The notes beneath the pieces are model-generated. The model had not been told where the DNA came from. It did not search any database and was given only the letters and a program-made list of their open reading frames with translations. Positions 1 to 64,000 of a stretch of DNA of 64,000 nt are shown here, one piece after another. Position 1 is the stretch's first letter; each line of letters opens with the position of its first letter. Source of the stretch: Nitrosomonadaceae bacterium. Its GTDB lineage: Bacteria; Pseudomonadota; Gammaproteobacteria; Burkholderiales; Nitrosomonadaceae. The translations under genes were made by a program, and so were the position numbers. The stretch spans positions 62,001-126,000 of the forward strand of contig BJGV01000002.1 in NCBI GenBank assembly GCA_014190895.1, written 5' to 3'.

Positions 1-1
1 G

Positions 2-124
2 ACTGACGCAACAATTTCGAGCAAGGAGTGCAAATTTTGTCATAGCCAAAGCGCCCCTAATGATGTTGTTGCTGCGATTAATAGAGATGGTTATTTTATT
101 TATAAAATGGAGGGTTGTGATTAA
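2..124 (+). CDS. C-terminal fragment of an unrecognised protein with a CXXCH motif
   Basis: An open frame enters from the left edge and stops at TAA (122-124), giving the last 40 residues of a plus-strand protein. It contains C-K-F-C-H, which fits either a c-type haem site or a metal/thiol site, and ends in G-Y-F-I-Y-K-M-E-G-C-D. I do not recognise the family. The gene converges on ubiD, whose stop is about 50 bases away. Being a fragment, its start, length and any signal peptide are unknown. The reading frame is supported by sensible composition and the cysteine motif only. Confidence 0.45.
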   Translation, partial: TDATISSKECKFCHSQSAPNDVVAAINRDGYFIYKMEGCD

Positions 125-171
125 CCGCCGTCGCGCGCTCGGGGAAGGGAGCGAATAATTTGTGCGCTAGA

Positions 172-1635
172 TTAAGTTATTAGATCCTTCCAAATTTCGT
201 CCACACGAACTTTAACTGCTGCATCCATTGCGATTGGCGTGCCCCATATACGATTAGTTTCCCCTGCCCATTTATGAGTGGCATCTAGGCCCATCTTTCC
301 ACCTAAACCAGCCACTGGACTTGCAAAATCAAGATAGTCTATGGGTGTATTCTCAATTATTAATGTGTCTCGTGCGGGATCAACACGAGTGGTAATGGCC
401 CAGATGACCTCTTTCCAATCGCGGATATTTACGTCATCATCGGTAACAATGATGAATTTTGTATACATAAATTGTCGCAGGAAACTCCATACCCCAAACA
501 TCACACGTTTGGCGTGACCGGCATACTGTTTTTTCATACTTACTATCGCCATTCGGTAGGAGCAACCTTCTGACGGCAAGTAAAAATCAGCGATCTCGGG
601 AAATTGTTTTTGCAGTAATGGTACGAATACTTCATTGAGGGCTAAACCTAAAATTGCCGGCTCATCTGGTGGTTTACCTGTATAGGTGGAGTGATAAATT
701 GGATTGCGTCGCATAGTAATGCGCTCGATCGTGAATACCGGAAATGTTTCTTGCTCGTTGTAATAGCCGGTGTGATCGCCAAACGGACCTTCAAGAGCTT
801 TTTCGCCCGGAAGAATAAATCCCTCAAGTACGATTTCTGAACTTGCTGGAACTCGTAGGTCATGCCCCAGACATTTAACAATTTCTGTTTTTGCTCCACG
901 TAGCAATCCAGCAAATTGGTATTCGCTTAAGCTATCTGGGACCGGAGTAACTGCTCCAAGTATAGTCGCAGGATCTGCTCCTAACGCCACGGCAATCGGG
1001 TAAGGTTGTCCTGGATTAGCTAGACAAAAATCACGAAAGTCTAGCGCGCCACCACGGTGAGCTAACCAACGCATGATAAGTTTATTGGGCGCAATTACCT
1101 GCTGCCGATAAATACCAAGATTTTGTCTTGTTTTCTGGGGACCTTTGGTAACAGTTAGACCCCAAGTAATTAGAGGACCCGCATCTCCAGGCCAGCAAGT
1201 TTGAATTGGCAATTTACCAAGATCCACATCCTTCCCTTCCCATACGATTTCTTGACACGGTGCGCTTGAAAGTTCTTTTGGAGCCATGTTAAGAACTTGT
1301 TTTAGTACTGGTAATTTATCCCAAACATCTCTTAAACCTTTAGGAGGGTCTGGTTCTTTTAGGTAAGCTAAAAGTTTTCCCACTTCTCGGAGTGCCGCCG
1401 TCGAGCTTTGTCCCATGCCCATTGCTACACGTTTAGGAGTGCCAAATAAGTTTCCCAATACAGGGATGGTGTGCCCTCTTGGTTTTTCAAATAAAACAGC
1501 AGGACCGCCTTTTTTTAATAGCCGATCACAGATTTCAGTCATTTCTAAAATCGGGTTAATTTCTATCGAAATTCGTTTTAATTCACCCTGACTCTCGAGT
1601 TGTGCAATAAAATCTCGTAAATCTTTATATTGCAT
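172..1635 (-). CDS. ubiD: 4-hydroxy-3-polyprenylbenzoate decarboxylase (UbiD)
   Basis: Full-length 487-residue member of the UbiD family (E. coli UbiD is 497). It removes the ring carboxylate of 4-hydroxy-3-polyprenylbenzoate in ubiquinone synthesis, using the prenylated FMN made by UbiX. The conserved block with [11 protein letters not shown] carries a catalytic-type glutamate, and the [10 protein letters not shown] region is typical of the cofactor pocket. It is the last gene of ubiC-ubiA-ubiD, 11 bases after ubiA, so probably co-transcribed. No ubiX is present in the window. Confidence 0.96.
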
Positions 1636-1646
1636 TAGAGTCGCAC

Positions 1647-2519
1647 TTATAAGATTGTTCTTGTAAAGTAATCGAGCACAATACCAAAAAATATTGTTCC
1701 GCCCACCCAGTTGTTATGCAAAAAAGCCTTGAAACAATGTGCCGGGTTCCGATCATAAATTAAAGAATATTGATAAATTATAAGACCTAATGAGATTCCA
1801 AGGCCAATATAATAAAGAAAACCCATTTTTTGAGCTACTCCCACACCAACCATGATAGTCAGGAAAATCAGATGACATAACATGATTCCAACTATATCGA
1901 AACGCCCGAAGGTTATCGCAGAAGTTTTAATGCCGATTTTAAGATCATCAATTTTATCCACCATTGCATATTCAGTATCATAAGCGATCACCCAAAGCAA
2001 ATTTGCCATCATTAGTAGCCATACAATTAGTGGCAATTCTCCAGTTTGCGCAGAGAACGCCATTGGAATGCCAAAACTAAAGGCAATACCAAGGTATGCT
2101 TGCGGAATCGCAAGGAAGCGCTTGGTAAATGGATAGCTGATAGCAAGAAACAAGGCGCATCCTGACAATATAATAGTTAGACGATTTAAATTCAAAATTA
2201 AGAGGAACGCACAAAGACTTAAAGTTGTTGCTAATAGTAACGCCTCTTTTGTGCTTACTACGCCAGTTGCTAAAGGGCGATCTTTGGTACGTTCGACATA
2301 TAAGTCAAAGTTGCGGTCAGCGAAATCATTCATAACACAACCAGCAGAGCGCATTAATATAGCGCCAAGCAGAAATATACATAAAATCACCCAGCTAGGC
2401 GGCCCATCAATGGCAAACCATAAACTCCATAACGTTGGCCACAGTAGCAACAGTATGCCAATGGGCTTATTTAATCGCATCAACCTCCCATACTGATTGA
2501 AGCGTTCCATAAGAATCAT
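1647..2519 (-). CDS. ubiA: 4-hydroxybenzoate polyprenyltransferase (UbiA)
   Basis: Integral membrane prenyltransferase that attaches the polyprenyl tail to 4-hydroxybenzoate. Both aspartate-rich motifs are present: N-D-F-A-D-R-N-F-D near residue 64 and D-T-E-Y-A-M-V-D near residue 182, separated by hydrophobic helices. The chosen ATG overlaps the ubiC stop as TAATG, implying translational coupling; a second ATG three codons later (2510) also fits. A longer frame reaching 2606 lies inside ubiC and is unlikely to be used. About 290 residues, the usual family length. Confidence 0.95.
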
Positions 2520-3058
2520 TACGAGAAGTCCAAAATAGGGGGAAGAAATATCTCGGTAACCAGTATAGATTGTCCATGTAAGTTGAACAAGGAGCGACGC
2601 GCCCATAGACTAAGGGGCATAGTTTGTAAGTTTGTGCAGGCACGGTTAAAAAGAGGGTGACTAGAGTTTATTTTTTTAAATCGAATAGATGTGCGTCTAA
2701 CCATGGGATCGTTAAAAAGTGTCGCACCTAATGACCTGTTACCAAGACCATTTAGTTTTCGCCAGGCGCCACGGAGATCTTTTTTTACAATAATTGAGTG
2801 GGCAAATACTACAGGCGTTTCCCCGCAATAGAGATGCACCTCTCTTACAAGCGCCAGTTCTCCCCGTCGCAAACCCATTACAGCAAGCTCATCCTTGTAG
2901 ACTGTTGCTAACGATTGAGATACTAGTTTTACATGAAAATCTTTGCAATGTTGTTTAATGAGATGGGTTAGAGAGCCCCGGTTTTTTAACCAATAGCAAA
3001 TTCTGAAGGAGGCGGAAGATGGCATTGGATGCCATGTGGATAAACGAGAAATATTCAT
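2519..3058 (-). CDS. ubiC: Chorismate--pyruvate lyase (UbiC)
   Basis: First committed enzyme of ubiquinone synthesis, converting chorismate to 4-hydroxybenzoate plus pyruvate in the cytosol. About 179 residues, near the usual 165-185. The family signature is visible: an arginine in L-V-R-E-V-H, a G-N-R-S-L-G-A-T-L-F block, and a late glutamate in V-T-E-I-F-L-P. I start at the ATG at 3058, not the TTG three codons upstream. The position at the head of ubiC-ubiA-ubiD supports the call, since sequence conservation in UbiC is modest. Confidence 0.9.
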   Translation of the reverse strand: MNISRLSTWHPMPSSASFRICYWLKNRGSLTHLIKQHCKDFHVKLVSQSLATVYKDELAVMGLRRGELALVREVHLYCGETPVVFAHSIIVKKDLRGAWRKLNGLGNRSLGATLFNDPMVRRTSIRFKKINSSHPLFNRACTNLQTMPLSLWARRSLFNLHGQSILVTEIFLPPILDFS

Positions 3059-3264
3059 AACGGCCAAGATAAAGAAATTATATTGTATAGCTAGGTATGG
3101 TTAAACTTCTTGGAACAGATTAGAGTTTTATTATTCATTTCAATCTTATTTTACTAGGAATTTTTTTTTATTTCTTTGTAGTATAGTTCGTCCATAGGAC
3201 ATTCTCATCAAAATGTAATCCCGTGATTTAAGAGCCTATTTTATTAGACTCTTTTGATTTTAGG

Positions 3265-4242
3265 TTACCGTTTTTTTGCTAATAAAATTAATAGCATGGG
3301 CACACCTAATAGCGCAGTTAATATTCCAACCGGTAACTGTTGGGGTGCCCATAATGTGCGCGCAAGTGTATCTGCCAACGTGAGAAAACTGCCGCCTAAT
3401 AATATTGATAAAGGTATAAGTCGGTGATAGTCATTCACGCCCATTAAACGAATTGCATGAGGAACAATCAGACCAACAAAGCCAATAGCGCCTGCCAACA
3501 TTAATGCTGCCATGGTTGCTAGCGAGGCAAAAAAGTAAATACCTATTTGCAATGGGAGTATTGCCACACCAAGTGTTTTTGCCTTCATTTCGCCGAGGCT
3601 CAAGATATTTAAATCTCTAGAAAAAATTACGCTTGTTGTCGCTACAATGAAGAGAATGATCCACGCCGGAAGAATGTCTTCGGAGCGAGAGACATCACCC
3701 ATGAGCCAAAATAACATACCTTTTATGTTATTAGTTGGCGCTAGAGTAAGAAACAGGGCGGTTAGCGCGGCGCAACCGGCAGACAGTACTACACCAGTAA
3801 GAAGTAACCGATACAGATTCCAATCACCAGCACGGAAACTTAATCTAAATACGATTACAGTTGCTGTTAATGCGCCTACAAGAGACATTAAATTGATTAA
3901 AAACAGCCCCCATCCTAACATCATTGCGGTAAATGCCCCCACTGTCGCACCGCCAGATATTCCAAGGATATAAGGGTCTGCCAGTGGATTTCTTAACAGA
4001 ATCTGTAGTAATGCTCCTGCCAGCGCTAATAAACTGCCACAGGCAAATGCAGCTAACACACGTGGCAATCGGAGTTGCCAGATAATTTGACTGGTGGTGT
4101 CATCAATCGGAGAAAGAAGCGCATGAGTGATTTTTGAGGGAGAAATATCCACGCTCCCAAAGATCAATCCAATAAATATACTTCCAGCTGCAAGGAGCAA
4201 GAAAATGACTAGCAGGGATAAGTTATGTTTAATAGAAATCAC
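3265..4242 (-). CDS. FecCD/BtuC-type ABC transporter permease
   Basis: A 325-residue polytopic inner-membrane protein of the FecCD family, the permease of ABC importers for cobalamin, haem or ferric siderophores. It has an N-terminal membrane anchor, the conserved L-R-L-P-R-V-L-A-A segment near residue 58, and G-A-L-L-Q-I-L-L-R-N-P-L-A-D-P near residue 76. The C-terminal G-F-V-G-L-I-V-P-H stretch contacts the ATPase in this family. The start is GTG. No ATPase, binding protein or TonB receptor lies nearby, so the substrate cannot be read from context. I see no convincing cobalamin riboswitch in the 185-base leader. Confidence 0.88.
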   Translation of the reverse strand: MISIKHNLSLLVIFLLLAAGSIFIGLIFGSVDISPSKITHALLSPIDDTTSQIIWQLRLPRVLAAFACGSLLALAGALLQILLRNPLADPYILGISGGATVGAFTAMMLGWGLFLINLMSLVGALTATVIVFRLSFRAGDWNLYRLLLTGVVLSAGCAALTALFLTLAPTNNIKGMLFWLMGDVSRSEDILPAWIILFIVATTSVIFSRDLNILSLGEMKAKTLGVAILPLQIGIYFFASLATMAALMLAGAIGFVGLIVPHAIRLMGVNDYHRLIPLSILLGGSFLTLADTLARTLWAPQQLPVGILTALLGVPMLLILLAKKR

Positions 4243-4427
4243 GTAGATATATAAAAGATCAGAGTCTGATTAAGAATCGGTAATATTTGATTATTCAAGT
4301 CAGGGGCAAGAGTGATGGAAAAATATTTTTCAGTAAGTTTAATAGAGCGCTCATCAGTTCACAGTGAGTATCTGTAACTTTTTATTTTCCATGCATACTT
4401 AGCAGATTTATCTTTTGCGCACAGTTA

Positions 4428-5090
4428 CTATCGCAAATTAATGATTGGCCAGTTATTTTTTTGTGCATGATCTCGAAGCGTTGGATCAGGATTTACTGCC
4501 ACCGGTTTAGTGACTTTATTTAGCAGTGGCAGATCATTCAGAGAATCACTATAAAACCAGCTATTTAGGAACGATAGCCAAGTCAGATTATGCTCGTCTA
4601 GCCACTGCTCCAGCCGCGTTACTTTCCCTTCTTGGAAGCAAGGAATTCCTGAAACGTGGCCAGTAAATTCCCCATTTTTTTGTTCTGGCTCAGTAGCAAT
4701 CAGATGGTCTATACCCAGCATTCGAACAATTGGTGCCGTAACAAAATAATTAGTGGCTGTAATAATGATGCATAAATCGCCAGCAAGCTTATGTTTATCA
4801 ATCAGTTCGCGTGCACCTGGTGCAATTAACTGGGTAATCTTTTCTTCCATAAATTCATGATGCCAAATATCAAGTTGGCTACGCGGATGGTGTGACAATG
4901 GTTTCAATTGGAAACTTAGGAATTTATGTATATCAAGAGTGCCAGCCCTGTACTGCTTATAAAATTCTAGGTTGCGTGCCTCGTATTTTTCACGATCTAG
5001 AATGTGTCGTTCAATTAAGAATTGCGCCCATTCAAAATCACTATCACCGATCAGCAGTGTATTATCAAGATCAAAAAGAGCTAAGTTCAT
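4428..5090 (-). CDS. HAD-superfamily phosphatase, subfamily IB (SerB-like)
   Basis: 220-residue HAD hydrolase. Motif I is F-D-L-D-N-T-L-L at residues 6-13, with the nucleophilic and general-acid aspartates. Motif II is in I-I-I-T-A-T-N, and motif III/IV is Y-S-D-S-L-N-D-L-P-L-L near residue 180. This layout matches the IB subfamily that includes phosphoserine phosphatase relatives. The true substrate is unknown; a phosphoserine role is possible but is not shown. Its start overlaps the hda stop by 4 bases, so the two are translationally coupled, as often seen in betaproteobacteria. Confidence 0.88.
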   Translation of the reverse strand: MNLALFDLDNTLLIGDSDFEWAQFLIERHILDREKYEARNLEFYKQYRAGTLDIHKFLSFQLKPLSHHPRSQLDIWHHEFMEEKITQLIAPGARELIDKHKLAGDLCIIITATNYFVTAPIVRMLGIDHLIATEPEQKNGEFTGHVSGIPCFQEGKVTRLEQWLDEHNLTWLSFLNSWFYSDSLNDLPLLNKVTKPVAVNPDPTLRDHAQKNNWPIINLR

Positions 5091-5776
5091 GCCGTTGTCA
5101 GCATTAGTTCACGTAAAACCGGAATGCTAATTTGACGTTGATTTGCTAGCGAGTAACGATCAAGAGCATTAAGTACGGCTATTAGTGATGGCAAGTCTCT
5201 TTGTCCGTGCCGTAACAAATAAGTACAAATCTCTTCAGACAAATTGAAACCGTGGCCTGTGGCGTGATTTTTCATGGCCTGTATCTTTTCCTCATCAGTT
5301 AATTCATAAACTTGATAAACCAGTCCCCACCTCAAGCGCGTGACCAAATCTTCACGTAGAGATAATTGTGCTGGAGCAGTTGAGCTACTTACAAGAAAAA
5401 TTGCGTGCCCTTCATCGCGTACTTGATTGTAGAGATTGAATAAGTTAATTTGTGCTGATGAATTAAGGCGATCAACATCATCTATTGCTATATAGTCGGA
5501 GTCCATAATCTCGGAAAATTCGGCGTCACCATCGCATAGAGCATCACATTTAATATACTTTATATTTAATTTTCTATGAGTATAATCGTTTGCAATCGCT
5601 TGTAATAAGTGACTTTTTCCACACCCTATTTTTCCCCATAAAAAAATAAAATGTTCTTTCTCGTCTCCTGCAAGAATATTTTTAATAGTTTGCAAAAGTT
5701 CAATATTACGTCCCGGCACAAAATTAATTAACGTAGGTGAGGACGATGGAAGTATATCTAATAGTAATTGCTTCAT
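5087..5776 (-). CDS. hda: DnaA regulatory inactivator Hda
   Basis: AAA+ protein related to the DnaA ATPase domain. With the DNA-loaded sliding clamp it stimulates ATP hydrolysis by DnaA and so prevents re-initiation. The N-terminus (Q-L-L-L-D-I at residues 3-8) resembles a clamp-binding motif. Walker A is G-K-I-G-C-G-K-S (48-55), Walker B is I-A-I-D-D near residue 97, and an R-L-R-W-G-L box near 148 matches the DnaA box VII region. 229 residues is normal. It sits 3 bases after perM and overlaps the HAD phosphatase. Confidence 0.92.
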   Translation of the reverse strand: MKQLLLDILPSSSPTLINFVPGRNIELLQTIKNILAGDEKEHFIFLWGKIGCGKSHLLQAIANDYTHRKLNIKYIKCDALCDGDAEFSEIMDSDYIAIDDVDRLNSSAQINLFNLYNQVRDEGHAIFLVSSSTAPAQLSLREDLVTRLRWGLVYQVYELTDEEKIQAMKNHATGHGFNLSEEICTYLLRHGQRDLPSLIAVLNALDRYSLANQRQISIPVLRELMLTTA

Positions 5777-5779
5777 AAA

Positions 5780-6844
5780 TTATGGACCATAAAGATTACT
5801 TTTTAGGTATTGTTTGCGAGCATGGCGTAACCATACTAATAGTGCAGCGCTCACCGGTAGAGCTAGTAGCACGCCAAGAAACCCGAATAATTGACCGAAT
5901 GCAAGCAGTGCAAAAATTACTAACACCGGGTGCAAGCCAATACGGTTACCAATTAACCAAGGCGTTATCGCTATATTTTCTAGTAATTGTCCAATAAGAA
6001 ATACAATCCATATTTGGATCAGGCCGTCCCATCCTTGAAATTGCATTAGCGCAACTAAGGTCGCAAGTATTAAGCCGACACCTGTGCCGAAATAAGGAAC
6101 AAATACTAAAATTCCGGTTAATATGCCGATAGGCAAAGCGAATTCTAAACCAACCAACCATAGCCCCGTTACATAATAGATGCTCATCAGTAATACAACT
6201 GCAAGCTGTCCGCGTAAGAACTCAGTTAGCACGCAATCGGTCTCATAAGCGAGCATGTTAATTTGTTCGGTCCAGCGAGGCGGGATTATTTCATTGATAC
6301 TTCTGACTAATTTATTCCAATCACGCAGTAGATAAAATAGCACCACTGGAACCAGAAAGAGATTCATAAGAAATTCTATTATTACTATACTGCCGTCCGT
6401 CAGTGATGGTAAGAACTTAATAGTAATTCCCCCAACATCTTTCCAGCGCTCCAAAAGCTCTTGTTTAAACAGGGCAATATCTATTGGTAAACTAAATCCC
6501 ATACGTGTTTCTAACCATGGAATTAAATTATTCTTAATTGCTTCAAGATATGCAGGGGTTAGCTTAATTAACTGAGAAATTTCTTTGTCAAACAAAGGTA
6601 TTATAGTTAAGATTATTGCTATAGATGCCCCCAGCAAAATCATTATGACCAGTATCGTACTAAGTGCCCGAGAGATATTCCATGCCGCTACTTTCGTTAC
6701 TAATGGATTGCAGATATAAGCGATAAGCCCCGCTAACAGAAATGGCGTAAGTATTGGGCTCAATAAATAGATTAATGCACCCAGAGCTGCAGTTAGTGTT
6801 AACCACCACAGATAATGCAGATCGTTGGAGTTTTTAACATTCAT
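5780..6844 (-). CDS. AI-2E family transporter / PerM-like permease
   Basis: 354-residue polytopic membrane protein of the AI-2E (PerM/YdiK) family. Paired N-terminal helices are followed by a soluble segment (about residues 80-150) and a C-terminal block of helices containing V-P-Y-F-G-T-G-V-G and the late G-x-x-L-G-L-H-P-V-L-V stretch typical of the family. Proposed family roles are export of autoinducer-like molecules or ion antiport; the substrate cannot be named here. It is divergent from purM and leads into hda, an arrangement common in betaproteobacteria. Confidence 0.9.
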
Positions 6845-6905
6845 TTACGGTAAAATTAGAGTTCTTAATAAGAGTACTTTATCTGCAACATGCCGAGAAT
6901 TCAAC

Positions 6906-7964
6906 TTGACTTCATATAATCCAGAAAATATAGACTCAGCCCAGATGTCTTATTACGATGCTGGCGTGGATATTCTTGCCGGTGATCGTTTGGTAGAAAA
7001 TATCAAACCTTATGCTAAGCGAACTATGCGCCCAGAAGTGCTTGCTGGCATTGGCGGATTCGGTGCGCTGTTTGAGATTTCAAAGAACTATCGAAATCCA
7101 GTACTGGTTTCGGGTACCGATGGCGTAGGCACTAAATTAAAACTTGCCTTTCAGTTTCATAGACACGGTAGCATCGGCATAGATTTAGTTGCAATGAGCG
7201 TGAATGATATCTTGGTGCAAGGAGCCGAGCCATTGTTTTTCTTGGATTATTTTGCTTGTGGGAAATTAAATGTAGATACTGCAACCCAAGTAGTTAAAGG
7301 CATTGCGCTAGGATGCGAACAAGCAGGATGCGCACTAGTCGGTGGAGAAACCGCTGAAATGCCAGGTATGTACCCAGAAAATGAATATGATTTAGCAGGT
7401 TTTGCCGTGGGTATTGTAGAGAAAGATCGTATTATTAATGGCCAAGATATTCGGGAAAATGATGCGATATTAGGCCTTGCTTCTAGTGGTGCACACTCTA
7501 ACGGTTATTCATTAATTCGTAAAATTATCGCAAAAGAACACGTAAATTTATCAATGAATTTTAATGGCAAAACTTTGATAGATGTACTGATGACCCCGAC
7601 TCGTATTTACGTGAAACCGTTGCTTGAATTATTCAAGAGATTACCGGTAAAAGGCTTGGCACATATCACTGGGGGAGGTTTAATAGAAAATATTCCACGT
7701 ATTCTAAATGAAGATTTAGTCGCAATACTTCAAAAAAATACATGGAATATACCGCTGTTATTTCATTGGTTACAGCAACAAGGTAATTTGACCGATAGCG
7801 AAATGTATCGTGTATTTAATTGTGGCATTGGTATGGTAATAGTGATCGCAGAGGAGCATGTTGATGCTGCAATGGAGGCGTTACATTCTGCGGGAGAAGT
7901 TGTATGGCGTATAGGCACAGTAAGAAAGCGCAACGTGGGCGAGATGCAGACAATAATTGAGTAA
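6906..7964 (+). CDS. purM: Phosphoribosylformylglycinamidine cyclo-ligase (PurM)
   Basis: AIR synthetase of de novo purine synthesis. It closes the imidazole ring of FGAM using ATP. The family opening S-Y-x-D-A-G-V-D-I and the glycine-rich G-I-G-G-F-G-A-L-F segment are clear, as is [10 protein letters not shown]. The start is uncertain: a TTG at 6906 preceded by GAGA gives 352 residues, and an ATG at 6945 gives 339. The longer frame from 6825 would run into the perM start and is less likely. It precedes purN by 39 bases. Confidence 0.94.
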
Positions 7965-8003
7965 TTTAATAACTGATATAACATATTTTCAATATATCAT
8001 CAT

Positions 8004-8642
8004 ATGAAATCTCTTGTTATTCTTATATCCGGCCATGGTAGCAATATGCAAGCACTACTTAAAGCAAAGCTCCCGTTTAGAGTGGCGGCAGTTATCAGTA
8101 ATAATCCAGGCGCAACTGGATTAGAAATAGCAAAGGCGCACGGTATTGAAACAGCAATAGTTGATCATCGGGCATATTTAGATCGCAAAACATTTGATGT
8201 TGCGTTAGCAGAGAAAGTGGATTCTTACCAACCTTGTTTGATTGTTCTTGCTGGTTTTATGCGCATTCTCGGTAACGATTTTGTTGATTGTTATAGCGGT
8301 AAACTCATGAACATACACCCCTCTTTATTGCCAGCCTTTCCCGGCCTCTGTACTCATGCCAGAGCATTACAGGACGGTGTAAAAATACATGGCTGTACAG
8401 TACATTTTGTTACATCGCAAATAGACTGCGGCCCAATTATTATTCAGGCAGCGGTTTCCGTATTGTCGAATGATACCAAGGAGAGCCTTGCGGCAAGAGT
8501 ATTACAGCAGGAGCACCGAATTTATCCAGAGGCGGTGCGCTGGTTTATGGAAGGGCGACTAAGACTTATCGGTAATCATGTTAAATTGGTTGCCGCTGTT
8601 GTTGACGAATCAACCCTGTGTTCGCCAAAGTTACATAAATGA
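8004..8642 (+). CDS. purN: Phosphoribosylglycinamide formyltransferase (PurN)
   Basis: Folate-dependent GAR transformylase, the third step of purine synthesis. The catalytic triad is visible as N103, H105 (in N-I-H-P-S-L-L-P) and D141 (in D-C-G-P-I-I). The N-terminal S-G-H-G-S-N segment binds the ribosyl phosphate. 212 residues is the usual size. One small oddity is F-P-G-L-C-T-H, with cysteine where histidine is frequent. The stop overlaps the next gene as ATGA. Confidence 0.95.
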   Translation: MKSLVILISGHGSNMQALLKAKLPFRVAAVISNNPGATGLEIAKAHGIETAIVDHRAYLDRKTFDVALAEKVDSYQPCLIVLAGFMRILGNDFVDCYSGKLMNIHPSLLPAFPGLCTHARALQDGVKIHGCTVHFVTSQIDCGPIIIQAAVSVLSNDTKESLAARVLQQEHRIYPEAVRWFMEGRLRLIGNHVKLVAAVVDESTLCSPKLHK

Positions 8643-9373
8643 GACTCTTATTAATCACTTTACTGTGGGGATTTAGCCTTCCCTTGTTTGCGATTGATTT
8701 ACCCCCTCGCATTGATATTGATTATCTTATGAGGTCTGGTCTTATGGAGGGGCTGGAAGGGACGGTAAATGAAACTCTAGAAATAAAAAAGCAAAATGGC
8801 ATACCTAGCTACACGATTACCAGCGAAATGCGTGCCAGCGGTTTAACGGCGTTAGTAATAGCAGGCAGCGTCGTTCGTGATAGTAAAGGTACTATAACGA
8901 CGCAAGGATTGCGACCTGATAGTTTCTCTGATAAACGTCGAGAGAAATTAAATATTACTATTTTTGATTGGAAAGATAAATTATTAACCATTCAGCGCAA
9001 GGGCAGAAAAGGAATAGAGCATAAAGATGAGCAGCACATCTTATCTGCTGGCGCTCAGGACAGACTCAGTGCGCTTTATTATTTTCTATTCTCTCCACTT
9101 CCCAGGAAAGCTGTAGATTTATATGAGACCGATGGGCGGGGTCCTGTTAAATTAATTCGTTATGCGATTGGAGAGAAGGAAACGCTTGATACTCCAATGG
9201 GCAAGCTTGAAACTATTGTGCTGACAAAGCAACAGACAGAGGATGATAAACTTAATAGAAAGATTTGGCTCGCCACCGCTCATTACATGTTACCGGTACG
9301 CATAATTAGCACCGAGAAGAGCGGTCTTGTATTGGAGCAGATTGTCACAAAAATAAACTACACGGCTCCTTAA
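8639..9373 (+). CDS. DUF3108 domain periplasmic protein
   Basis: 244-residue protein with a clear signal peptide (about residues 1-18, hydrophobic core L-L-I-T-L-L-W-G-F) followed by a beta-rich domain of the DUF3108 family. The family signature G-A-Q-D-R-L-S-A-L-Y-Y near residue 138 and the late P-V-R-I region are present. Members are common beside purN or methyltransferase genes in betaproteobacteria, but their function is not established. It overlaps purN by 4 bases, so it is likely co-expressed. Probably periplasmic or lipid-facing. Confidence 0.85.
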   Translation: MRLLLITLLWGFSLPLFAIDLPPRIDIDYLMRSGLMEGLEGTVNETLEIKKQNGIPSYTITSEMRASGLTALVIAGSVVRDSKGTITTQGLRPDSFSDKRREKLNITIFDWKDKLLTIQRKGRKGIEHKDEQHILSAGAQDRLSALYYFLFSPLPRKAVDLYETDGRGPVKLIRYAIGEKETLDTPMGKLETIVLTKQQTEDDKLNRKIWLATAHYMLPVRIISTEKSGLVLEQIVTKINYTAP

Positions 9374-9436
9374 GCAATTCCCGCTCAAGAATTAAATGGC
9401 TTTGTGCTGAATTTAAATATACGGGATTAATAACAG

Positions 9437-10702
9437 ATGCGCCTTACACCCATTTATTTGGATTCAAGCATCGCTGCATTACGCGCGGTACAATCGTTAG
9501 AGCATCCTGCCGATGCAATGCTCCGGTATTTTTTCCGTGAAAATCCAGAACTTGGCGTTAATGATAGGGCATTTATTGCCGAAATCATATTTGGTATTTT
9601 GCGACATCGTTTCTTTCTGGAGTCTGTCACCGAAACATCCACACCTCGTGCTCTAGTACTTGCATATCTTGTTAAATTCTACGGTATGAATTTACGCGAA
9701 TTGTTGCCGCTTGTGAGTGAAACAGAAGTAAAGTGGCTTTCAAAAATTAAGGCGGTGTCATTAGAGTCTCAGTCATCAGCTACTCAGGCGGAATTTCCCG
9801 ATTGGCTTATGGAGAAACTACAGAATTTTATGTCAGATAAAGATATTCTGAATTTAGGGCTGTCTCTGCAGCAATCGGCATCACTTGATTTGCGAGTTAA
9901 TACGTTGATTACAAGTCGTGATGAAGTGCTTGCGGTACTGAGTAAAGACGGCATTGAAGCACAAATCACCCCTTATTCACCTATCGGTATTCGTCTTATC
10001 ATTAAATCTACTATCAATCGCCACGAGCTATTTCTTTCTGGAAAAATAGAGATTCAGGATGAGGGCAGCCAATTGTTAGGCTATTTACTTGGGCCTAAGC
10101 GTGGGAATCTAGTGGTAGACTTTTGTGCGGGTTCTGGCGGGAAAACGTTAATGTTGGGTGCACTAATGTGCTCACAAGGACGTATTTATGCATTTGATAT
10201 TTCTGAGAAACGTCTAAATGCTTTGAAACCACGTCTTAAACGCTCCGGTCTATCTAATCTGAGTCTTCAACGCATTAATAACGAGAATGATCTGAAAGTA
10301 AAACGGTTAACAGGAAAGATTGATCGCGTGCTTGTGGATGCTCCATGTAGCGGCTTGGGAACATTGCGTCGCAACCCGGATTTAAAATGGCGACAGTCGC
10401 CACAGAGTATCGAAGAACTTAAGTGCAAGCAAAAATTAATTCTTTCGGCAGCAGCAAAGTTGCTAAAACCAGGTGGTAGGTTAGTCTATGCTACGTGTAG
10501 TTTTCTAGCAGAAGAGAATCAAGAAATAATTGAACATTTTTTAGTAGGTCACAACCAATTTAAATTATTAAATTGCGCCGAACTTCTCGCGCAACATCAA
10601 ATATCGCTTGATACAGGAAGATTTCTGCAACTGCTGCCCAATCTACATGGAACCGATGGGTTTTTTGCCGCCGCGCTAGAATTTGTAAAAAAAGAAATAT
10701 AA
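9437..10702 (+). CDS. RsmB/NOP-family RNA cytosine-C5 methyltransferase (second copy)
   Basis: 421-residue SAM-dependent methyltransferase of the RsmB/NOP family. Motif I is V-D-F-C-A-G-S-G-G-K (near 227-236), and the two family cysteines are C304 (D-A-P-C-S-G) and C354 (A-T-C-S). An N-terminal helical region (1-100) resembles the NusB-like part but is divergent. It differs from the canonical rsmB at 49651-50928, which sits with fmt and def, so this is a paralogue with an unknown target cytosine. It follows the DUF3108 gene by 63 bases. Confidence 0.88.
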   Translation: MRLTPIYLDSSIAALRAVQSLEHPADAMLRYFFRENPELGVNDRAFIAEIIFGILRHRFFLESVTETSTPRALVLAYLVKFYGMNLRELLPLVSETEVKWLSKIKAVSLESQSSATQAEFPDWLMEKLQNFMSDKDILNLGLSLQQSASLDLRVNTLITSRDEVLAVLSKDGIEAQITPYSPIGIRLIIKSTINRHELFLSGKIEIQDEGSQLLGYLLGPKRGNLVVDFCAGSGGKTLMLGALMCSQGRIYAFDISEKRLNALKPRLKRSGLSNLSLQRINNENDLKVKRLTGKIDRVLVDAPCSGLGTLRRNPDLKWRQSPQSIEELKCKQKLILSAAAKLLKPGGRLVYATCSFLAEENQEIIEHFLVGHNQFKLLNCAELLAQHQISLDTGRFLQLLPNLHGTDGFFAAALEFVKKEI

Positions 10703-10742
10703 TCCAATTGTCCTCTAGTCAACATATCCCAACTCTTTTGAA

Positions 10743-10768
10743 ACGGTTACTTTATTTCATATAACCGT
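10743..10768. terminator. Possible hairpin between convergent genes
   Basis: A 7-bp inverted repeat (ACGGTTA with TAACCGT, 12-base loop) lies in the 150-base gap between the convergent methyltransferase gene and gloA. There is no U-tract on either side, so termination is a guess from position. Confidence 0.25.
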
Positions 10769-10851
10769 GGCGTCCATGGTATTTTTAAGTACCGTTAGCT
10801 AGGGGAGACAAATCTAGCAGTTATAATTTTAAGTAACTGGAGGCGGATGTA

Positions 10852-11241
10852 TTATTTACGTTGTTTTTGAATAAATTCGATTTTATAACCGTCGGGATCT
10901 TCTATAAAAGCAATTGTAGTATTACCATGTTTCATGGGTCCAGCTGCACGAACAACTTTACCCCCTTGTTCTGTAATTTTGGTACAGGCCTGATAGACAT
11001 CATCTACCTCAATAGCAAGGTGGCCGTAACTTGTGCCTAGTTCATATTTTTCTATGCCCCAATTATAAGTTAACTCTAGTACGGTGCCGCTTGCCTCATC
11101 CTGATACCCAATAAATACCAGAGTAAATTTTCCCTCCGGGTAATCTTTGCGACGCAGTTCTTTCATTCCTAAAAGATCAGTATAGAAAGCGATAGATCGC
11201 TCCAAATCACCAACTCTTAACATGGTGTGTAGAATACGCAT
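10852..11241 (-). CDS. gloA: Lactoylglutathione lyase (glyoxalase I)
   Basis: 129-residue glyoxalase I, which isomerises the methylglyoxal-glutathione hemithioacetal to S-lactoylglutathione. All four metal ligands sit at the E. coli GloA positions: H5, E56, H74 and E122. The length fits the short Ni/Co-type enzyme. Its ATG directly follows the rubredoxin stop (TAA-ATG), so the two are almost certainly one transcript, an unusual pairing of methylglyoxal detoxification with an electron carrier. Confidence 0.95.
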
Positions 11242-11430
11242 TTATATTTCTATCATCTCGAAGTCTTCTTTACGTGCTCCGCATTCAGGGCAAACCCAGT
11301 TTATTGATACATCTTCCCAGCGCGTGCCGGGAGGGATACCTTCCTCTGGAGATCCATCAGCTTCGTCATATACGTAGCCACAAATAAGACACATGTAACA
11401 ACGGTAAGGAGAATCTTTAGTAGTAAGCAT
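11242..11430 (-). CDS. Rubredoxin
   Basis: 62-residue one-iron electron carrier. The four iron ligands are C14 and C17 (C-L-I-C-G-Y) and C47 and C50 (C-P-E-C-G-A), with the usual Y-x-Y and W-x-x-x-P surroundings. An additional cysteine at residue 11 lies in an extended N-terminus, so the true start may be the methionine at residue 13 (11394). It is divergent from thiD, 45 bases away, and followed directly by gloA. A rubredoxin-reductase-like flavoprotein is encoded at 33242-34393. Confidence 0.93.
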   Translation of the reverse strand: MLTTKDSPYRCYMCLICGYVYDEADGSPEEGIPPGTRWEDVSINWVCPECGARKEDFEMIEI

Positions 11431-11475
11431 AAGGTAGGGATTTTAAGTTAAAATGCTATTTTACGGTATTTACCC

Positions 11476-12306
11476 ATGTGTCAACTACCCCCCATCGTAC
11501 TTTCTTTTGCTGCTAATGACCCTAGTGGTGGTGCTGGTATTCAGGCTGATATTCTGACTTTGAGTAGTCTGGGTTGTCATCCATTGTCGGTAATTACCGC
11601 CATAACCATACAGGATACTGTTGGAGTGAATAATGTCATGGCATTAGATCCTAAGTGGGTTACAGAGCAGGCGTGTGCGGTACTAGAGGACATGCCTGTA
11701 AATGCTTTTAAGATTGGAATGTTGGGCAACATTAAAATTATCACGGCTATTGCTGAAGTAGTTTCTAATTATCCAGATATTCCATTAGTACTGGATCCGA
11801 TACTTGCTTCTGGTCGTGGCGATGAGTTTGCCAGCGAGCACATGATGATGGCGATGCGCGATTTATTGTTTCCTTTGGCTACTATTATTACTCCTAATAG
11901 TATAGAGGCTCGTCGTCTCATGCAGAATAGTAGAGAAGACTTTGACATAACAGATCTTTCACATTGCGCGCACCTCCTTTTGCAGACGGGCTGTAAACAC
12001 GTATTAATCACAGGTACTCATGAAGATTCTCCTGAAGTGGTGAATACTTTATACGGAGCGGAAGGCATCGTGCGTTCGGATACATGGCAACGGTTTAAGG
12101 GTTCTTATCATGGATCTGGTTGCACGCTTGCTTCAGCTATAGCAGCTACACTTGCTCACGGTCTACCTCTTACCGAAGGAGTATATGAGGCGCAAGAATA
12201 TACATGGCAATCGCTAAAAGCTGGTTTCCGTCCAGGAATGGGGCAATATCTTCCAGATCGATTGTTTTGGACCCATGAGAAACATAGCGTTAGAAAGAAA
12301 GATTAA
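11476..12306 (+). CDS. thiD: Hydroxymethylpyrimidine/phosphomethylpyrimidine kinase (ThiD)
   Basis: 276-residue ribokinase-fold kinase that phosphorylates HMP and HMP-P in thiamine synthesis. It shows the N-terminal A-N-D-P-S-G-G-A-G-I-Q-A-D, the middle D-P-I-L-A-S-G-R-G and the anion-hole H-G-S-G-C-T-L-A-S motif near residue 214. thiE follows at once. The 45-base leader is too short to hold a TPP riboswitch, so the pair does not appear to be under direct thiamine control here. Confidence 0.95.
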   Translation: MCQLPPIVLSFAANDPSGGAGIQADILTLSSLGCHPLSVITAITIQDTVGVNNVMALDPKWVTEQACAVLEDMPVNAFKIGMLGNIKIITAIAEVVSNYPDIPLVLDPILASGRGDEFASEHMMMAMRDLLFPLATIITPNSIEARRLMQNSREDFDITDLSHCAHLLLQTGCKHVLITGTHEDSPEVVNTLYGAEGIVRSDTWQRFKGSYHGSGCTLASAIAATLAHGLPLTEGVYEAQEYTWQSLKAGFRPGMGQYLPDRLFWTHEKHSVRKKD

Positions 12307-12310
12307 ACAG

Positions 12311-12946
12311 ATGTTACAACAGGAAATTAGGGGTCTATATGCGATCACGCCAGAGATGTCTGAAACGGTCAATTTAGTTACAATGACGCAACAGGCTCTT
12401 ACTGGGGGAGCTCGGCTTATTCAGTACCGTAATAAGACGGCAGACCATTTTTTACAGTTGAAACAGGCATATTTACTGGCCAATCTTTGTCGAAAATTCA
12501 ACGCCCTTTTTATTGTTAATGATTACCTTGATCTTGCTATTCAAATTGATGCAAATGGCGTACATTTAGGATGCGGAGATATAACCATAGCCGAGGCAAG
12601 ACAGAAGCTTGGACCGGGAAAGATTATTGGAGCCTCTGCTTATAATCGCATAGAATCTGCTATCGAAGCCGAACAACAGGGTGCAGATTATATTGCATTT
12701 GGTGCTTTTTTTACTTCCACAACCAAACCAGATGCAGCGACTACCTCTGTAGATTTATTATATGAGGCAAAACAGAGATTACGCATCCCAATTGTTGTTA
12801 TTGGAGGCATAACACCCAACAATGCTTTGGAACTGGTGCATCTAGGAGCGGCTGCGGTGGCAGTTAGCAGCGCATTATTTGGTGCTCCAGATATTCGATC
12901 TACAGCTGACAAATTCTCTAAATTGTTCAAGAGAGCCGATGATTAA
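12311..12946 (+). CDS. thiE: Thiamine-phosphate synthase (ThiE)
   Basis: TIM-barrel enzyme joining HMP-PP to thiazole phosphate. Visible motifs are Q-Y-R-N-K (pyrophosphate site), N-D-Y-L-D, G-V-H-L-G and the C-terminal G-G-I-T-P-N-N-A phosphate loop. I take the ATG at 12311, four bases after the thiD stop, giving 211 residues, the usual length. An alternative frame start at 12275 would overlap thiD by 32 bases. Translation is probably coupled to thiD. Confidence 0.93.
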   Translation: MLQQEIRGLYAITPEMSETVNLVTMTQQALTGGARLIQYRNKTADHFLQLKQAYLLANLCRKFNALFIVNDYLDLAIQIDANGVHLGCGDITIAEARQKLGPGKIIGASAYNRIESAIEAEQQGADYIAFGAFFTSTTKPDAATTSVDLLYEAKQRLRIPIVVIGGITPNNALELVHLGAAAVAVSSALFGAPDIRSTADKFSKLFKRADD

Positions 12947-12971
12947 TTGTATAACACTTGCGGATTAAAAA

Positions 12972-14255
12972 ATGACTTCACGTAATCAAGAATTATTTCA
13001 ACTTTCTCAAAAATATATTCCAGGGGGGGTCAATTCGCCAGTACGCGCTTTCAAATCGGTGGGCGGAGTGCCTATATTTTTTCAGCGGGGGCAAGGAGCT
13101 TATGTATGGGATGCAGACAACAAAGCCTATATAGATTATGTTTGTTCTTGGGGGCCATTAATTCTTGGTCATGCTCATCCGCAAGTAATTAAAGCGGTAG
13201 AGGCAGCAGCTAAAAATGGTCTGACTTTTGGTGCCCCTACCGAGATGGAATTAAAAATAGCAGAGTTATTGTGCAAATTAGTTCCTTCAATTGAACAGGT
13301 GAGACTAGTGAGCTCTGGAACAGAGGCCACGATGAGTGCAATTCGCCTTGCACGAGGGTACACCGGCAGAAGCCGTATTATTAAATTTGAAGGTTGTTAC
13401 CACGGTCATGATGATTCATTATTAGTGAAAGCGGGTTCTGGAGCCCTTACTTTTGGACATCCAAGCTCCGCTGGGGTTCCCGCAGAAACTGCAGCCCAAA
13501 CTACGGTATTAGATTACAATGATTTCTTAGGTTTGGAGCAGACATTTGATCAGATTGGTGGAGAAATTGCCGCTGTTATCGTTGAGCCGGTAGCCGGCAA
13601 CATGAATTTGGTAGTATCAAAACCAGGATTTCTGCTAGCTTTGCGTGATTTGTGTACGAAATATGGCAGCATTTTAATTTTTGATGAGGTGATGACTGGT
13701 TTTCGGGTCGGACTTGGATGTGCTCAAGAGCTTTATGGCGTAAAACCAGATTTGACTACTCTTGGAAAAGTTATTGGTGGTGGCATGCCTATGGCTGCCT
13801 TTGGTGGGCGGCGAGATATTATGCAGTGCTTGGCCCCATTAGGAGCGGTTTACCAAGCAGGAACGCTCTCAGGTAACCCCGTTGCGGTAGCAGCAGGAAT
13901 TACTACATTGCAATTAGTGCAAGCGCCGGAGTTTTATAAGAAACTAACTGCACATGTTGTTCAGCTTGTCGATGGCCTTGTTGCTTCCGCGAAAAAAAAT
14001 GGGATTATTTTTTGTGCACAAGCAGTGGGAGGGATGTTTGGTCTCTATTTTAGAGAAAATATACCAACAAGTTATGCCGAAGTAATGGAGTGTGATAAGG
14101 AAGCTTTTAGCCTCTTTTTTCACGCTATGTTACAGGAAGGCATATATTTTGCGCCCTCAGCTTTTGAGGCAGGATTTGTTTCTGCTGCACATGGCGACAA
14201 AGAAATCAATGCAACGTTGGCTGCAGCTGAGAAAGTATTTAGCGAATGGAGGTAA
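12972..14255 (+). CDS. hemL: Glutamate-1-semialdehyde 2,1-aminomutase (HemL)
   Basis: 427-residue PLP enzyme forming 5-aminolevulinate, the second step of the C5 haem pathway; hemA at 22598-23851 supplies its substrate. K266 in L-G-K-V-I-G-G-G is the Schiff-base lysine. D238 in F-D-E-V-M-T-G-F and the S-S-G-T-E-A-T cofactor loop (114-120) are present, and N-S-P-V-R-A-F opens the fold. It follows thiE by 25 bases, so thiamine and haem genes may share a transcript. Confidence 0.97.
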
Positions 14256-14300
14256 AGTGTCTATTTATAGTCCTTTATCTTAGCATCTTTAGCACAGGGG

Positions 14301-14948
14301 TTAGTGTAATCCAGAAATAAACTCTGACACCGCCGCTATTTCTTTTTCACTCATGCGATGAACTATCATTCGCATTACATCGTTGGTGCGTTGCTCGGTA
14401 CGGAAAGCCCGTATTTGTGCCATAGTATATTCCGCATGTTGCCCTGCAAGACTAGGATAAAGGGGCGGAATGCCAACCCCGTTGGGAGAGTGACAAGCGG
14501 AGCATGCTGGCACACCAGTTTCAATATTACCACCCCGATAAATTTTTTTACCTTGCTCGGCCAATGTTTTGTCTTTAGCCGCTCCAGGTTTTAGAATTTG
14601 TGAAGCATAGTAAGCACTAACATTTTTCATATCATCTAATGAAAGCGTTGAAACCATGGCAGTCATAATGGCATTATTTCGCTCTGCAGGTTTGTCACCC
14701 TGCGCCTTAAAACTGACCAACTGTTTCGTGAGATACTCCGCATGTTGTCCCGCTAAACTTGGGTTTGTTGGAATTGTGCTATTACCATCAGCATTGTGGC
14801 ATCCTGCGCAAATCTGACCTGCTATCTGCTGACCCTTATTTATAGAATCTTTAATAGCAATTTCTCCCAGTCTTTCAGCAGAAGCTGGGCTGGAAAGTAT
14901 CAGCACAGTTAACATTGCAATGCCTGAAGTTAATTTTGTACCTTGCAT
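14301..14948 (-). CDS. Dihaem cytochrome c4
   Basis: Periplasmic two-domain c-type cytochrome of about 215 residues. It has a signal peptide ending in S-P-A-S-A and haem motifs C-A-G-C-H (47-51) and C-S-A-C-H (149-153), each followed by P-S-L-A-G-Q-H-A-E-Y as in cytochrome c4. The ATG at 14948 is chosen because AAAGG sits 7 bases upstream; a start nine codons earlier is possible. Cytochrome c4 passes electrons to terminal oxidases. It converges on hemL with a 45-base gap. Confidence 0.93.
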   Translation of the reverse strand: MQGTKLTSGIAMLTVLILSSPASAERLGEIAIKDSINKGQQIAGQICAGCHNADGNSTIPTNPSLAGQHAEYLTKQLVSFKAQGDKPAERNNAIMTAMVSTLSLDDMKNVSAYYASQILKPGAAKDKTLAEQGKKIYRGGNIETGVPACSACHSPNGVGIPPLYPSLAGQHAEYTMAQIRAFRTEQRTNDVMRMIVHRMSEKEIAAVSEFISGLH

Positions 14949-15148
14949 TTTAGGACCTTTAGAGAATAGTGCCAATGTAAGTGAAGACGTATTTTATCAA
15001 GGTAACAGTTTGTTAACAACAATAAACCGTCGGCAATGAGGAGAGCATTATCTCCCCATGACTACTTGTGGATATATTTTTTGTAATTTATATTTAGACA
15101 TAATCTAACTATATAAGTGCCATCTATTAATTTTAATTGGAAAATAGC

Positions 15149-15949
15149 ATGACGATACATCTTAAATCTCTGCCAGAAATAGAAAAAATGCGAATTGCTG
15201 GCAAGCTTGCCTCCGAAGTGTTAGATTTTATAGCGCCTTTTGTTAAACCAGGAATAACCACTGACAAACTTGATTCGTTATGTTACGACTACATGGTTAA
15301 TACGCAAAAAACTATCCCTGCGCCACTCAATTATGCGCCACCAGGGTATTCACCTTACCCAAAATCTATTTGTACTTCAGTCAATCATCAAGTATGTCAC
15401 GGCGTGCCTGGCGAGAAGAAATTAAAAGCCGGTGACATTATTAATATCGATGTTACCGTCATCAAGGATGGCTATCATGGCGATACTAGTCGTATGTATT
15501 ACGTAGGTGAACCATTAATTCAAGCTAGGCGTCTGTGTGAAATTACTTATGAATCTATGTGGCGCGGCATCGAAGAAATTAAACCAGGCAGGCATCTTGG
15601 AGACGTTGGCTACGCTATTCAGAAGTTTTCTGAAAGTTTTGGATATAGCGTGGTAAGGGAATTTTGCGGTCATGGTATCGGTACAAAATTTCATGAGGAG
15701 CCACAAGTCCTTCATTACGGTCATTCTGGGACTGGATTACAACTTAAGGCTGGAATGATTTTTACAGTTGAGCCAATGATTAATGCAGGCAAAGCATCCA
15801 TACGTCAATTAGCTGATGGCTGGACCATCGTCACTAAGGACCATAGTTTGTCAGCGCAGTGGGAGCATACAGTACTTGTCACCGAAACTGGGTACGAAGT
15901 GTTAACGCTATCTATTGGGGCTCCATCAAAACCTACGTTTCATTCTTAA
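15149..15949 (+). CDS. map: Methionine aminopeptidase, type I
   Basis: 266-residue enzyme removing initiator methionine. The five metal ligands are D101, D112, H175, E208 and E239, each offset by 4 from the E. coli enzyme. The ATG at 15149 has GGA about 7 bases upstream; a TTG four codons earlier is a less likely start. glnD begins 5 bases after its stop. The Map substrate pathway (Def, Fmt) is encoded elsewhere in the window. Confidence 0.96.
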   Translation: MTIHLKSLPEIEKMRIAGKLASEVLDFIAPFVKPGITTDKLDSLCYDYMVNTQKTIPAPLNYAPPGYSPYPKSICTSVNHQVCHGVPGEKKLKAGDIINIDVTVIKDGYHGDTSRMYYVGEPLIQARRLCEITYESMWRGIEEIKPGRHLGDVGYAIQKFSESFGYSVVREFCGHGIGTKFHEEPQVLHYGHSGTGLQLKAGMIFTVEPMINAGKASIRQLADGWTIVTKDHSLSAQWEHTVLVTETGYEVLTLSIGAPSKPTFHS

Positions 15950-15954
15950 TTTTA

Positions 15955-18606
15955 ATGGAGAGTTTTCTTACAAAATCTTTGTCAGATTCATTTAGCTCTG
16001 CAGAAGGCAAAAAAATGCTCCGGCAGGGAAGAAAAATGCTCTGTCAAAACTATAATGAGACTAAAAATAGTGGTGCAATTTTGCTACGAGACCACTGTCG
16101 ATTGGTTGATAGCTTATTGCATCAGGCATGGCAAGAGACAGTAACATCTAGCTCAATTGCACTATTGGCAGTAGGAGGTTATGGACGGAGACAACTCTTC
16201 CCTGGTTCAGATATAGATTTACTGGTGCTAATTCCCGCCAAAGAAAAAAATACTGATGCGGTAGATAGCGTTACCAAATTGCAAATAGAGCGGTTAATCA
16301 GATTCTTTTGGGACATGGGTCTAGAAGTGAGTCACAGTGTCCGTACACTTGCTGAGTGCGTAGAGGAGTCGGTCAAAGACATTACAGTACAGACTAATTT
16401 ACTAGAGGCACGCCTGCTCGTCGGAAATTGTCAACTATTTAGTGAGCTTGAGAGCGTTATACGAGACACTACTAATCCAAATACATTTTTAACTGCCAAA
16501 TTATTTGAGCAGCAGTGTCGCCATAATCGTTATCATGGGGCAACAAATAATCTTGAGCCAAATTTGAAAGAAAGCCCTGGCGGTTTGCGAGACTTGCACA
16601 ATATTCTTTGGGTTAGTCATGTTGCCGGTACAGGGAAATCTTGGTTTGATCTTACCAAGGGTAAATTTATCACTTTGCAAGAAGCCCGTCTTGCAAATCG
16701 CTGTCAAACTTTCTTGCAAGATTTGCGTATTCGACTACACTATCTTACAGGGCGACAAGAAGACCGACTTCTGTTTGACTACCAAGCGCAGCTTGCAAAA
16801 GAATTAGGTATTATCGATAAGTCTCCGCGCTATGCCAGCGAAATCCTTATGCAACGTTATTATCGCGTTGCTAGGTCAGTTACTCAGATTAATAATATTC
16901 TTTTATTAGCGCTACAAGTCAAGATCTGTTCTGACATAGATACAACTCCAATTCCCATTAATAAGCGTTTTCAGAAATATGGTCAATTCTTAGAAATATG
17001 TACAGAAAGTATCTTTCAAGAAGACCCGAGCGCAATCTTTGAGAGCTCATTACTATTGCAACAGCACGCTGAACTGAAGGCTCGTAGCGCAGTTACTCTT
17101 CGAGCCTTGTGGCATGCCACAAAATTCATTAATTTAAAATTTAGGAATAATCCGCACAACCAATCTCTTTTCATGCAAATTCTACGTCAACCGCACAGGG
17201 TTACTCAAGAATTGCGTTTCATGAATCGCTACGGTATTTTGGGACGTTATTTAACATCATTTGGACGTATCGTGGGTCAGATGCAACATGATTTATTTCA
17301 TGTTTATACTGTAGATGAACACATCTTAATGGTGGTAAGAAATTTACGACGTTTTATGATACCAAAATTTTCTCAAGAACATCCTCTGTGTAGTGGACTC
17401 ATGGCCAAGTTTGATCGACCAGAAATACTGTATCTTGCCGGACTGTTTCATGACATCGCTAAGGGACGTAGCGGCGATCATTCTCTACTGGGTAAGAAGC
17501 ATGCAAAGCAATTTTGTAAGCAGCATGAAATATTTCAAGAGGACGCAGAGTTATTAGTGTGGCTAGTAGAAAATCATCTATTGATGTCAATTACAGCACA
17601 AAAGCAAGATTTGTCAGATAGAGATGTAATCAGCATTTTTGCTAAGCGAGTAAAAGATGACCGTCATCTTGTTGCCCTGTATTTGCTGACTGTTGCAGAT
17701 ATTTTAGGCACAAGTCCAAAAATATGGAATACATGGAAAGATAAGTTACTAGAGAATTTGTTTTGGATGACTCGACAATATTTAAATGATAAGTCGGGTT
17801 ATATCAACAGTGCGCTAGAGAGCAGAAAGATTAAAGTACTTGAATTATTAGCACTTAATAATACTTCTACCGAGGTATATGAGCGATTCTGGTCAGAGTT
17901 TGATGCCGCTTACCTATTAAAGCACGATCCGCAAGAAATTGCTTGGCATGCGCATCAGTTAATCGGTCACCTAGATTCGTCGGTACCGGTGGTGAAAGCG
18001 CGCGCCGTCCCAAATGGGGGAGGCATTCAGGTCATGGTTTACACCCCAGATCAAAAAAATCTATTTGCGTATATCTGTGGCTTTTTTGAGGGCATTAACT
18101 ACAGCATTGTTGAGGCAAAAATCTATACCACTAATCGTGGTTACGCCATCGATAGTTTTTTGGTGTTAAATCCATTTAAAGCCGTAGAGCAGTATCACAA
18201 TGTAATTAGTATCGTGGAGCATGAGTTGGCATACCAGCTAGAGCAGAAAATGCCTTTAGTGCCGCCTCCACAAGGAAGATTAAATCGTCACTTAAAGTAT
18301 TTTCCGATCACGCCCACGGTCGATATTGAACCCGATAGAAAGAGTTCTTATTACAGACTATCAATTGTTGCTGGTGATCAGATAGGATTGTTGTCAAGTA
18401 TTGCGCAAGTGTTGGTGCATTTCGGGGTAAATGTACATAGCGCGAAGATAAACACCCTGGGTGCGCGTGCTGAGGATATTTTCTGGGTAACAGGGAAGGT
18501 ACTGAGCGAACAAAAGAAGTTGTTGCATCTGAAGACAGAAATGCTAGCGATACTAGAAATTCCAAGTAATACAACTCTAATGCAATCAGTAAAATATTTA
18601 AACTAA
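15955..18606 (+). CDS. glnD: Bifunctional uridylyltransferase/uridylyl-removing enzyme GlnD
   Basis: About 883 residues. Nitrogen-status sensor that uridylylates PII proteins when glutamine is low and reverses this when it is high. Domains in order: nucleotidyltransferase with G-G-Y-G-R and G-S-D-I-D-L-L near residues 74-90, a GlnD helical linker, an HD domain (F-H-D-I-A-K-G-R-S-G-D-H-S near 500), and two C-terminal ACT domains. A longer reading frame extends back into map, but the ATG at 15955 gives the usual length. No glnB or glnK is in the window. Confidence 0.96.
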   Translation: MESFLTKSLSDSFSSAEGKKMLRQGRKMLCQNYNETKNSGAILLRDHCRLVDSLLHQAWQETVTSSSIALLAVGGYGRRQLFPGSDIDLLVLIPAKEKNTDAVDSVTKLQIERLIRFFWDMGLEVSHSVRTLAECVEESVKDITVQTNLLEARLLVGNCQLFSELESVIRDTTNPNTFLTAKLFEQQCRHNRYHGATNNLEPNLKESPGGLRDLHNILWVSHVAGTGKSWFDLTKGKFITLQEARLANRCQTFLQDLRIRLHYLTGRQEDRLLFDYQAQLAKELGIIDKSPRYASEILMQRYYRVARSVTQINNILLLALQVKICSDIDTTPIPINKRFQKYGQFLEICTESIFQEDPSAIFESSLLLQQHAELKARSAVTLRALWHATKFINLKFRNNPHNQSLFMQILRQPHRVTQELRFMNRYGILGRYLTSFGRIVGQMQHDLFHVYTVDEHILMVVRNLRRFMIPKFSQEHPLCSGLMAKFDRPEILYLAGLFHDIAKGRSGDHSLLGKKHAKQFCKQHEIFQEDAELLVWLVENHLLMSITAQKQDLSDRDVISIFAKRVKDDRHLVALYLLTVADILGTSPKIWNTWKDKLLENLFWMTRQYLNDKSGYINSALESRKIKVLELLALNNTSTEVYERFWSEFDAAYLLKHDPQEIAWHAHQLIGHLDSSVPVVKARAVPNGGGIQVMVYTPDQKNLFAYICGFFEGINYSIVEAKIYTTNRGYAIDSFLVLNPFKAVEQYHNVISIVEHELAYQLEQKMPLVPPPQGRLNRHLKYFPITPTVDIEPDRKSSYYRLSIVAGDQIGLLSSIAQVLVHFGVNVHSAKINTLGARAEDIFWVTGKVLSEQKKLLHLKTEMLAILEIPSNTTLMQSVKYLN

Positions 18607-18625
18607 GATCAACTGTTAAACTACT

Positions 18626-18658
18626 TTTAACAGACCCTTCTAATAGAGGTCTGTTAAA
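18626..18658. terminator. Bidirectional hairpin between glnD and the CADD-like gene
   Basis: An 11-bp perfect inverted repeat (TTTAACAGACC with GGTCTGTTAAA, 11-base loop) fills the gap between two convergent genes. The A/T-rich stem ends could serve as a short U-tract in either direction. Position and symmetry argue for a shared terminator. Confidence 0.6.
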
Positions 18659-18670
18659 GCGTTATCCCGT

Positions 18671-19417
18671 TTAGTGCATTATGGCTGGAGTTTTATCCTG
18701 GCTACAAGCAAGATCTGCACAGTAATTTTCATAGATTCCATCAAGGAAATTCCAGAGTGCGTCGCATGCTTTGGTGGTTGCGGCCAATACCTCCATTTGT
18801 TTTTCTGGACTGTTGGCAAAGCGCTCAATTAATTTCCATTCCGCCTGGGAATGATGTATATCAGCTTCTTGGTGTACCGTGAAGAATTCATAGTTTTTAG
18901 GATCTTTCATCCCATAGAACTTGGCTAGGCCGTCAATTTTTACAGCGGCAATTTCTGGCACTTGGGATTCAAATGCATACATCGCTGCAAGACCTGCATA
19001 AAATGGTTGATTCAAACAGATATCTCGAAATGTTGCTACTAGGTTAGCTGTACCCGGTAGTGCTGTTGCATTAGTTAAACTTTTATTGCTTGAGCCTAGG
19101 GCAAGGGCAAAAGTTTTCCAAAGGGCGGGATGATTTTTCTCCCCATACTCTTCACTGATTAAGTTTTTTAGAACCTCTTGTCGCACGCTGATATCCCCAC
19201 TATTTTCTTCAGTATGTAGGTGGGGAGTATTGAAATGAATCGCGCTCAAATAGGTTGGTTCAGCCAAAACATTATGAAAATACTGTTCCGCATAATGACG
19301 TAATTGGTCTTTAGATAATTTCCCTTCAGTCCAGGCAACATAAAAAGGATGTTTGAGCAAACTTTTAGCATTAATGATAGATTCAATATTTTGTTTGAGA
19401 GATATTTTGGCTGTCAT
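18671..19417 (-). CDS. CADD-like self-sacrificing p-aminobenzoate synthase
   Basis: 248-residue haem-oxygenase-fold protein of the CADD family (Chlamydia CT610, Nitrosomonas NE1434). From established work, these proteins give p-aminobenzoate without PabABC, using one of their own tyrosines as substrate at a dimetal site. The residues line up with CADD by my own comparison: tyrosine Y26 (H-P-F-Y-V-A-W), ligands E89, H96, E150, H182, D186 and H189, and lysine K160 (V-K-I-D-G-L). Start is set by AGAGGA upstream of the ATG. It stands alone, with its own likely promoter and a hairpin behind it. TenA and PqqC share the fold but not this residue set. Confidence 0.88.
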   Translation of the reverse strand: MTAKISLKQNIESIINAKSLLKHPFYVAWTEGKLSKDQLRHYAEQYFHNVLAEPTYLSAIHFNTPHLHTEENSGDISVRQEVLKNLISEEYGEKNHPALWKTFALALGSSNKSLTNATALPGTANLVATFRDICLNQPFYAGLAAMYAFESQVPEIAAVKIDGLAKFYGMKDPKNYEFFTVHQEADIHHSQAEWKLIERFANSPEKQMEVLAATTKACDALWNFLDGIYENYCADLACSQDKTPAIMH

Positions 19418-19465
19418 GATTTTTCCTCTTGAGCAGAGATAGGTAATTGATATATTAATATACGT

Positions 19466-19494
19466 ATCATCGTCAAATAATAGCTACAAGTCAA
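19466..19494 (-). promoter_or_regulatory. Candidate sigma-70 promoter for the CADD-like gene
   Basis: On the minus strand TTGACT is followed after 17 bases by GATGAT, about 50 bases before the ATG. The -35 is close to consensus and the -10 is weak, so this is tentative. Confidence 0.3.
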
Positions 19495-19672
19495 ATTTTA
19501 GCGAATGATATTATAATTTCATGGCAAAGAGACAGTTAAATTAGAGCCGTTCATTCTGAAACGGTCATTTGAATCACATTCGGAAGTGCCCATAGTTAGA
19601 AAATATTTTTTTGACTCTATTAATTTTAGATTAACGATTAAACTCTAGTTTCACTTACTCCCTGACAATTTT

Positions 19673-20092
19673 ATGGATGAACAGACAAGTCTTCTGACGT
19701 TGTTTATAAGCAGTTTTCTTGGCGCCACGTTACTTCCTGGGGGTTCAGAAGTAGTTTTATTGGGCGTCTTAGTTGCTCATCCCCAGCTCTACTGGTCAAT
19801 TTTGGTGGTCGCCTCGTTGGGCAATATTTTGGGCGGCATGAGCTCTTATGCTATTGGATGGTTTTTACCTGACGAAGAAGCGATCTTAAAAAAATTCAAG
19901 GGCAGCGCACGTGGGTTGAAGTGGGTGCGTCATCATGGTAGTCCCATACTGTTGTTAGCATGGGTACCCTTCATCGGAGATGTGTTATGTGTTGCAGCAG
20001 GATGGCTTAGAATTAATTGGTTATCTGCCATGTTATTTATGGCTGTGGGGAAATTTGTACGTTACTGGATAATAGCAATGACTATCAATTGA
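19673..20092 (+). CDS. YqaA-family (DedA-related) small membrane protein
   Basis: 139-residue inner-membrane protein related to YqaA and the SNARE-associated/DedA group. It opens with a hydrophobic segment containing G-A-T-L-L-P-G-G-S-E and continues with S-L-G-N-I-L-G-G-M-S-S-Y-A-I-G, both typical. A late V-P-F-I-G-D-V-L-C-V-A-A-G-W-L-R is the family's conserved re-entrant-like stretch. DedA proteins affect membrane potential and lipid flipping; the YqaA role is unknown. It stands alone. Confidence 0.82.
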   Translation: MDEQTSLLTLFISSFLGATLLPGGSEVVLLGVLVAHPQLYWSILVVASLGNILGGMSSYAIGWFLPDEEAILKKFKGSARGLKWVRHHGSPILLLAWVPFIGDVLCVAAGWLRINWLSAMLFMAVGKFVRYWIIAMTIN

Positions 20093-20162
20093 TAAATAAT
20101 TTGATAAATAGGACAACTGATAATTGTTAATTCCTATATCTGCCCAGCCCAATAAAAATTAA

Positions 20163-20471
20163 TTACTTCTGGAGCAGCTCTTGCAACTCACCATTTTCAT
20201 ACATTTCTGTTGCAATGTCTGAGCCGCCAATAAAGTTGCCGTTAATATAAATTTGAGGGACAGTCGGCCAGTTTGAATATTCCTTGATACCTTGTCGAAT
20301 CTCTGGATTAGCAAGCACATCTATGGTGAACAGGTTGTTTACTCCACATGCGTTTAGTATTTTTATCGCATGAGCAGAGAAACCGCATTGTGGAGATTCC
20401 GGGGTACCCTTCATATACAGCACTACAGAATGGGTTGTGATTTGTTGTTTGATAAGGTCCTGGGTGTTCAT
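20163..20471 (-). CDS. grxD: Monothiol glutaredoxin, Grx4 family
   Basis: 102-residue CGFS-type glutaredoxin that carries and transfers [2Fe-2S] clusters. The active site is Q-C-G-F-S, preceded by the M-K-G-T-P glutathione-binding segment and followed by N-W-P-T-V-P-Q-I-Y-I-N-G. The ATG at 20471 is preceded by AAGGAG with a 6-base spacer, which decides against the upstream TTG frame. It is downstream of prmC with a gap of about 120 bases, so may have its own promoter. Confidence 0.95.
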   Translation of the reverse strand: MNTQDLIKQQITTHSVVLYMKGTPESPQCGFSAHAIKILNACGVNNLFTIDVLANPEIRQGIKEYSNWPTVPQIYINGNFIGGSDIATEMYENGELQELLQK

Positions 20472-20594
20472 GCTTGGCTCCTTGCTCAATTAAATTGAAT
20501 AATAAATTTAACCGCGAAAAAGTATTTTTTAAAAATCTACTCTAGTTAAAGAGTGGTAGGTATTGTTCTAGTCTAACAGGTTTTTAGTAAGATC

Positions 20595-21446
20595 TTAAAA
20601 TTCTCCTTCGTAGATTCCCCCGCTAACTCTTAGTATGCCCGCCAGATCTGGATAAGAAAGTACATTAATGAAGCCTTTTTCTATTAATAGTTGTTTGCAT
20701 GTTTCTGCCTGATCATGGCCGTGTTCTAATAGTAGCCAGCCGCCTATAACAAGGTATCTGGTCGCTGTATTGATGATAGATCGAATACAATCAAACCCAT
20801 CTTCTCCCCCTACTAACGCTAGTCTTGGCTCAAAGCGCAGGTCACCATAATTAAGGTGAGGATCTTCGTTAGCAATGTAAGGTGGATTACAGGCGATAAG
20901 ATTAAATTTATTAGTGAGCGATAAGCCATTAAACCAGTCGCCGATAATAGCGCATACATTGTTTACATCAAGATGCTTAATATTAATTTTAGCAATAGCT
21001 AAAGCCTCGGCTGAACAATCCACCGCAGTCACTTTAGCGAGCGGACGGTTTTTGGCAATGCTGATTGCGACAACGCCACTGCCGGCCCCGAGATCCAGCA
21101 CCTCACAAGACTGACTCATGGAAATTCTTTCTAATGCCAGTTCTACCAGTAATTCAGTTTCTGGGCGAGGAATTAATACGGCCGAAGTTATTTGAAAATT
21201 TAGACTATAGAATTCGCGCTCACCAGTAAGATAAGCAACCGGCTCTCCACGGATACGTTGCGTTATTAATGAATGAAATTTCTGTGTCTGATCAAGGGTA
21301 AGTTGTTGCTCTGGATGAGTAATTAAGTAGGCATGATTCACCCCTAGTATTTTCTGTAGTAACATTCTTGCATCAGTACGGACAATATTCTGACAGGCTT
21401 GGTTCAGGGCTTCTGTTATGGAAATTTTTTGTGGCAGAGAATTCAT
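20595..21446 (-). CDS. prmC: Peptide chain release factor glutamine methyltransferase (PrmC)
   Basis: Methylates the glutamine of the GGQ motif in release factors. The catalytic N-P-P-Y sits in A-C-N-P-P-Y-I-A, the SAM motif is V-L-D-L-G-A-G-S-G, and the N-terminal helical domain is present. The ATG at 21446 gives 283 residues, the usual size; a frame start at 21494 would give 299, and neither has a strong ribosome site. It directly follows its substrate gene prfA. Confidence 0.95.
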   Translation of the reverse strand: MNSLPQKISITEALNQACQNIVRTDARMLLQKILGVNHAYLITHPEQQLTLDQTQKFHSLITQRIRGEPVAYLTGEREFYSLNFQITSAVLIPRPETELLVELALERISMSQSCEVLDLGAGSGVVAISIAKNRPLAKVTAVDCSAEALAIAKINIKHLDVNNVCAIIGDWFNGLSLTNKFNLIACNPPYIANEDPHLNYGDLRFEPRLALVGGEDGFDCIRSIINTATRYLVIGGWLLLEHGHDQAETCKQLLIEKGFINVLSYPDLAGILRVSGGIYEGEF

Positions 21447-21524
21447 TCTAAGGCAGTAGTCCTGATATAAATAGCCCAAGTTCTTTAGAATCATTTCGTA
21501 ACAGATGCCAGAATGATGTCTTAT

Positions 21525-22601
21525 TTATTCGCCTAACATCGCCAGTTGCTCTGCATGATGCTCTGATACCAGTGCAGCACAAAGTTCGCTTAAATCCCCA
21601 TCCATAATCTGATCTATTTTGTAAAGCGTGAGATTAATGCGGTGATCAGTTATGCGTCCTTGAGGAAAATTATAGGTACGAATGCGCTCTGAACGATCAC
21701 CGCTACCAATTAGAGATTTTCGAATAGCAGCTTGCTTAGTTTGTTGTTCACGTGTTTGTTTATCACGGATTCTTGCTACTAGAACACTCATTGCCTGCGC
21801 TTTATTTTTGTGTTGTGAGCGTCCATCCTGGCACTCAACCACAATATTGGTAGGCAAATGAGTAATACGTACTGCCGAATCAGTCTTATTAATGTGCTGA
21901 CCCCCTGCACCAGAGGCGCGGTAAGTGTCTATTCTTAATTCGGCTGGATTTAGTATTATGTCGGTTATTTCACTTACTTCCGGCATTATTGCTACCGTAC
22001 AGGCAGAGGTGTGAATACGGCCCTGAGTCTCAGTTGTCGGTACGCGCTGCACCCGATGACCACCCGATTCAAATTTTAATTTGGAGTAGGCGCCTTGACC
22101 AATAATTTTAGCAATTATTTCTTTATAACCGCCGACCTCAGAGGAACTCTGTGAAATAATCTCTATTTGCCAGTGCTGACGTTCGGCAAAGCGAGCATAC
22201 ATACGAAATAAATCCCCTGAAAACAATGCAGATTCGTCTCCGCCGGTACCGGCACGTATTTCTAGAAAAATATTGCGTTCATCGTTAGGGTCTTTAGGCA
22301 ATAATTGTTTTTGCAACTCTACTTCAATTTGCGATAACTTTTCTTTACCGTCACGTATTTCAGCATCAGCAAATTCGCGCATTTCTAAATCAACCCCCAT
22401 TTCTTGAGCCGTCTTAACATCGCGCTCGCTTTGTTGGTATGCGTGATAAAGTTCAACCACTGGTCCAATTTCAGCACATTCACGAGCAAGTTTACGATAA
22501 TTACTGAGATCAGCAGTAATAGTCTCACTACTTAACAGGCGGTTTAATTCTTTCAGGCGCACGCTCAATTGCTCAAGTCTGGCGGTAATGTTTATATTCA
22601 T
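21525..22601 (-). CDS. prfA: Peptide chain release factor 1
   Basis: 358-residue class I release factor for UAA and UAG. The G-G-Q motif is in G-A-G-G-Q-H-I-N and the tripeptide-type P-x-T recognition segment is in R-V-P-T-T-E. Its start overlaps the hemA stop by 4 bases (ATGA), and prmC follows, giving the classic hemA-prfA-prmC order. Confidence 0.97.
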
Positions 22602-23851
22602 TCTGAGTGATCAAGTTGGTACAGTCGGTTAATTAATTCAACCAGATCTTCGCGCTCGCCTGCCGTAGCTTGATTAAGAGCACTGGAAGGCATGTGTAGA
22701 AATTTGTTAGCAAGGCCGCTACTTAATGATTCCATAATCTTTTGCGGGTCATTGCCATTTTTTAAAAGTTTAATAGCCCGTTGCAGTTCATGTTGACGAT
22801 ACTGTTCAATTTGATTGCGTAATGCACGAATGGTGGGAACTAATTCACGAGACTCCAACCAACGCATAAAATCGATGACATTTGAGTCAATAATAGCCTC
22901 AGCTTGTATTACTGAGCTTTGACGTAAATTCAAGCCCTCCTGAACAATGCCAGCAAGGTCGTCAACAGAGTAAAGGAATACGTCATCTAGTTTAGCTACT
23001 TCTGGCTCAATATCTCTTGGCACAGCTAGATCCACCATGAGAATTGGACGGTGTTTTCGTGTTTTGATGGCACGTTCCACCATGCCTTTACCAATTATTG
23101 GTAGAGAGCTCGCGGTGCAAGTTATTACGATGTCATGTAATGCCAATTGTTCTGGAAGTTCATTTAAAGCAACGGCATTTGCACTGAAACGAAATGCCAG
23201 AGATTGAGCTCGTTCAATCGTACGGTTAATAATTGTGGCGTGTTTCGGATGGCGTGAGAAGAAATGATTAGCACATAATTCAATCATTTCACCGGCACCT
23301 ACAAATAGTATACTTTGTTCGCTGATGTTACCAAAAATTCGCTCCGCTAATCGCGCGGTAGCGGCAGCTATAGAAACAGAATTTACGCCGATTTCTGTGG
23401 AAGTACGAACTTCTTTTGCAACAAAGAAAGTACGTTGAAATAGTTTATGTAGAAGTGTCCCAAGTGTCCCAGCCTGCTCAGCAGACTTAACTGCATCCTT
23501 TATTTGACCAAGTATTTGTGGCTCACCCAGTACCATGGAGTCAAGTCCACTGGCCACGCGGAAAGCATGTTTTACAGCTTGTTCGCGAGGTAATCTGTAT
23601 AGATATGGCTCTAATTCTTTTATCTGTAAATGATGAAAATTAGCCAGCCAGTTTGTTACTTCTTCTGGTTTTTCGGTACTACAATAAACTTCGGTACGAT
23701 TGCAGGTAGAGACAATAGCCGCCTCTTTGACTGGGTAATGGGCTACTAGATCATGTAACGCATGCTCCATCACATCTTCCGAGAATACAACTTGCTCGCG
23801 TAAGTTTATTGGCGCAGTGCGATAGTTAATGCCAAAAGCAAATAATTCCAT
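22598..23851 (-). CDS. hemA: Glutamyl-tRNA reductase (HemA)
   Basis: 417-residue enzyme that reduces glutamyl-tRNA to glutamate-1-semialdehyde, the first step of C5 haem synthesis. The active cysteine is C50 in S-T-C-N-R-T-E, matching the E. coli position. The NADPH domain (about 170-310) contains G-A-G-E-M, and a C-terminal dimerisation helix follows. It is first in hemA-prfA-prmC. Haem feedback on HemA stability is known in enterics but cannot be read here. Confidence 0.97.
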
Positions 23852-24101
23852 AAAGGGTACTTGATCAACTAGTAAAGAATGTAAAATCTACTAATTATAG
23901 TATTACAGGGACTTAAATACTATCGATGAGGGGAGCCATAATTCTATGAAAGCTTTGAAAAAACTCTATTCTTAAAGTAAAAGAATGAGAACTCAGACAC
24001 CATAGCAAGAGTTGGGGAGATACATGTTTAGACAATTAAACTAGAAAAAAGATTCTTATGACATCGTACTGATTTTTAATAAACTAAAGTCATTAAATTA
24101 A

Positions 24102-24650
24102 ATGATAAATCGCCGCAAAGTTTTGTTATGTTTTTGTGGAATTGGATTAAGTCAAATTTTACCAAAAGCTCATGCAATGATTAGTCTAACAGCAATACCA
24201 ATTTTAGCTCATGAACAAGCAATGCGAGCAGCAATTACTGAAGCAAAACTTAATTCTGCATATCCATTTGGGAGCATTATTGCAGACGCAAGTACTGGAG
24301 AAATTTTAGCAAAAGGAGTGAATATTACGAATATTAATCCCACTTTTCACGGTGAAATAGTGTGTCTAAATAATTACGTGACTTATCATGGTAACTCTAA
24401 TTGGGCCAATCTTATTCTGTACACAACAGGGGAGCCTTGTCCAATGTGCATGAGCGCATTAACTTGGGCCGGTATTGGTGGGGTTGTATTCGCTTCTTCA
24501 ATTGCAACATTAATAAAAGCAGGTATTAAGCAAATCAATATATCAGCTAAATCAGTTATCCAGGCATCTGATTCTTATCGTCCTGAGATTCTCGGGGGGA
24601 TACTTGCAACGGAAACTGATGTAATGTTTTTAAATCGGAAACGAATTTAA
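24102..24650 (+). CDS. Secreted-looking CMP/dCMP-type nucleoside or base deaminase
   Basis: 182 residues with the zinc deaminase signature: H83-x-E85 (F-H-G-E-I) and C113-P-M-C116. The closest family types are guanine deaminase and TadA-like proteins. What is unusual is the N-terminus: N-R-R-K-V-L-L followed by a hydrophobic run and a cut-like A-H-A at 23-25, which reads as a signal peptide, possibly Tat-like from the twin arginine. Substrate is unknown. It is transcribed alone, with no strong ribosome site, in an accessory stretch before katG. Confidence 0.8.
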   Translation: MINRRKVLLCFCGIGLSQILPKAHAMISLTAIPILAHEQAMRAAITEAKLNSAYPFGSIIADASTGEILAKGVNITNINPTFHGEIVCLNNYVTYHGNSNWANLILYTTGEPCPMCMSALTWAGIGGVVFASSIATLIKAGIKQINISAKSVIQASDSYRPEILGGILATETDVMFLNRKRI

Positions 24651-24792
24651 AGGTAATTTCCCGAGACTATCTGATTTGTCGGACATGGTATTAACTTAAT
24701 TTAAGATCGATCGGCACGTTTGATAGATTTGATTTATTACATTTCTTTAACATGATATTCCCTTACTCGCATCAATAACTGGAGTCCATCTT

Positions 24793-25299
24793 ATGTCATT
24801 ATCAATGTACCAAGCATCCATCCCCGTTTTTATTTTCATGTTAGAAAATTTATCTAAAATTCTTGATAAAGCCAATGTTCATGCAGAAACAAAGAAAATA
24901 GACTCCACTATTTTCGTTAACGGGCGTCTGGCACCGGATATGTTTCCATTGAGTCGTCAGGTACAGATTGCGACCGATATAGTCAAAGGATGTGCTGCTA
25001 GGTTGGCCGGTATCGAAGTACCACGTTATGAGGATAACGAAATCTCCTTTTCTGAGCTGCAGAACCGTATTATAAAAACTAGAGTATTTATAGAAGGCTT
25101 CAGCGCATCACAAATCGACGGAAGTGAAGCGCGTGCCATTACTCTGAAGTTTGGTAGCAAAGAACTCAGTTTCTTGGGCCAGGCATATTTGCTCAATTTT
25201 GTCCTGCCCAATTTCTTTTTTCACCTAACGACGGTTTACGCTATATTGAGACATAGTGGCGTAGAAGTAGGAAAGACGGATTACACGGGTGTTTATTAG
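24793..25299 (+). CDS. DUF1993 family protein
   Basis: 168-residue protein of the DUF1993 family. Recognisable blocks are the opening M-S-L-S-M-Y-Q-A-S, the middle M-F-P-L-S-R-Q-V-Q-I-A-T-D and the late N-F-F-F-H-L-T-T-V-Y-A-I-L-R. The family belongs to the DinB-like four-helix bundles, but its function is not known. GGAG eight bases before the ATG supports the start. It lies between the deaminase and katG without tight spacing, so an operon is not evident. Confidence 0.85.
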   Translation: MSLSMYQASIPVFIFMLENLSKILDKANVHAETKKIDSTIFVNGRLAPDMFPLSRQVQIATDIVKGCAARLAGIEVPRYEDNEISFSELQNRIIKTRVFIEGFSASQIDGSEARAITLKFGSKELSFLGQAYLLNFVLPNFFFHLTTVYAILRHSGVEVGKTDYTGVY

Positions 25300-25507
25300 T
25301 TTATTTCTTATCATTTAAGAGGCCCGCGTCTAAAACACCAAGTTGTGCTGCTCATTCTGCTGGCGCACCACTTTTTCCATACCAGAAAAAGGCTCAGTGA
25401 TGAACATTCTCATTAATTCCATAAAAGGCATAAAGCCGTCATGAAAAAAGAGTAGACTAAAAATTAGGAAAATCAAACTAAATCGATTGACCTAAAATAA
25501 CCGATGA

Positions 25508-27682
<2,175 letters not shown>

Positions 27683-27817
27683 GCTAACCAGAAGTTACTT
27701 ATAAGAGGTAGTAGGGTTGTTGTCACTGTAAGTGGCGATGAGCGCCGCTATTGGGGCCGATCGTTACGGCGTGGCCAGGATGTAATCTGCGGCGTAAATT
27801 GCACAATGTTTTTTGGG

Positions 27818-27931
27818 TCATCCGGACCAGCAACCAAGGTCGCAGAAATGAAAGCGCTGTTGTTTTTCCGAAAATCTGCGACGATGGATATTTTGACCAT
27901 ACAAGTGGTCAAGATTGGCGGATTCAAACAT
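27818..27931 (-). pseudogene. Truncated gene start downstream of cfa
   Basis: Twenty-one bases after the cfa stop, GAGGAAG precedes an ATG that opens a 37-codon frame starting M-F-E-S-A-N-L-D-H-L. The opening resembles the M-F-E-S-A-E-L start of polyphosphate:AMP phosphotransferases, but the similarity stops after about ten residues and no kinase motif follows. I read it as the first codons of a downstream gene cut off by rearrangement. The identity is a guess. Confidence 0.3.
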
Positions 27932-27952
27932 GTCAAATCTTCCTCGTGTGAC

Positions 27953-29182
27953 TTATCCTGTTACCGGAAATGGCGCTGTCAGCGGTGGCAGGCGGCACTG
28001 CGGTTTGATCAGCAACAGTTGTGCGTCGCCAATCACGCGCTCGATAAAACCCGCCTCGCAATAACACAGATAAAACTGCCACATGCGGATGAAGGTTTCA
28101 GGGTAACCCAATGCCCTGACCGCATCCAGTTGCGCGTCAAAGTTATCGTGCCACAGGCGCAAGGTGGTGGCGTAGTGCGGGCCGATGTCTTCGAGATGCG
28201 TCAACCGCAGGTCCGTCACGCGCGCCAGCGAATCACTGATGGCCGTGACCGACGGTATACAACTGCCGGGAAAAATATAACGCTGAATGAAATCCACGCT
28301 GTTTTTCGCCACTTCGTATTGCTGATCCGCGATGGTGATCGCCTGCAACAGCATCGCGCCTTCGGGCTTGAGCAACTCACTGCATTGGCGAAAATAGGTG
28401 TCGTAGTAGTGATGGCCCACCGCTTCGATCATTTCGATAGATACCAGCTTGTCGTATTGGCCGCCACGGGTACCAAGATCACGGCAATCCGTTAACAGCA
28501 GGTCGATCTGTTCCGATAAACCCGCGGCGGCAATACGCTCACGCGCCATGGCGTGCTGTGAAGGCGAAATGGTGGTGGTGACGTGACAGCCGTAGTGCCG
28601 CGCGGCGTGCATGGCGAATCCCCCCCAGCCCGTGCCGATTTCGATCACGCGGTCCCCCGGCTTGAGATCGAGCTTGCGGCAGATGCGCTCCAGCTTGGCG
28701 ATCGAGGCTTCCTCGAGCGTCATCTGCAGGTGCTCGAAAATCCCACTCGAATACATCATCGTGGGATCGAGAAACAACTGAAAAAAATCATTGCCCAGGT
28801 CGTAATGCGCCTGAATGTTGCGGCTGCTGCCGCCGCGCGTGTTGCGCGCCATCCAGTGCAACGTCTTTTGCAGCGGCACAGCAAATCGCGCGAGACCCGT
28901 TTCCATACCGTCCAATACCTCGCGGTTTTGCAGCAGGATGCGCATCAGCGCCGTCAGATCATCCACGCGCCAGTAGCCCTCCATATAGGCCTCGCCCGCG
29001 CCTATCGAACCACCGAAAGCAATCTCGCTGTAGAAACGTGGATCAAGCACGTGCAGCGTGGCGCTTAGCGGGCAACGCGCGCTGTGTTTGCCGTAATGTT
29101 CAACGCGCTCGCCATCATGCAGCGTGAGCGAGCCGTGCACGAGGCCGGCCAGGTTTTCTGCGTTTTTGTATTCTCGACACAC
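27953..29182 (-). CDS. cfa: Cyclopropane-fatty-acyl-phospholipid synthase
   Basis: 409-residue SAM-dependent enzyme that adds a methylene bridge to unsaturated acyl chains of membrane lipids. It has the G-G-S-I-G-A-G-E-A-Y lipid-domain motif, the N-I-Q-A-H-Y-D-L-G-N-D-F-F block, SAM motif E-I-G-T-G-W-G-G-F-A, and S-I-E-M-I-E-A-V-G-H-H. The DNA is strikingly GC-rich (42 of 60 bases on the line at 28621) and its codons differ from the neighbours. The only start in frame is a GTG without a ribosome site. A plausible ATG lies upstream in the next frame, so the 5' end may be altered. Likely acquired. Confidence 0.93.
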   Translation of the reverse strand: MCREYKNAENLAGLVHGSLTLHDGERVEHYGKHSARCPLSATLHVLDPRFYSEIAFGGSIGAGEAYMEGYWRVDDLTALMRILLQNREVLDGMETGLARFAVPLQKTLHWMARNTRGGSSRNIQAHYDLGNDFFQLFLDPTMMYSSGIFEHLQMTLEEASIAKLERICRKLDLKPGDRVIEIGTGWGGFAMHAARHYGCHVTTTISPSQHAMARERIAAAGLSEQIDLLLTDCRDLGTRGGQYDKLVSIEMIEAVGHHYYDTYFRQCSELLKPEGAMLLQAITIADQQYEVAKNSVDFIQRYIFPGSCIPSVTAISDSLARVTDLRLTHLEDIGPHYATTLRLWHDNFDAQLDAVRALGYPETFIRMWQFYLCYCEAGFIERVIGDAQLLLIKPQCRLPPLTAPFPVTG

Positions 29183-29376
29183 GTGTAAACGCCGGACAGC
29201 AAAGGCATTTTGCGTGTGCCAACTGAGAGCCGTTCTGCACTTTTATTTGAGAACAGAGAACAAAATAGAATCGGAATGAGGCGGAAACGGGGAGAATTTC
29301 GGTATGCCACGGACGAGGTGGCACACGCAGAATTAGCCCACGCTCCGCGTGGTGCAGGGGAAAGCCAGAAATGACA

Positions 29377-29401
29377 AAGCCAACCGAGAGCAGTTGGCTT
29401 T
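29377..29401 (-). terminator. Terminator-like hairpin behind tRNA-Phe
   Basis: A perfect 9-bp inverted repeat (AAAGCCAAC with GTTGGCTTT, 8-base loop) lies just 3' of the tRNA on its strand. The stem ends in T residues, but the following tract (GTCATTTC) is weak. Position supports a terminator for the tRNA transcript. Confidence 0.5.
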
Positions 29402-29407
29402 AAAAAT

Positions 29408-29483
29408 TGGTGGCCCGGGGCGGAATCGAACCACCGACACAAGGATTTTCAATCCTCTGCTCTACCGACTGAGCTACCAGGCC
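29408..29483 (-). tRNA. tRNA-Phe (GAA)
   Basis: 76-nt tRNA with CCA encoded. The acceptor pairs GGCCTGG with CCGGGCC (one T-G). The D arm contains AGCTCAGTCGGTAGAGC. The anticodon stem GAGGA/TCCTT holds the loop TTGAAAA with anticodon GAA, and the T arm contains GGTTCGATTCC. The GC-rich cfa segment begins a few bases beyond the 3' end, a place often used by integrating elements, though no tRNA 3'-end repeat was found at the far side. Confidence 0.96.
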
Positions 29484-29497
29484 ATTTAAGACTGTTA

Positions 29498-29527
29498 ATT
29501 ATAGCTAAAAGTAGGAACCCGTTGCAA
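29498..29527 (-). promoter_or_regulatory. Sigma-70 promoter of tRNA-Phe
   Basis: On the minus strand, TTGCAA and a perfect TATAAT are separated by 18 bases. The -10 ends 14 bases before the mature tRNA 5' end, as expected for a tRNA promoter. Confidence 0.65.
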
Positions 29528-29657
29528 AAAAACACAGAAATACTATTTATTTTGTACAACAGTGGCTTGCTTTCTCTATAAACGTGTTGCTAAACAAAAG
29601 ACAACAGCGAGCACTTAAAATAGCGCGGGCAAAGCATCGTGTATTAAGATCTTTTTA

Positions 29658-30107
29658 TTATTTCGATTTTTTTTTGAGCATTAATTCAATGGCTTCTTTC
29701 AGAGGGGATGTAGATAAATTTTCAGTTAGCTTTTTCAGACTCTCTATCCCAGTCTGGCTAATTTTAAGTTTTTTTTGAAATGAGGCGCTTGTGCTATAGG
29801 TGTGATAATTCGCTTGTACCATAATTTGGATTGCGGTAATTTCCGATAATCCCCTTCCTTGAAGGCTTAATAATAGCGACGGTAAAATTTGTTTGAGTTT
29901 TGCCGCAATCCCGCCATTACCAACTAATACAGTTAATTTCCCATCTGAGAGTTGACCTAGAGAACAAAATTTTGCTAATTGAGGTGGGGCGGTTTTCATA
30001 AATATTTGCTGCATCTGAGTTATTCGATCAATACCAGAAAACAGTTCTTGGTGATCAGTTGATCCCCGCAGAGCTTTCAGATAAATATTAATTTTTTGTG
30101 CTGTCAT
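29658..30107 (-). CDS. dciA: DciA family protein (DUF721), putative helicase loader
   Basis: 149 residues. The N-terminal part carries the DUF721 core with L-S-D-G-K-L-T-V-L-V-G-N near residues 53-64, followed by an extended helical tail. In bacteria lacking DnaC, DciA assists loading of the replicative helicase DnaB. The position just upstream of and divergent from secA matches many betaproteobacteria. Sequence conservation is low in this family, so part of the call rests on context. Confidence 0.8.
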   Translation of the reverse strand: MTAQKINIYLKALRGSTDHQELFSGIDRITQMQQIFMKTAPPQLAKFCSLGQLSDGKLTVLVGNGGIAAKLKQILPSLLLSLQGRGLSEITAIQIMVQANYHTYSTSASFQKKLKISQTGIESLKKLTENLSTSPLKEAIELMLKKKSK

Positions 30108-30444
30108 TTCCGTATAAAAGTCTGAGTATATATATGAATGTTATTCTAATTTCTATTAATCTGGTAGTATGATCGTATTAGATCGTTATGGTTCAGTCAG
30201 TTGCTGCGTGGGCACCAAAGTCTTTTGATGGGGCTAAAGTGGCTGTATGATATCGTGAAGAAAGTGAAATCTTAAAACAAAGATTTATCTTTATTTTAAG
30301 GCCATAACAAGAAAGCTTACCGAGAAAGTCATCATGGTTTTTAAGGATGTCGGTTTTATCCGAATAAAGAATTAACTAAGGGGTGAGGTCACAAACCGCA
30401 CCCCTTATTTTTATATAACTTTAATTAGAGTTTTTTAATATTCT
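30108..30444. other. Intergenic region between dciA and secA
   Basis: 337 bases between divergent genes without a supported protein gene. It holds a plus-strand terminator-like hairpin (30377-30413) and a loose promoter-like pair TTGATG (30225) and TATGAT (30246), spaced only 15 bases. A 20-codon frame at 30188-30250 has no recognisable content. Together these allow a short non-coding transcript, but this is not demonstrated. Confidence 0.4.
30377..30413 (+). terminator. Rho-independent terminator upstream of secA
   Basis: AAGGGGTG pairs with CACCCCTT, extended by an outer T-A pair, and the right arm runs into ATTTTTAT. This is a good intrinsic terminator on the plus strand, ending about 32 bases before the secA ATG. 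No plus-strand gene lies upstream to need it. Confidence 0.75.
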
Positions 30445-33174
30445 ATGTTTAATACTCTACTCAAGAAAATCTTTGGCAGTCGTAATGATCGGTTAATTAA
30501 GCAGTATTTTCAGACGGTGGGCTCTATCAATAACCTGGAGTCTGCAGTTGCAGATTATACAGACGCCGAGTTACGTGCAAAAACTGATGAATTCAGACAG
30601 CTTGTCATTAATGGGGCAACTCTAGAGGAATTATTACCAGAAGCTTTTGCAGTGGTACGTGAAGCCGGTAAGCGCGTATTAGGGATGCGTCATTTCGGCG
30701 TGCAGTTGATCGGCGGGATTGTGTTACATAACGGAAAAATTGCAGAAATGCGCACGGGTGAAGGAAAAACATTAATGGCAACCTTGCCTGCATATCTGAA
30801 TTCCCTGACCGGTAAAGGCGTTCACTTGGTCACAGTGAACGACTATCTTGCTAAGCGTGATGCAAAATGGATGGGGCAAATATATGAATTTTTAGGAGTT
30901 AGTGTGGGCGTGATCTTTTCCCAGATGGATCATGATAACAAGCAGGCCGCTTATGCCGCTGATATTACATTCGGCACTAATAATGAATTTGGATTCGATT
31001 ACTTACGCGATAATATGGTGACAAGTCCTGCTGAACGTGTTCAGCGTACGCTTAATTACGCTATTGTTGATGAAGTAGATTCTATTTTAATTGATGAGGC
31101 AAGAACTCCATTAATTATTTCTGGTCAGGCAGAGGGGAATACGGAAATCTACATTCGAATGAATGCGTTGATGCCAAAACTTACTCGACAAGAAACGGAG
31201 GATAGTCCCGGTGATTTTAACGTAGACGAGAAGTCTCAACAGGTGTTATTGAGTGAGGCTGGTTTTGAGCATGCAGAAGAACTATTGACCCAAGCTGGTC
31301 TATTGCTGGTCGGCACTAGTCTCTACGATCCTGTTAATATAAATTTAGTGCACCATCTCTATGCGGCTTTGCGCGCTCATTCTTTGTTCCATCTTGATCA
31401 ACACTATGTAGTACAAGATGGAGAGATAGTGATTGTGGATGAATTTACTGGGCGACTGATGTCCGGTAGACGTTGGTCAGAGGGCCTTCATCAAGCAGTA
31501 GAGGCCAAGGAGAATGTGCCGATACAAAAAGAAAATCAGACGCTTGCCTCAATAACCTTTCAGAATTATTTTCGCATGTATAAAAAGTTAGCTGGCATGA
31601 CTGGGACAGCTGACACAGAAGCCTATGAATTTCAGCAAATATATGGACTGGAGACTGTAATTATTCCGACACATCGTCCGATGATTCGGGAAGATCGCAT
31701 GGATCAAGTATTTAGAACTACGAATGAAAAGAATCTTGCCATTGTTGCGGGTATTAAAGATTGCTATGAACGTGGACAGCCAGTTTTAGTCGGCACTACT
31801 TCAATTGAGAATAATGAATTATTGTCTGGGTTATTAACCCAAGACATGCTGCCGCACCAAGTGTTAAATGCCAAGCAACATGCACATGAAGCAGAGATTG
31901 TAATTCAGGCTGGACGCCCAAAAATGATTACCATTGCCACTAATATGGCGGGACGTGGAACTGACATTGTATTGGGTGGCAATCCCGAGCCGGAGGCAGA
32001 GCGCATTCGTTTAGATCAGAATATAAGTGAATTAACTAAGACAGAGCAGATAGCCGTATTACGTGAGCAATGGCAGCTTCTCCATGATGAGGTATTGAAG
32101 CAAGGTGGGTTACACATCATCGGCACTGAGCGACATGAATCTCGCCGGGTGGATAATCAATTACGTGGACGCTCTGGTCGTCAAGGAGATCCAGGCTCTA
32201 GTCGTTTTTATCTTTCATTAGAAGATTCGTTACTGCGCATTTTTGCTTCCGATCGAGTGGCTAATATTATGCAGCGTCTCAATATGCCAGAAGGTGAGGC
32301 CATTGAGCACCCATGGGTAACTCGCGCAATTGAAAATGCGCAACGTAAGGTCGAGGCTCGCAACTTTGATATGCGTAAACAGTTGCTGGAGTATGACGAT
32401 GTTGCCAATGATCAACGTAAGGTCATTTATCAACAGAGGAATGAACTCTTGGAATCGCAGGATATTTCGGAAACCATTACGGCAATGCGTGAAGAAGTGT
32501 TGCGTGATTTAATCAGTCTCTATATTCCTCCTCAGAGTTTAGAGGAGCAGTGGGATGTGCCGGCATTGGAGAAAGCCATGGCTTCGGAGTATCAGTTGCA
32601 ACCACCATTGCCGGTGCATGAGTGGCTGGAGAAAGAGCCAGATTTGCATGAAGAGAGCTTAAGTCAGCGCATCATTGATATAGCACATGAGCGTTATCAG
32701 AGTAAAGTAGATCAAGTTGGCATGGAAATTATGCACCAGTATGAACGGGCTGTATTGTTACAGAATCTTGATACTCATTGGCGCGAGCATTTAGCAGCGC
32801 TAGATCATCTGCGTCAGGGTATTCATTTGCGTGGCTATGCTCAAAAGAATCCAAAACAAGAGTACAAGCGAGAAGCTTTTGATCTATTTTCAACTATGCT
32901 GGGAGAGATTAAAGCTGAAGTCACTAGAATACTTATGATGGTGCAGATTAGAAATGAACAGCAGGTGGAAGCAGTGCCAGAAACCCTGGCACCAACAAAT
33001 ATGAAGTATCACCACGCGACCTATGAAGAGGCCTTAGGTGAGAATGAGGCAAGCAAAGATGGTCCAGAAAATCATCAGCCATTCGTGCGTAGAAATGATA
33101 AGGTTGGCCGTAATGACCCCTGTCCGTGCAGATCAGGAAAGAAATACAAGCAATGTCACGGCAAGCTAAGTTAG
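30445..33174 (+). CDS. secA: Preprotein translocase ATPase SecA
   Basis: 909-residue motor that drives preproteins through SecYEG. Walker A is in M-R-T-G-E-G-K-T near residue 108, the DEAD-like D-E-V-D-S-I near 213, motif G-T-D-I-V-L-G-G near 507, and the C-terminal zinc site [13 protein letters not shown] that binds SecB. Usual length. The 32 bases between an intrinsic terminator and the ATG leave little room for a promoter, so readthrough or a promoter inside that hairpin region is implied. No secM-like gene is visible. Confidence 0.98.
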
Positions 33175-33241
33175 CCCCCTCTGAGACTTTTAAATCTATA
33201 GTTAGAATAGAGTTTCTTATCACCAAGCAATAGAGTATTAG

Positions 33242-34393
33242 TTATTGCATCACGGGCGGTAATCGTGCGGTAAGTGCTGCCCTTTCTGCTGTCGCTAGAC
33301 CTAGTAATGCGTAACCGAGTAAATTTTTTTCTGTGTCTTGAAATAGTGCTTTGATGCTATCTTTATTTTCTTCAATCTGCCATTCTCCTTTTGTGTTTGG
33401 ATTTGGTAGAGATACTATGATTGGACAGGCGGGAGTCTTCACTAGTACCGGCATGGCAGGGTAATGTACTTGAGTCGGTTTATTGCCCAGAGTGAGTCCA
33501 AGCGCACGAGCGGCGTGTATTATTGGCATAACGAATGGCAATACTTTGCCCTCTACTTCTACACAATCACCCAAAGCATAAATATCCGGGTACCTTGTTT
33601 GTAATAACTGATTTACGACAATGCCACGATTAACTTCGATACCCGCGGCTTTAGCAAGAGCGATGCGTGGACGTAAACCGACTGCCGATAACAAGAGATC
33701 AGTATCTATAATTTTCCCATTAGAGAGAGTCAAGCGTAAAAATTCCCCCACTTTTTCTACATGTTGAGCTGCAACATCCAAGTGAAAAACTACACCAATA
33801 GCCTCTAATTTACGTTGTAGAAAGTTACCACCAGCCTGTGGCAAAAGTCGACCGAGGGGTTGTGAACTGATATCAATCACATGTACGTGGCAACCTGTCG
33901 TAGCAAGATCATTAGCAAATTCGCAGCCGATCAACCCAGCCCCTAGAATAGTCACCCTTTTCTTCCCCTCTAATTTACAGCGGAAATGATGGTAGTCATC
34001 AAGATCGTTGACTGATAATATCATTTTTACCCCATCACCCTTTAATGGCAGATCAATTGAGTCGGCGCCTAACGCTAAAATAAGCTGACTGTAGTGTAGT
34101 TTTGCTCCATCCAGCAAGACTAAAGTCTTGCTGGATGGTTCAATGATCGTCACTTGACTGTACGGACGTATCGCTACTTTTAATTTTTCTGCCATATGCT
34201 CTGCGCTACTTATCAAGAGAGATGTGGATGTTTTACCGGTAGCCAAAGCGTTTGATAATGTTGGTTTAGAATAAAATCCACCGTGATCCCTAGACAAAAT
34301 TAGAACGGGCGTTTCATTATCTGATTTACGAAACTCACGGGCTAGCGTGTAGCCTGCAAGACCGCTACCAACAATAATTACAGGTTGTTTCAT
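33242..34393 (-). CDS. FAD-dependent oxidoreductase, rubredoxin-NAD(+) reductase type
   Basis: 383-residue two-dinucleotide-fold flavoprotein. FAD-binding V-G-S-G-L-A-G is at 7-13, NAD-binding L-G-A-G-L-I-G-C-E near 152, and the FAD-closing Y-A-L-G-D-C near 275. It has no redox-active cysteine pair, which fits rubredoxin or ferredoxin reductases, not disulfide reductases. The likely partner is the rubredoxin at 11242-11430, encoded separately. The gene contains a perfect 14-bp hairpin at 34107-34138. It converges on secA. Confidence 0.82.
   Translation of the reverse strand: MKQPVIIVGSGLAGYTLAREFRKSDNETPVLILSRDHGGFYSKPTLSNALATGKTSTSLLISSAEHMAEKLKVAIRPYSQVTIIEPSSKTLVLLDGAKLHYSQLILALGADSIDLPLKGDGVKMILSVNDLDDYHHFRCKLEGKKRVTILGAGLIGCEFANDLATTGCHVHVIDISSQPLGRLLPQAGGNFLQRKLEAIGVVFHLDVAAQHVEKVGEFLRLTLSNGKIIDTDLLLSAVGLRPRIALAKAAGIEVNRGIVVNQLLQTRYPDIYALGDCVEVEGKVLPFVMPIIHAARALGLTLGNKPTQVHYPAMPVLVKTPACPIIVSLPNPNTKGEWQIEENKDSIKALFQDTEKNLLGYALLGLATAERAALTARLPPVMQ
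34107..34138. repeat. Perfect 14-bp inverted repeat inside a coding gene
   Basis: CCATCCAGCAAGAC and its exact complement GTCTTGCTGGATGG flank a TAAA loop. It lies in the flavoprotein gene, over the codons for S-S-K-T-L-V-L-L-D-G-A. Perfect stems of this length are not expected by chance in one coding segment. Confidence 0.85.
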
Positions 34394-34451
34394 GTCTGAA
34401 TTTCCGGAGTTTTAGATTCATCTCGACAATCAAATATACACATAAGTTTTT

Positions 34452-35234
34452 TCATCGGTGTTGACGTACCCAATTTCGCCACTCTATGAATAAACTTGGA
34501 TTAAGCGCGGCAATAACTGGGCGCTGCCATAAAGGCTCTAGCCAGAAATCATCTTGATCTAAACCACACATATGTCCGCCAGCTTCTTCTAGAATTAAAC
34601 ATCCGGCAGCATAATCCCATGGCTTCTGCCCGCCATGCAGATATAGATCAAAGCGACCAGCGGCAACGTAACACCATTCTAAAGCACAGGCACCATAGTT
34701 ACGCTGAGAAGAGTAAGGTGGTGACGTAGAAATTGTCATAGCTAATTTATGGTCAAGTCGTTTTAGATCTATGTTTGCTATTGCATCGCGTAATATAGGA
34801 ACGTGTTTCTTTATGGGTAGTCTTTCACCGTTTAGGTAAGAACCTCCGCTCCTCTCAGCATAAAAAACTTCATCTGCCATGGGATCGTAAACCACCCCAA
34901 GCGTGCTTTTGCCGTGACGTACTAATGCCACCGAAATAGCAAAATAAGGCAATCCATTAACAAAATTAGAGGTGCCATCTATTGGATCCACGCACCATAA
35001 ACCAGCATCACCAGCACACCATTGTTCAATTTGTTGTTGTGCCGACATTTCCTCGCCGACTACCGCAGCAGGGTAAATTTTCTGCAATTCGCGCGCGAGA
35101 GCTTTTTGTGTAGCGAGATCAGCCTCGGTAAATAAACTTCCATCAACCTTATGTTGTCTTGCCATTTGCAGATAACGAGACATAACCTCTTGTTTAGCCA
35201 CTTTTTTTACTGCAGCAATAATCGCTTCAAGCAT
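34452..35234 (-). CDS. Inositol monophosphatase family protein (SuhB-like)
   Basis: 260-residue metal-dependent phosphatase. Motifs are G-E-E-M-S near residue 60, D-P-I-D-G-T-S-N-F near 86 and W-D-Y-A-A-G near 205, holding the metal-binding aspartates. The family includes SuhB, CysQ and histidinol-phosphatase HisN relatives; the exact substrate is not certain. The ATG at 35234, two bases after the redoxin stop, is preferred over a frame start ten codons upstream. GAGAG lies upstream. Confidence 0.87.
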   Translation of the reverse strand: MLEAIIAAVKKVAKQEVMSRYLQMARQHKVDGSLFTEADLATQKALARELQKIYPAAVVGEEMSAQQQIEQWCAGDAGLWCVDPIDGTSNFVNGLPYFAISVALVRHGKSTLGVVYDPMADEVFYAERSGGSYLNGERLPIKKHVPILRDAIANIDLKRLDHKLAMTISTSPPYSSQRNYGACALEWCYVAAGRFDLYLHGGQKPWDYAAGCLILEEAGGHMCGLDQDDFWLEPLWQRPVIAALNPSLFIEWRNWVRQHR

Positions 35235-35236
35235 AT

Positions 35237-35794
35237 TTATTTCTCTCGCCACTTGATTGAGCAACCAATACTAGCGATCTGATTATCTGGCCCGTAACCA
35301 GTCTTTGCAATTTGGAGCATGCCCTCAAATAAATCACGGCGCACAGAAAGAAGCGCAGCTTCTTTGCCCGAAGCATCAAGCCTTCCACGGTACTGTAACT
35401 CTAGATTGCTGTTAAAGCCGAAAAAGTCTGGTGTACACACTGCTCCATACGCATTAGCCACTTGCTGAGTCTCATCTAGTACATAAGGAAAACAGAAATT
35501 AAATTTTTCTGCTACTAGTGTCATGTTATTAAAAGAGTCCTCTGAGTAAATAGCAGTGTCATTTGACATAATAGCGATGGCACCTATGCCATGTTGATTT
35601 AACTCTTTTACATCACGGATAATGCGCTCTCGTATTGCTTTTACATAAGGACAGTGATTGCAGATAAACATCACTAGCAAACCATTTTTTCCCCTTGCCG
35701 TGGTCAAATTGTAACGTTTCTTGTCTACCCCCAACAAGTCGAAATCAGGTGCTTTCCAATCGAAATTGCAGACTGGCGTTTCTAAGTTTGCCAT
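35237..35794 (-). CDS. Thioredoxin-fold redoxin (AhpC/TSA-like)
   Basis: 185-residue thioredoxin-fold protein with C45-N-H-C48-P-Y, the signature of a common thiol peroxidase-like family without a named pathway. The following strand-helix segments, including T-P-D-F-F-G-F near residue 120 (cis-proline region) and Y-R-G-R-L-D, agree. No signal peptide, so cytosolic. It leads directly into the phosphatase gene, implying one transcript. Confidence 0.85.
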   Translation of the reverse strand: MANLETPVCNFDWKAPDFDLLGVDKKRYNLTTARGKNGLLVMFICNHCPYVKAIRERIIRDVKELNQHGIGAIAIMSNDTAIYSEDSFNNMTLVAEKFNFCFPYVLDETQQVANAYGAVCTPDFFGFNSNLELQYRGRLDASGKEAALLSVRRDLFEGMLQIAKTGYGPDNQIASIGCSIKWREK

Positions 35795-35865
35795 ATTTTT
35801 TCCTTTAAATTTCTAATAAGAGTTATTTTTATACTATTATGGTCACATTTAATCATAGGATCATA

Positions 35866-36630
35866 ATGATTCCTCGTTTTTATTATTCTAGTGAAATAAT
35901 CACAGATCAAGTCATTAAATTACCTGTAAATATTTCGCATCATATAGAAAGAGTGTTGCGACTTGACCAAGGAGACAGGATTATTTTATTTAATGGCAGC
36001 GGCGGAGAATTTTTAGCAATTATTTCATGCATCAGCAGGACTGGTATCGTTGCAATAGTTGAAAAGTATTTCAATGTTGAACGTGAATCAACGCTCAACA
36101 TTATACTGGTACAGACTATATGTGTTAGCGCAAAAATGGACTGGATCATCCAGAAAGCAGTAGAATTAGGCGTTAATTATATTCAGCCTATCTCCACAGC
36201 CAGAAGCATAGTCAGTCTTTCTGATGAGCGAGCAGAGAAACGGGTACATCATTGGCAACAAGTAACAATTTCTGCCTGCGAGCAGAGTGGTAGAAACCGT
36301 TTGCCACAAGTCATGCCATTACTATCATTATCTAATTGGCTAGATAAGCAGACAAATAATGTAAGTGCATTGCATGATAACATTCCCCACAACCTATGTT
36401 TTATGCTTTCTCCTATAGCTGAGAAATGTTTGGCTGATTTCCAAGAGGCCACCACTGTCAACACTCTGACTCTATTAGTTGGACCAGAAGGCGGCTTTTC
36501 ACCGGAGGAAGAGATCGCTGCACTGTTAATTGGATTTGTTCCATTGCGTTTGGGTAAGCGCATACTTAGAACCGAGACTGCTGCATTAGCTGCTATTGCA
36601 GCGATGCAGACAGTATGGGGGGACTATTAA
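35866..36630 (+). CDS. rsmE: 16S rRNA (uracil1498-N3)-methyltransferase (RsmE)
   Basis: 254-residue SPOUT-fold methyltransferase for U1498 of 16S rRNA. The N-terminal PUA-like domain begins P-R-F-Y-Y-S. The knotted C-terminal SAM site is L-L-V-G-P-E-G-G-F-S-P-E-E followed by L-G-K-R-I-L-R-T-E-T-A, both diagnostic. AGGA five bases before the ATG at 35866 decides against the frame start nine codons upstream. It precedes argA by about 100 bases. Confidence 0.95.
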   Translation: MIPRFYYSSEIITDQVIKLPVNISHHIERVLRLDQGDRIILFNGSGGEFLAIISCISRTGIVAIVEKYFNVERESTLNIILVQTICVSAKMDWIIQKAVELGVNYIQPISTARSIVSLSDERAEKRVHHWQQVTISACEQSGRNRLPQVMPLLSLSNWLDKQTNNVSALHDNIPHNLCFMLSPIAEKCLADFQEATTVNTLTLLVGPEGGFSPEEEIAALLIGFVPLRLGKRILRTETAALAAIAAMQTVWGDY

Positions 36631-36734
36631 TTCAGTAATAATGTTTGTTTTTGAGTTTTGAGTTGTAAACTATAAATACTTTTTAATATTTGAATAATCT
36701 AAATGAGAATATTTCTAATGTATCAACTGAGAAC

Positions 36735-38072
36735 ATGAAATTTAACACTAGTTTTGTAAGCTGGTTTCGTTCGGTTGCTCCTTATATTAAGACATTTCGT
36801 GGCAAGACCTTTGTTGTTGCCTTCGGTGGCGAAGTGGTGGTTGACAATAAATTCTTAGGGCTCATCCATGATCTTAACTTGTTGGCAAGTTTAGGCGTGA
36901 GACTTGTTCTGATACATGGTGCACGTCCACAAATTGAAGCACGACTTAGGGAAAAAAAACTAAAGGCTGTTTATGTTAAAGGAATGCGCGTTACCGATAA
37001 CGCAACGCTGCAGTGCGTGAAAGAATCAGTAGGAAGAATGCGAACTGAAATTGAAGCGCTGTTATCGATGGGGTTGCTCACATCACCCATGGCTAATGCC
37101 GCTATTTGCGTGGCGGGTGGAAATTTCATTACCGCCCGTCCAGTTGGCGTGATAGATGGAATTGATTTGATGTATACCGGGGAAGTTCGTAAAGTGGATA
37201 CTGTAGCTATGCGTTCACGTTTGGATCAAGGCGAGATGGTGCTACTCTCACCATTGGGTTATTCTCCTACTGGTGAAATTTTTAATCTGACTTTGGAGAA
37301 TATTGCAACCACAACAGCAATTGCACTTGGTGCAGAAAAACTTATTTTTTTAACAGATACCGCTGGTATACAAGAAAATGCGGAGAATAAATCAGATACA
37401 TTATTGCGCGAGTTAACCGTGAATGAAGGTAAGGTTTTAGTTGAGAAATCAGCAATGAGTCAGATTAAACTTGCCGATGATATTCAATTGTACTTGCCTT
37501 GTGCGATAAAGGCTTGTCAGGAGGGTGTAGCGCGCGTCCATCTGATCAGTCGACATGTAGATGGCGCAATGCTACAAGAATTGTTTACACATGACGGCAT
37601 TGGCAGCATGATATCGCAGGGATCATTACGAACTCTTAGGGGCGCAAAAATTGAGGATGTGGGCAGCATTCTACAAATGATTGAACCATTAGAGGCTAAA
37701 GGTTTGTTAGTACATCGCAATCGGGAATTATTAGAACTAGAAATTGATTATTTTGTTGTGCTTGAGCACGATGGTCTCATTATCGGTTGTGCTGCATTGC
37801 ATCCTTTCCCCGAAGAAAAGGCCAGCGAACTTGCTTGTCTGACAGTGCATGATAATTATCGCAATGCAGGGCACGGCGATGCACTTTTAAAGCGCATTGA
37901 AATGAAGGCAAAGAATCAAGGCAGTAAGAAATTATTTGTGCTGACGACCGGTGCCGTTCATTGGTTTATCGAACGTGGTTTTGAAGAGACTCAAGTAGAT
38001 AAACTTCCCAAGACAAAGCAGAAATTTTATAATTATCAGCGTTGTTCGAAGGTGCTTATGAAAGAAATATAG
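36735..38072 (+). CDS. argA: N-acetylglutamate synthase (ArgA)
   Basis: 445-residue first enzyme of arginine synthesis. The N-terminal amino-acid-kinase domain (about 1-290) starts F-V-S-W-F-R-S-V-A-P-Y-I and carries F-G-G-E-V-V; the C-terminal GNAT domain (about 300-440) contains the acetyl-CoA loop D-N-Y-R-N-A-G-H-G. A TTG fifteen codons earlier opens the frame, but the ATG matches the family start. Feedback inhibition by arginine is typical of the family. Confidence 0.95.
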   Translation: MKFNTSFVSWFRSVAPYIKTFRGKTFVVAFGGEVVVDNKFLGLIHDLNLLASLGVRLVLIHGARPQIEARLREKKLKAVYVKGMRVTDNATLQCVKESVGRMRTEIEALLSMGLLTSPMANAAICVAGGNFITARPVGVIDGIDLMYTGEVRKVDTVAMRSRLDQGEMVLLSPLGYSPTGEIFNLTLENIATTTAIALGAEKLIFLTDTAGIQENAENKSDTLLRELTVNEGKVLVEKSAMSQIKLADDIQLYLPCAIKACQEGVARVHLISRHVDGAMLQELFTHDGIGSMISQGSLRTLRGAKIEDVGSILQMIEPLEAKGLLVHRNRELLELEIDYFVVLEHDGLIIGCAALHPFPEEKASELACLTVHDNYRNAGHGDALLKRIEMKAKNQGSKKLFVLTTGAVHWFIERGFEETQVDKLPKTKQKFYNYQRCSKVLMKEI

Positions 38073-38114
38073 TTTTTTGGGTACGTGTTCTGCTGTTTTG
38101 ATTGGAGAGAATAA

Positions 38115-38387
38115 ATGACACGAGTTGTTCAGTGCATCAAGCTTGGGTGCAAAGCGGAGGGGTTGGATTTTCCACCTTATCCAGGCGAGTTAGGTAAACG
38201 TATTTTTGAATTAGTTTCGAAAAAGGCATGGGCTGATTGGATTAAACATCAGACCATGCTGGTCAATGAAAACCGTCTAAATTTAGCAGATGTTAAGGCA
38301 CGTAAGTACTTAGCTGAACAGATGAGCGCCCATTTTTTTGGTAGTGGAGCAGAAAAGCCAGCAGGTTATGTGCCGCCAGTGAAGTGA
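38115..38387 (+). CDS. yggX: Fe(2+)-trafficking protein YggX
   Basis: 90-residue oxidative damage protection protein. The family start V-Q-C-I-K-L-G with its cysteine and the [10 protein letters not shown] segment are present. It shields iron-sulfur clusters from oxidants. It ends 44 bases from the convergent aldolase gene and follows argA closely. Confidence 0.95.
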
Positions 38388-38430
38388 GGAAGGCTAAAGT
38401 TAATTGATATCATTTATAACGCCCATGAAT

Positions 38431-39495
38431 TTACTTGATGATGGCTCTTAATTCGCCTTTAGCATACCTATTAACCATGCTCTCTAACAGAATAGGTTTA
38501 ATCTTGCTAGCCTGGCCAGCGCAACCAAAGGATTCAAAGCGAGCTTTACAGATATCTTTAGCAGCAGCCGTCGCATCTTTTAGAAATTTTCTTGGGTCAA
38601 ATTCACTTTTGTTTTTAGCTAAGTGCCGGCGGACTGCACCAGTCATAGCGAGACGGATATCGGTATCAATGTTAATTTTTCGTACACCGTACTTGATACC
38701 TTCTTGAATTTCTTCTACTGGCACTCCGTAGGTTTCTTTCATTTCCCCACCAAATTCTCGGATAATCGCCAGCCATTCTTGTGGTACGGAGCTGGAGCCA
38801 TGCATTACCAAGTGGGTATTGGGAATGCGTTTGTGGATTTCTTTAATGCGCTCAATAGCGAGAATATCGCCAGTTGGTTTACGTGTAAATTTATAGGCAC
38901 CATGCGAGGTGCCAATGGCAATTGCTAATGCATCTACACCAGTTTTTTTAACAAAATCTGCAGCTTGTTCTGGGTCGGTTAATAGTTGATCATGGGTTAA
39001 TTTACCTTCAGCACCATGACCATCTTCCGCCTCACCCATACCAGATTCTAGGGAGCCAAGACAACCTAATTCACCTTCAACAGAAACACCTACTGAATGG
39101 GCTATATCGACCACTCCAGCGGTGACTTCAACATTGTATTCATAAGACGATGGTGTTTTTGCGTCAGCCTCTAATGAACCATCCATCATGACGCTAGAAA
39201 AACCACTACGAATTGCATTTACGCATACTGCTGGAGTTGCTCCGTGATCTTGATGCATAACAATTGGAATATGGGGGTATGACTCTACAGCCGCAGCAAT
39301 GAGGTGACGCAGAAAAGCCTCGCCAGCATATTTGCGCGCACCAGCGGATCCCTGCATGATTACTGGACTGTTGCATTCATCAGCCGCTTGCATAATAGCC
39401 TGGATCTGTTCTAGGTTATTTACGTTAAAAGCAGGTAAGCCGTAGCCATTTTCAGCGGCATGATCTAAAAGTTGTCGCATTGATACGAGCGCCAT
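38431..39495 (-). CDS. fba: Class II fructose-bisphosphate aldolase, Calvin-cycle subtype
   Basis: 354-residue zinc aldolase that cleaves or forms fructose-1,6-bisphosphate; this subtype also handles sedoheptulose bisphosphate in autotrophs. Zinc-ligand regions are H-Q-D-H-G-A near residue 82 and the E-G-E-L-G stretch near 140, with G-T-S-H-G-A-Y and H-G-S-S-S downstream. AAGGGGG upstream of the ATG at 39495 fixes the start. It ends the tkt-gap-pgk-pyk-fba cluster. Confidence 0.95.
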
Positions 39496-39593
39496 TTGAA
39501 CCCCCTTAAGAAATCTACAATTATGAATAATACCGTTGAAAGCCAAGAAAATGCAACGGTCATTTCTGTTTACACCCTTAATTTAGTTTTTAC

Positions 39594-41027
39594 TTAAACA
39601 TTCCTGTATTCTCCAACCTTAACAATTTTCATAGTATTGGTCCCGCCAGCCTTACCAACTGGCTCGCCAATAGTCATGACGATTAAATCACCAATACTAA
39701 CTACACCGCGCTGTAGTAGCTCATTTTCCGCTTGATTTAAAATAATTTCTGGATCGTTTGATCCAACAATAAATTTTACCGGGTAAACTCCACGAAATAG
39801 GGTGACCTTGCGACGAGTGCCCTCCTGGGGGCTGAGAGCAAATATCGGTACATTAGAGCTTCTTCGAGACATTAGTAATGCCGTTAAGCCACTTTGCGTA
39901 AGGGCTGCAATAGCATGAATTTTTAAACCATCCGCAGCATACATCACAGTGCGAGCGATAGCCTCTTCAATACTATCTGTGACGTCGTCTTTTATTTTTC
40001 GAAGTTCATGTTGTGGTAGATATTCTTTTTCTGCTTCAAGACATACTCTGGCCATTGCCTCAACTGCATCGATTGGGTATTGTCCAGAGGCAGATTCGGA
40101 TGACAACATCACTGCATCGGTACCATCTAGCACCGCATTAGCCACATCTGAAACCTCGGCCCGAGTAGGAATTTGACTAGAGACCATTGATTCCATCATT
40201 TGCGTGGCAGTGACTACCAGCTTGTTACTGAAACGAGCTGCGCGTATTATACGTTTCTGCAAGGCAGGTACCGCCGCGTCCCCTACTTCCACTGCTAAAT
40301 CACCACGCGCCACCATGACAGCATCGGAGGCTTGTAGAATATCCGCTAACGCCAAGACCGCTTCTGAGCGTTCAATTTTTGCCATTAATAAGCTTTTTCC
40401 ACCCGCTTCGTGCATCAGGTTGCGCGCTTGGCGCATATCGGCACCGGAGCGAGGAAAAGAAACTGCCAGATAATCCGCCTTGATTGCGGCAGCAGTCTTG
40501 ATATCTTCCATATCTTTATTAGTGAGCGCCCCTGCGCTAAGTCCGCCACCTTTACGGTTGATACCTTTATTGTTGGATAACACCCCACCTTGTTCAACCG
40601 TGCAATATATTTGATGCCCTTTGACTCTCGAAACACCCAATACAATGCGCCCGTCATCTAATATTAAAGTTGAGCCAATTCCCACATCATTTGGAAGTTC
40701 TTTATAGTCAAGCCCTACTCGTTCTTGGTTGCCGAGATTACATTCGGCGTCGAGCACGAATGCATCACCAGTTTTGAGCATAATTTTCCCATCCTCAAAT
40801 TTACCAATTCGAATCTTTGGTCCTTGCAAATCAGCCAATAATCCCACAGTCATACCAGTAGATCGTGCTAGAGATCGAGTCAATTCCGCGTATTCAATAT
40901 GCTCTTCTTTGGAGCCATGAGAGAAATTAATACGCACTACATCCACCCCAGCTTGAATCATTTTTTCTAAAACCTGGATGCTACTGGATGCAGGGCCGAT
41001 AGTAGCCACAATTTTTGTTCTTCGCAT
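39594..41027 (-). CDS. pyk: Pyruvate kinase
   Basis: 477-residue kinase producing ATP and pyruvate from phosphoenolpyruvate. The family start R-R-T-K-I-V-A-T-I-G-P-A, the active-site lysine in M-A-K-I-E-R-S-E, M-V-A-R-G-D-L-A-V-E and A-T-Q-M-M-E-S-M are clear. The B domain is inserted as usual. It lies between pgk and fba on one strand, with a short gap from pgk. Confidence 0.97.
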   Translation of the reverse strand: MRRTKIVATIGPASSSIQVLEKMIQAGVDVVRINFSHGSKEEHIEYAELTRSLARSTGMTVGLLADLQGPKIRIGKFEDGKIMLKTGDAFVLDAECNLGNQERVGLDYKELPNDVGIGSTLILDDGRIVLGVSRVKGHQIYCTVEQGGVLSNNKGINRKGGGLSAGALTNKDMEDIKTAAAIKADYLAVSFPRSGADMRQARNLMHEAGGKSLLMAKIERSEAVLALADILQASDAVMVARGDLAVEVGDAAVPALQKRIIRAARFSNKLVVTATQMMESMVSSQIPTRAEVSDVANAVLDGTDAVMLSSESASGQYPIDAVEAMARVCLEAEKEYLPQHELRKIKDDVTDSIEEAIARTVMYAADGLKIHAIAALTQSGLTALLMSRRSSNVPIFALSPQEGTRRKVTLFRGVYPVKFIVGSNDPEIILNQAENELLQRGVVSIGDLIVMTIGEPVGKAGGTNTMKIVKVGEYRNV

Positions 41028-41061
41028 AGTTTATTGGGCAGGGTTAGATGTGTAATTTATA

Positions 41062-42240
41062 TTAGCACGCACGCTGTTCAAGTATTTCTACTGCCGGCAG
41101 TTTTTTTCCTTCTAGGAACTCTAAGAAGGCGCCTCCCGCAGTTGAGATATAGGATATTTTTTCGTAAATATCGTATTTTTGAATCGCAGCAATGGTGTCG
41201 CCACCACCAGCTAGAGTAAAAGCTTTAGTATTAGCGATGGCCATAGCGATAGTTTTCGTACCGCCTCCGAATTGATCAAATTCAAACACACCAACTGGAC
41301 CATTCCACACCACAGTCCCAGCTTTCATAATTATGTCCGCCAGTTCCAGTGCACTTTTTGGACCGATATCAAAAATCATATCATCATCGGCAACCATGTC
41401 GGCATTTTTTAGTACAGCCGGTTCATTTGCATCAAATTTCTTACCAACCATGACATCTGTAGCAATAGGAATCGAGGCATTACGTTCTGTCATCTTCAGC
41501 ATTAGCATTTTTGCGGTAGAAATCAGAGCGTCTTCACATAGAGATTTGCCAATATTTTTACCGCTGGCCTTAAGAAAGGTGTTAGCGATACCTCCGCCAA
41601 CCACTAATTGATCTACTTTTTCGGATAAAGATTCAAGAACGGTAAGTTTAGTCGAAACTTTGGAACCACCAACAATTGCAATCATGGGCCTAGCTGGGTT
41701 TAAAAGAGCCTTAGTTAGTGCGCTAAGTTCTTCTGTTAACAGGATACCCGCACAAGCTATGGGGGCGTACTTAGCAATGCCATGGGTCGAAGCTTCGGCT
41801 CGGTGAGCTGTTCCAAATGCATCCATTACAAATACGTCACATAATTCAGCATACCTCTTGGCGGTTGCATCGATATTTTTTTTCTCGCCTTCATTAAAGC
41901 GACAATTCTCCAGTACTACCAGTTCACCATCTGCAATCTCAAACCCACCCCCAACCCAATCTCTAATTAAACGCACGGGTTTATTGAGACGCTTAGCAAT
42001 ATTATCAGCAACGGGTTTAAGCGAATTTTCTTCTGACCAGACACCCTCTTCCGGGCGACCCAAATGAGAAGTAACCATCACTTTGGCACCTTTTTTTAAA
42101 CAATAATTGATGGTAGTCATAGAGGCAGTGATGCGTGCATCGGACGTGACTAACCCATCTTTGATGGGTACATTGAGGTCAGCGCGAATAAAGACCCGCT
42201 TACTCTGTAAATGAAGATCAATAAGTTTGATAACAGGCAT
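41062..42240 (-). CDS. pgk: Phosphoglycerate kinase
   Basis: 392-residue two-lobed kinase interconverting 1,3-bisphosphoglycerate and 3-phosphoglycerate. R-A-D-L-N-V-P at the start, S-H-L-G-R-P near residue 60 and the C-terminal G-G-G-D-T-I-A-A are diagnostic. ATG at 42240 with GGA upstream is used in place of a TTG four codons earlier. It follows gap. Confidence 0.97.
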
Positions 42241-42351
42241 AAGAGGATCCAAATTTATTAGGATATTAGCTTAATATAAGGATGAACAGGATATGGAAGG
42301 ACAGCAATTTTGTTGGCCCTAATCTTTAATTTATCACATTAAACAGTACAA

Positions 42352-43365
<1,014 letters not shown>

Positions 43366-43428
43366 CTAAATGAATTTTTAAACCCCTTTGATTAGAGACA
43401 GTTTTTGCATACTAGAGGTTCCTGCTAT

Positions 43429-45444
43429 TTAAAGTATATCTTTTACTGTTTTTATAATATTTTCAACAGTAAGGCCAAAATGTTTAAATAGATCGCTAGC
43501 GGGAGCAGACTCTCCAAAAGTGGTCATGCCTACGACCCCCCCCTCAAGCCCCACATATTTCCGCCAATAATCAGCAATACCTGCCTCCACTGCAACGCGT
43601 TTTACGCCTTTAAGTAAGATACTATTTTTATAAGTCGGATCTTGACGATCGAATAGATTGGTACATGGCATCGAGACCACGCGCACTTGAATACCTGTTT
43701 CAGCCAGCACTTTTTGTGCACTTATTGCTAATCCGATTTCGGAGCCAGTAGCAATAATGATTGCTTGTGGTTTATTGTCCGCTGCCTCTGATAAGATGTA
43801 TCCACCCTTGTCAATTAGTTTAATAGTGGCTGCATCTCGTTTTTGAAACGGTAGATTTTGGCGACTAAAGATGAGCGTAGAGGGACCATCTTTTCGTTCA
43901 ATTGAACGTGCCCAGGCCACTGTTGATTCAACTGTATCACAGGGCCGCCATACGTCCATATTGGGGATGTAACGTAATGTCGCGGTTTGCTCCACTGGTT
44001 GATGAGTTGGACCATCCTCACCCAAACCGATCGAATCATGTGTAAACACGAATATATTGCGAATCTTCATTAAAGCTGCCATACGCAGAGCGTTACGTGC
44101 GTACTCTGAAAACATCAAAAATGTTGCGCCATAAGGGATGATGCCGCCATGCAACGATAGTCCATTCATCATGGCGCTCATGCCAAATTCACGTACGCCA
44201 TAATAAATATAATTACCCCCGGTTTCTCGGCTGATACTTTTTGAGCCAGACCATAAGGTAAGATTAGATCCCGCTAGGTCGGCGGAGCCACCAATCAATT
44301 CTGGTAATATTGGAGCTAGACCCTCAATAGAGTTTTGAGAGGCCTTTCGGCTTGCAATGTTTTCTTCTTTTTTGTTAACACGATCAACCAGAGTATTTAC
44401 ATATTCAGACCAGTTAATTGGTAATTCTCCCGCCATACGACGTTTGAATTCGACAGCCTCTTTTGGATACTCTCTGGTATATTTATTTAGTTTGTCGTTC
44501 CATTCAGCCTCTAATTTTGCACCTTTAGCGCGGGCGTCCCATGCGGCATAGACTGCCTTTGGAATTTCAAATGGGGGGTGGTTCCAGTTGATGTAAGGAC
44601 GGGAGGCAGCAATTTCTGCATCACCTAGTGCCGCACCGTGGACATCATGAGTGCCGGCTTTATTAGGAGAACCCATACCGATTACAGTTTTGCAGCAAAT
44701 CATTGAAGGTTTGTCGCTATTCTTTTTCGCCATCTTAATAGCTAATTCTATAGCTATAGGGTCGTGACCGTTGACATTCGAGACTACATGCCATCCATAG
44801 GCTTCAAAACGTTTTGGCGTGTCATCACTGAACCATCCAGTTACATGACCATCAATAGAGATGCCGTTGTCATCGTAGAAGCAGATTAGTTTGCCTAGTC
44901 CTAGAGTGCCAGCTAACGAACAGGCTTCATGGGAGATACCTTCCATTAGACAACCATCACCAAGGAATGCATAACTGTAATGATTAACAATATCTAAGCC
45001 TGGTCGATTAAATTCCGCAGCAAGAATTTTTTCTGCCAATGCCATACCCACAGCATTGGTGATACCTTGCCCTAAAGGTCCAGTAGTGGTTTCTACACCA
45101 GGCGTGTAACCGTACTCTGGGTGGCCAGGAGTTTTGGAGTGAAGTTGACGAAAACGCTTGATTTCCTCTATGGATAGATCATAACCAGTAAGGTGTAGTA
45201 ATGCATAAATTAACATTGATCCATGCCCGTTAGACAGTACAAAACGATCACGATCTATCCATTTTGGATTGGTTGGGTTATGGCGAAGATGCTGAATCCA
45301 CAACACTTCAGCTATTTCTGCCATCCCCATGGGCATACCAGGGTGACCAGAATTAGCTTTTTGTACAGCATCCATTGCCAATGCACGAATAGCGCCAGTT
45401 AAATCTTTAAATATCGGTGTGTCAGAATCTTTAAACGTACCCAT
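43429..45444 (-). CDS. tkt: Transketolase
   Basis: 671-residue thiamine-diphosphate enzyme moving two-carbon units between sugar phosphates. G-D-G-C-L-M-E-G binds the cofactor and metal, N-S-G-H-P-G-M-P and [14 protein letters not shown] are substrate and cofactor loops. First gene of the tkt-gap-pgk-pyk-fba cluster. A 9-bp inverted repeat (45473-45498) lies about 30 bases upstream of its ATG. Confidence 0.97.
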
Positions 45445-45463
45445 GGAAAAGTCCTTTCGCCTA

Positions 45464-45498
45464 ATAAAAAATACTGTACTTATTTAAACAAGTACAGT
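45464..45498 (-). terminator. Inverted repeat with U-tract between ntrX and tkt
   Basis: ACTGTACTT and AAGTACAGT form a perfect 9-bp stem with an 8-base A/T loop. On the minus strand the stem is followed by ATTTTTTATT, so it reads as an intrinsic terminator for ntrY-ntrX. It ends only about 20 bases before the tkt ATG, which would place a tkt promoter upstream of it; an attenuator or a regulator-binding site is the alternative. Confidence 0.6.
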
Positions 45499-45577
45499 GA
45501 AAAAACGTTATTATCACCTAAGAAACGAAGTCAGACAACCGTGGCAAAAATATGGGGCATTCTTTTTAGTTTCAGTG

Positions 45578-46828
45578 CTAATGATTTCTTAATTTAATGC
45601 CCAATAGTTTTAGTTTCCGATAAAGATGTGTGCGCTCTAATCCAGACCTTTCCGCTACTCGGCTCATACTACCATTTTCATAATTAATGAGTCGCTCAAA
45701 ATAGATTTTTTCAAATAAATCTCGTGCTTCACGTAAAGGAGCATCAAAGGAGATACCGGAAATATTTTGTAGCGGAGTTACAGGAGAAAGGATGCGTTTT
45801 ACCTCATCAATCGAAATCTCTTCACTGGCAGAGGTTAGTGCTAGAGAGTGTATTGTGCTGGTGAGTTGGGTAAGATTTCCGGACCAGTTATGATTACGTA
45901 AAAAATTAAGCGCGGCAGTACTAAATTGCCGTAAAGAAATTTCATTCGATTCAATATAACGCGTGAGTATCTGATTAACAAGATCCGGAATATCTTCACG
46001 GTGTTCTTTCAAGGGAGGAATTTGGATACATAAACCATTTAATATCTGATATAACTTTAAATCGTAAGAACCTTGTTCTACTAACTCTACCAAGGACACA
46101 GATGTGGCACATACAAGTCGCACGTTGTATTTCTCTAAATTACTGATTAAGAGCAATAAATTTTTTTGCTCTTGTTTGTCAAATCCACCGATTTCTTTTA
46201 GGAATAACAATCCATCTTTTGCTTGCTCAAGTAAATTAAACGGGGAGTCTGTAAAAGATATCAATGTATCTGTCTCTATCCAGGGTGCATTAGGGCGACG
46301 CAGAAAATGTGCGCATAGTTCTACCCCGGTGCCTTGTTCGCCCATAAGCAGTAACGGCGTCTTTAGATGAGCTATTTGTTCCAGTTGTTTTCTTAGATTG
46401 ATGATTAGCGGACCATTGCCTAGATCGGCAAGAGAAGGAATGGGGGCTGATTCTATCTGGCCACGCTGCAGTGAGCGTTTTACCGTACTTAGTAGTTTTT
46501 GCAAAGGTATTGGTTTCTCTAGATAGTCAAACGCACCAATACGCGTCGCTTCAATCGCTGTTTCTATACTACCGTGACCTGACATTATTATTACTGGCAT
46601 GGTAAGTGACCCATTACTTACCCACTCCTTTAACAGAGTAATGCCATCAGTATCTGGCATCCAAATGTCTAGTAGTATCAAATCAGGGCGAGTCTGTTTG
46701 CGGGATTTGCACGCCTGTTCAGCATTCTCCACTGCTGTGACTTGGTAACCCTCTTCACGCAAAATTTCAGATAATAATTCCCGTATACCGATTTCGTCAT
46801 CAACGATAAGTATTGTGTTGCTGATCAT
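45578..46828 (-). CDS. ntrX: NtrX-like response regulator with a degenerate ATPase domain
   Basis: 416 residues: receiver domain (about 1-120, phospho-acceptor D54, K105), central AAA+ domain and Fis-type helix-turn-helix (about 385-412). The central domain is decayed. Walker A reads G-E-Q-G-T-G-V-E with V169 in place of lysine, Walker B has lysine K211 instead of aspartate (L-F-L-K-E-I), and the GAFTGA loop that contacts sigma-54 is missing with the surrounding segment. It therefore probably binds DNA but cannot remodel sigma-54 polymerase. Follows ntrY. Confidence 0.88.
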   Translation of the reverse strand: MISNTILIVDDEIGIRELLSEILREEGYQVTAVENAEQACKSRKQTRPDLILLDIWMPDTDGITLLKEWVSNGSLTMPVIIMSGHGSIETAIEATRIGAFDYLEKPIPLQKLLSTVKRSLQRGQIESAPIPSLADLGNGPLIINLRKQLEQIAHLKTPLLLMGEQGTGVELCAHFLRRPNAPWIETDTLISFTDSPFNLLEQAKDGLLFLKEIGGFDKQEQKNLLLLISNLEKYNVRLVCATSVSLVELVEQGSYDLKLYQILNGLCIQIPPLKEHREDIPDLVNQILTRYIESNEISLRQFSTAALNFLRNHNWSGNLTQLTSTIHSLALTSASEEISIDEVKRILSPVTPLQNISGISFDAPLREARDLFEKIYFERLINYENGSMSRVAERSGLERTHLYRKLKLLGIKLRNH

Positions 46829-46889
46829 AATTCTAGAATTTATCCTTTTAATTTTTCATACAATTTTAGGTACAGGCAACCAAATATAA

Positions 46890-49061
46890 TCAAGTTATTT
46901 TATAATCAAACGTTAAATCATTTTCAGTTGCTGCTGGCAGAATAATAGAAACTCGAGTTTCACGTGGATGAATATTCTCAATTTGAACCGTGCCATTATG
47001 TTCCTCGGTAATTTTTTTAACGATGGGTAAACCGAGTCCAGTGCCCTTAATTTTGGTAGTAACATAAGGCTCAAATGCACGTATCTTAACGTGATCTGGA
47101 AAGCCATTACCATTATCGCTCAAACTAAATTGCACATGATTCTTTACCATTTCTGTGCGCACCGTAATAATGGGCTCTGTAGTTTCAATCAGAGCATCTT
47201 GGGCATTCTGTAGAAGATTGTGAATCACTTGGCGCAATCTGGCCGAGTCGCCTCTAATTAAACCTAAATTAGGATCAAGGAGTAAGCGTATAAGCGGATG
47301 CGATTTTTCGTTCTCGCTTTTCATCTCATATAACGAGAGCACTTCTTGTATTAGTTCATTGAGATTCAGTAAGCGTAATTTTAACTCCGGCGCACGGGCA
47401 TATTCACTGAACGCATTGACCATCGCCTTCATTGTCCTGACTTGATTAATAATAGTTTCAGTGGAGCGTCGCAGAATTTTCGCATCCTCTAGATTTAATT
47501 TCTCAGCAAACTTTTGTTGTATACGTTCAGCGGAAAGCTGTATTGGTGTCAGTGGATTCTTAATTTCGTGGGCTAAGCGTCGCGCCACTTCTCCCCATGC
47601 AGCAGCGCGTTGTGCTTGTAGTAAATTAGTAATGTCGTCAAACACTACGACACCACCCCCCCCCGAAGCAACTGGGAGACGAGTGCCGCGTAGCAAGAGC
47701 ACCTGACTAAGGCCCTCTTCAAAATGATCCATTTGACTTTGCCAGTCACCTGTTTCCTCAGAATTGAATCCTTCTAGAATTTTATTTACAAAAGCAAGTA
47801 AAGACGGTTTACGTATTGCACACTCTTCAATAGTTAATCCTTCGAGATCAATTAATGGGACTTGAAGAATGTATTCTGCACTGAGATTTGCGGTATGCAT
47901 GCAGAATCTTTCATCGAGCACTAGAACACCAGAGGAGAGATTGGCTAATATACTTTCTAGATGGGTTTTAGCGCTCTCTACCTCATTTTGATTGAGTTGC
48001 GCTGTCGTACGCGCTTCTTCTAATTGTCGAGTCATTAGATTGAAAGATTCAGTTAGCACCCCTAACTCATCATTACTTTTTACCAGATTACGTCTGCTGA
48101 AGTCACCCTGAGCCACTGCACGAGTGCTTTCCGCTAACATGCCCAAAGGGGCACTCAATTGTTCGCTGATGAGAAATGCGACAGCTATTGAAGAAAAGAA
48201 GGAGAGAAGTAGTACTAGTGTTAATGTCACTTCGTAAAACCCCTTCAGTCCTTGGCGCGACAGCGATAGCTCCTCATAATCGCGATATACTGTTTGGACT
48301 ATCTCTGCATCTTCGGCCACTTCTTTTGGAACTAATTGTAATAATTGAAGTAAATAAATATCTTCTTTTATGCCTGACGCATCAACCGGAATTCTTTCTA
48401 TCATTCTTAGATACAAACCTTTGCCTGTTACGGATTCAATTGCACCGTAAGTTCCTTGCGTTCTAGCCAAACTTAATACCCCTGCATCTGGTATATTTGG
48501 CGATCTTACATTCTCATCTGTGTTTGAAAACGTAATTATCTCGCCATGTTCATCGAGTACTGTCGCTTCTTGTGCTTGAGTTAATTCTAATAGTTGTTTG
48601 AGATCCAATAAAGCAAGGGATTGTCTCGATAGTGTCGGTACTGCGGCTCGCGTCTTTTTGTTTAAATCGTCTAATTGTTTATTTAAGAGCGCGCGCCCAA
48701 TATTTAGACTGCTTTCAAGTGCTTTATCTACTTTAACATCAAACCAAGAATCGATACTTTTTCCTAGAAACTGTATTGATACACTGTAGATTAGTGCACC
48801 AGGTACAATTGTCATCAGAGATAGGATAAGTAAAAAGCGTAATGTTAATCTAGAACCAAATACACCAGCTTTAAGTTTGCATCTTAGGCTCCACAGCAAA
48901 TATCCCACCAAAGCTACAAGAAAAAGTACGAAGCCAATATTTAACTGAATGAGGAGTCGATATTTTCGCCCAAAGAAATCTGTATCAGCTCCAGCAATGG
49001 TGAGCAAGAGAAGCAAAGCTGCGCTTAATAAACAGGCTCCAATAATAATGATGTGCTTCAC
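46890..49061 (-). CDS. ntrY: NtrY-like sensor histidine kinase
   Basis: 723 residues in the inner membrane. Three or four N-terminal helices flank a periplasmic sensor part, then a HAMP domain near 290-345, a PAS domain near 370-430, the H-box R-L-A-H-E-I-K-N-P-L-T-P-I near 495 and a GHKL ATPase domain ending near 715 (G-T-G-L-G-L-P-I-V-K-K). NtrY/NtrX systems sense nitrogen or redox conditions in proteobacteria. It lies downstream of the DUF4390 gene in the def-fmt-rsmB cluster. Confidence 0.93.
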   Translation of the reverse strand: MKHIIIIGACLLSAALLLLLTIAGADTDFFGRKYRLLIQLNIGFVLFLVALVGYLLWSLRCKLKAGVFGSRLTLRFLLILSLMTIVPGALIYSVSIQFLGKSIDSWFDVKVDKALESSLNIGRALLNKQLDDLNKKTRAAVPTLSRQSLALLDLKQLLELTQAQEATVLDEHGEIITFSNTDENVRSPNIPDAGVLSLARTQGTYGAIESVTGKGLYLRMIERIPVDASGIKEDIYLLQLLQLVPKEVAEDAEIVQTVYRDYEELSLSRQGLKGFYEVTLTLVLLLSFFSSIAVAFLISEQLSAPLGMLAESTRAVAQGDFSRRNLVKSNDELGVLTESFNLMTRQLEEARTTAQLNQNEVESAKTHLESILANLSSGVLVLDERFCMHTANLSAEYILQVPLIDLEGLTIEECAIRKPSLLAFVNKILEGFNSEETGDWQSQMDHFEEGLSQVLLLRGTRLPVASGGGGVVVFDDITNLLQAQRAAAWGEVARRLAHEIKNPLTPIQLSAERIQQKFAEKLNLEDAKILRRSTETIINQVRTMKAMVNAFSEYARAPELKLRLLNLNELIQEVLSLYEMKSENEKSHPLIRLLLDPNLGLIRGDSARLRQVIHNLLQNAQDALIETTEPIITVRTEMVKNHVQFSLSDNGNGFPDHVKIRAFEPYVTTKIKGTGLGLPIVKKITEEHNGTVQIENIHPRETRVSIILPAATENDLTFDYKIT

Positions 49062-49070
49062 GGCCTTTCC

Positions 49071-49643
49071 TTATAGAGATTTTTGCAACGGTAATCCTAT
49101 ATTCCAAAGTAATTCATCGGAACCTAAACTCCATTCTTCGGAGTTAAAGGCCTCTACTTGAAAGGGTTTTGGTAGGCGCGATAAATCAAGCCAAATGCGT
49201 AATTCTGCAATGTACCCCATGTCTTCTTGTAGTCCAAGAATCGGGGTAATTGGATGGCTACGTAATTGACTTAAAACCTGTAGAGCTTCTTTTAGCGTTC
49301 GAAAATTTTGTGATAGTAGCCCATTATTTAATCGATACTGCTGTGTAAGCGCATAATAACTTATTGTTTCTATTTGTTTATGTCTATAGATTTTTTTATT
49401 TATCCAATACCAGCGCGGAATAAATAGCTTAAATTCGGTTGCAAAGTTCAAAGCAACCCCTTTTTTGAGTGCCTGCTCTAAAATTGGATTTAGCGCTATT
49501 TCAAAGTCAGTATTAAGCTGATAATCTCCATTTGTAACGCTCAATGAAGCAGATTTTATTTTTATTTTTTCTGCGTGAGCATCGAGATTTAGCAGAAGAG
49601 TTGCACTTAAAATTCCAGCTGTAAACACGCGTAGTAATTTCAT
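49071..49643 (-). CDS. DUF4390 domain protein
   Basis: 190-residue protein with a signal peptide (hydrophobic G-I-L-S-A-T-L-L-L-N-L, cut-like A-H-A near residue 23) and a DUF4390 domain that includes W-Y-W and Y-R-L-N-N-G-L. Function is unknown, but the gene nearly always sits between rsmB and ntrY in betaproteobacteria. The ATG at 49643 begins 7 bases after the rsmB stop; the longer frame into rsmB is not used. Likely periplasmic. Confidence 0.85.
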   Translation of the reverse strand: MKLLRVFTAGILSATLLLNLDAHAEKIKIKSASLSVTNGDYQLNTDFEIALNPILEQALKKGVALNFATEFKLFIPRWYWINKKIYRHKQIETISYYALTQQYRLNNGLLSQNFRTLKEALQVLSQLRSHPITPILGLQEDMGYIAELRIWLDLSRLPKPFQVEAFNSEEWSLGSDELLWNIGLPLQKSL

Positions 49644-49650
49644 GATAGAT

Positions 49651-50928
49651 TTAAATTTTATGCAGCAAGGCATAAAAGAAACCATCGTGTTGTGAGTTTG
49701 GAAACAACTGTCCATTGGATGTTTTTCCACAGGAGAGCGAGAGTGTTCGGGCATCCGAATGATGATGCAAAAATTCTTCAATTTGCGATCTATTTTCTTC
49801 AATAAATACTGAACAGGTGACGTAAAGCAATTTACCATCTCTAGCTAATGTCTGCCACAAGCTATTAAGGATCATTTTTTGAGTGGTAGTAAATTGGGAG
49901 AGATCACTTTCACGTCGCAGCCATTTGATATCGGGATGGTGACGTACTACACCTGAGGCGGAGCAAGGCACATCAGCTAAAATACGATCAAATAGTTTAC
50001 CATCCCACCATTCTATTGGATTCGCCGCATTGCCGCAGATGATATGGCATTTTTTAAGTCCTAGTCGCGTCAGATTCTGTTTCACTTTAATAAGTCGTTC
50101 TGGACTATGGTCGAGTACAGTTAGTTCTATTTCTGTTAGTTCTAATAGATGCGAGCTTTTCCCGCCAGGAGCGGCACAAGCGTCCAATACTCGCATACCA
50201 GAATGTACATCCAGTAACGGTGCCGCTAACTGCGCACCGGCATCCTGTATTGATACTAATCCCTTGTGGAATCCAGGCAATTTTTCTATAGCTACTGGTT
50301 GCGTTAACTTGAGCGCGCCACCCCATAATAACTCTGTAGTTATATTACTTATATTGAGTTGTGCCTGATACTCGGCCACTTTAATTTTACGCTGGTTGAC
50401 TCGCAGCGTCATCGGCGGATGTTGATTATTTATTTTCAACATAATTTTGTAATCACTTGGATATTGTCCACGGAGCTTATCTATCCACCATTGTGGATGA
50501 GAATATTTTCCTACTTCATTTTTTGCCGTTGTTTTTAACAAATCTTCGCGCTGACGTATAAAATTTCTTAATACAGCATTGATTAACCCCTTTGCACCCT
50601 TGTCACAACTTAAACTCAAAGACGTGGATACAGCATGATTTACCACTGCGTGTGCAGAAGTTCTGCTGAATTGTAGTTGGTAGAGACCCACTAATAATAG
50701 ACAATGTAATTTCTGGTCCCATAATGGCTTCTTTAGCAGTAGTCCAAGTACAGTATTAATTTGTCCGTAAAAACGTAAAACACCATAGCTTATATCTTGA
50801 ATAGCTCCTCTTTGCTGATCGGAGAGAGAAGAATGAGCGTGCCAATATTTTTGTAATACATTGGTTAAACTTGCACCGGCCAGTACCTCACTTATTACAA
50901 TAGTAGCCACACGTTGAGTTTCAATCAT
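49651..50928 (-). CDS. rsmB: 16S rRNA (cytosine967-C5)-methyltransferase (RsmB)
   Basis: 425 residues with an N-terminal NusB-like domain (about 1-130) and a methyltransferase domain. Motif I is L-D-A-C-A-A-P-G-G-K-S; the catalytic and release cysteines are in D-V-P-C-S-A-S-G and V-T-C-S. The ATG at 50928 lies inside the fmt stop (8-base overlap), the usual arrangement. A divergent paralogue is at 9437-10702. Confidence 0.95.
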   Translation of the reverse strand: MIETQRVATIVISEVLAGASLTNVLQKYWHAHSSLSDQQRGAIQDISYGVLRFYGQINTVLGLLLKKPLWDQKLHCLLLVGLYQLQFSRTSAHAVVNHAVSTSLSLSCDKGAKGLINAVLRNFIRQREDLLKTTAKNEVGKYSHPQWWIDKLRGQYPSDYKIMLKINNQHPPMTLRVNQRKIKVAEYQAQLNISNITTELLWGGALKLTQPVAIEKLPGFHKGLVSIQDAGAQLAAPLLDVHSGMRVLDACAAPGGKSSHLLELTEIELTVLDHSPERLIKVKQNLTRLGLKKCHIICGNAANPIEWWDGKLFDRILADVPCSASGVVRHHPDIKWLRRESDLSQFTTTQKMILNSLWQTLARDGKLLYVTCSVFIEENRSQIEEFLHHHSDARTLSLSCGKTSNGQLFPNSQHDGFFYALLHKI

Positions 50929-51859
50929 TCTTTTTTTTGAAACAATCACCAAGTTGCATCGAATGGCCTGCTATAAATTCTGTAATATTTAGTTTTTTTC
51001 CGCCAGGTCTCTGCACAATTTCTAATACTAATCGACCGTTGCCACAAGCTATCGCGATACCTTCTCGTCCAATTGCAATAATTTCTCCCGGATCGCCACC
51101 AGAACCAGCAACCGCCCTTGCTTGCCATATTTTCAGAGGAATTCCATGCATTAGAGAGTATTTTCCGGGGCGAGGATTAAATGCCCGTATAGCGCAGTTA
51201 ATTTCTTTTGCGCTAAGCCGCCAATCAATTTCCCCGTCAATTTTCTTGAATTTTGACGCGTATTGCGCAGTTTGCTCATCTTGAGGTACTGCTACGAGAT
51301 TTCCATGGGTTATTAGTGTCAAACTTTCTACGATGCATTGTGCTCCAAGTATGGCCAGTTTATCGTGTAAAGTTTGCGCGGTTTCATCATGTGCAATAGA
51401 AATAATTTGCTGCATTAGTATGGCTCCAGTATCGAGACCTTGATCCATTTGCATGATGGTGATACCCGTTTCTTGGTCACCCATTAATATCGCCCATTGA
51501 ATGGGCGCCGCACCTCGCCAACGTGGTAAGAGTGAGGCATGGATATTAAAACAACCAAAGCGCGGAATATTTAAAACGGCTAGGGGTAGAATCAGACCAT
51601 AAGCCGCCACTACCATTACATCTGCACGGGCAATCGTCAGTTGTGCATGTAGATCAGATTGTTTGAGTGATTGTGGTTGTAGCAGAGTAAGTTTGTATTG
51701 TTGTGCTAGTAATTTGACCGGACTTATAGCGGTTTTCATGCCGCGTCCAGCAGGACGATCAGGCTGGGTTAATACCAAGACAATCTCATGCCCGGCGTCC
51801 ACTAACGCCCTGAGCGCGGCAGCAGCAAACATCGGAGTGCCGGCAAATATTATTCTCAT
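50921..51859 (-). CDS. fmt: Methionyl-tRNA formyltransferase
   Basis: 312 residues. Formylates initiator Met-tRNA with 10-formyl-tetrahydrofolate. The G-T-P-M-F-A-A-A-A-L opening, N-I-H-A-S-L-L-P-R-W-R-G-A-A-P-I and a C-terminal tRNA-binding domain with F-N-P-R-P-G are present. It follows def by about 120 bases and overlaps rsmB. Confidence 0.97.
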   Translation of the reverse strand: MRIIFAGTPMFAAAALRALVDAGHEIVLVLTQPDRPAGRGMKTAISPVKLLAQQYKLTLLQPQSLKQSDLHAQLTIARADVMVVAAYGLILPLAVLNIPRFGCFNIHASLLPRWRGAAPIQWAILMGDQETGITIMQMDQGLDTGAILMQQIISIAHDETAQTLHDKLAILGAQCIVESLTLITHGNLVAVPQDEQTAQYASKFKKIDGEIDWRLSAKEINCAIRAFNPRPGKYSLMHGIPLKIWQARAVAGSGGDPGEIIAIGREGIAIACGNGRLVLEIVQRPGGKKLNITEFIAGHSMQLGDCFKKKND

Positions 51860-51979
51860 CTTGGAAAAATTGCGGTATTAATAAACAAAGCGTGTTTCCT
51901 GTAACTGTAGATCGTAGAGATTACTCAGGCAACCGAGCTATTTAGAAACCTACTTGATAGCAAACGATCAATGGCCATA

Positions 51980-52465
51980 TTATTTTTGTTGTTTCTTTAA
52001 TTTTGATTTTAAGCGTAGTTGTTTTAGTCGAGAAAGGTATTCAACAAATACCTTACCCAACAGATGATCCATCTCATGTTGAATGCATACTGCTAATAAT
52101 CCCTCGGCGCTGATTACAAAAGAGTCCCCATCTATATTAAGGGCTCTGACCGTTATATATTCAGCGCGCCGTACTTTTTCAAATACCCCCGGTACTGACA
52201 AACAACCTTCTTCGCAGGTAGATTCACCACTAGCGGCTATAATTTCTGGATTAATAAATACATGTAATGCGTCACGAGAGTCAGAAATGTCAATTACAAT
52301 TACGCATTGATGCACATCAACTTGCGTTGCCGCTAAACCAATACCGTGAGCAGCATACATTGTTTCTGTCATGTCTTGGACTAGGGTTTGGATTTCAACA
52401 GTCACTTCCCGTACTGGAGTTGCCAATTTATGCAATCGTTCATCTGGGTACTGTAATATTTTCAT
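51980..52465 (-). CDS. def: Peptide deformylase
   Basis: 161-residue metallohydrolase removing the formyl group from nascent proteins. Three motifs are clear: [17 protein letters not shown] and Q-H-E-M-D-H-L (the H-E-x-D-H type site). I use the ATG at 52465, which begins [11 protein letters not shown]; a second ATG three codons earlier is equally possible. First gene of def-fmt-rsmB-DUF4390-ntrY-ntrX. Confidence 0.95.
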
Positions 52466-52474
52466 AGAAGTCAT

Positions 52475-52911
52475 AAGTAGACGCGTATATTTAATGGTGC
52501 CGTACTTAAAATAAACCGAGTTTGATCGCTATAATCTAAATTCCCAATACATAGTCTTATTATATCTCTGATCCTGTTTACGGGCTCCCTTCTCAGTTCT
52601 TTAGCTAGCTTGTTGGCATTATTTTTATTAATCTTTCTGTGTACACTCAATTATTTTGAGTTAATAATAGCCACGTAATGTCGGATAAGAGCAATCCTGT
52701 TTATAGTACATTCGTATAGAGCCGAGGGGGGATAATTTAAATCACTTGTATTAAATTAAACCGTTGTCATAATACGGATTCATATGTTCTTTAAATTTCC
52801 TCAATTTGATTTATTATCTAAGCATTTATATTACTATTGCGAGCGATTAGCTATGCGCGTGATATTATTTAAGGCATTTACAGACAACTCGGAGACATCT
52901 ATAGGAGCTTC
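52475..52911. other. Intergenic region between def and topB
   Basis: About 440 bases with no supported gene. In related bacteria this position often carries dprA and a DUF494 gene; I found no trace of either. It contains a weak 6-bp hairpin (52645-52661) and, at its end, AGGAG four bases before the topB ATG. Confidence 0.5.
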
Positions 52912-55434
52912 ATGGGTAGAACTTTAATCATAGCCGAAAAACCCTCTGTAGCCGCTGATATCGCGCGAGTGTTAGGCGGTTTTGTTAAACATACTGATTA
53001 TTTTGAGAGTGAGCAGTATGTGCTGTCATCAGCTGTAGGTCATTTACTTGAGCTTGTAGTATCGGATAAGTATGAAGTTAAGCGCGGCAAATGGAGTTTC
53101 GCTAATTTACCAGTTATTCCTCCATATTTTGATCTTAAACCCATTGAGAAAACCGAGTCTCGTCTTAAACTCCTGTCTAAACTTATCAAGCGGAAAGATG
53201 TAAATGCACTTATTAATGCTTGTGATGCGGGACGCGAAGGGGAGTTAATTTTTCATTACATTGTGCGTCATGTCGGAGTCAAAAAACCGATCAAGCGTTT
53301 ATGGTTACAATCAATGACCCCTGCTTCAATTAGGGAAGGCTTTACAAAATTACTTGATAATGATGCTGTCCAATCATTGATAGAAGCTGCTGTGAGTCGA
53401 TCAGAAGCTGATTGGCTAGTTGGCATCAATGGCACTCGTGCCATGACTGCGTTTAATTCTCAGGAGGGTGGTTTTCACAAGACTACTGTTGGGCGTGTAC
53501 AAACACCCACACTAGCAATTTTGGTTGAACGGGAAGAAGTAATTAAAAAATTTGTTCCGCGGAGCTACTGGGAAATACATGGAATCTTTGGTGCTCAGAA
53601 TGGGGATTATAAGGGACGTTGGTTTGACAAAAATTTTTTAAAGAATAAGCAAGACAGTGAGCAGAAATCTGAGCGAATATGGAAGAAAAAAGATGCCGAA
53701 ATTATTTTCACTAAGTGTTATGGTAAATCTGGATCTGTTAGCGAAGAAAGCAAGCCACTTACAGAGATATGTCCGCAACTCTATGACCTTACTAGCCTGC
53801 AACGGGAGGCTAACGCACGCTTTGGTTTTTCTGCTAAGACAACACTAGGATTGGCCCAAGCTTTATACGAGAAACATAAAGTATTGACATACCCCAGAAC
53901 TGATTCGCGCGCGTTACCGGAAGATTACATTACAACCGTTCAAGATATTTTAGGTTTACTTAAGGCAGACCGATATAAGGTTTTTTCGAAACAAATTTTA
54001 AAATCTGCTTGGGTAGTACCCAACAAGCGTATTTTTAACAATAAGAAAATTTCAGATCATTTTGCCATTATTCCAACTTTACTTGAACCAACTGGCTTAA
54101 GTGAAGCAGAGGATAAACTCTATGATTTAGTGATCAAGCGATTTTTGGCAATCTTTTACCCTGCCGCCCAATTTTTGGTGACTACTCGTATTACTTATGT
54201 TGAGAATGAGACATTTAAAACAGAAGGTAAGGTGATGATTAACTCCGGTTGGCGAGTAGTTTATGGTCAAGAAATTCAAATGGATGACGCCGATGAAAAT
54301 TCAGCTTTAGTCTTAGTAAAACCGGGGGAGCTGGTTTCTATTAAAGAAATAAACGTTATTGCTAATCAGACTCGACCGCCAGCAAGATTTAATGAGGCCA
54401 CGTTACTATCGGCTATGGAGGGCGCTGGAAAATTGGTAGAGGATGAAGAATTACGTGAGGCAATGAGTGCAAAAGGACTTGGTACGCCAGCTACTCGGGC
54501 TTCAACTATTGAAGGTCTAATATTTGAAAACTACATGCAACGCGTAGGACGTGATTTACATCCTACTGCCAAAGCCTTTTCTCTAATTACATTATTACGC
54601 GGACTAAAAATACCTGAATTGACTTCCCCTGAGTTGACTGGTAATTGGGAATTTAAGTTGCGTCAAATTGAGCAGAACCAGCTTGAGCGCAATACCTTTA
54701 TGAAAGAAATTTCTAGTATGACTCGTCACATGGTGGAACAAGCAAAAAGCCATCGTGGTGAAACTATAACTGGGAATTTTTCTAAACTTAAATTACCTTG
54801 CCCTAAGTGTAATGGATTGATTCAAGAAACCTATAAGAAATTTCAATGTCAAGAGTGCGATTTTTTTCTTTGGAAAATTTTGGCAGGACGACAATTTGAA
54901 ATTGCCGAGGTTGAAGAACTTATTACCAAGAATGAAATTGGTCCATTGCAAGGTTTTCGTAGCAAGATGGGGCGACTCTTTAATGCTAATATTAAACTCA
55001 CCGATCAGTTCGAGATGAAATTTGATTTTGGTGACAGTAACAAGGAAGGAGCTGAAGAAGTAAATTTTTCAGGTCAAGAATCGCTAGGCAAATGTCCTCG
55101 ATGTGATAACCGAGTCTTTGAGCACGGTGTAAGTTATATTTGCGAGAAAGCTGTTGGTGGGTTGCGCACATGTAACTTTAGAACTGGGAAAATAATTTTA
55201 AATCGCCAGATTGAACGCGAGCAAATTATTAAATTACTTAGTTTTGGAAAAACTGATTTACTGTCTAAGTTTATTTCCAAGAGAGGTAGACCATTTTCAG
55301 CTTACTTATTAACCGGTATAGATGGAAAGATGGGGTTTGAGTTTGAGCCAAGAAAAGCGAAGGCGGGCTCAGAAAATAAAATAGTAAAGCCTCGAGCTAA
55401 GGCACTTTTAGCTAAAAAACCCCCTACTCGCTAA
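52912..55434 (+). CDS. topB: DNA topoisomerase III
   Basis: 840-residue type IA topoisomerase that decatenates DNA through a single-strand break. The Toprim start L-I-I-A-E-K-P-S-V-A and D-A-G-R-E-G-E are present. The active tyrosine is in L-T-Y-P-R-T-D-S-R, and the P-P-A-R-F-N-E-A-T-L segment closes the core. A long C-terminal part has two cysteine-rich modules (C-P-K-C near 627 and C-P-R-C near 726) and a repeat domain, giving more length than E. coli TopB (653). AGGAG precedes the ATG. Confidence 0.95.
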   Translation: MGRTLIIAEKPSVAADIARVLGGFVKHTDYFESEQYVLSSAVGHLLELVVSDKYEVKRGKWSFANLPVIPPYFDLKPIEKTESRLKLLSKLIKRKDVNALINACDAGREGELIFHYIVRHVGVKKPIKRLWLQSMTPASIREGFTKLLDNDAVQSLIEAAVSRSEADWLVGINGTRAMTAFNSQEGGFHKTTVGRVQTPTLAILVEREEVIKKFVPRSYWEIHGIFGAQNGDYKGRWFDKNFLKNKQDSEQKSERIWKKKDAEIIFTKCYGKSGSVSEESKPLTEICPQLYDLTSLQREANARFGFSAKTTLGLAQALYEKHKVLTYPRTDSRALPEDYITTVQDILGLLKADRYKVFSKQILKSAWVVPNKRIFNNKKISDHFAIIPTLLEPTGLSEAEDKLYDLVIKRFLAIFYPAAQFLVTTRITYVENETFKTEGKVMINSGWRVVYGQEIQMDDADENSALVLVKPGELVSIKEINVIANQTRPPARFNEATLLSAMEGAGKLVEDEELREAMSAKGLGTPATRASTIEGLIFENYMQRVGRDLHPTAKAFSLITLLRGLKIPELTSPELTGNWEFKLRQIEQNQLERNTFMKEISSMTRHMVEQAKSHRGETITGNFSKLKLPCPKCNGLIQETYKKFQCQECDFFLWKILAGRQFEIAEVEELITKNEIGPLQGFRSKMGRLFNANIKLTDQFEMKFDFGDSNKEGAEEVNFSGQESLGKCPRCDNRVFEHGVSYICEKAVGGLRTCNFRTGKIILNRQIEREQIIKLLSFGKTDLLSKFISKRGRPFSAYLLTGIDGKMGFEFEPRKAKAGSENKIVKPRAKALLAKKPPTR

Positions 55435-55547
55435 ATATAATCTTGTTTTCGGCGAGCCCCAGAAGGCCCAGCTTCTTAGCTCAACGAATGAGAGCGTTGC
55501 TGCGACGTCATGATTGCTAACAGTGGTGTCTATAACCTAAAAGTATT

Positions 55548-55805
55548 TTATAGTTTTATACCAAAGATAGCTGGGAACAGGTATCTTAGTATAGCTCCCA
55601 CGACCCAGATTACGAGTATCAGGCTAATAAGAACCGCCAGTCCATCGCCTATAGTTGACATGAGAGTTGAGCCGAAGCTACCAAATTCTTCTTGTCCAGA
55701 TTCGTTACGCCTACGAACTTTGCGTCTTCTGACCCATAGTTGCAGGAAAATCGCAACAGGAATCAGCAAAAGAGCAGTTAGTAGTTTAAATTCAGGGCTA
55801 TCCAT
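55548..55805 (-). CDS. Small two-helix membrane protein of unknown function
   Basis: 85 residues. One hydrophobic helix near residues 8-24, then a strongly basic stretch (R-R-R-K-V-R-R-R near 26-33), a polar E/S/G linker, and a second helix near 57-77. GAGG seven bases before the ATG supports translation. I do not recognise the family. It stands alone, convergent with topB. Confidence 0.6.
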   Translation of the reverse strand: MDSPEFKLLTALLLIPVAIFLQLWVRRRKVRRRNESGQEEFGSFGSTLMSTIGDGLAVLISLILVIWVVGAILRYLFPAIFGIKL

Positions 55806-56159
55806 AGATCAACCTCATTCATAATATGTTACTACAGAAATTTTTATCTTCATCATGTATTCAGTGCCCGATAGTCTAATCAGACGGCTTCTTCTAAGAG
55901 AGGCATTTTTTAATGATTAATTTATAGTATGCCAGTATCAACACGCAACGTACCATTTTTTCTTCCACATGTCTCATATTTTAAAGAGTAATGCTTCTTT
56001 TTAGAAATTTGAGTGGAGAGGCAATGTTATTTCTTATTTTTCTAGTGTGGTGAATTCCCTTGTTACAAGACATCATGATTTCTGTAAGCGTGAACAATGT
56101 TATTCAATATACAATAGCTTAACTTAATTCAATCATCCACATGCATTGGTTGTAACCTT
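55806..56159. other. Intergenic region upstream of the GNAT gene
   Basis: About 350 A/T-rich bases between divergent genes. The only translatable feature I see is a nine-codon frame (56024-56053, M-L-F-L-I-F-L-V-W) preceded by GGAGAGG; it may be chance or a leader peptide. No clear promoter pair or hairpin was identified. Confidence 0.35.
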
Positions 56160-57314
56160 ATGAGTGAGAAACTTAATCCATATAGCCCTATAAAAATCAC
56201 TGTACATCCAGTTACAAGTCGCCGTGAAATGGGAATATTTATTGATGTGCCCTGGCGCGTTTATGCGGATGATCCCATGTGGGTGGCGCCGTTGCGTCTC
56301 GAGCGACGTCTACATTTCTCAAAATTTAATCCATTTTTCAAGCACGGAGAGTGGCAGGCATGGGTTGCTTACCTTGATAATCAACCAGTAGGGAGAATTA
56401 GCGCTCAAATAGATCAACTTCATCGTCAGTACCATGGTGCAGATACCGGCCATTTTGGTTCATTAGAGTGTATAAATAATGCAGCGGTATTTGCAACACT
56501 TATTCACACCGCTGAAGCGTGGTTAGCCGAGAGACATGCCAGATGTATTAGCGGGCCATTTAATTTTTCCATTAATCAAGAATGTGGTGTCTTGGTCGAT
56601 GGTTTTGATACACCACCCGCAGTAATGATGCCACATTCCCCCAAGTGGTATGGCCAATTACTCGAAGAACAAGGTTATCGAGCATTGAAAGATCTTCTCG
56701 CATATTGGGTAAAATTAGATTTCGAGATTCCAAAAATGATGCGTTTTTTGATAGAAAAATTTTCCAAGCGAGTGCGGATTAGGGCATTGCAACGTAATAG
56801 ATTTCGTGAGGAAATGGAGACATTGCGGGATATTTTTAATGATGCTTGGTCAGAAAATTGGGGGTTTATTCCATTTACTGAGGCTGAATTTGTTGAACTT
56901 GGCTACACTTTTCGTCTGCTTTTGCGAGATGAGTACATTCAGATTGCTGAAGTTGATGGGGTTCCCGCAGCCTTTATGGTGGCATTACCTAATTTAAATG
57001 AGATATTTTCTAAATTGAATGGAAATTTATTCCCATTTGGGTGGATCAGATTGATTAAAAAAATTAAGTACAATGAGATTCGCACGGGTCGGGTACCTTT
57101 GATGGGAGTGCGCAAACAATTCCAGAATACTCCTTTGGGCGTTACGTTAGCTTTTATGGTAATTAATGCACCACTGCAATATGCTCTTTCTCAGGGGTTT
57201 CAGGAAGTTGAAATGTCCTGGATACTCGAAGACAATAAATCAATGCGAGGGATTCTTGATAGCGTTGGCAGTAAGCAGTACAAGCGCTATCGAATTTATG
57301 GGAAAACATTGTGA
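56160..57314 (+). CDS. GNAT-fold N-acyltransferase family protein
   Basis: 384 residues with a GNAT-like fold. It opens with the D-D-P-M-W-V-A-P-L-R and N-P-F-F-K-H-G-E blocks and has V-G-R-I-S-A-Q-I-D near residue 80. The family includes E. coli YghO and, from memory, a Caulobacter ceramide synthase. The late segment V-P-L-M-G-V resembles the second half of these long forms. Substrate is not shown. It sits 46 bases before a nucleotidyltransferase and upstream of lptF-lptG, hinting at lipid or envelope chemistry. Confidence 0.72.
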   Translation: MSEKLNPYSPIKITVHPVTSRREMGIFIDVPWRVYADDPMWVAPLRLERRLHFSKFNPFFKHGEWQAWVAYLDNQPVGRISAQIDQLHRQYHGADTGHFGSLECINNAAVFATLIHTAEAWLAERHARCISGPFNFSINQECGVLVDGFDTPPAVMMPHSPKWYGQLLEEQGYRALKDLLAYWVKLDFEIPKMMRFLIEKFSKRVRIRALQRNRFREEMETLRDIFNDAWSENWGFIPFTEAEFVELGYTFRLLLRDEYIQIAEVDGVPAAFMVALPNLNEIFSKLNGNLFPFGWIRLIKKIKYNEIRTGRVPLMGVRKQFQNTPLGVTLAFMVINAPLQYALSQGFQEVEMSWILEDNKSMRGILDSVGSKQYKRYRIYGKTL

Positions 57315-57360
57315 TCTTTAGGGTGTATAAATAAAATAATATCTCAAAGCTAAGGCTCTA

Positions 57361-58185
57361 ATGAATAAAAAAAATCAATTTTCCGCATTAGTGCTAGCAG
57401 CAGATCGGACAACGAGTGACCCGGTTGCTAATAAATCAGGCATGGCCTGTAAGGCGTTTGCGCCAATCTGTGGAACGCCGATGGTAATTCGCGTACTGGA
57501 CACACTAGAGGCCAGCGATATGATTGGGAATATTATTCTGTGTGGACCACCCCAATCCATACTTTCCGATTGTCCAGAATTACAACAACGGATAGCGTGC
57601 GGTCGGCTTATTTGGCTGTCCAATTTAGATTCCCCTAGTCGGAGCGCTAACAAGGGTCTCGAGTACATAAATGCGAGCGATAGAGTGTTGTTGACAACAG
57701 CAGATCACGCATTACTAACGCCAGAGATTGTAGAGCATTTCCTACGTGAATCCATCAAGGTAGACGGAGATGCTACTGTTGGACTAGTTAAACATAAAGA
57801 CGTCTTATCTGCTTTTCCTGGTACCAGACGTACCGTAATAAAGCTTCGTGATGGAGGTTTTTGTGGTTGCAATCTTTATTCATTTCTTAATTACGGCAGT
57901 CGAGATTTGGTCTCATTCTGGCGGCGAGCTGAGGACTTAAGAAAGTATCCTTGGCGATTAGTCGGGGAAATACTGGGCCCCATGGCTGTTTTGTCATATT
58001 TACTTGGGCTATCAACACTAGACCAGGCATTGGATGCCATTTCAGTAAAAGCAGGTGTTAAGATAAAAGCAGTGATTTTGCCCTACCCTCAAGCTGGTGT
58101 CGATGTCGATAAAGTTGAGGATATGATGCTTGTAGAGTCCATCTTGAGAAATGAGCATTGCCTCTCTACGATAGAAAAAATCTGA
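57361..58185 (+). CDS. MobA-like NTP transferase domain protein
   Basis: 274 residues with a nucleotidyltransferase (Rossmann-like) start S-A-L-V-L-A-A-D-R, K-A-F-A-P-I-C-G-T-P-M and an L-L-T-T-A-D-H-A segment that places an aspartate near the metal site. This resembles MobA/GlmU-type enzymes that activate a sugar, alcohol or cofactor phosphate. The AAGG before the ATG fits. The substrate is unknown; its partner is probably the GNAT protein upstream. Confidence 0.75.
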   Translation: MNKKNQFSALVLAADRTTSDPVANKSGMACKAFAPICGTPMVIRVLDTLEASDMIGNIILCGPPQSILSDCPELQQRIACGRLIWLSNLDSPSRSANKGLEYINASDRVLLTTADHALLTPEIVEHFLRESIKVDGDATVGLVKHKDVLSAFPGTRRTVIKLRDGGFCGCNLYSFLNYGSRDLVSFWRRAEDLRKYPWRLVGEILGPMAVLSYLLGLSTLDQALDAISVKAGVKIKAVILPYPQAGVDVDKVEDMMLVESILRNEHCLSTIEKI

Positions 58186-58239
58186 ATAATTTTATTGTGT
58201 TGTGTAAATAAGTTCTGCTGTAAAGCTGGGAAAAAGTCT

Positions 58240-59316
58240 ATGAAGATAATAGAGCGATACATTGCACAAGAACTATTGATACCATTTATAGTGGTGATCG
58301 GAATTCTCGTTGGCTTGTTTGCAAGTTTTAGTAGCGCTAATTTATTAGCAAAAGGCATAACAGAGTCTCTTGGCATGACTGTTATGTTGGAATTAGTGTT
58401 GCTTAAAACTTTAATTGCTATGGAAGTGCTGATACCGATTGCTCTTTATGTTGCCGTTATAGTCGGCCTTGGCCGTATGTATAAAGATCAAGAGATTAAC
58501 GCACTACAGTCCGCTGGTGTTGGTAATGGCCGCATCATACGTGCCGTACTTTTGGTAGCTGTCCCGCTTGGAATAATTAGTGGTGGACTCTCTATATTTG
58601 TTCGTCCTTGGGCTTATGAGAAGAATTATATTTTGAATGCACAGGCGGAAGCGGAATTAAACACAAATCGATTTCAGACAGGACGTTTTTATGGAACCGA
58701 AAAGAGTGGTAGAGTAATTTATATTCAGGCTAAGGATGAATCTGGAAATATAATGCAAGGAGTTTTTCATTATATTAAAAAAGCTAATGGCAGTGAAATT
58801 ATTGTAGCTAATAAAGGTCAGCAAATGAAGTCAGGAATTGATGAGCGTTCTCAAATACATTTGTTCGATGGTTCTATATACAGACTTACGCATACTTTAA
58901 CAAAAGATACCGTCACTCGTTTTAAGAAATTGATATATTTTACCAACGAAGAGAATGTGCTAGATTATAGGCGAAAAACGGCTTCAATTAGCGCGTTAAT
59001 GGACTCGGATCAGCCTGGCGATATTGCTGAACGCCAATGGCGATTTTCTCGTTCTATTGGAACAATTCTGCTGGCTCTTATAGCGGTTTCATTTAGTCGC
59101 ACATCTCCTCGACAAGGCAGGAATAACAAAACTTTTTTTCTGGCAGCCCTGGTTTATTCTATTTATTATATTTTGCATGGGTTGGCTCAGACTTGGGTAA
59201 CGCAGGGTAAAGTTGGTAGCGTTCCCGGGGTTTGGTGGTTATACGTATTAATGTTTATTGTCGCGTTTAGTTTTCTTTCCCCTGGTTTTTGGCGACAATT
59301 ATTTTCGCGTCGATGA
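58240..59316 (+). CDS. lptF: LPS export permease LptF
   Basis: 358-residue inner-membrane half of the LptFG permease, which with the LptB ATPase extracts LPS. M-K-I-I-E-R-Y-I-A-Q-E-L at the start, a periplasmic beta-jellyroll region (about 130-250), and six membrane helices match the family. The ATG at 58240 is preferred over the frame start fifteen codons earlier. It overlaps lptG as ATGA. Confidence 0.95.
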   Translation: MKIIERYIAQELLIPFIVVIGILVGLFASFSSANLLAKGITESLGMTVMLELVLLKTLIAMEVLIPIALYVAVIVGLGRMYKDQEINALQSAGVGNGRIIRAVLLVAVPLGIISGGLSIFVRPWAYEKNYILNAQAEAELNTNRFQTGRFYGTEKSGRVIYIQAKDESGNIMQGVFHYIKKANGSEIIVANKGQQMKSGIDERSQIHLFDGSIYRLTHTLTKDTVTRFKKLIYFTNEENVLDYRRKTASISALMDSDQPGDIAERQWRFSRSIGTILLALIAVSFSRTSPRQGRNNKTFFLAALVYSIYYILHGLAQTWVTQGKVGSVPGVWWLYVLMFIVAFSFLSPGFWRQLFSRR

Positions 59317-60380
59317 TATTAATAATTAACCGTTACCTTGCATCACAAATCTTTATTGGCCTATGCCTTGCCGCCGCCGTGCTTTTACCATTGTTTAGTT
59401 TTCTTGACTTGTTAGAGCAATTGGACTCTGTAGGAAAAGGAACATACCAGACCAGAGATGCTTTTTTGTATACCGCTTTATTGTTGCCGCGCAGATTTAT
59501 CCAACTTACGCCATTTATTGCATTATTAGGCAATGTGATTGCTTTAGGGCGAATGGCCATTAATTTAGAATTGACAGCACTAAGAGTAGCAGGTGTCTCT
59601 CCTGCCCGCATTAGCCTGGCACCACTCTGGGTCGGCGTAGTTCTTTTGTTATTTGTTGCTATCTTAGAAGAATTTGTTGCCCCACAATTTCAACAAGATG
59701 CCATTTTACAGCGGGCTGTTGCACTTGATAAGAGTGTTCAGCTTGGTAAAAATCTTGGCATCTGGACCCGAGATGAGCATTATATATTACGTATTGGTGA
59801 GATGGTGCATGCTCAAAAAGCAGAAGATATTGAGTTGCTAAATTTTGACGATAACGGTTTTTTGTTAACTTATATTCATGCAAAGTATGCCGATATTCTC
59901 AGTGATAATTTATGGGAATTACGGGGTGTAACCACTAAAACGTTTACTGGGGAACAGATTGATTCTGTAAGTGCAGACTCAATGAGTTGGAAATCATTTT
60001 TAAATCCAAAGAATGTAGCGACTCTGACTAAGCCCCCAGAAAGTCTTGCCCCTTCCGAATTATTTCAACATGTAAGTTTCTTGAATGCCACGGGTCAAGA
60101 AACGGATGCTCACGCGCTTACTTTGTGGCGGAAAATTGGAGGAGCACTGACAACAATTGCAATGTTATTGCTCCCCATACCGATCGTCCTTAGATTTACA
60201 CGAACAGGTTTTGGAAGTAAATTAGTATCTGCGGCCTTGATTGGCATAGGTATCTACTTGCTTGATCAAATTATTGCAAACGTAGGTTTGTTATGGCACT
60301 TGAATCCGCTGTTAATCGGGATATTTCCTGGTCTGACGTTGATTGTATTATCGAGTTTCTGGTTATTAAGAACTCCCTAG
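59313..60380 (+). CDS. lptG: LPS export permease LptG
   Basis: 355-residue partner of LptF. It has the same layout: N-terminal helices with N-R-Y-L-A, the L-T-P-F-I-A-L-L-G-N-V-I-A-L-G-R coupling stretch, a periplasmic domain and C-terminal helices. The start is fixed by the 4-base overlap with the lptF stop. LptB, LptC and LptA are not in the window. Confidence 0.95.
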   Translation: MILIINRYLASQIFIGLCLAAAVLLPLFSFLDLLEQLDSVGKGTYQTRDAFLYTALLLPRRFIQLTPFIALLGNVIALGRMAINLELTALRVAGVSPARISLAPLWVGVVLLLFVAILEEFVAPQFQQDAILQRAVALDKSVQLGKNLGIWTRDEHYILRIGEMVHAQKAEDIELLNFDDNGFLLTYIHAKYADILSDNLWELRGVTTKTFTGEQIDSVSADSMSWKSFLNPKNVATLTKPPESLAPSELFQHVSFLNATGQETDAHALTLWRKIGGALTTIAMLLLPIPIVLRFTRTGFGSKLVSAALIGIGIYLLDQIIANVGLLWHLNPLLIGIFPGLTLIVLSSFWLLRTP

Positions 60381-60555
60381 ACACAGATATAATATGCTCA
60401 TTAAAAAATGGTTTAAAGGGTGATTTGTATTAAGTTGGCAAAAAAAGATAAGTTGGGTAACTTTATGCTTTTACTGAGGCGCCCTGTTAGACATGTAATT
60501 AGTATATAGTATCGTTAACACTATTGATTTTACATAGTATTTTAGCGCGACTCTC

Positions 60556-61569
60556 TCATACTGGGCTTACTTTAATTCCGCGTAAGCGTCCCAAGAAAGA
60601 AAACATTGTGCGCTTCAAGTACGAAGCATTAGGTAGAATCCATATTTCGGAAATAAGCTTGTCTTTGCGAAATAAGCCGAACAGAAAGAGCCTGATAAGC
60701 AGATCTAAAGTCATCGAAGTATGGGTCATATGAATACAATATAGTTGTGGAGTCGGCCTTGGCGTGAACCAGCAAATACCACCACCCTCCTCGAATATAT
60801 TTTTTATTGCAGCAATAACGTTTACAGGAAAGTCTGTTATTTGACAGTTACCCGAAATAAGCAAGATATTTTTTTTGGCTTGCGGATAACGTGAGAAATA
60901 ACTATCTCGACTACGTTTTTTTAACGCCAGATAAGTTAGATTCCGGCCAAATGATCCCCCGCCCTTATGATAAATGTAGCTGTTAGGAGACACACCAATG
61001 CGCCAGCCACTTTGATTAAGTCGACGCCCCAGATCGATGTCTTCGTAGTAGCCTCGTCCAAATACTGAATCAAAGCCACCTATTTCCTGGAAGACACTCC
61101 GTCTGATCAAGAATGCATACCCAGTAAGGCGGTGCGTTAAGATGTAGTTGCCCGTTTGTCGGGCATACTGGTCTAGATTAAATGCGCTATAATGATTACC
61201 TGATGGAATAATAACTGCAAGTTGTGGATCAGTTTCTAGCGCCAAACATAGTGACGGCAAAAAATTTTCTCTGACTATCGTATCCGAATTGAGCACTAGT
61301 ACATAAGAGGCTTCAGATCGCCCAATCGCCTCGTTCACCGATTTGCCAAACCCATTATTTTCTTTTGCATGATAAACCTGAGTGGATTCATAGTGCAAAT
61401 CATCAAGCATATTGCGTGTCTTAGTATCAGATGCATCATCTTGGATTATAATTTTTTGTATTGATTTACCAAGGTGAGTAATTACAGAATCGATACAATG
61501 TTTTGTCAACACTGGGGCATTATATACTGGTATCACCACATCAATAGATGGCGTAATTAACTCATGCAT
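60556..61569 (-). CDS. Family 2 glycosyltransferase
   Basis: 337 residues of GT-A fold. I-D-V-V-I-P-V-Y-N at the start, I-I-Q-D-D-A-S-D near residue 40, the D-x-D-like N-S-D-T near 92 and the late Y-E-D-I-D-L-G-R-R-L are typical. The best parallels are rhamnosyl- and other LPS or O-antigen transferases, but the sugar is unknown. Followed upstream by a second transferase-like gene and kdsB, it suggests surface polysaccharide synthesis. Confidence 0.85.
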   Translation of the reverse strand: MHELITPSIDVVIPVYNAPVLTKHCIDSVITHLGKSIQKIIIQDDASDTKTRNMLDDLHYESTQVYHAKENNGFGKSVNEAIGRSEASYVLVLNSDTIVRENFLPSLCLALETDPQLAVIIPSGNHYSAFNLDQYARQTGNYILTHRLTGYAFLIRRSVFQEIGGFDSVFGRGYYEDIDLGRRLNQSGWRIGVSPNSYIYHKGGGSFGRNLTYLALKKRSRDSYFSRYPQAKKNILLISGNCQITDFPVNVIAAIKNIFEEGGGICWFTPRPTPQLYCIHMTHTSMTLDLLIRLFLFGLFRKDKLISEIWILPNASYLKRTMFSFLGRLRGIKVSPV

Positions 61570-61692
61570 AGCAGTCACTTGTAGAATTCCTAGTGTTTGG
61601 CCCAACTAACTTTGGAAGGGCCTGGGTTAGTTTGGTTGAATGTCTGCGTTATCAAGTCTCAAACAAAGAACCCACGAGCTATTCACAGGGCG

Positions 61693-62970
61693 TTAATCAT
61701 GATTGATGTGCGTGCCCAGCTCCTCAAGTAGGGTTATGTAGCGAGGTAAAACATCCGCCCCCCCCACCTCGAGTACTTCTTCTAAGAAGCGTTGACGGTG
61801 CTCCTTAATGTAAAAAGAATCACAGCCACTTGTAATAAATTCATCAATTCTTTTGTACACATCATCTCGACACTTTAACTCTGTCTCTGGCATAAAATCC
61901 GCCACCGTAGAACGACCTGCATGCAGGTAGTCTGCTGCAAGTACTGGTTTGTTTGCTTTAACCGCTTCAAATGCAACCGAAGTCGCAATATCAACAATGA
62001 CATCCGCCCAATTTAATAAATGGGCTGAGTGCATATTGTTATCTGCCACACTTACGTTTGATAAGCGTCTTAGCGAGGCGCTCCTCGTTAGAGATTGTTG
62101 CCATCCACCACGAGTATGTGGTTTTATTATGAGCTCCACTTTTGGAAAGGCAGCAATTATTTGGACCACTTCACCCACTTCTTCCCAGAACGTTGTAAAG
62201 TTACTCTTTCTTAAAAACAGTACTACTTTGAGTTGACTATTCGAGTAAGTTATTGGCGAGGGTGGCAGAAGTTTTGCAAACTTTCTCAACCATTCATCGC
62301 AATAGCGCGGGGAACCTAGTACAGCAATTTTTTGTCCGTCTAAAAATGGGCGGAAACGTCCGGCACACAATTCATTCGGCACTACGAGTTTATCAAATAT
62401 ACGTGCGGCAGAATAAGTGGTATCAGGCTTGAGACTTCGCTCACCGCGGCGTATCAGTTGATTTGCATGAGGGCTGTCGCCATGAGGCAAAGATACCGTA
62501 CCAAGACCCTTAGAGCGAGCTATAGACAGAAGAACCTCGACCCACTCTACGCAAATAGATGAGTTTCTTTCAATCCAGTCAAAAGCCACGACACCTTCAT
62601 TGTTATCTTTGAAAGTGCGTGTTAGTAGGCGATTGGCTGTACTACGCCAAATGGGTTCTCGTTGTTTAATATTAAAAATACTCGCTAGTGTCTCTACAAG
62701 GGGGCCAATGAGTGGGCGACGTAAACTACGAATTAATATCAGTGTTTGAAACCACCATCTACAGAATTCAAGCAGGGGCAAGAGATCAAGAATATGAGCT
62801 ACACGTACTCTATCAAGCCCCATCAAAAATCTGATACGAAAATCATTACGAAATCTAGAGCTGCCGATTAGCACAACATCACAACTGTGACCAGAATCAA
62901 TCCATTTGGAGATAATTGGAGTGATATGATCGATATCATTGTAATGACGAAGAAAAAAAAGAGCTTTCAT
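61693..62970 (-). CDS. GT-B-like polysaccharide biosynthesis protein
   Basis: 425 residues without a named family that I can state firmly. It shows H-G-D-S-P-H-A-N-Q near residue 167, I-I-K-P-H-T-R-G-G near 284 and a D-I-A-T-S-V-A-F-E-A segment near 330, all reminiscent of CDP-glycerol glycerophosphotransferases or UDP-GlcNAc 2-epimerase-type GT-B folds. The ATG at 62970 has AAGG with a 7-base spacer; an upstream ATG two codons earlier does not. Substrate unknown. Confidence 0.6.
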   Translation of the reverse strand: MKALFFLRHYNDIDHITPIISKWIDSGHSCDVVLIGSSRFRNDFRIRFLMGLDRVRVAHILDLLPLLEFCRWWFQTLILIRSLRRPLIGPLVETLASIFNIKQREPIWRSTANRLLTRTFKDNNEGVVAFDWIERNSSICVEWVEVLLSIARSKGLGTVSLPHGDSPHANQLIRRGERSLKPDTTYSAARIFDKLVVPNELCAGRFRPFLDGQKIAVLGSPRYCDEWLRKFAKLLPPSPITYSNSQLKVVLFLRKSNFTTFWEEVGEVVQIIAAFPKVELIIKPHTRGGWQQSLTRSASLRRLSNVSVADNNMHSAHLLNWADVIVDIATSVAFEAVKANKPVLAADYLHAGRSTVADFMPETELKCRDDVYKRIDEFITSGCDSFYIKEHRQRFLEEVLEVGGADVLPRYITLLEELGTHINHD

Positions 62971-63269
62971 TTGCATACCTTAATTTTTGGAATATACCGG
63001 CTACTAAAAAGCAATGTATGCATCATTTAGTTAAATGCTCAAGATATAGATGGGAGGCAAAAACATAAAAATTATAAACCGGTAGACGTTTAATTGCTAG
63101 GCATGAGATTTGAACTACTTTGAGAAAAAAGGCTCTCTAAAAATTTAATTATTTTCAGAAATAACTCGTTAAAGAAATATAAATTCTCGATCAGGTATAA
63201 TTAAAAAAATTAAGGATCAAAGAATAAAGAACTAAGTTTAGGAGATTTCTTGCAAACATCATATTACAA

Positions 63270-64000
63270 ATGAAAACAATTGCCATAATACCGGCACGTA
63301 TGGGCTCATCGCGTTTCCCCGGTAAACCGCTTGCGAAGTTATTAGGCCGTACCATGATTGAACATATCTACAAGCGTGTCGCTTTGAGTAATTCGCTTGA
63401 TGCTACTTATATTGCCACTTGTGACGAGGAAATTCAGCGGGTAGCACAAGACTTTGGTGCGATCGTAATTATGACTGCCAACACTCATGAACGAGCCAGC
63501 GATCGTGTTGCTGAAGCAGCTGCAAAGATTGATGCGGAGTTGGTTGTTATGGTGCAGGGCGACGAACCAATGACGCATCCTGAAATGATAGACGCAGCAG
63601 TTGCTCCCTTCTTAGAAGACCGTCACTTAGGTTGTGTGAATTTAGTGCGCATTATTGATAATGAGGCTGACTTCTATGATACTAATACCATCAAAGTAGT
63701 AATGAACCAGCAGGGCGATGCTCTATATATGTCAAGACAGCCGATCCCAACCAGGACTCGGACAGATTTCATGCAGACATCTGTCTATAAGCAGGTATGT
63801 ATTATTCCATTCCGACGCGCTATTCTGTTTGAGTACACTCGTTTGCCTCCAACGCCTCTAGAGCAAATGGAATCGGTAGATATGCTGCGACTATTGGAGC
63901 ACGGTTATCGTATAAAGATGGTGAAAACAGAATTTATTACTCAGGCGGTCGATACCGAAGCTGATTTGGCGCGCGTAGCTAAATTAATGGAATTAGACCC
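63270..64000 (+). CDS. kdsB: 3-deoxy-manno-octulosonate cytidylyltransferase-type enzyme (partial)
   Basis: The start of a nucleotidyltransferase that runs off the right edge after about 243 codons. I-I-P-A-R-M-G-S-S-R-F-P-G-K-P-L-A at the start and V-Q-G-D-E-P near residue 96 are the KdsB signatures, which activate Kdo as CMP-Kdo for LPS. Other CMP-sugar or related cytidylyltransferases share these motifs, so the sugar is not certain. A GGAG lies too far upstream (about 25 bases) to be its ribosome site. Confidence 0.82.
   Translation, partial: MKTIAIIPARMGSSRFPGKPLAKLLGRTMIEHIYKRVALSNSLDATYIATCDEEIQRVAQDFGAIVIMTANTHERASDRVAEAAAKIDAELVVMVQGDEPMTHPEMIDAAVAPFLEDRHLGCVNLVRIIDNEADFYDTNTIKVVMNQQGDALYMSRQPIPTRTRTDFMQTSVYKQVCIIPFRRAILFEYTRLPPTPLEQMESVDMLRLLEHGYRIKMVKTEFITQAVDTEADLARVAKLMELD

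What the first reader, a model, noticed from the sequence alone, without database searches (positions are those of the whole stretch)
18671..19417. CADD-like protein with all residues of the self-sacrificing PABA route
Seen: all six metal ligands of the Chlamydia CADD site (E89, H96, E150, H182, D186, H189), the tyrosine Y26 and lysine K160 are at matching spacing by my alignment from memory. Established: CADD (CT610) and Nitrosomonas NE1434 supply p-aminobenzoate without PabABC, by consuming an internal tyrosine. Inferred: this organism makes PABA this way. It costs one protein per PABA, so expression from a lone gene with its own terminator is of interest.
Basis: partly seen in the sequence, partly recalled or inferred. 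Interest (0 to 1): 0.75.

Follow-up and report, generated by a model that had tools for sequence, protein, structure and literature searches.

The report
Self-sacrificing PABA synthase of ammonia oxidisers
This gene very probably encodes a protein that destroys one of its own tyrosines to make p-aminobenzoate, a folate building block; it is the enzyme already known from this bacterial family rather than a new kind, but in many relatives the gene unexpectedly sits beside the methionine synthase gene.

Summary
The 248-residue minus-strand protein at 18671-19417 belongs to NCBIfam TIGR04305 (292.7 bits, cut-off 200) and has every named residue. Its closest PDB match is deposited as 4-aminobenzoate synthase (9pj4). 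The genome (1.32 Mb, 25 contigs, 99.97% complete) has folK and folP but one chorismate-binding enzyme, TrpE, so no PabB was found. Of 37 genomes of its family, 35 have exactly one such enzyme; two, 72% and 51% complete, have none. The protein groups away from PqqC. The inference is supported, but the enzyme is already characterised in Nitrosomonas europaea (PMC11965152). F149 and F178 predict a di-iron cofactor. New context: in 21 of 23 family genomes with metE, metE lies within about 3 kb of pabS. Three loci carry two pabS copies flanking metR-metE, with identical middles in each genome. The window shows the arrangement without metE. No report of this linkage appeared in the listings of four paper searches, one seen only in part. 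No biochemistry could be tested.

The parts
18671..19417 (-). pabS: self-sacrificing p-aminobenzoate synthase (CADD / NePabS family), 248 aa; Y26 and K160 predicted to be consumed; E89, H96, E150, H182, D186, H189 predicted metal ligands; F149/F178 as in the Fe/Fe enzyme NePabS
   Evidence: TIGR04305 292.7 bits; PDB 9pj4, 1rcw, 8va9 matches; residues; conservation; tree
19465..19494 (-). conserved promoter-like block of pabS, TTGACT-17-GATGAT, 48-77 bases upstream of the start codon
   Evidence: alignment of 15 upstream regions; best match per locus; its pattern at up to 3 mismatches hit 10 of 25 genomes, each time once and upstream of pabS; hexamers 9 of 12
19423..19429 (-). likely ribosome-binding site of pabS (AGAGGAA)
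   Evidence: sequence; similar in most rows of the alignment
18625..18658 (.). intergenic hairpin between convergent glnD and pabS, possible two-way terminator without a clear T run
   Evidence: fold z -3.54 (minus) and -3.09 (plus); not listed by the terminator scan
15859..18606 (+). glnD, convergent neighbour; marks the locus in relatives
   Evidence: NF002837 1174.1 bits; synteny
19673..20092 (+). small protein, divergent neighbour (called dedA in my scripts by eye; no NCBIfam hit); marks the locus in relatives
   Evidence: 0 families; synteny

Best explanation
The gene is the family's PabS, an orthologue of Nitrosomonas europaea NE1434 and a homologue of Chlamydia CADD, and is the organism's source of p-aminobenzoate. 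Each chain binds two metals (predicted Fe/Fe), activates O2, moves a radical through aromatic residues (Y46, W100) to Y26, cleaves the side chain of Y26 (leaving Gly) and takes the amino nitrogen from K160 (leaving aminoadipate); FolP then uses the PABA for folate. Shown here: family membership, residues, no PabB found, FolK and FolP present, the same pattern across the family. Taken from the published work on NePabS: the chemistry. Inferred: that this copy does the same, the Fe/Fe preference (F149, F178), and supply by steady expression from its own promoter.
For: TIGR04305 292.7 bits against PqqC 50.6; PDB 9pj4 433 bits; all residues, invariant in 90 of 90 CADD-type relatives; one chorismate-binding enzyme, TrpE, in the genome; exactly one in 35 of 37 family genomes, against two or more in 18 of 24 genomes of other families of the order (tally); pabS matched in 35 of 37 family genomes, over the cut-off in 34 and in contig-end fragments in G023, the two misses being 74% and 51% complete; folK, folP; published activity, Y25-to-Gly and K159-to-aminoadipate in NePabS (PMC11965152, parts 1-4 of 6 read). 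L127, 73% identical to the window protein, carries the NePabS peptides printed there (compared by eye).
Against: No experiment on this protein. Purified NePabS gave about 10 uM PABA from 150 uM chains, so efficient single turnover is not shown even there. Only the window genome's PF00425 protein was named TrpE; in relatives I counted hits without naming them. Six of 24 genomes outside the family also have a single PF00425 hit and no pabS over the cut-off (G038, G046, G052, G053, G054, G058), so one hit alone does not prove the self-sacrificing route. A D-amino-acid-transaminase-like PF01063 protein might act as PabC, but no PabB was found to feed it. PabA/TrpG was not searched.
Confidence: 0.93

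Rival explanations
1. The protein is a PqqC- or TenA-like oxidase that acts on a small molecule and does not consume itself.
For: Same superfamily: Pfam TENA_THI-4 81.5 bits and NCBIfam PqqC 50.6 bits.
Against: PqqC score far below its cut-off of 240; split from PqqC at 100/100; Y26 and K160 absent in the 4 PqqC homologues that aligned.
Confidence: 0.02
2. The organism takes up PABA or folate and the protein has another duty, as CADD is reported to have in host-cell death signalling.
For: CADD is described as a moonlighting protein (PMC11965152); the genome is small and could rely on neighbours.
Against: folK and folP are kept; the gene is found in 35 of 37 family genomes, none of which shows a second chorismate-binding enzyme, and the sacrificial residues are kept in all family rows aligned.
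Confidence: 0.04
3. A canonical PabABC exists but was missed because the assembly is in 25 contigs.
For: 25 contigs; an amoA-type protein expected in an ammonia oxidiser was also not found, though 5 of 8 genomes of the genus, this one included, show none, which fits loss of multi-copy genes in assembly.
Against: 99.97% complete; no family genome of 37 shows a second chorismate-binding enzyme, single-contig genomes G010, G015, G019 and G033 included.
Confidence: 0.01

Closest known systems
NePabS / NE1434 of Nitrosomonas europaea (self-sacrificing PABA synthase)
   Same: Same sacrificial Tyr and Lys, same two phenylalanines next to the metal site and a loop missing in CADD (PMC11965152); L127, which carries the peptides printed for NePabS, is 73% identical.
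   Different: Numbering shifted by one (Y26/K160 against Y25/K159); neighbours here are glnD and a small protein, in L127 glyA on one side and metR-metE on the other.
CADD / CT610 of Chlamydia trachomatis (PDB 1rcw, 8va9)
   Same: Ligand set and sacrificial tyrosine and lysine.
   Different: Y141 and Y170 of CADD are F149 and F178 here, which predicts Fe/Fe in place of Mn/Fe; CT610 clusters with folate genes (PMC1971073, passages seen), this gene does not.
PqqC (pyrroloquinoline-quinone synthase)
   Same: Same superfamily.
   Different: No Y26/K160 equivalents in the 4 aligned; separate clade.

Membership tests
Self-sacrificing PABA synthase (CADD/NePabS, TIGR04305) | Score above the curated cut-off of the family model | tested here: met
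   292.7 bits, cut-off 200
Self-sacrificing PABA synthase (CADD/NePabS, TIGR04305) | Sacrificial tyrosine and lysine at matching places | tested here: met
   Y26 and K160
Self-sacrificing PABA synthase (CADD/NePabS, TIGR04305) | Six metal ligands, three His and three carboxylates | tested here: met
   E89, H96, E150, H182, D186, H189
Self-sacrificing PABA synthase (CADD/NePabS, TIGR04305) | Other residues found essential or important in NePabS (Y41, Y45, W99) | tested here: met
   Y42, Y46, W100
Self-sacrificing PABA synthase (CADD/NePabS, TIGR04305) | Genome makes folate but lacks the chorismate route to PABA | tested here: met
   folK and folP present, no PabB found; PabA/TrpG not searched
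Self-sacrificing PABA synthase (CADD/NePabS, TIGR04305) | PABA made from the protein itself; complementation of a pab mutant | not testable with these tools
   needs purified protein and a pabABC deletion strain
Fe/Fe (NePabS-like) as against Mn/Fe (CADD-like) form | Phe at both positions next to the metal site | tested here: met
   F149 and F178, equivalents of NePabS F148/F177; the metals themselves were not tested
PqqC | Score above the PqqC cut-off | tested here: not met
   50.6 bits, cut-off 240; separate clade
TenA | Groups with TenA in a tree | not tested
   TenA was not put in the tree; only the broad Pfam model PF03070 was scored (81.5 bits)

The most novel reading that the evidence does not exclude
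In Nitrosomonadaceae the one-shot PABA synthase is tied to methionine synthesis. pabS sits beside metE in two distinct metR-metE cassettes; in some genomes one pabS copy has its own promoter while a second overlaps the metE stop codon, and gene conversion keeps the two alike. Supply of PABA, which costs one protein per molecule, would then rise with MetE, a folate-using enzyme. The lone pabS of the window would be what is left where metR-metE was lost and B12-dependent MetH kept. Against a simple operon: in the commonest Nitrosospira form pabS points at metR and has its own promoter, and no MetR-like site was seen upstream of pabS in the 7 loci scanned.
Probability: 0.35. Interest if true: 0.5.

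Novelty: new member of a known kind. Interest (0 to 1): 0.35.

Why it matters
It suggests that a whole family of ammonia oxidisers, down to genomes of 1.3 Mb, replaces the usual chorismate route to PABA by a protein that works once. The metE linkage and the paired copies give a testable hint on how such an expensive supply is dosed in the cell, which the biochemical paper leaves open (PMC11965152).

Tried and rejected
MetR control of pabS: a scan for the recalled MetR consensus TGAA-N5-TTCA found exact sites in 4 of 15 metR-metE spacers and 0 of 7 pabS upstream regions, so I do not claim it. A special operator in the pabS promoter: the block is strongly conserved (best 34 columns 0.87, 22 of them at 90% or more, 35 loci), but the hemA upstream region is as conserved (0.87, 19 columns, 27 loci) and metE nearly so (0.84, 21 loci), with prmC 0.82, grxD 0.79, map 0.73, dedA 0.67; hemL had 3 loci and was not scored. 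A plain conserved promoter is enough. A riboswitch: Rfam found only a tRNA in the window. Plasmid origin: tblastn in plasmids gave 11 records, all below 60% identity, the best 31%; phage and viral collections were not searched. A 6-pair inverted repeat at 19547-19564 was not found by my pattern in the other 18 upstream regions. Which locus form is ancestral (with or without metE, one or two pabS) was not tested; deletion of metR-metE by recombination between pabS copies is possible but unproven.

Full report
What is there. The interval 18671-19417 holds a 248-residue ORF on the minus strand. It scores 292.7 bits against NCBIfam TIGR04305 'CADD family putative folate metabolism protein' (cut-off 200), 50.6 against PqqC (cut-off 240) and 40.8 against BesC (cut-off 500). 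Its best PDB match is 9pj4, '4-aminobenzoate synthase' (433 bits), then CT610/CADD 1rcw and 8va9 (about 154 bits), then PqqC entries near 32 bits. The tool gives no organism for 9pj4; by eye its residues differ from the NePabS peptides printed in PMC11965152, so I take it as a close relative, not NE1434 itself.

Residues. Y42, Y46 and W100 match NePabS Y41, Y45 and W99, which matter for activity, and F149/F178 match NePabS F148/F177, whose change to Tyr moved that enzyme from Fe/Fe to Mn/Fe (PMC11965152, parts 1-4 of 6 read). In 90 distinct CADD-type relatives (73 at 65% identity or more, 6 at 45-65%, 11 at 30-45%) the eight residues and Y42, Y46 and W100 are invariant; position 149 is F in 74, Y in 15 and L in 1, position 178 is F in 86 and Y in 4. 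That set comes from 139 rows, 95 of them distinct, which include the window itself and 4 PqqC homologues; rows aligned over 180 residues or fewer were dropped. The four PqqC homologues (named) have H or N at Y26 and R at K160, though their alignment is weak; 4 other weak loci of the 8 fetched gave no alignment.

Genome context of function. The window's genome (G000) has 1,321,229 bases in 25 contigs, 99.97% complete. It holds one chorismate-binding enzyme, named TrpE by TIGR00564 at 569.4 bits (cut-off 517.7), while the PabB models listed stay below their cut-offs; two PF01063 proteins, IlvE and a D-amino-acid-transaminase-like protein, both below the PabC cut-offs; FolP (TIGR01496 317.6 bits); FolK; and a 1240-residue frame on C17 with the pterin-binding and the B12-dependent methionine synthase domains, read as MetH. 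PabA/TrpG was not searched. With no PabB found, the chorismate route looks closed, and the PABA need of FolP points to this protein.

Family-wide pattern. The best 80 of 116 confirmed relatives in the genome collection are mostly Nitrosospira, Nitrosovibrio and Nitrosomonas, with Leptolyngbyaceae, Ichthyocystis, Acidobacteriota, Gemmatimonadota, Thermoplasmata and Marinimicrobia further off. Of 37 f1 genomes, 35 have a pabS match (34 over the cut-off, G023 in contig-end fragments; misses 74% and 51% complete), and 35 have exactly one chorismate-binding enzyme (misses 72% and 51% complete). Of 24 genomes in other families of the order 18 have two or more and 6 have one. Fisher p is 2e-10 for 35 of 35 against 6 of 24, with no correction for kinship. 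The six single-hit outsiders show that one hit alone is not proof. Matches to the pabS model outside the family, in 7 of 24 genomes, are below its cut-off. A maximum-likelihood tree of 41 rows puts the window protein inside Nitrosomonadaceae beside small-genome relatives (95/92), 9pj4 among Nitrosomonas, and splits these from PqqC (100/100). Several outer branches are long, and TenA was not included.

Neighbourhood. In the window pabS lies between convergent glnD and a divergent small protein. The same genes mark the place in many relatives, often with metR-metE beside pabS. From, 23 of 37 family genomes have metE, and in 21 of them a metE and a pabS are on one contig within about 3 kb; the exceptions are G003 (different contigs) and G031 (about 151 kb apart), and G018 and G021 also have a second, distant metE. 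Forms seen: pabS, then convergent metR, then metE (Nitrosospira); a LysR-type gene, metE, pabS (Nitrosomonas), where MetE is about 55% and the LysR only 29-34% identical to the Nitrosospira ones, so a distinct cassette; glyA, pabS, metR, metE in L127 and L130, with MetE about 70% identical. The text of PMC11965152 mentions glyA (shmT) beside NE1434 (figures are not held). Fourteen family genomes have no metE hit, among them 7 of the 8 of the window's genus; 5 of those 8 have a MetH hit, and the three misses are 72%, 87% and 92% complete.

Two copies. L107 (G033), L108 (G035) and L009 (Nitrosospira Nl5) carry pabS, metR, metE, pabS with the copies 4.2 kb apart. Contigs ending in or beside pabS in G017, G023 and Nitrosospira NpAV fit the same form but were not joined. 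In L107 the second copy's ATG overlaps the metE stop by four bases, and by alignment the same holds in L108. Bases 61-600 of the gene are identical between the two copies in each of the three genomes but about 91% identical between G033 and G035. Upstream 60 bases agree by position (0.93 copy 1, 0.88 copy 2) and not across positions (0.43-0.48), the copy-2 stretch being metE coding sequence. Since both genomes share the junction with metE, the doubling looks older than their split and the middles were copied over each other later (gene conversion). Ends are mixed: the first 36 bases are 0.92 alike within L107 but 0.47 within L108; downstream 60 bases agree only 0.63 (copy 1) and 0.42 (copy 2) between the two genomes. 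In L009 the likeness reaches further upstream (0.83). The second copies in L107, L108 and L009 lack the promoter block.

Expression. A block TTGACT-17-GATGAT (19465-19494, minus strand) is shared by the 15 upstream regions aligned; per-locus best matches are, where some Nitrosospira loci score low because of a one-base shift. Its pattern at up to 3 mismatches hit 10 of 25 genomes (10 of 16 in the family, 0 of 9 outside), once each and upstream of pabS, with no hit for the reversed control; six family genomes had no hit at that limit. Its conservation equals that of the hemA upstream region, so I read it as an ordinary conserved promoter. The hairpin after the gene is shared with glnD.

Literature. 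PMC11965152 (parts 1-4 of 6 read) gives the chemistry. PMC13108848 (passages) treats CADD and NePabS as known self-sacrificial enzymes. PMC1971073 (passages) tied CT610 to folate genes in 2007. PMC9239080 (passages) reports streamlined freshwater Nitrosospira of 1.42 Mb and 40.7% G+C, much like this window (41.6% G+C); the words folate, methionine, cobalamin, B12 and auxotroph do not occur in its main text. PMC4239095 on methionine regulation (passage) names Nitrosospira once and has no word folate, TenA or PqqC. Listings of four searches combining PABA terms with metE, Nitrosomonas, Nitrosomonadaceae or gene neighbourhood showed no report of the metE linkage or of paired copies: 0 papers, 9 of 9 listed, 8 of 112 listed, 5 of 5 listed. 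Most subscription papers are not covered.

Verdict. The enzyme is known from the same bacterial family, so this is a new member of a known kind. The linkage with metE and the paired, gene-converted copies are the part worth following.

Noticed in passing
L107:6029-10980, L108:6082-11074, L009:5995-10961: Two pabS copies flank metR-metE; bases 61-600 are identical within each genome (gene conversion), and the second copy overlaps the metE stop in L107 and, by alignment, in L108.
   Followed up: yes
L062, L063, L064, L065: Four Leptolyngbyaceae cyanobacterium assemblies carry a pabS 58-59% identical to the window's, with Tyr at position 149 and Phe at 178, a natural mix of the CADD and NePabS settings. 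The three put in the tree fall next to the Nitrosomonadaceae clade, which suggests transfer.
   Followed up: partly
L069:5977-7844, L070:5974-7890: In two Candidatus Ichthyocystis genomes pabS is convergent with metK (named for L069, by eye for L070), another methionine-cycle neighbour.
   Followed up: partly
window genome G000: No amoA-type (PF02461) hit in a genome of an ammonia-oxidiser family; 5 of 8 genomes of the genus, this one included, show none, so loss of multi-copy genes in assembly is likely, but a non-oxidiser is not excluded.
   Followed up: partly
L123:6672-8456 (G008): No glnD hit at its usual place between map and pabS in this small-genome relative.
   Followed up: no
window:24102-24650: A 182-residue protein with weak similarity to TadA (40.4 bits, cut-off 150) and an N-terminal RRK stretch that looks like a signal sequence by eye.
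   Followed up: no
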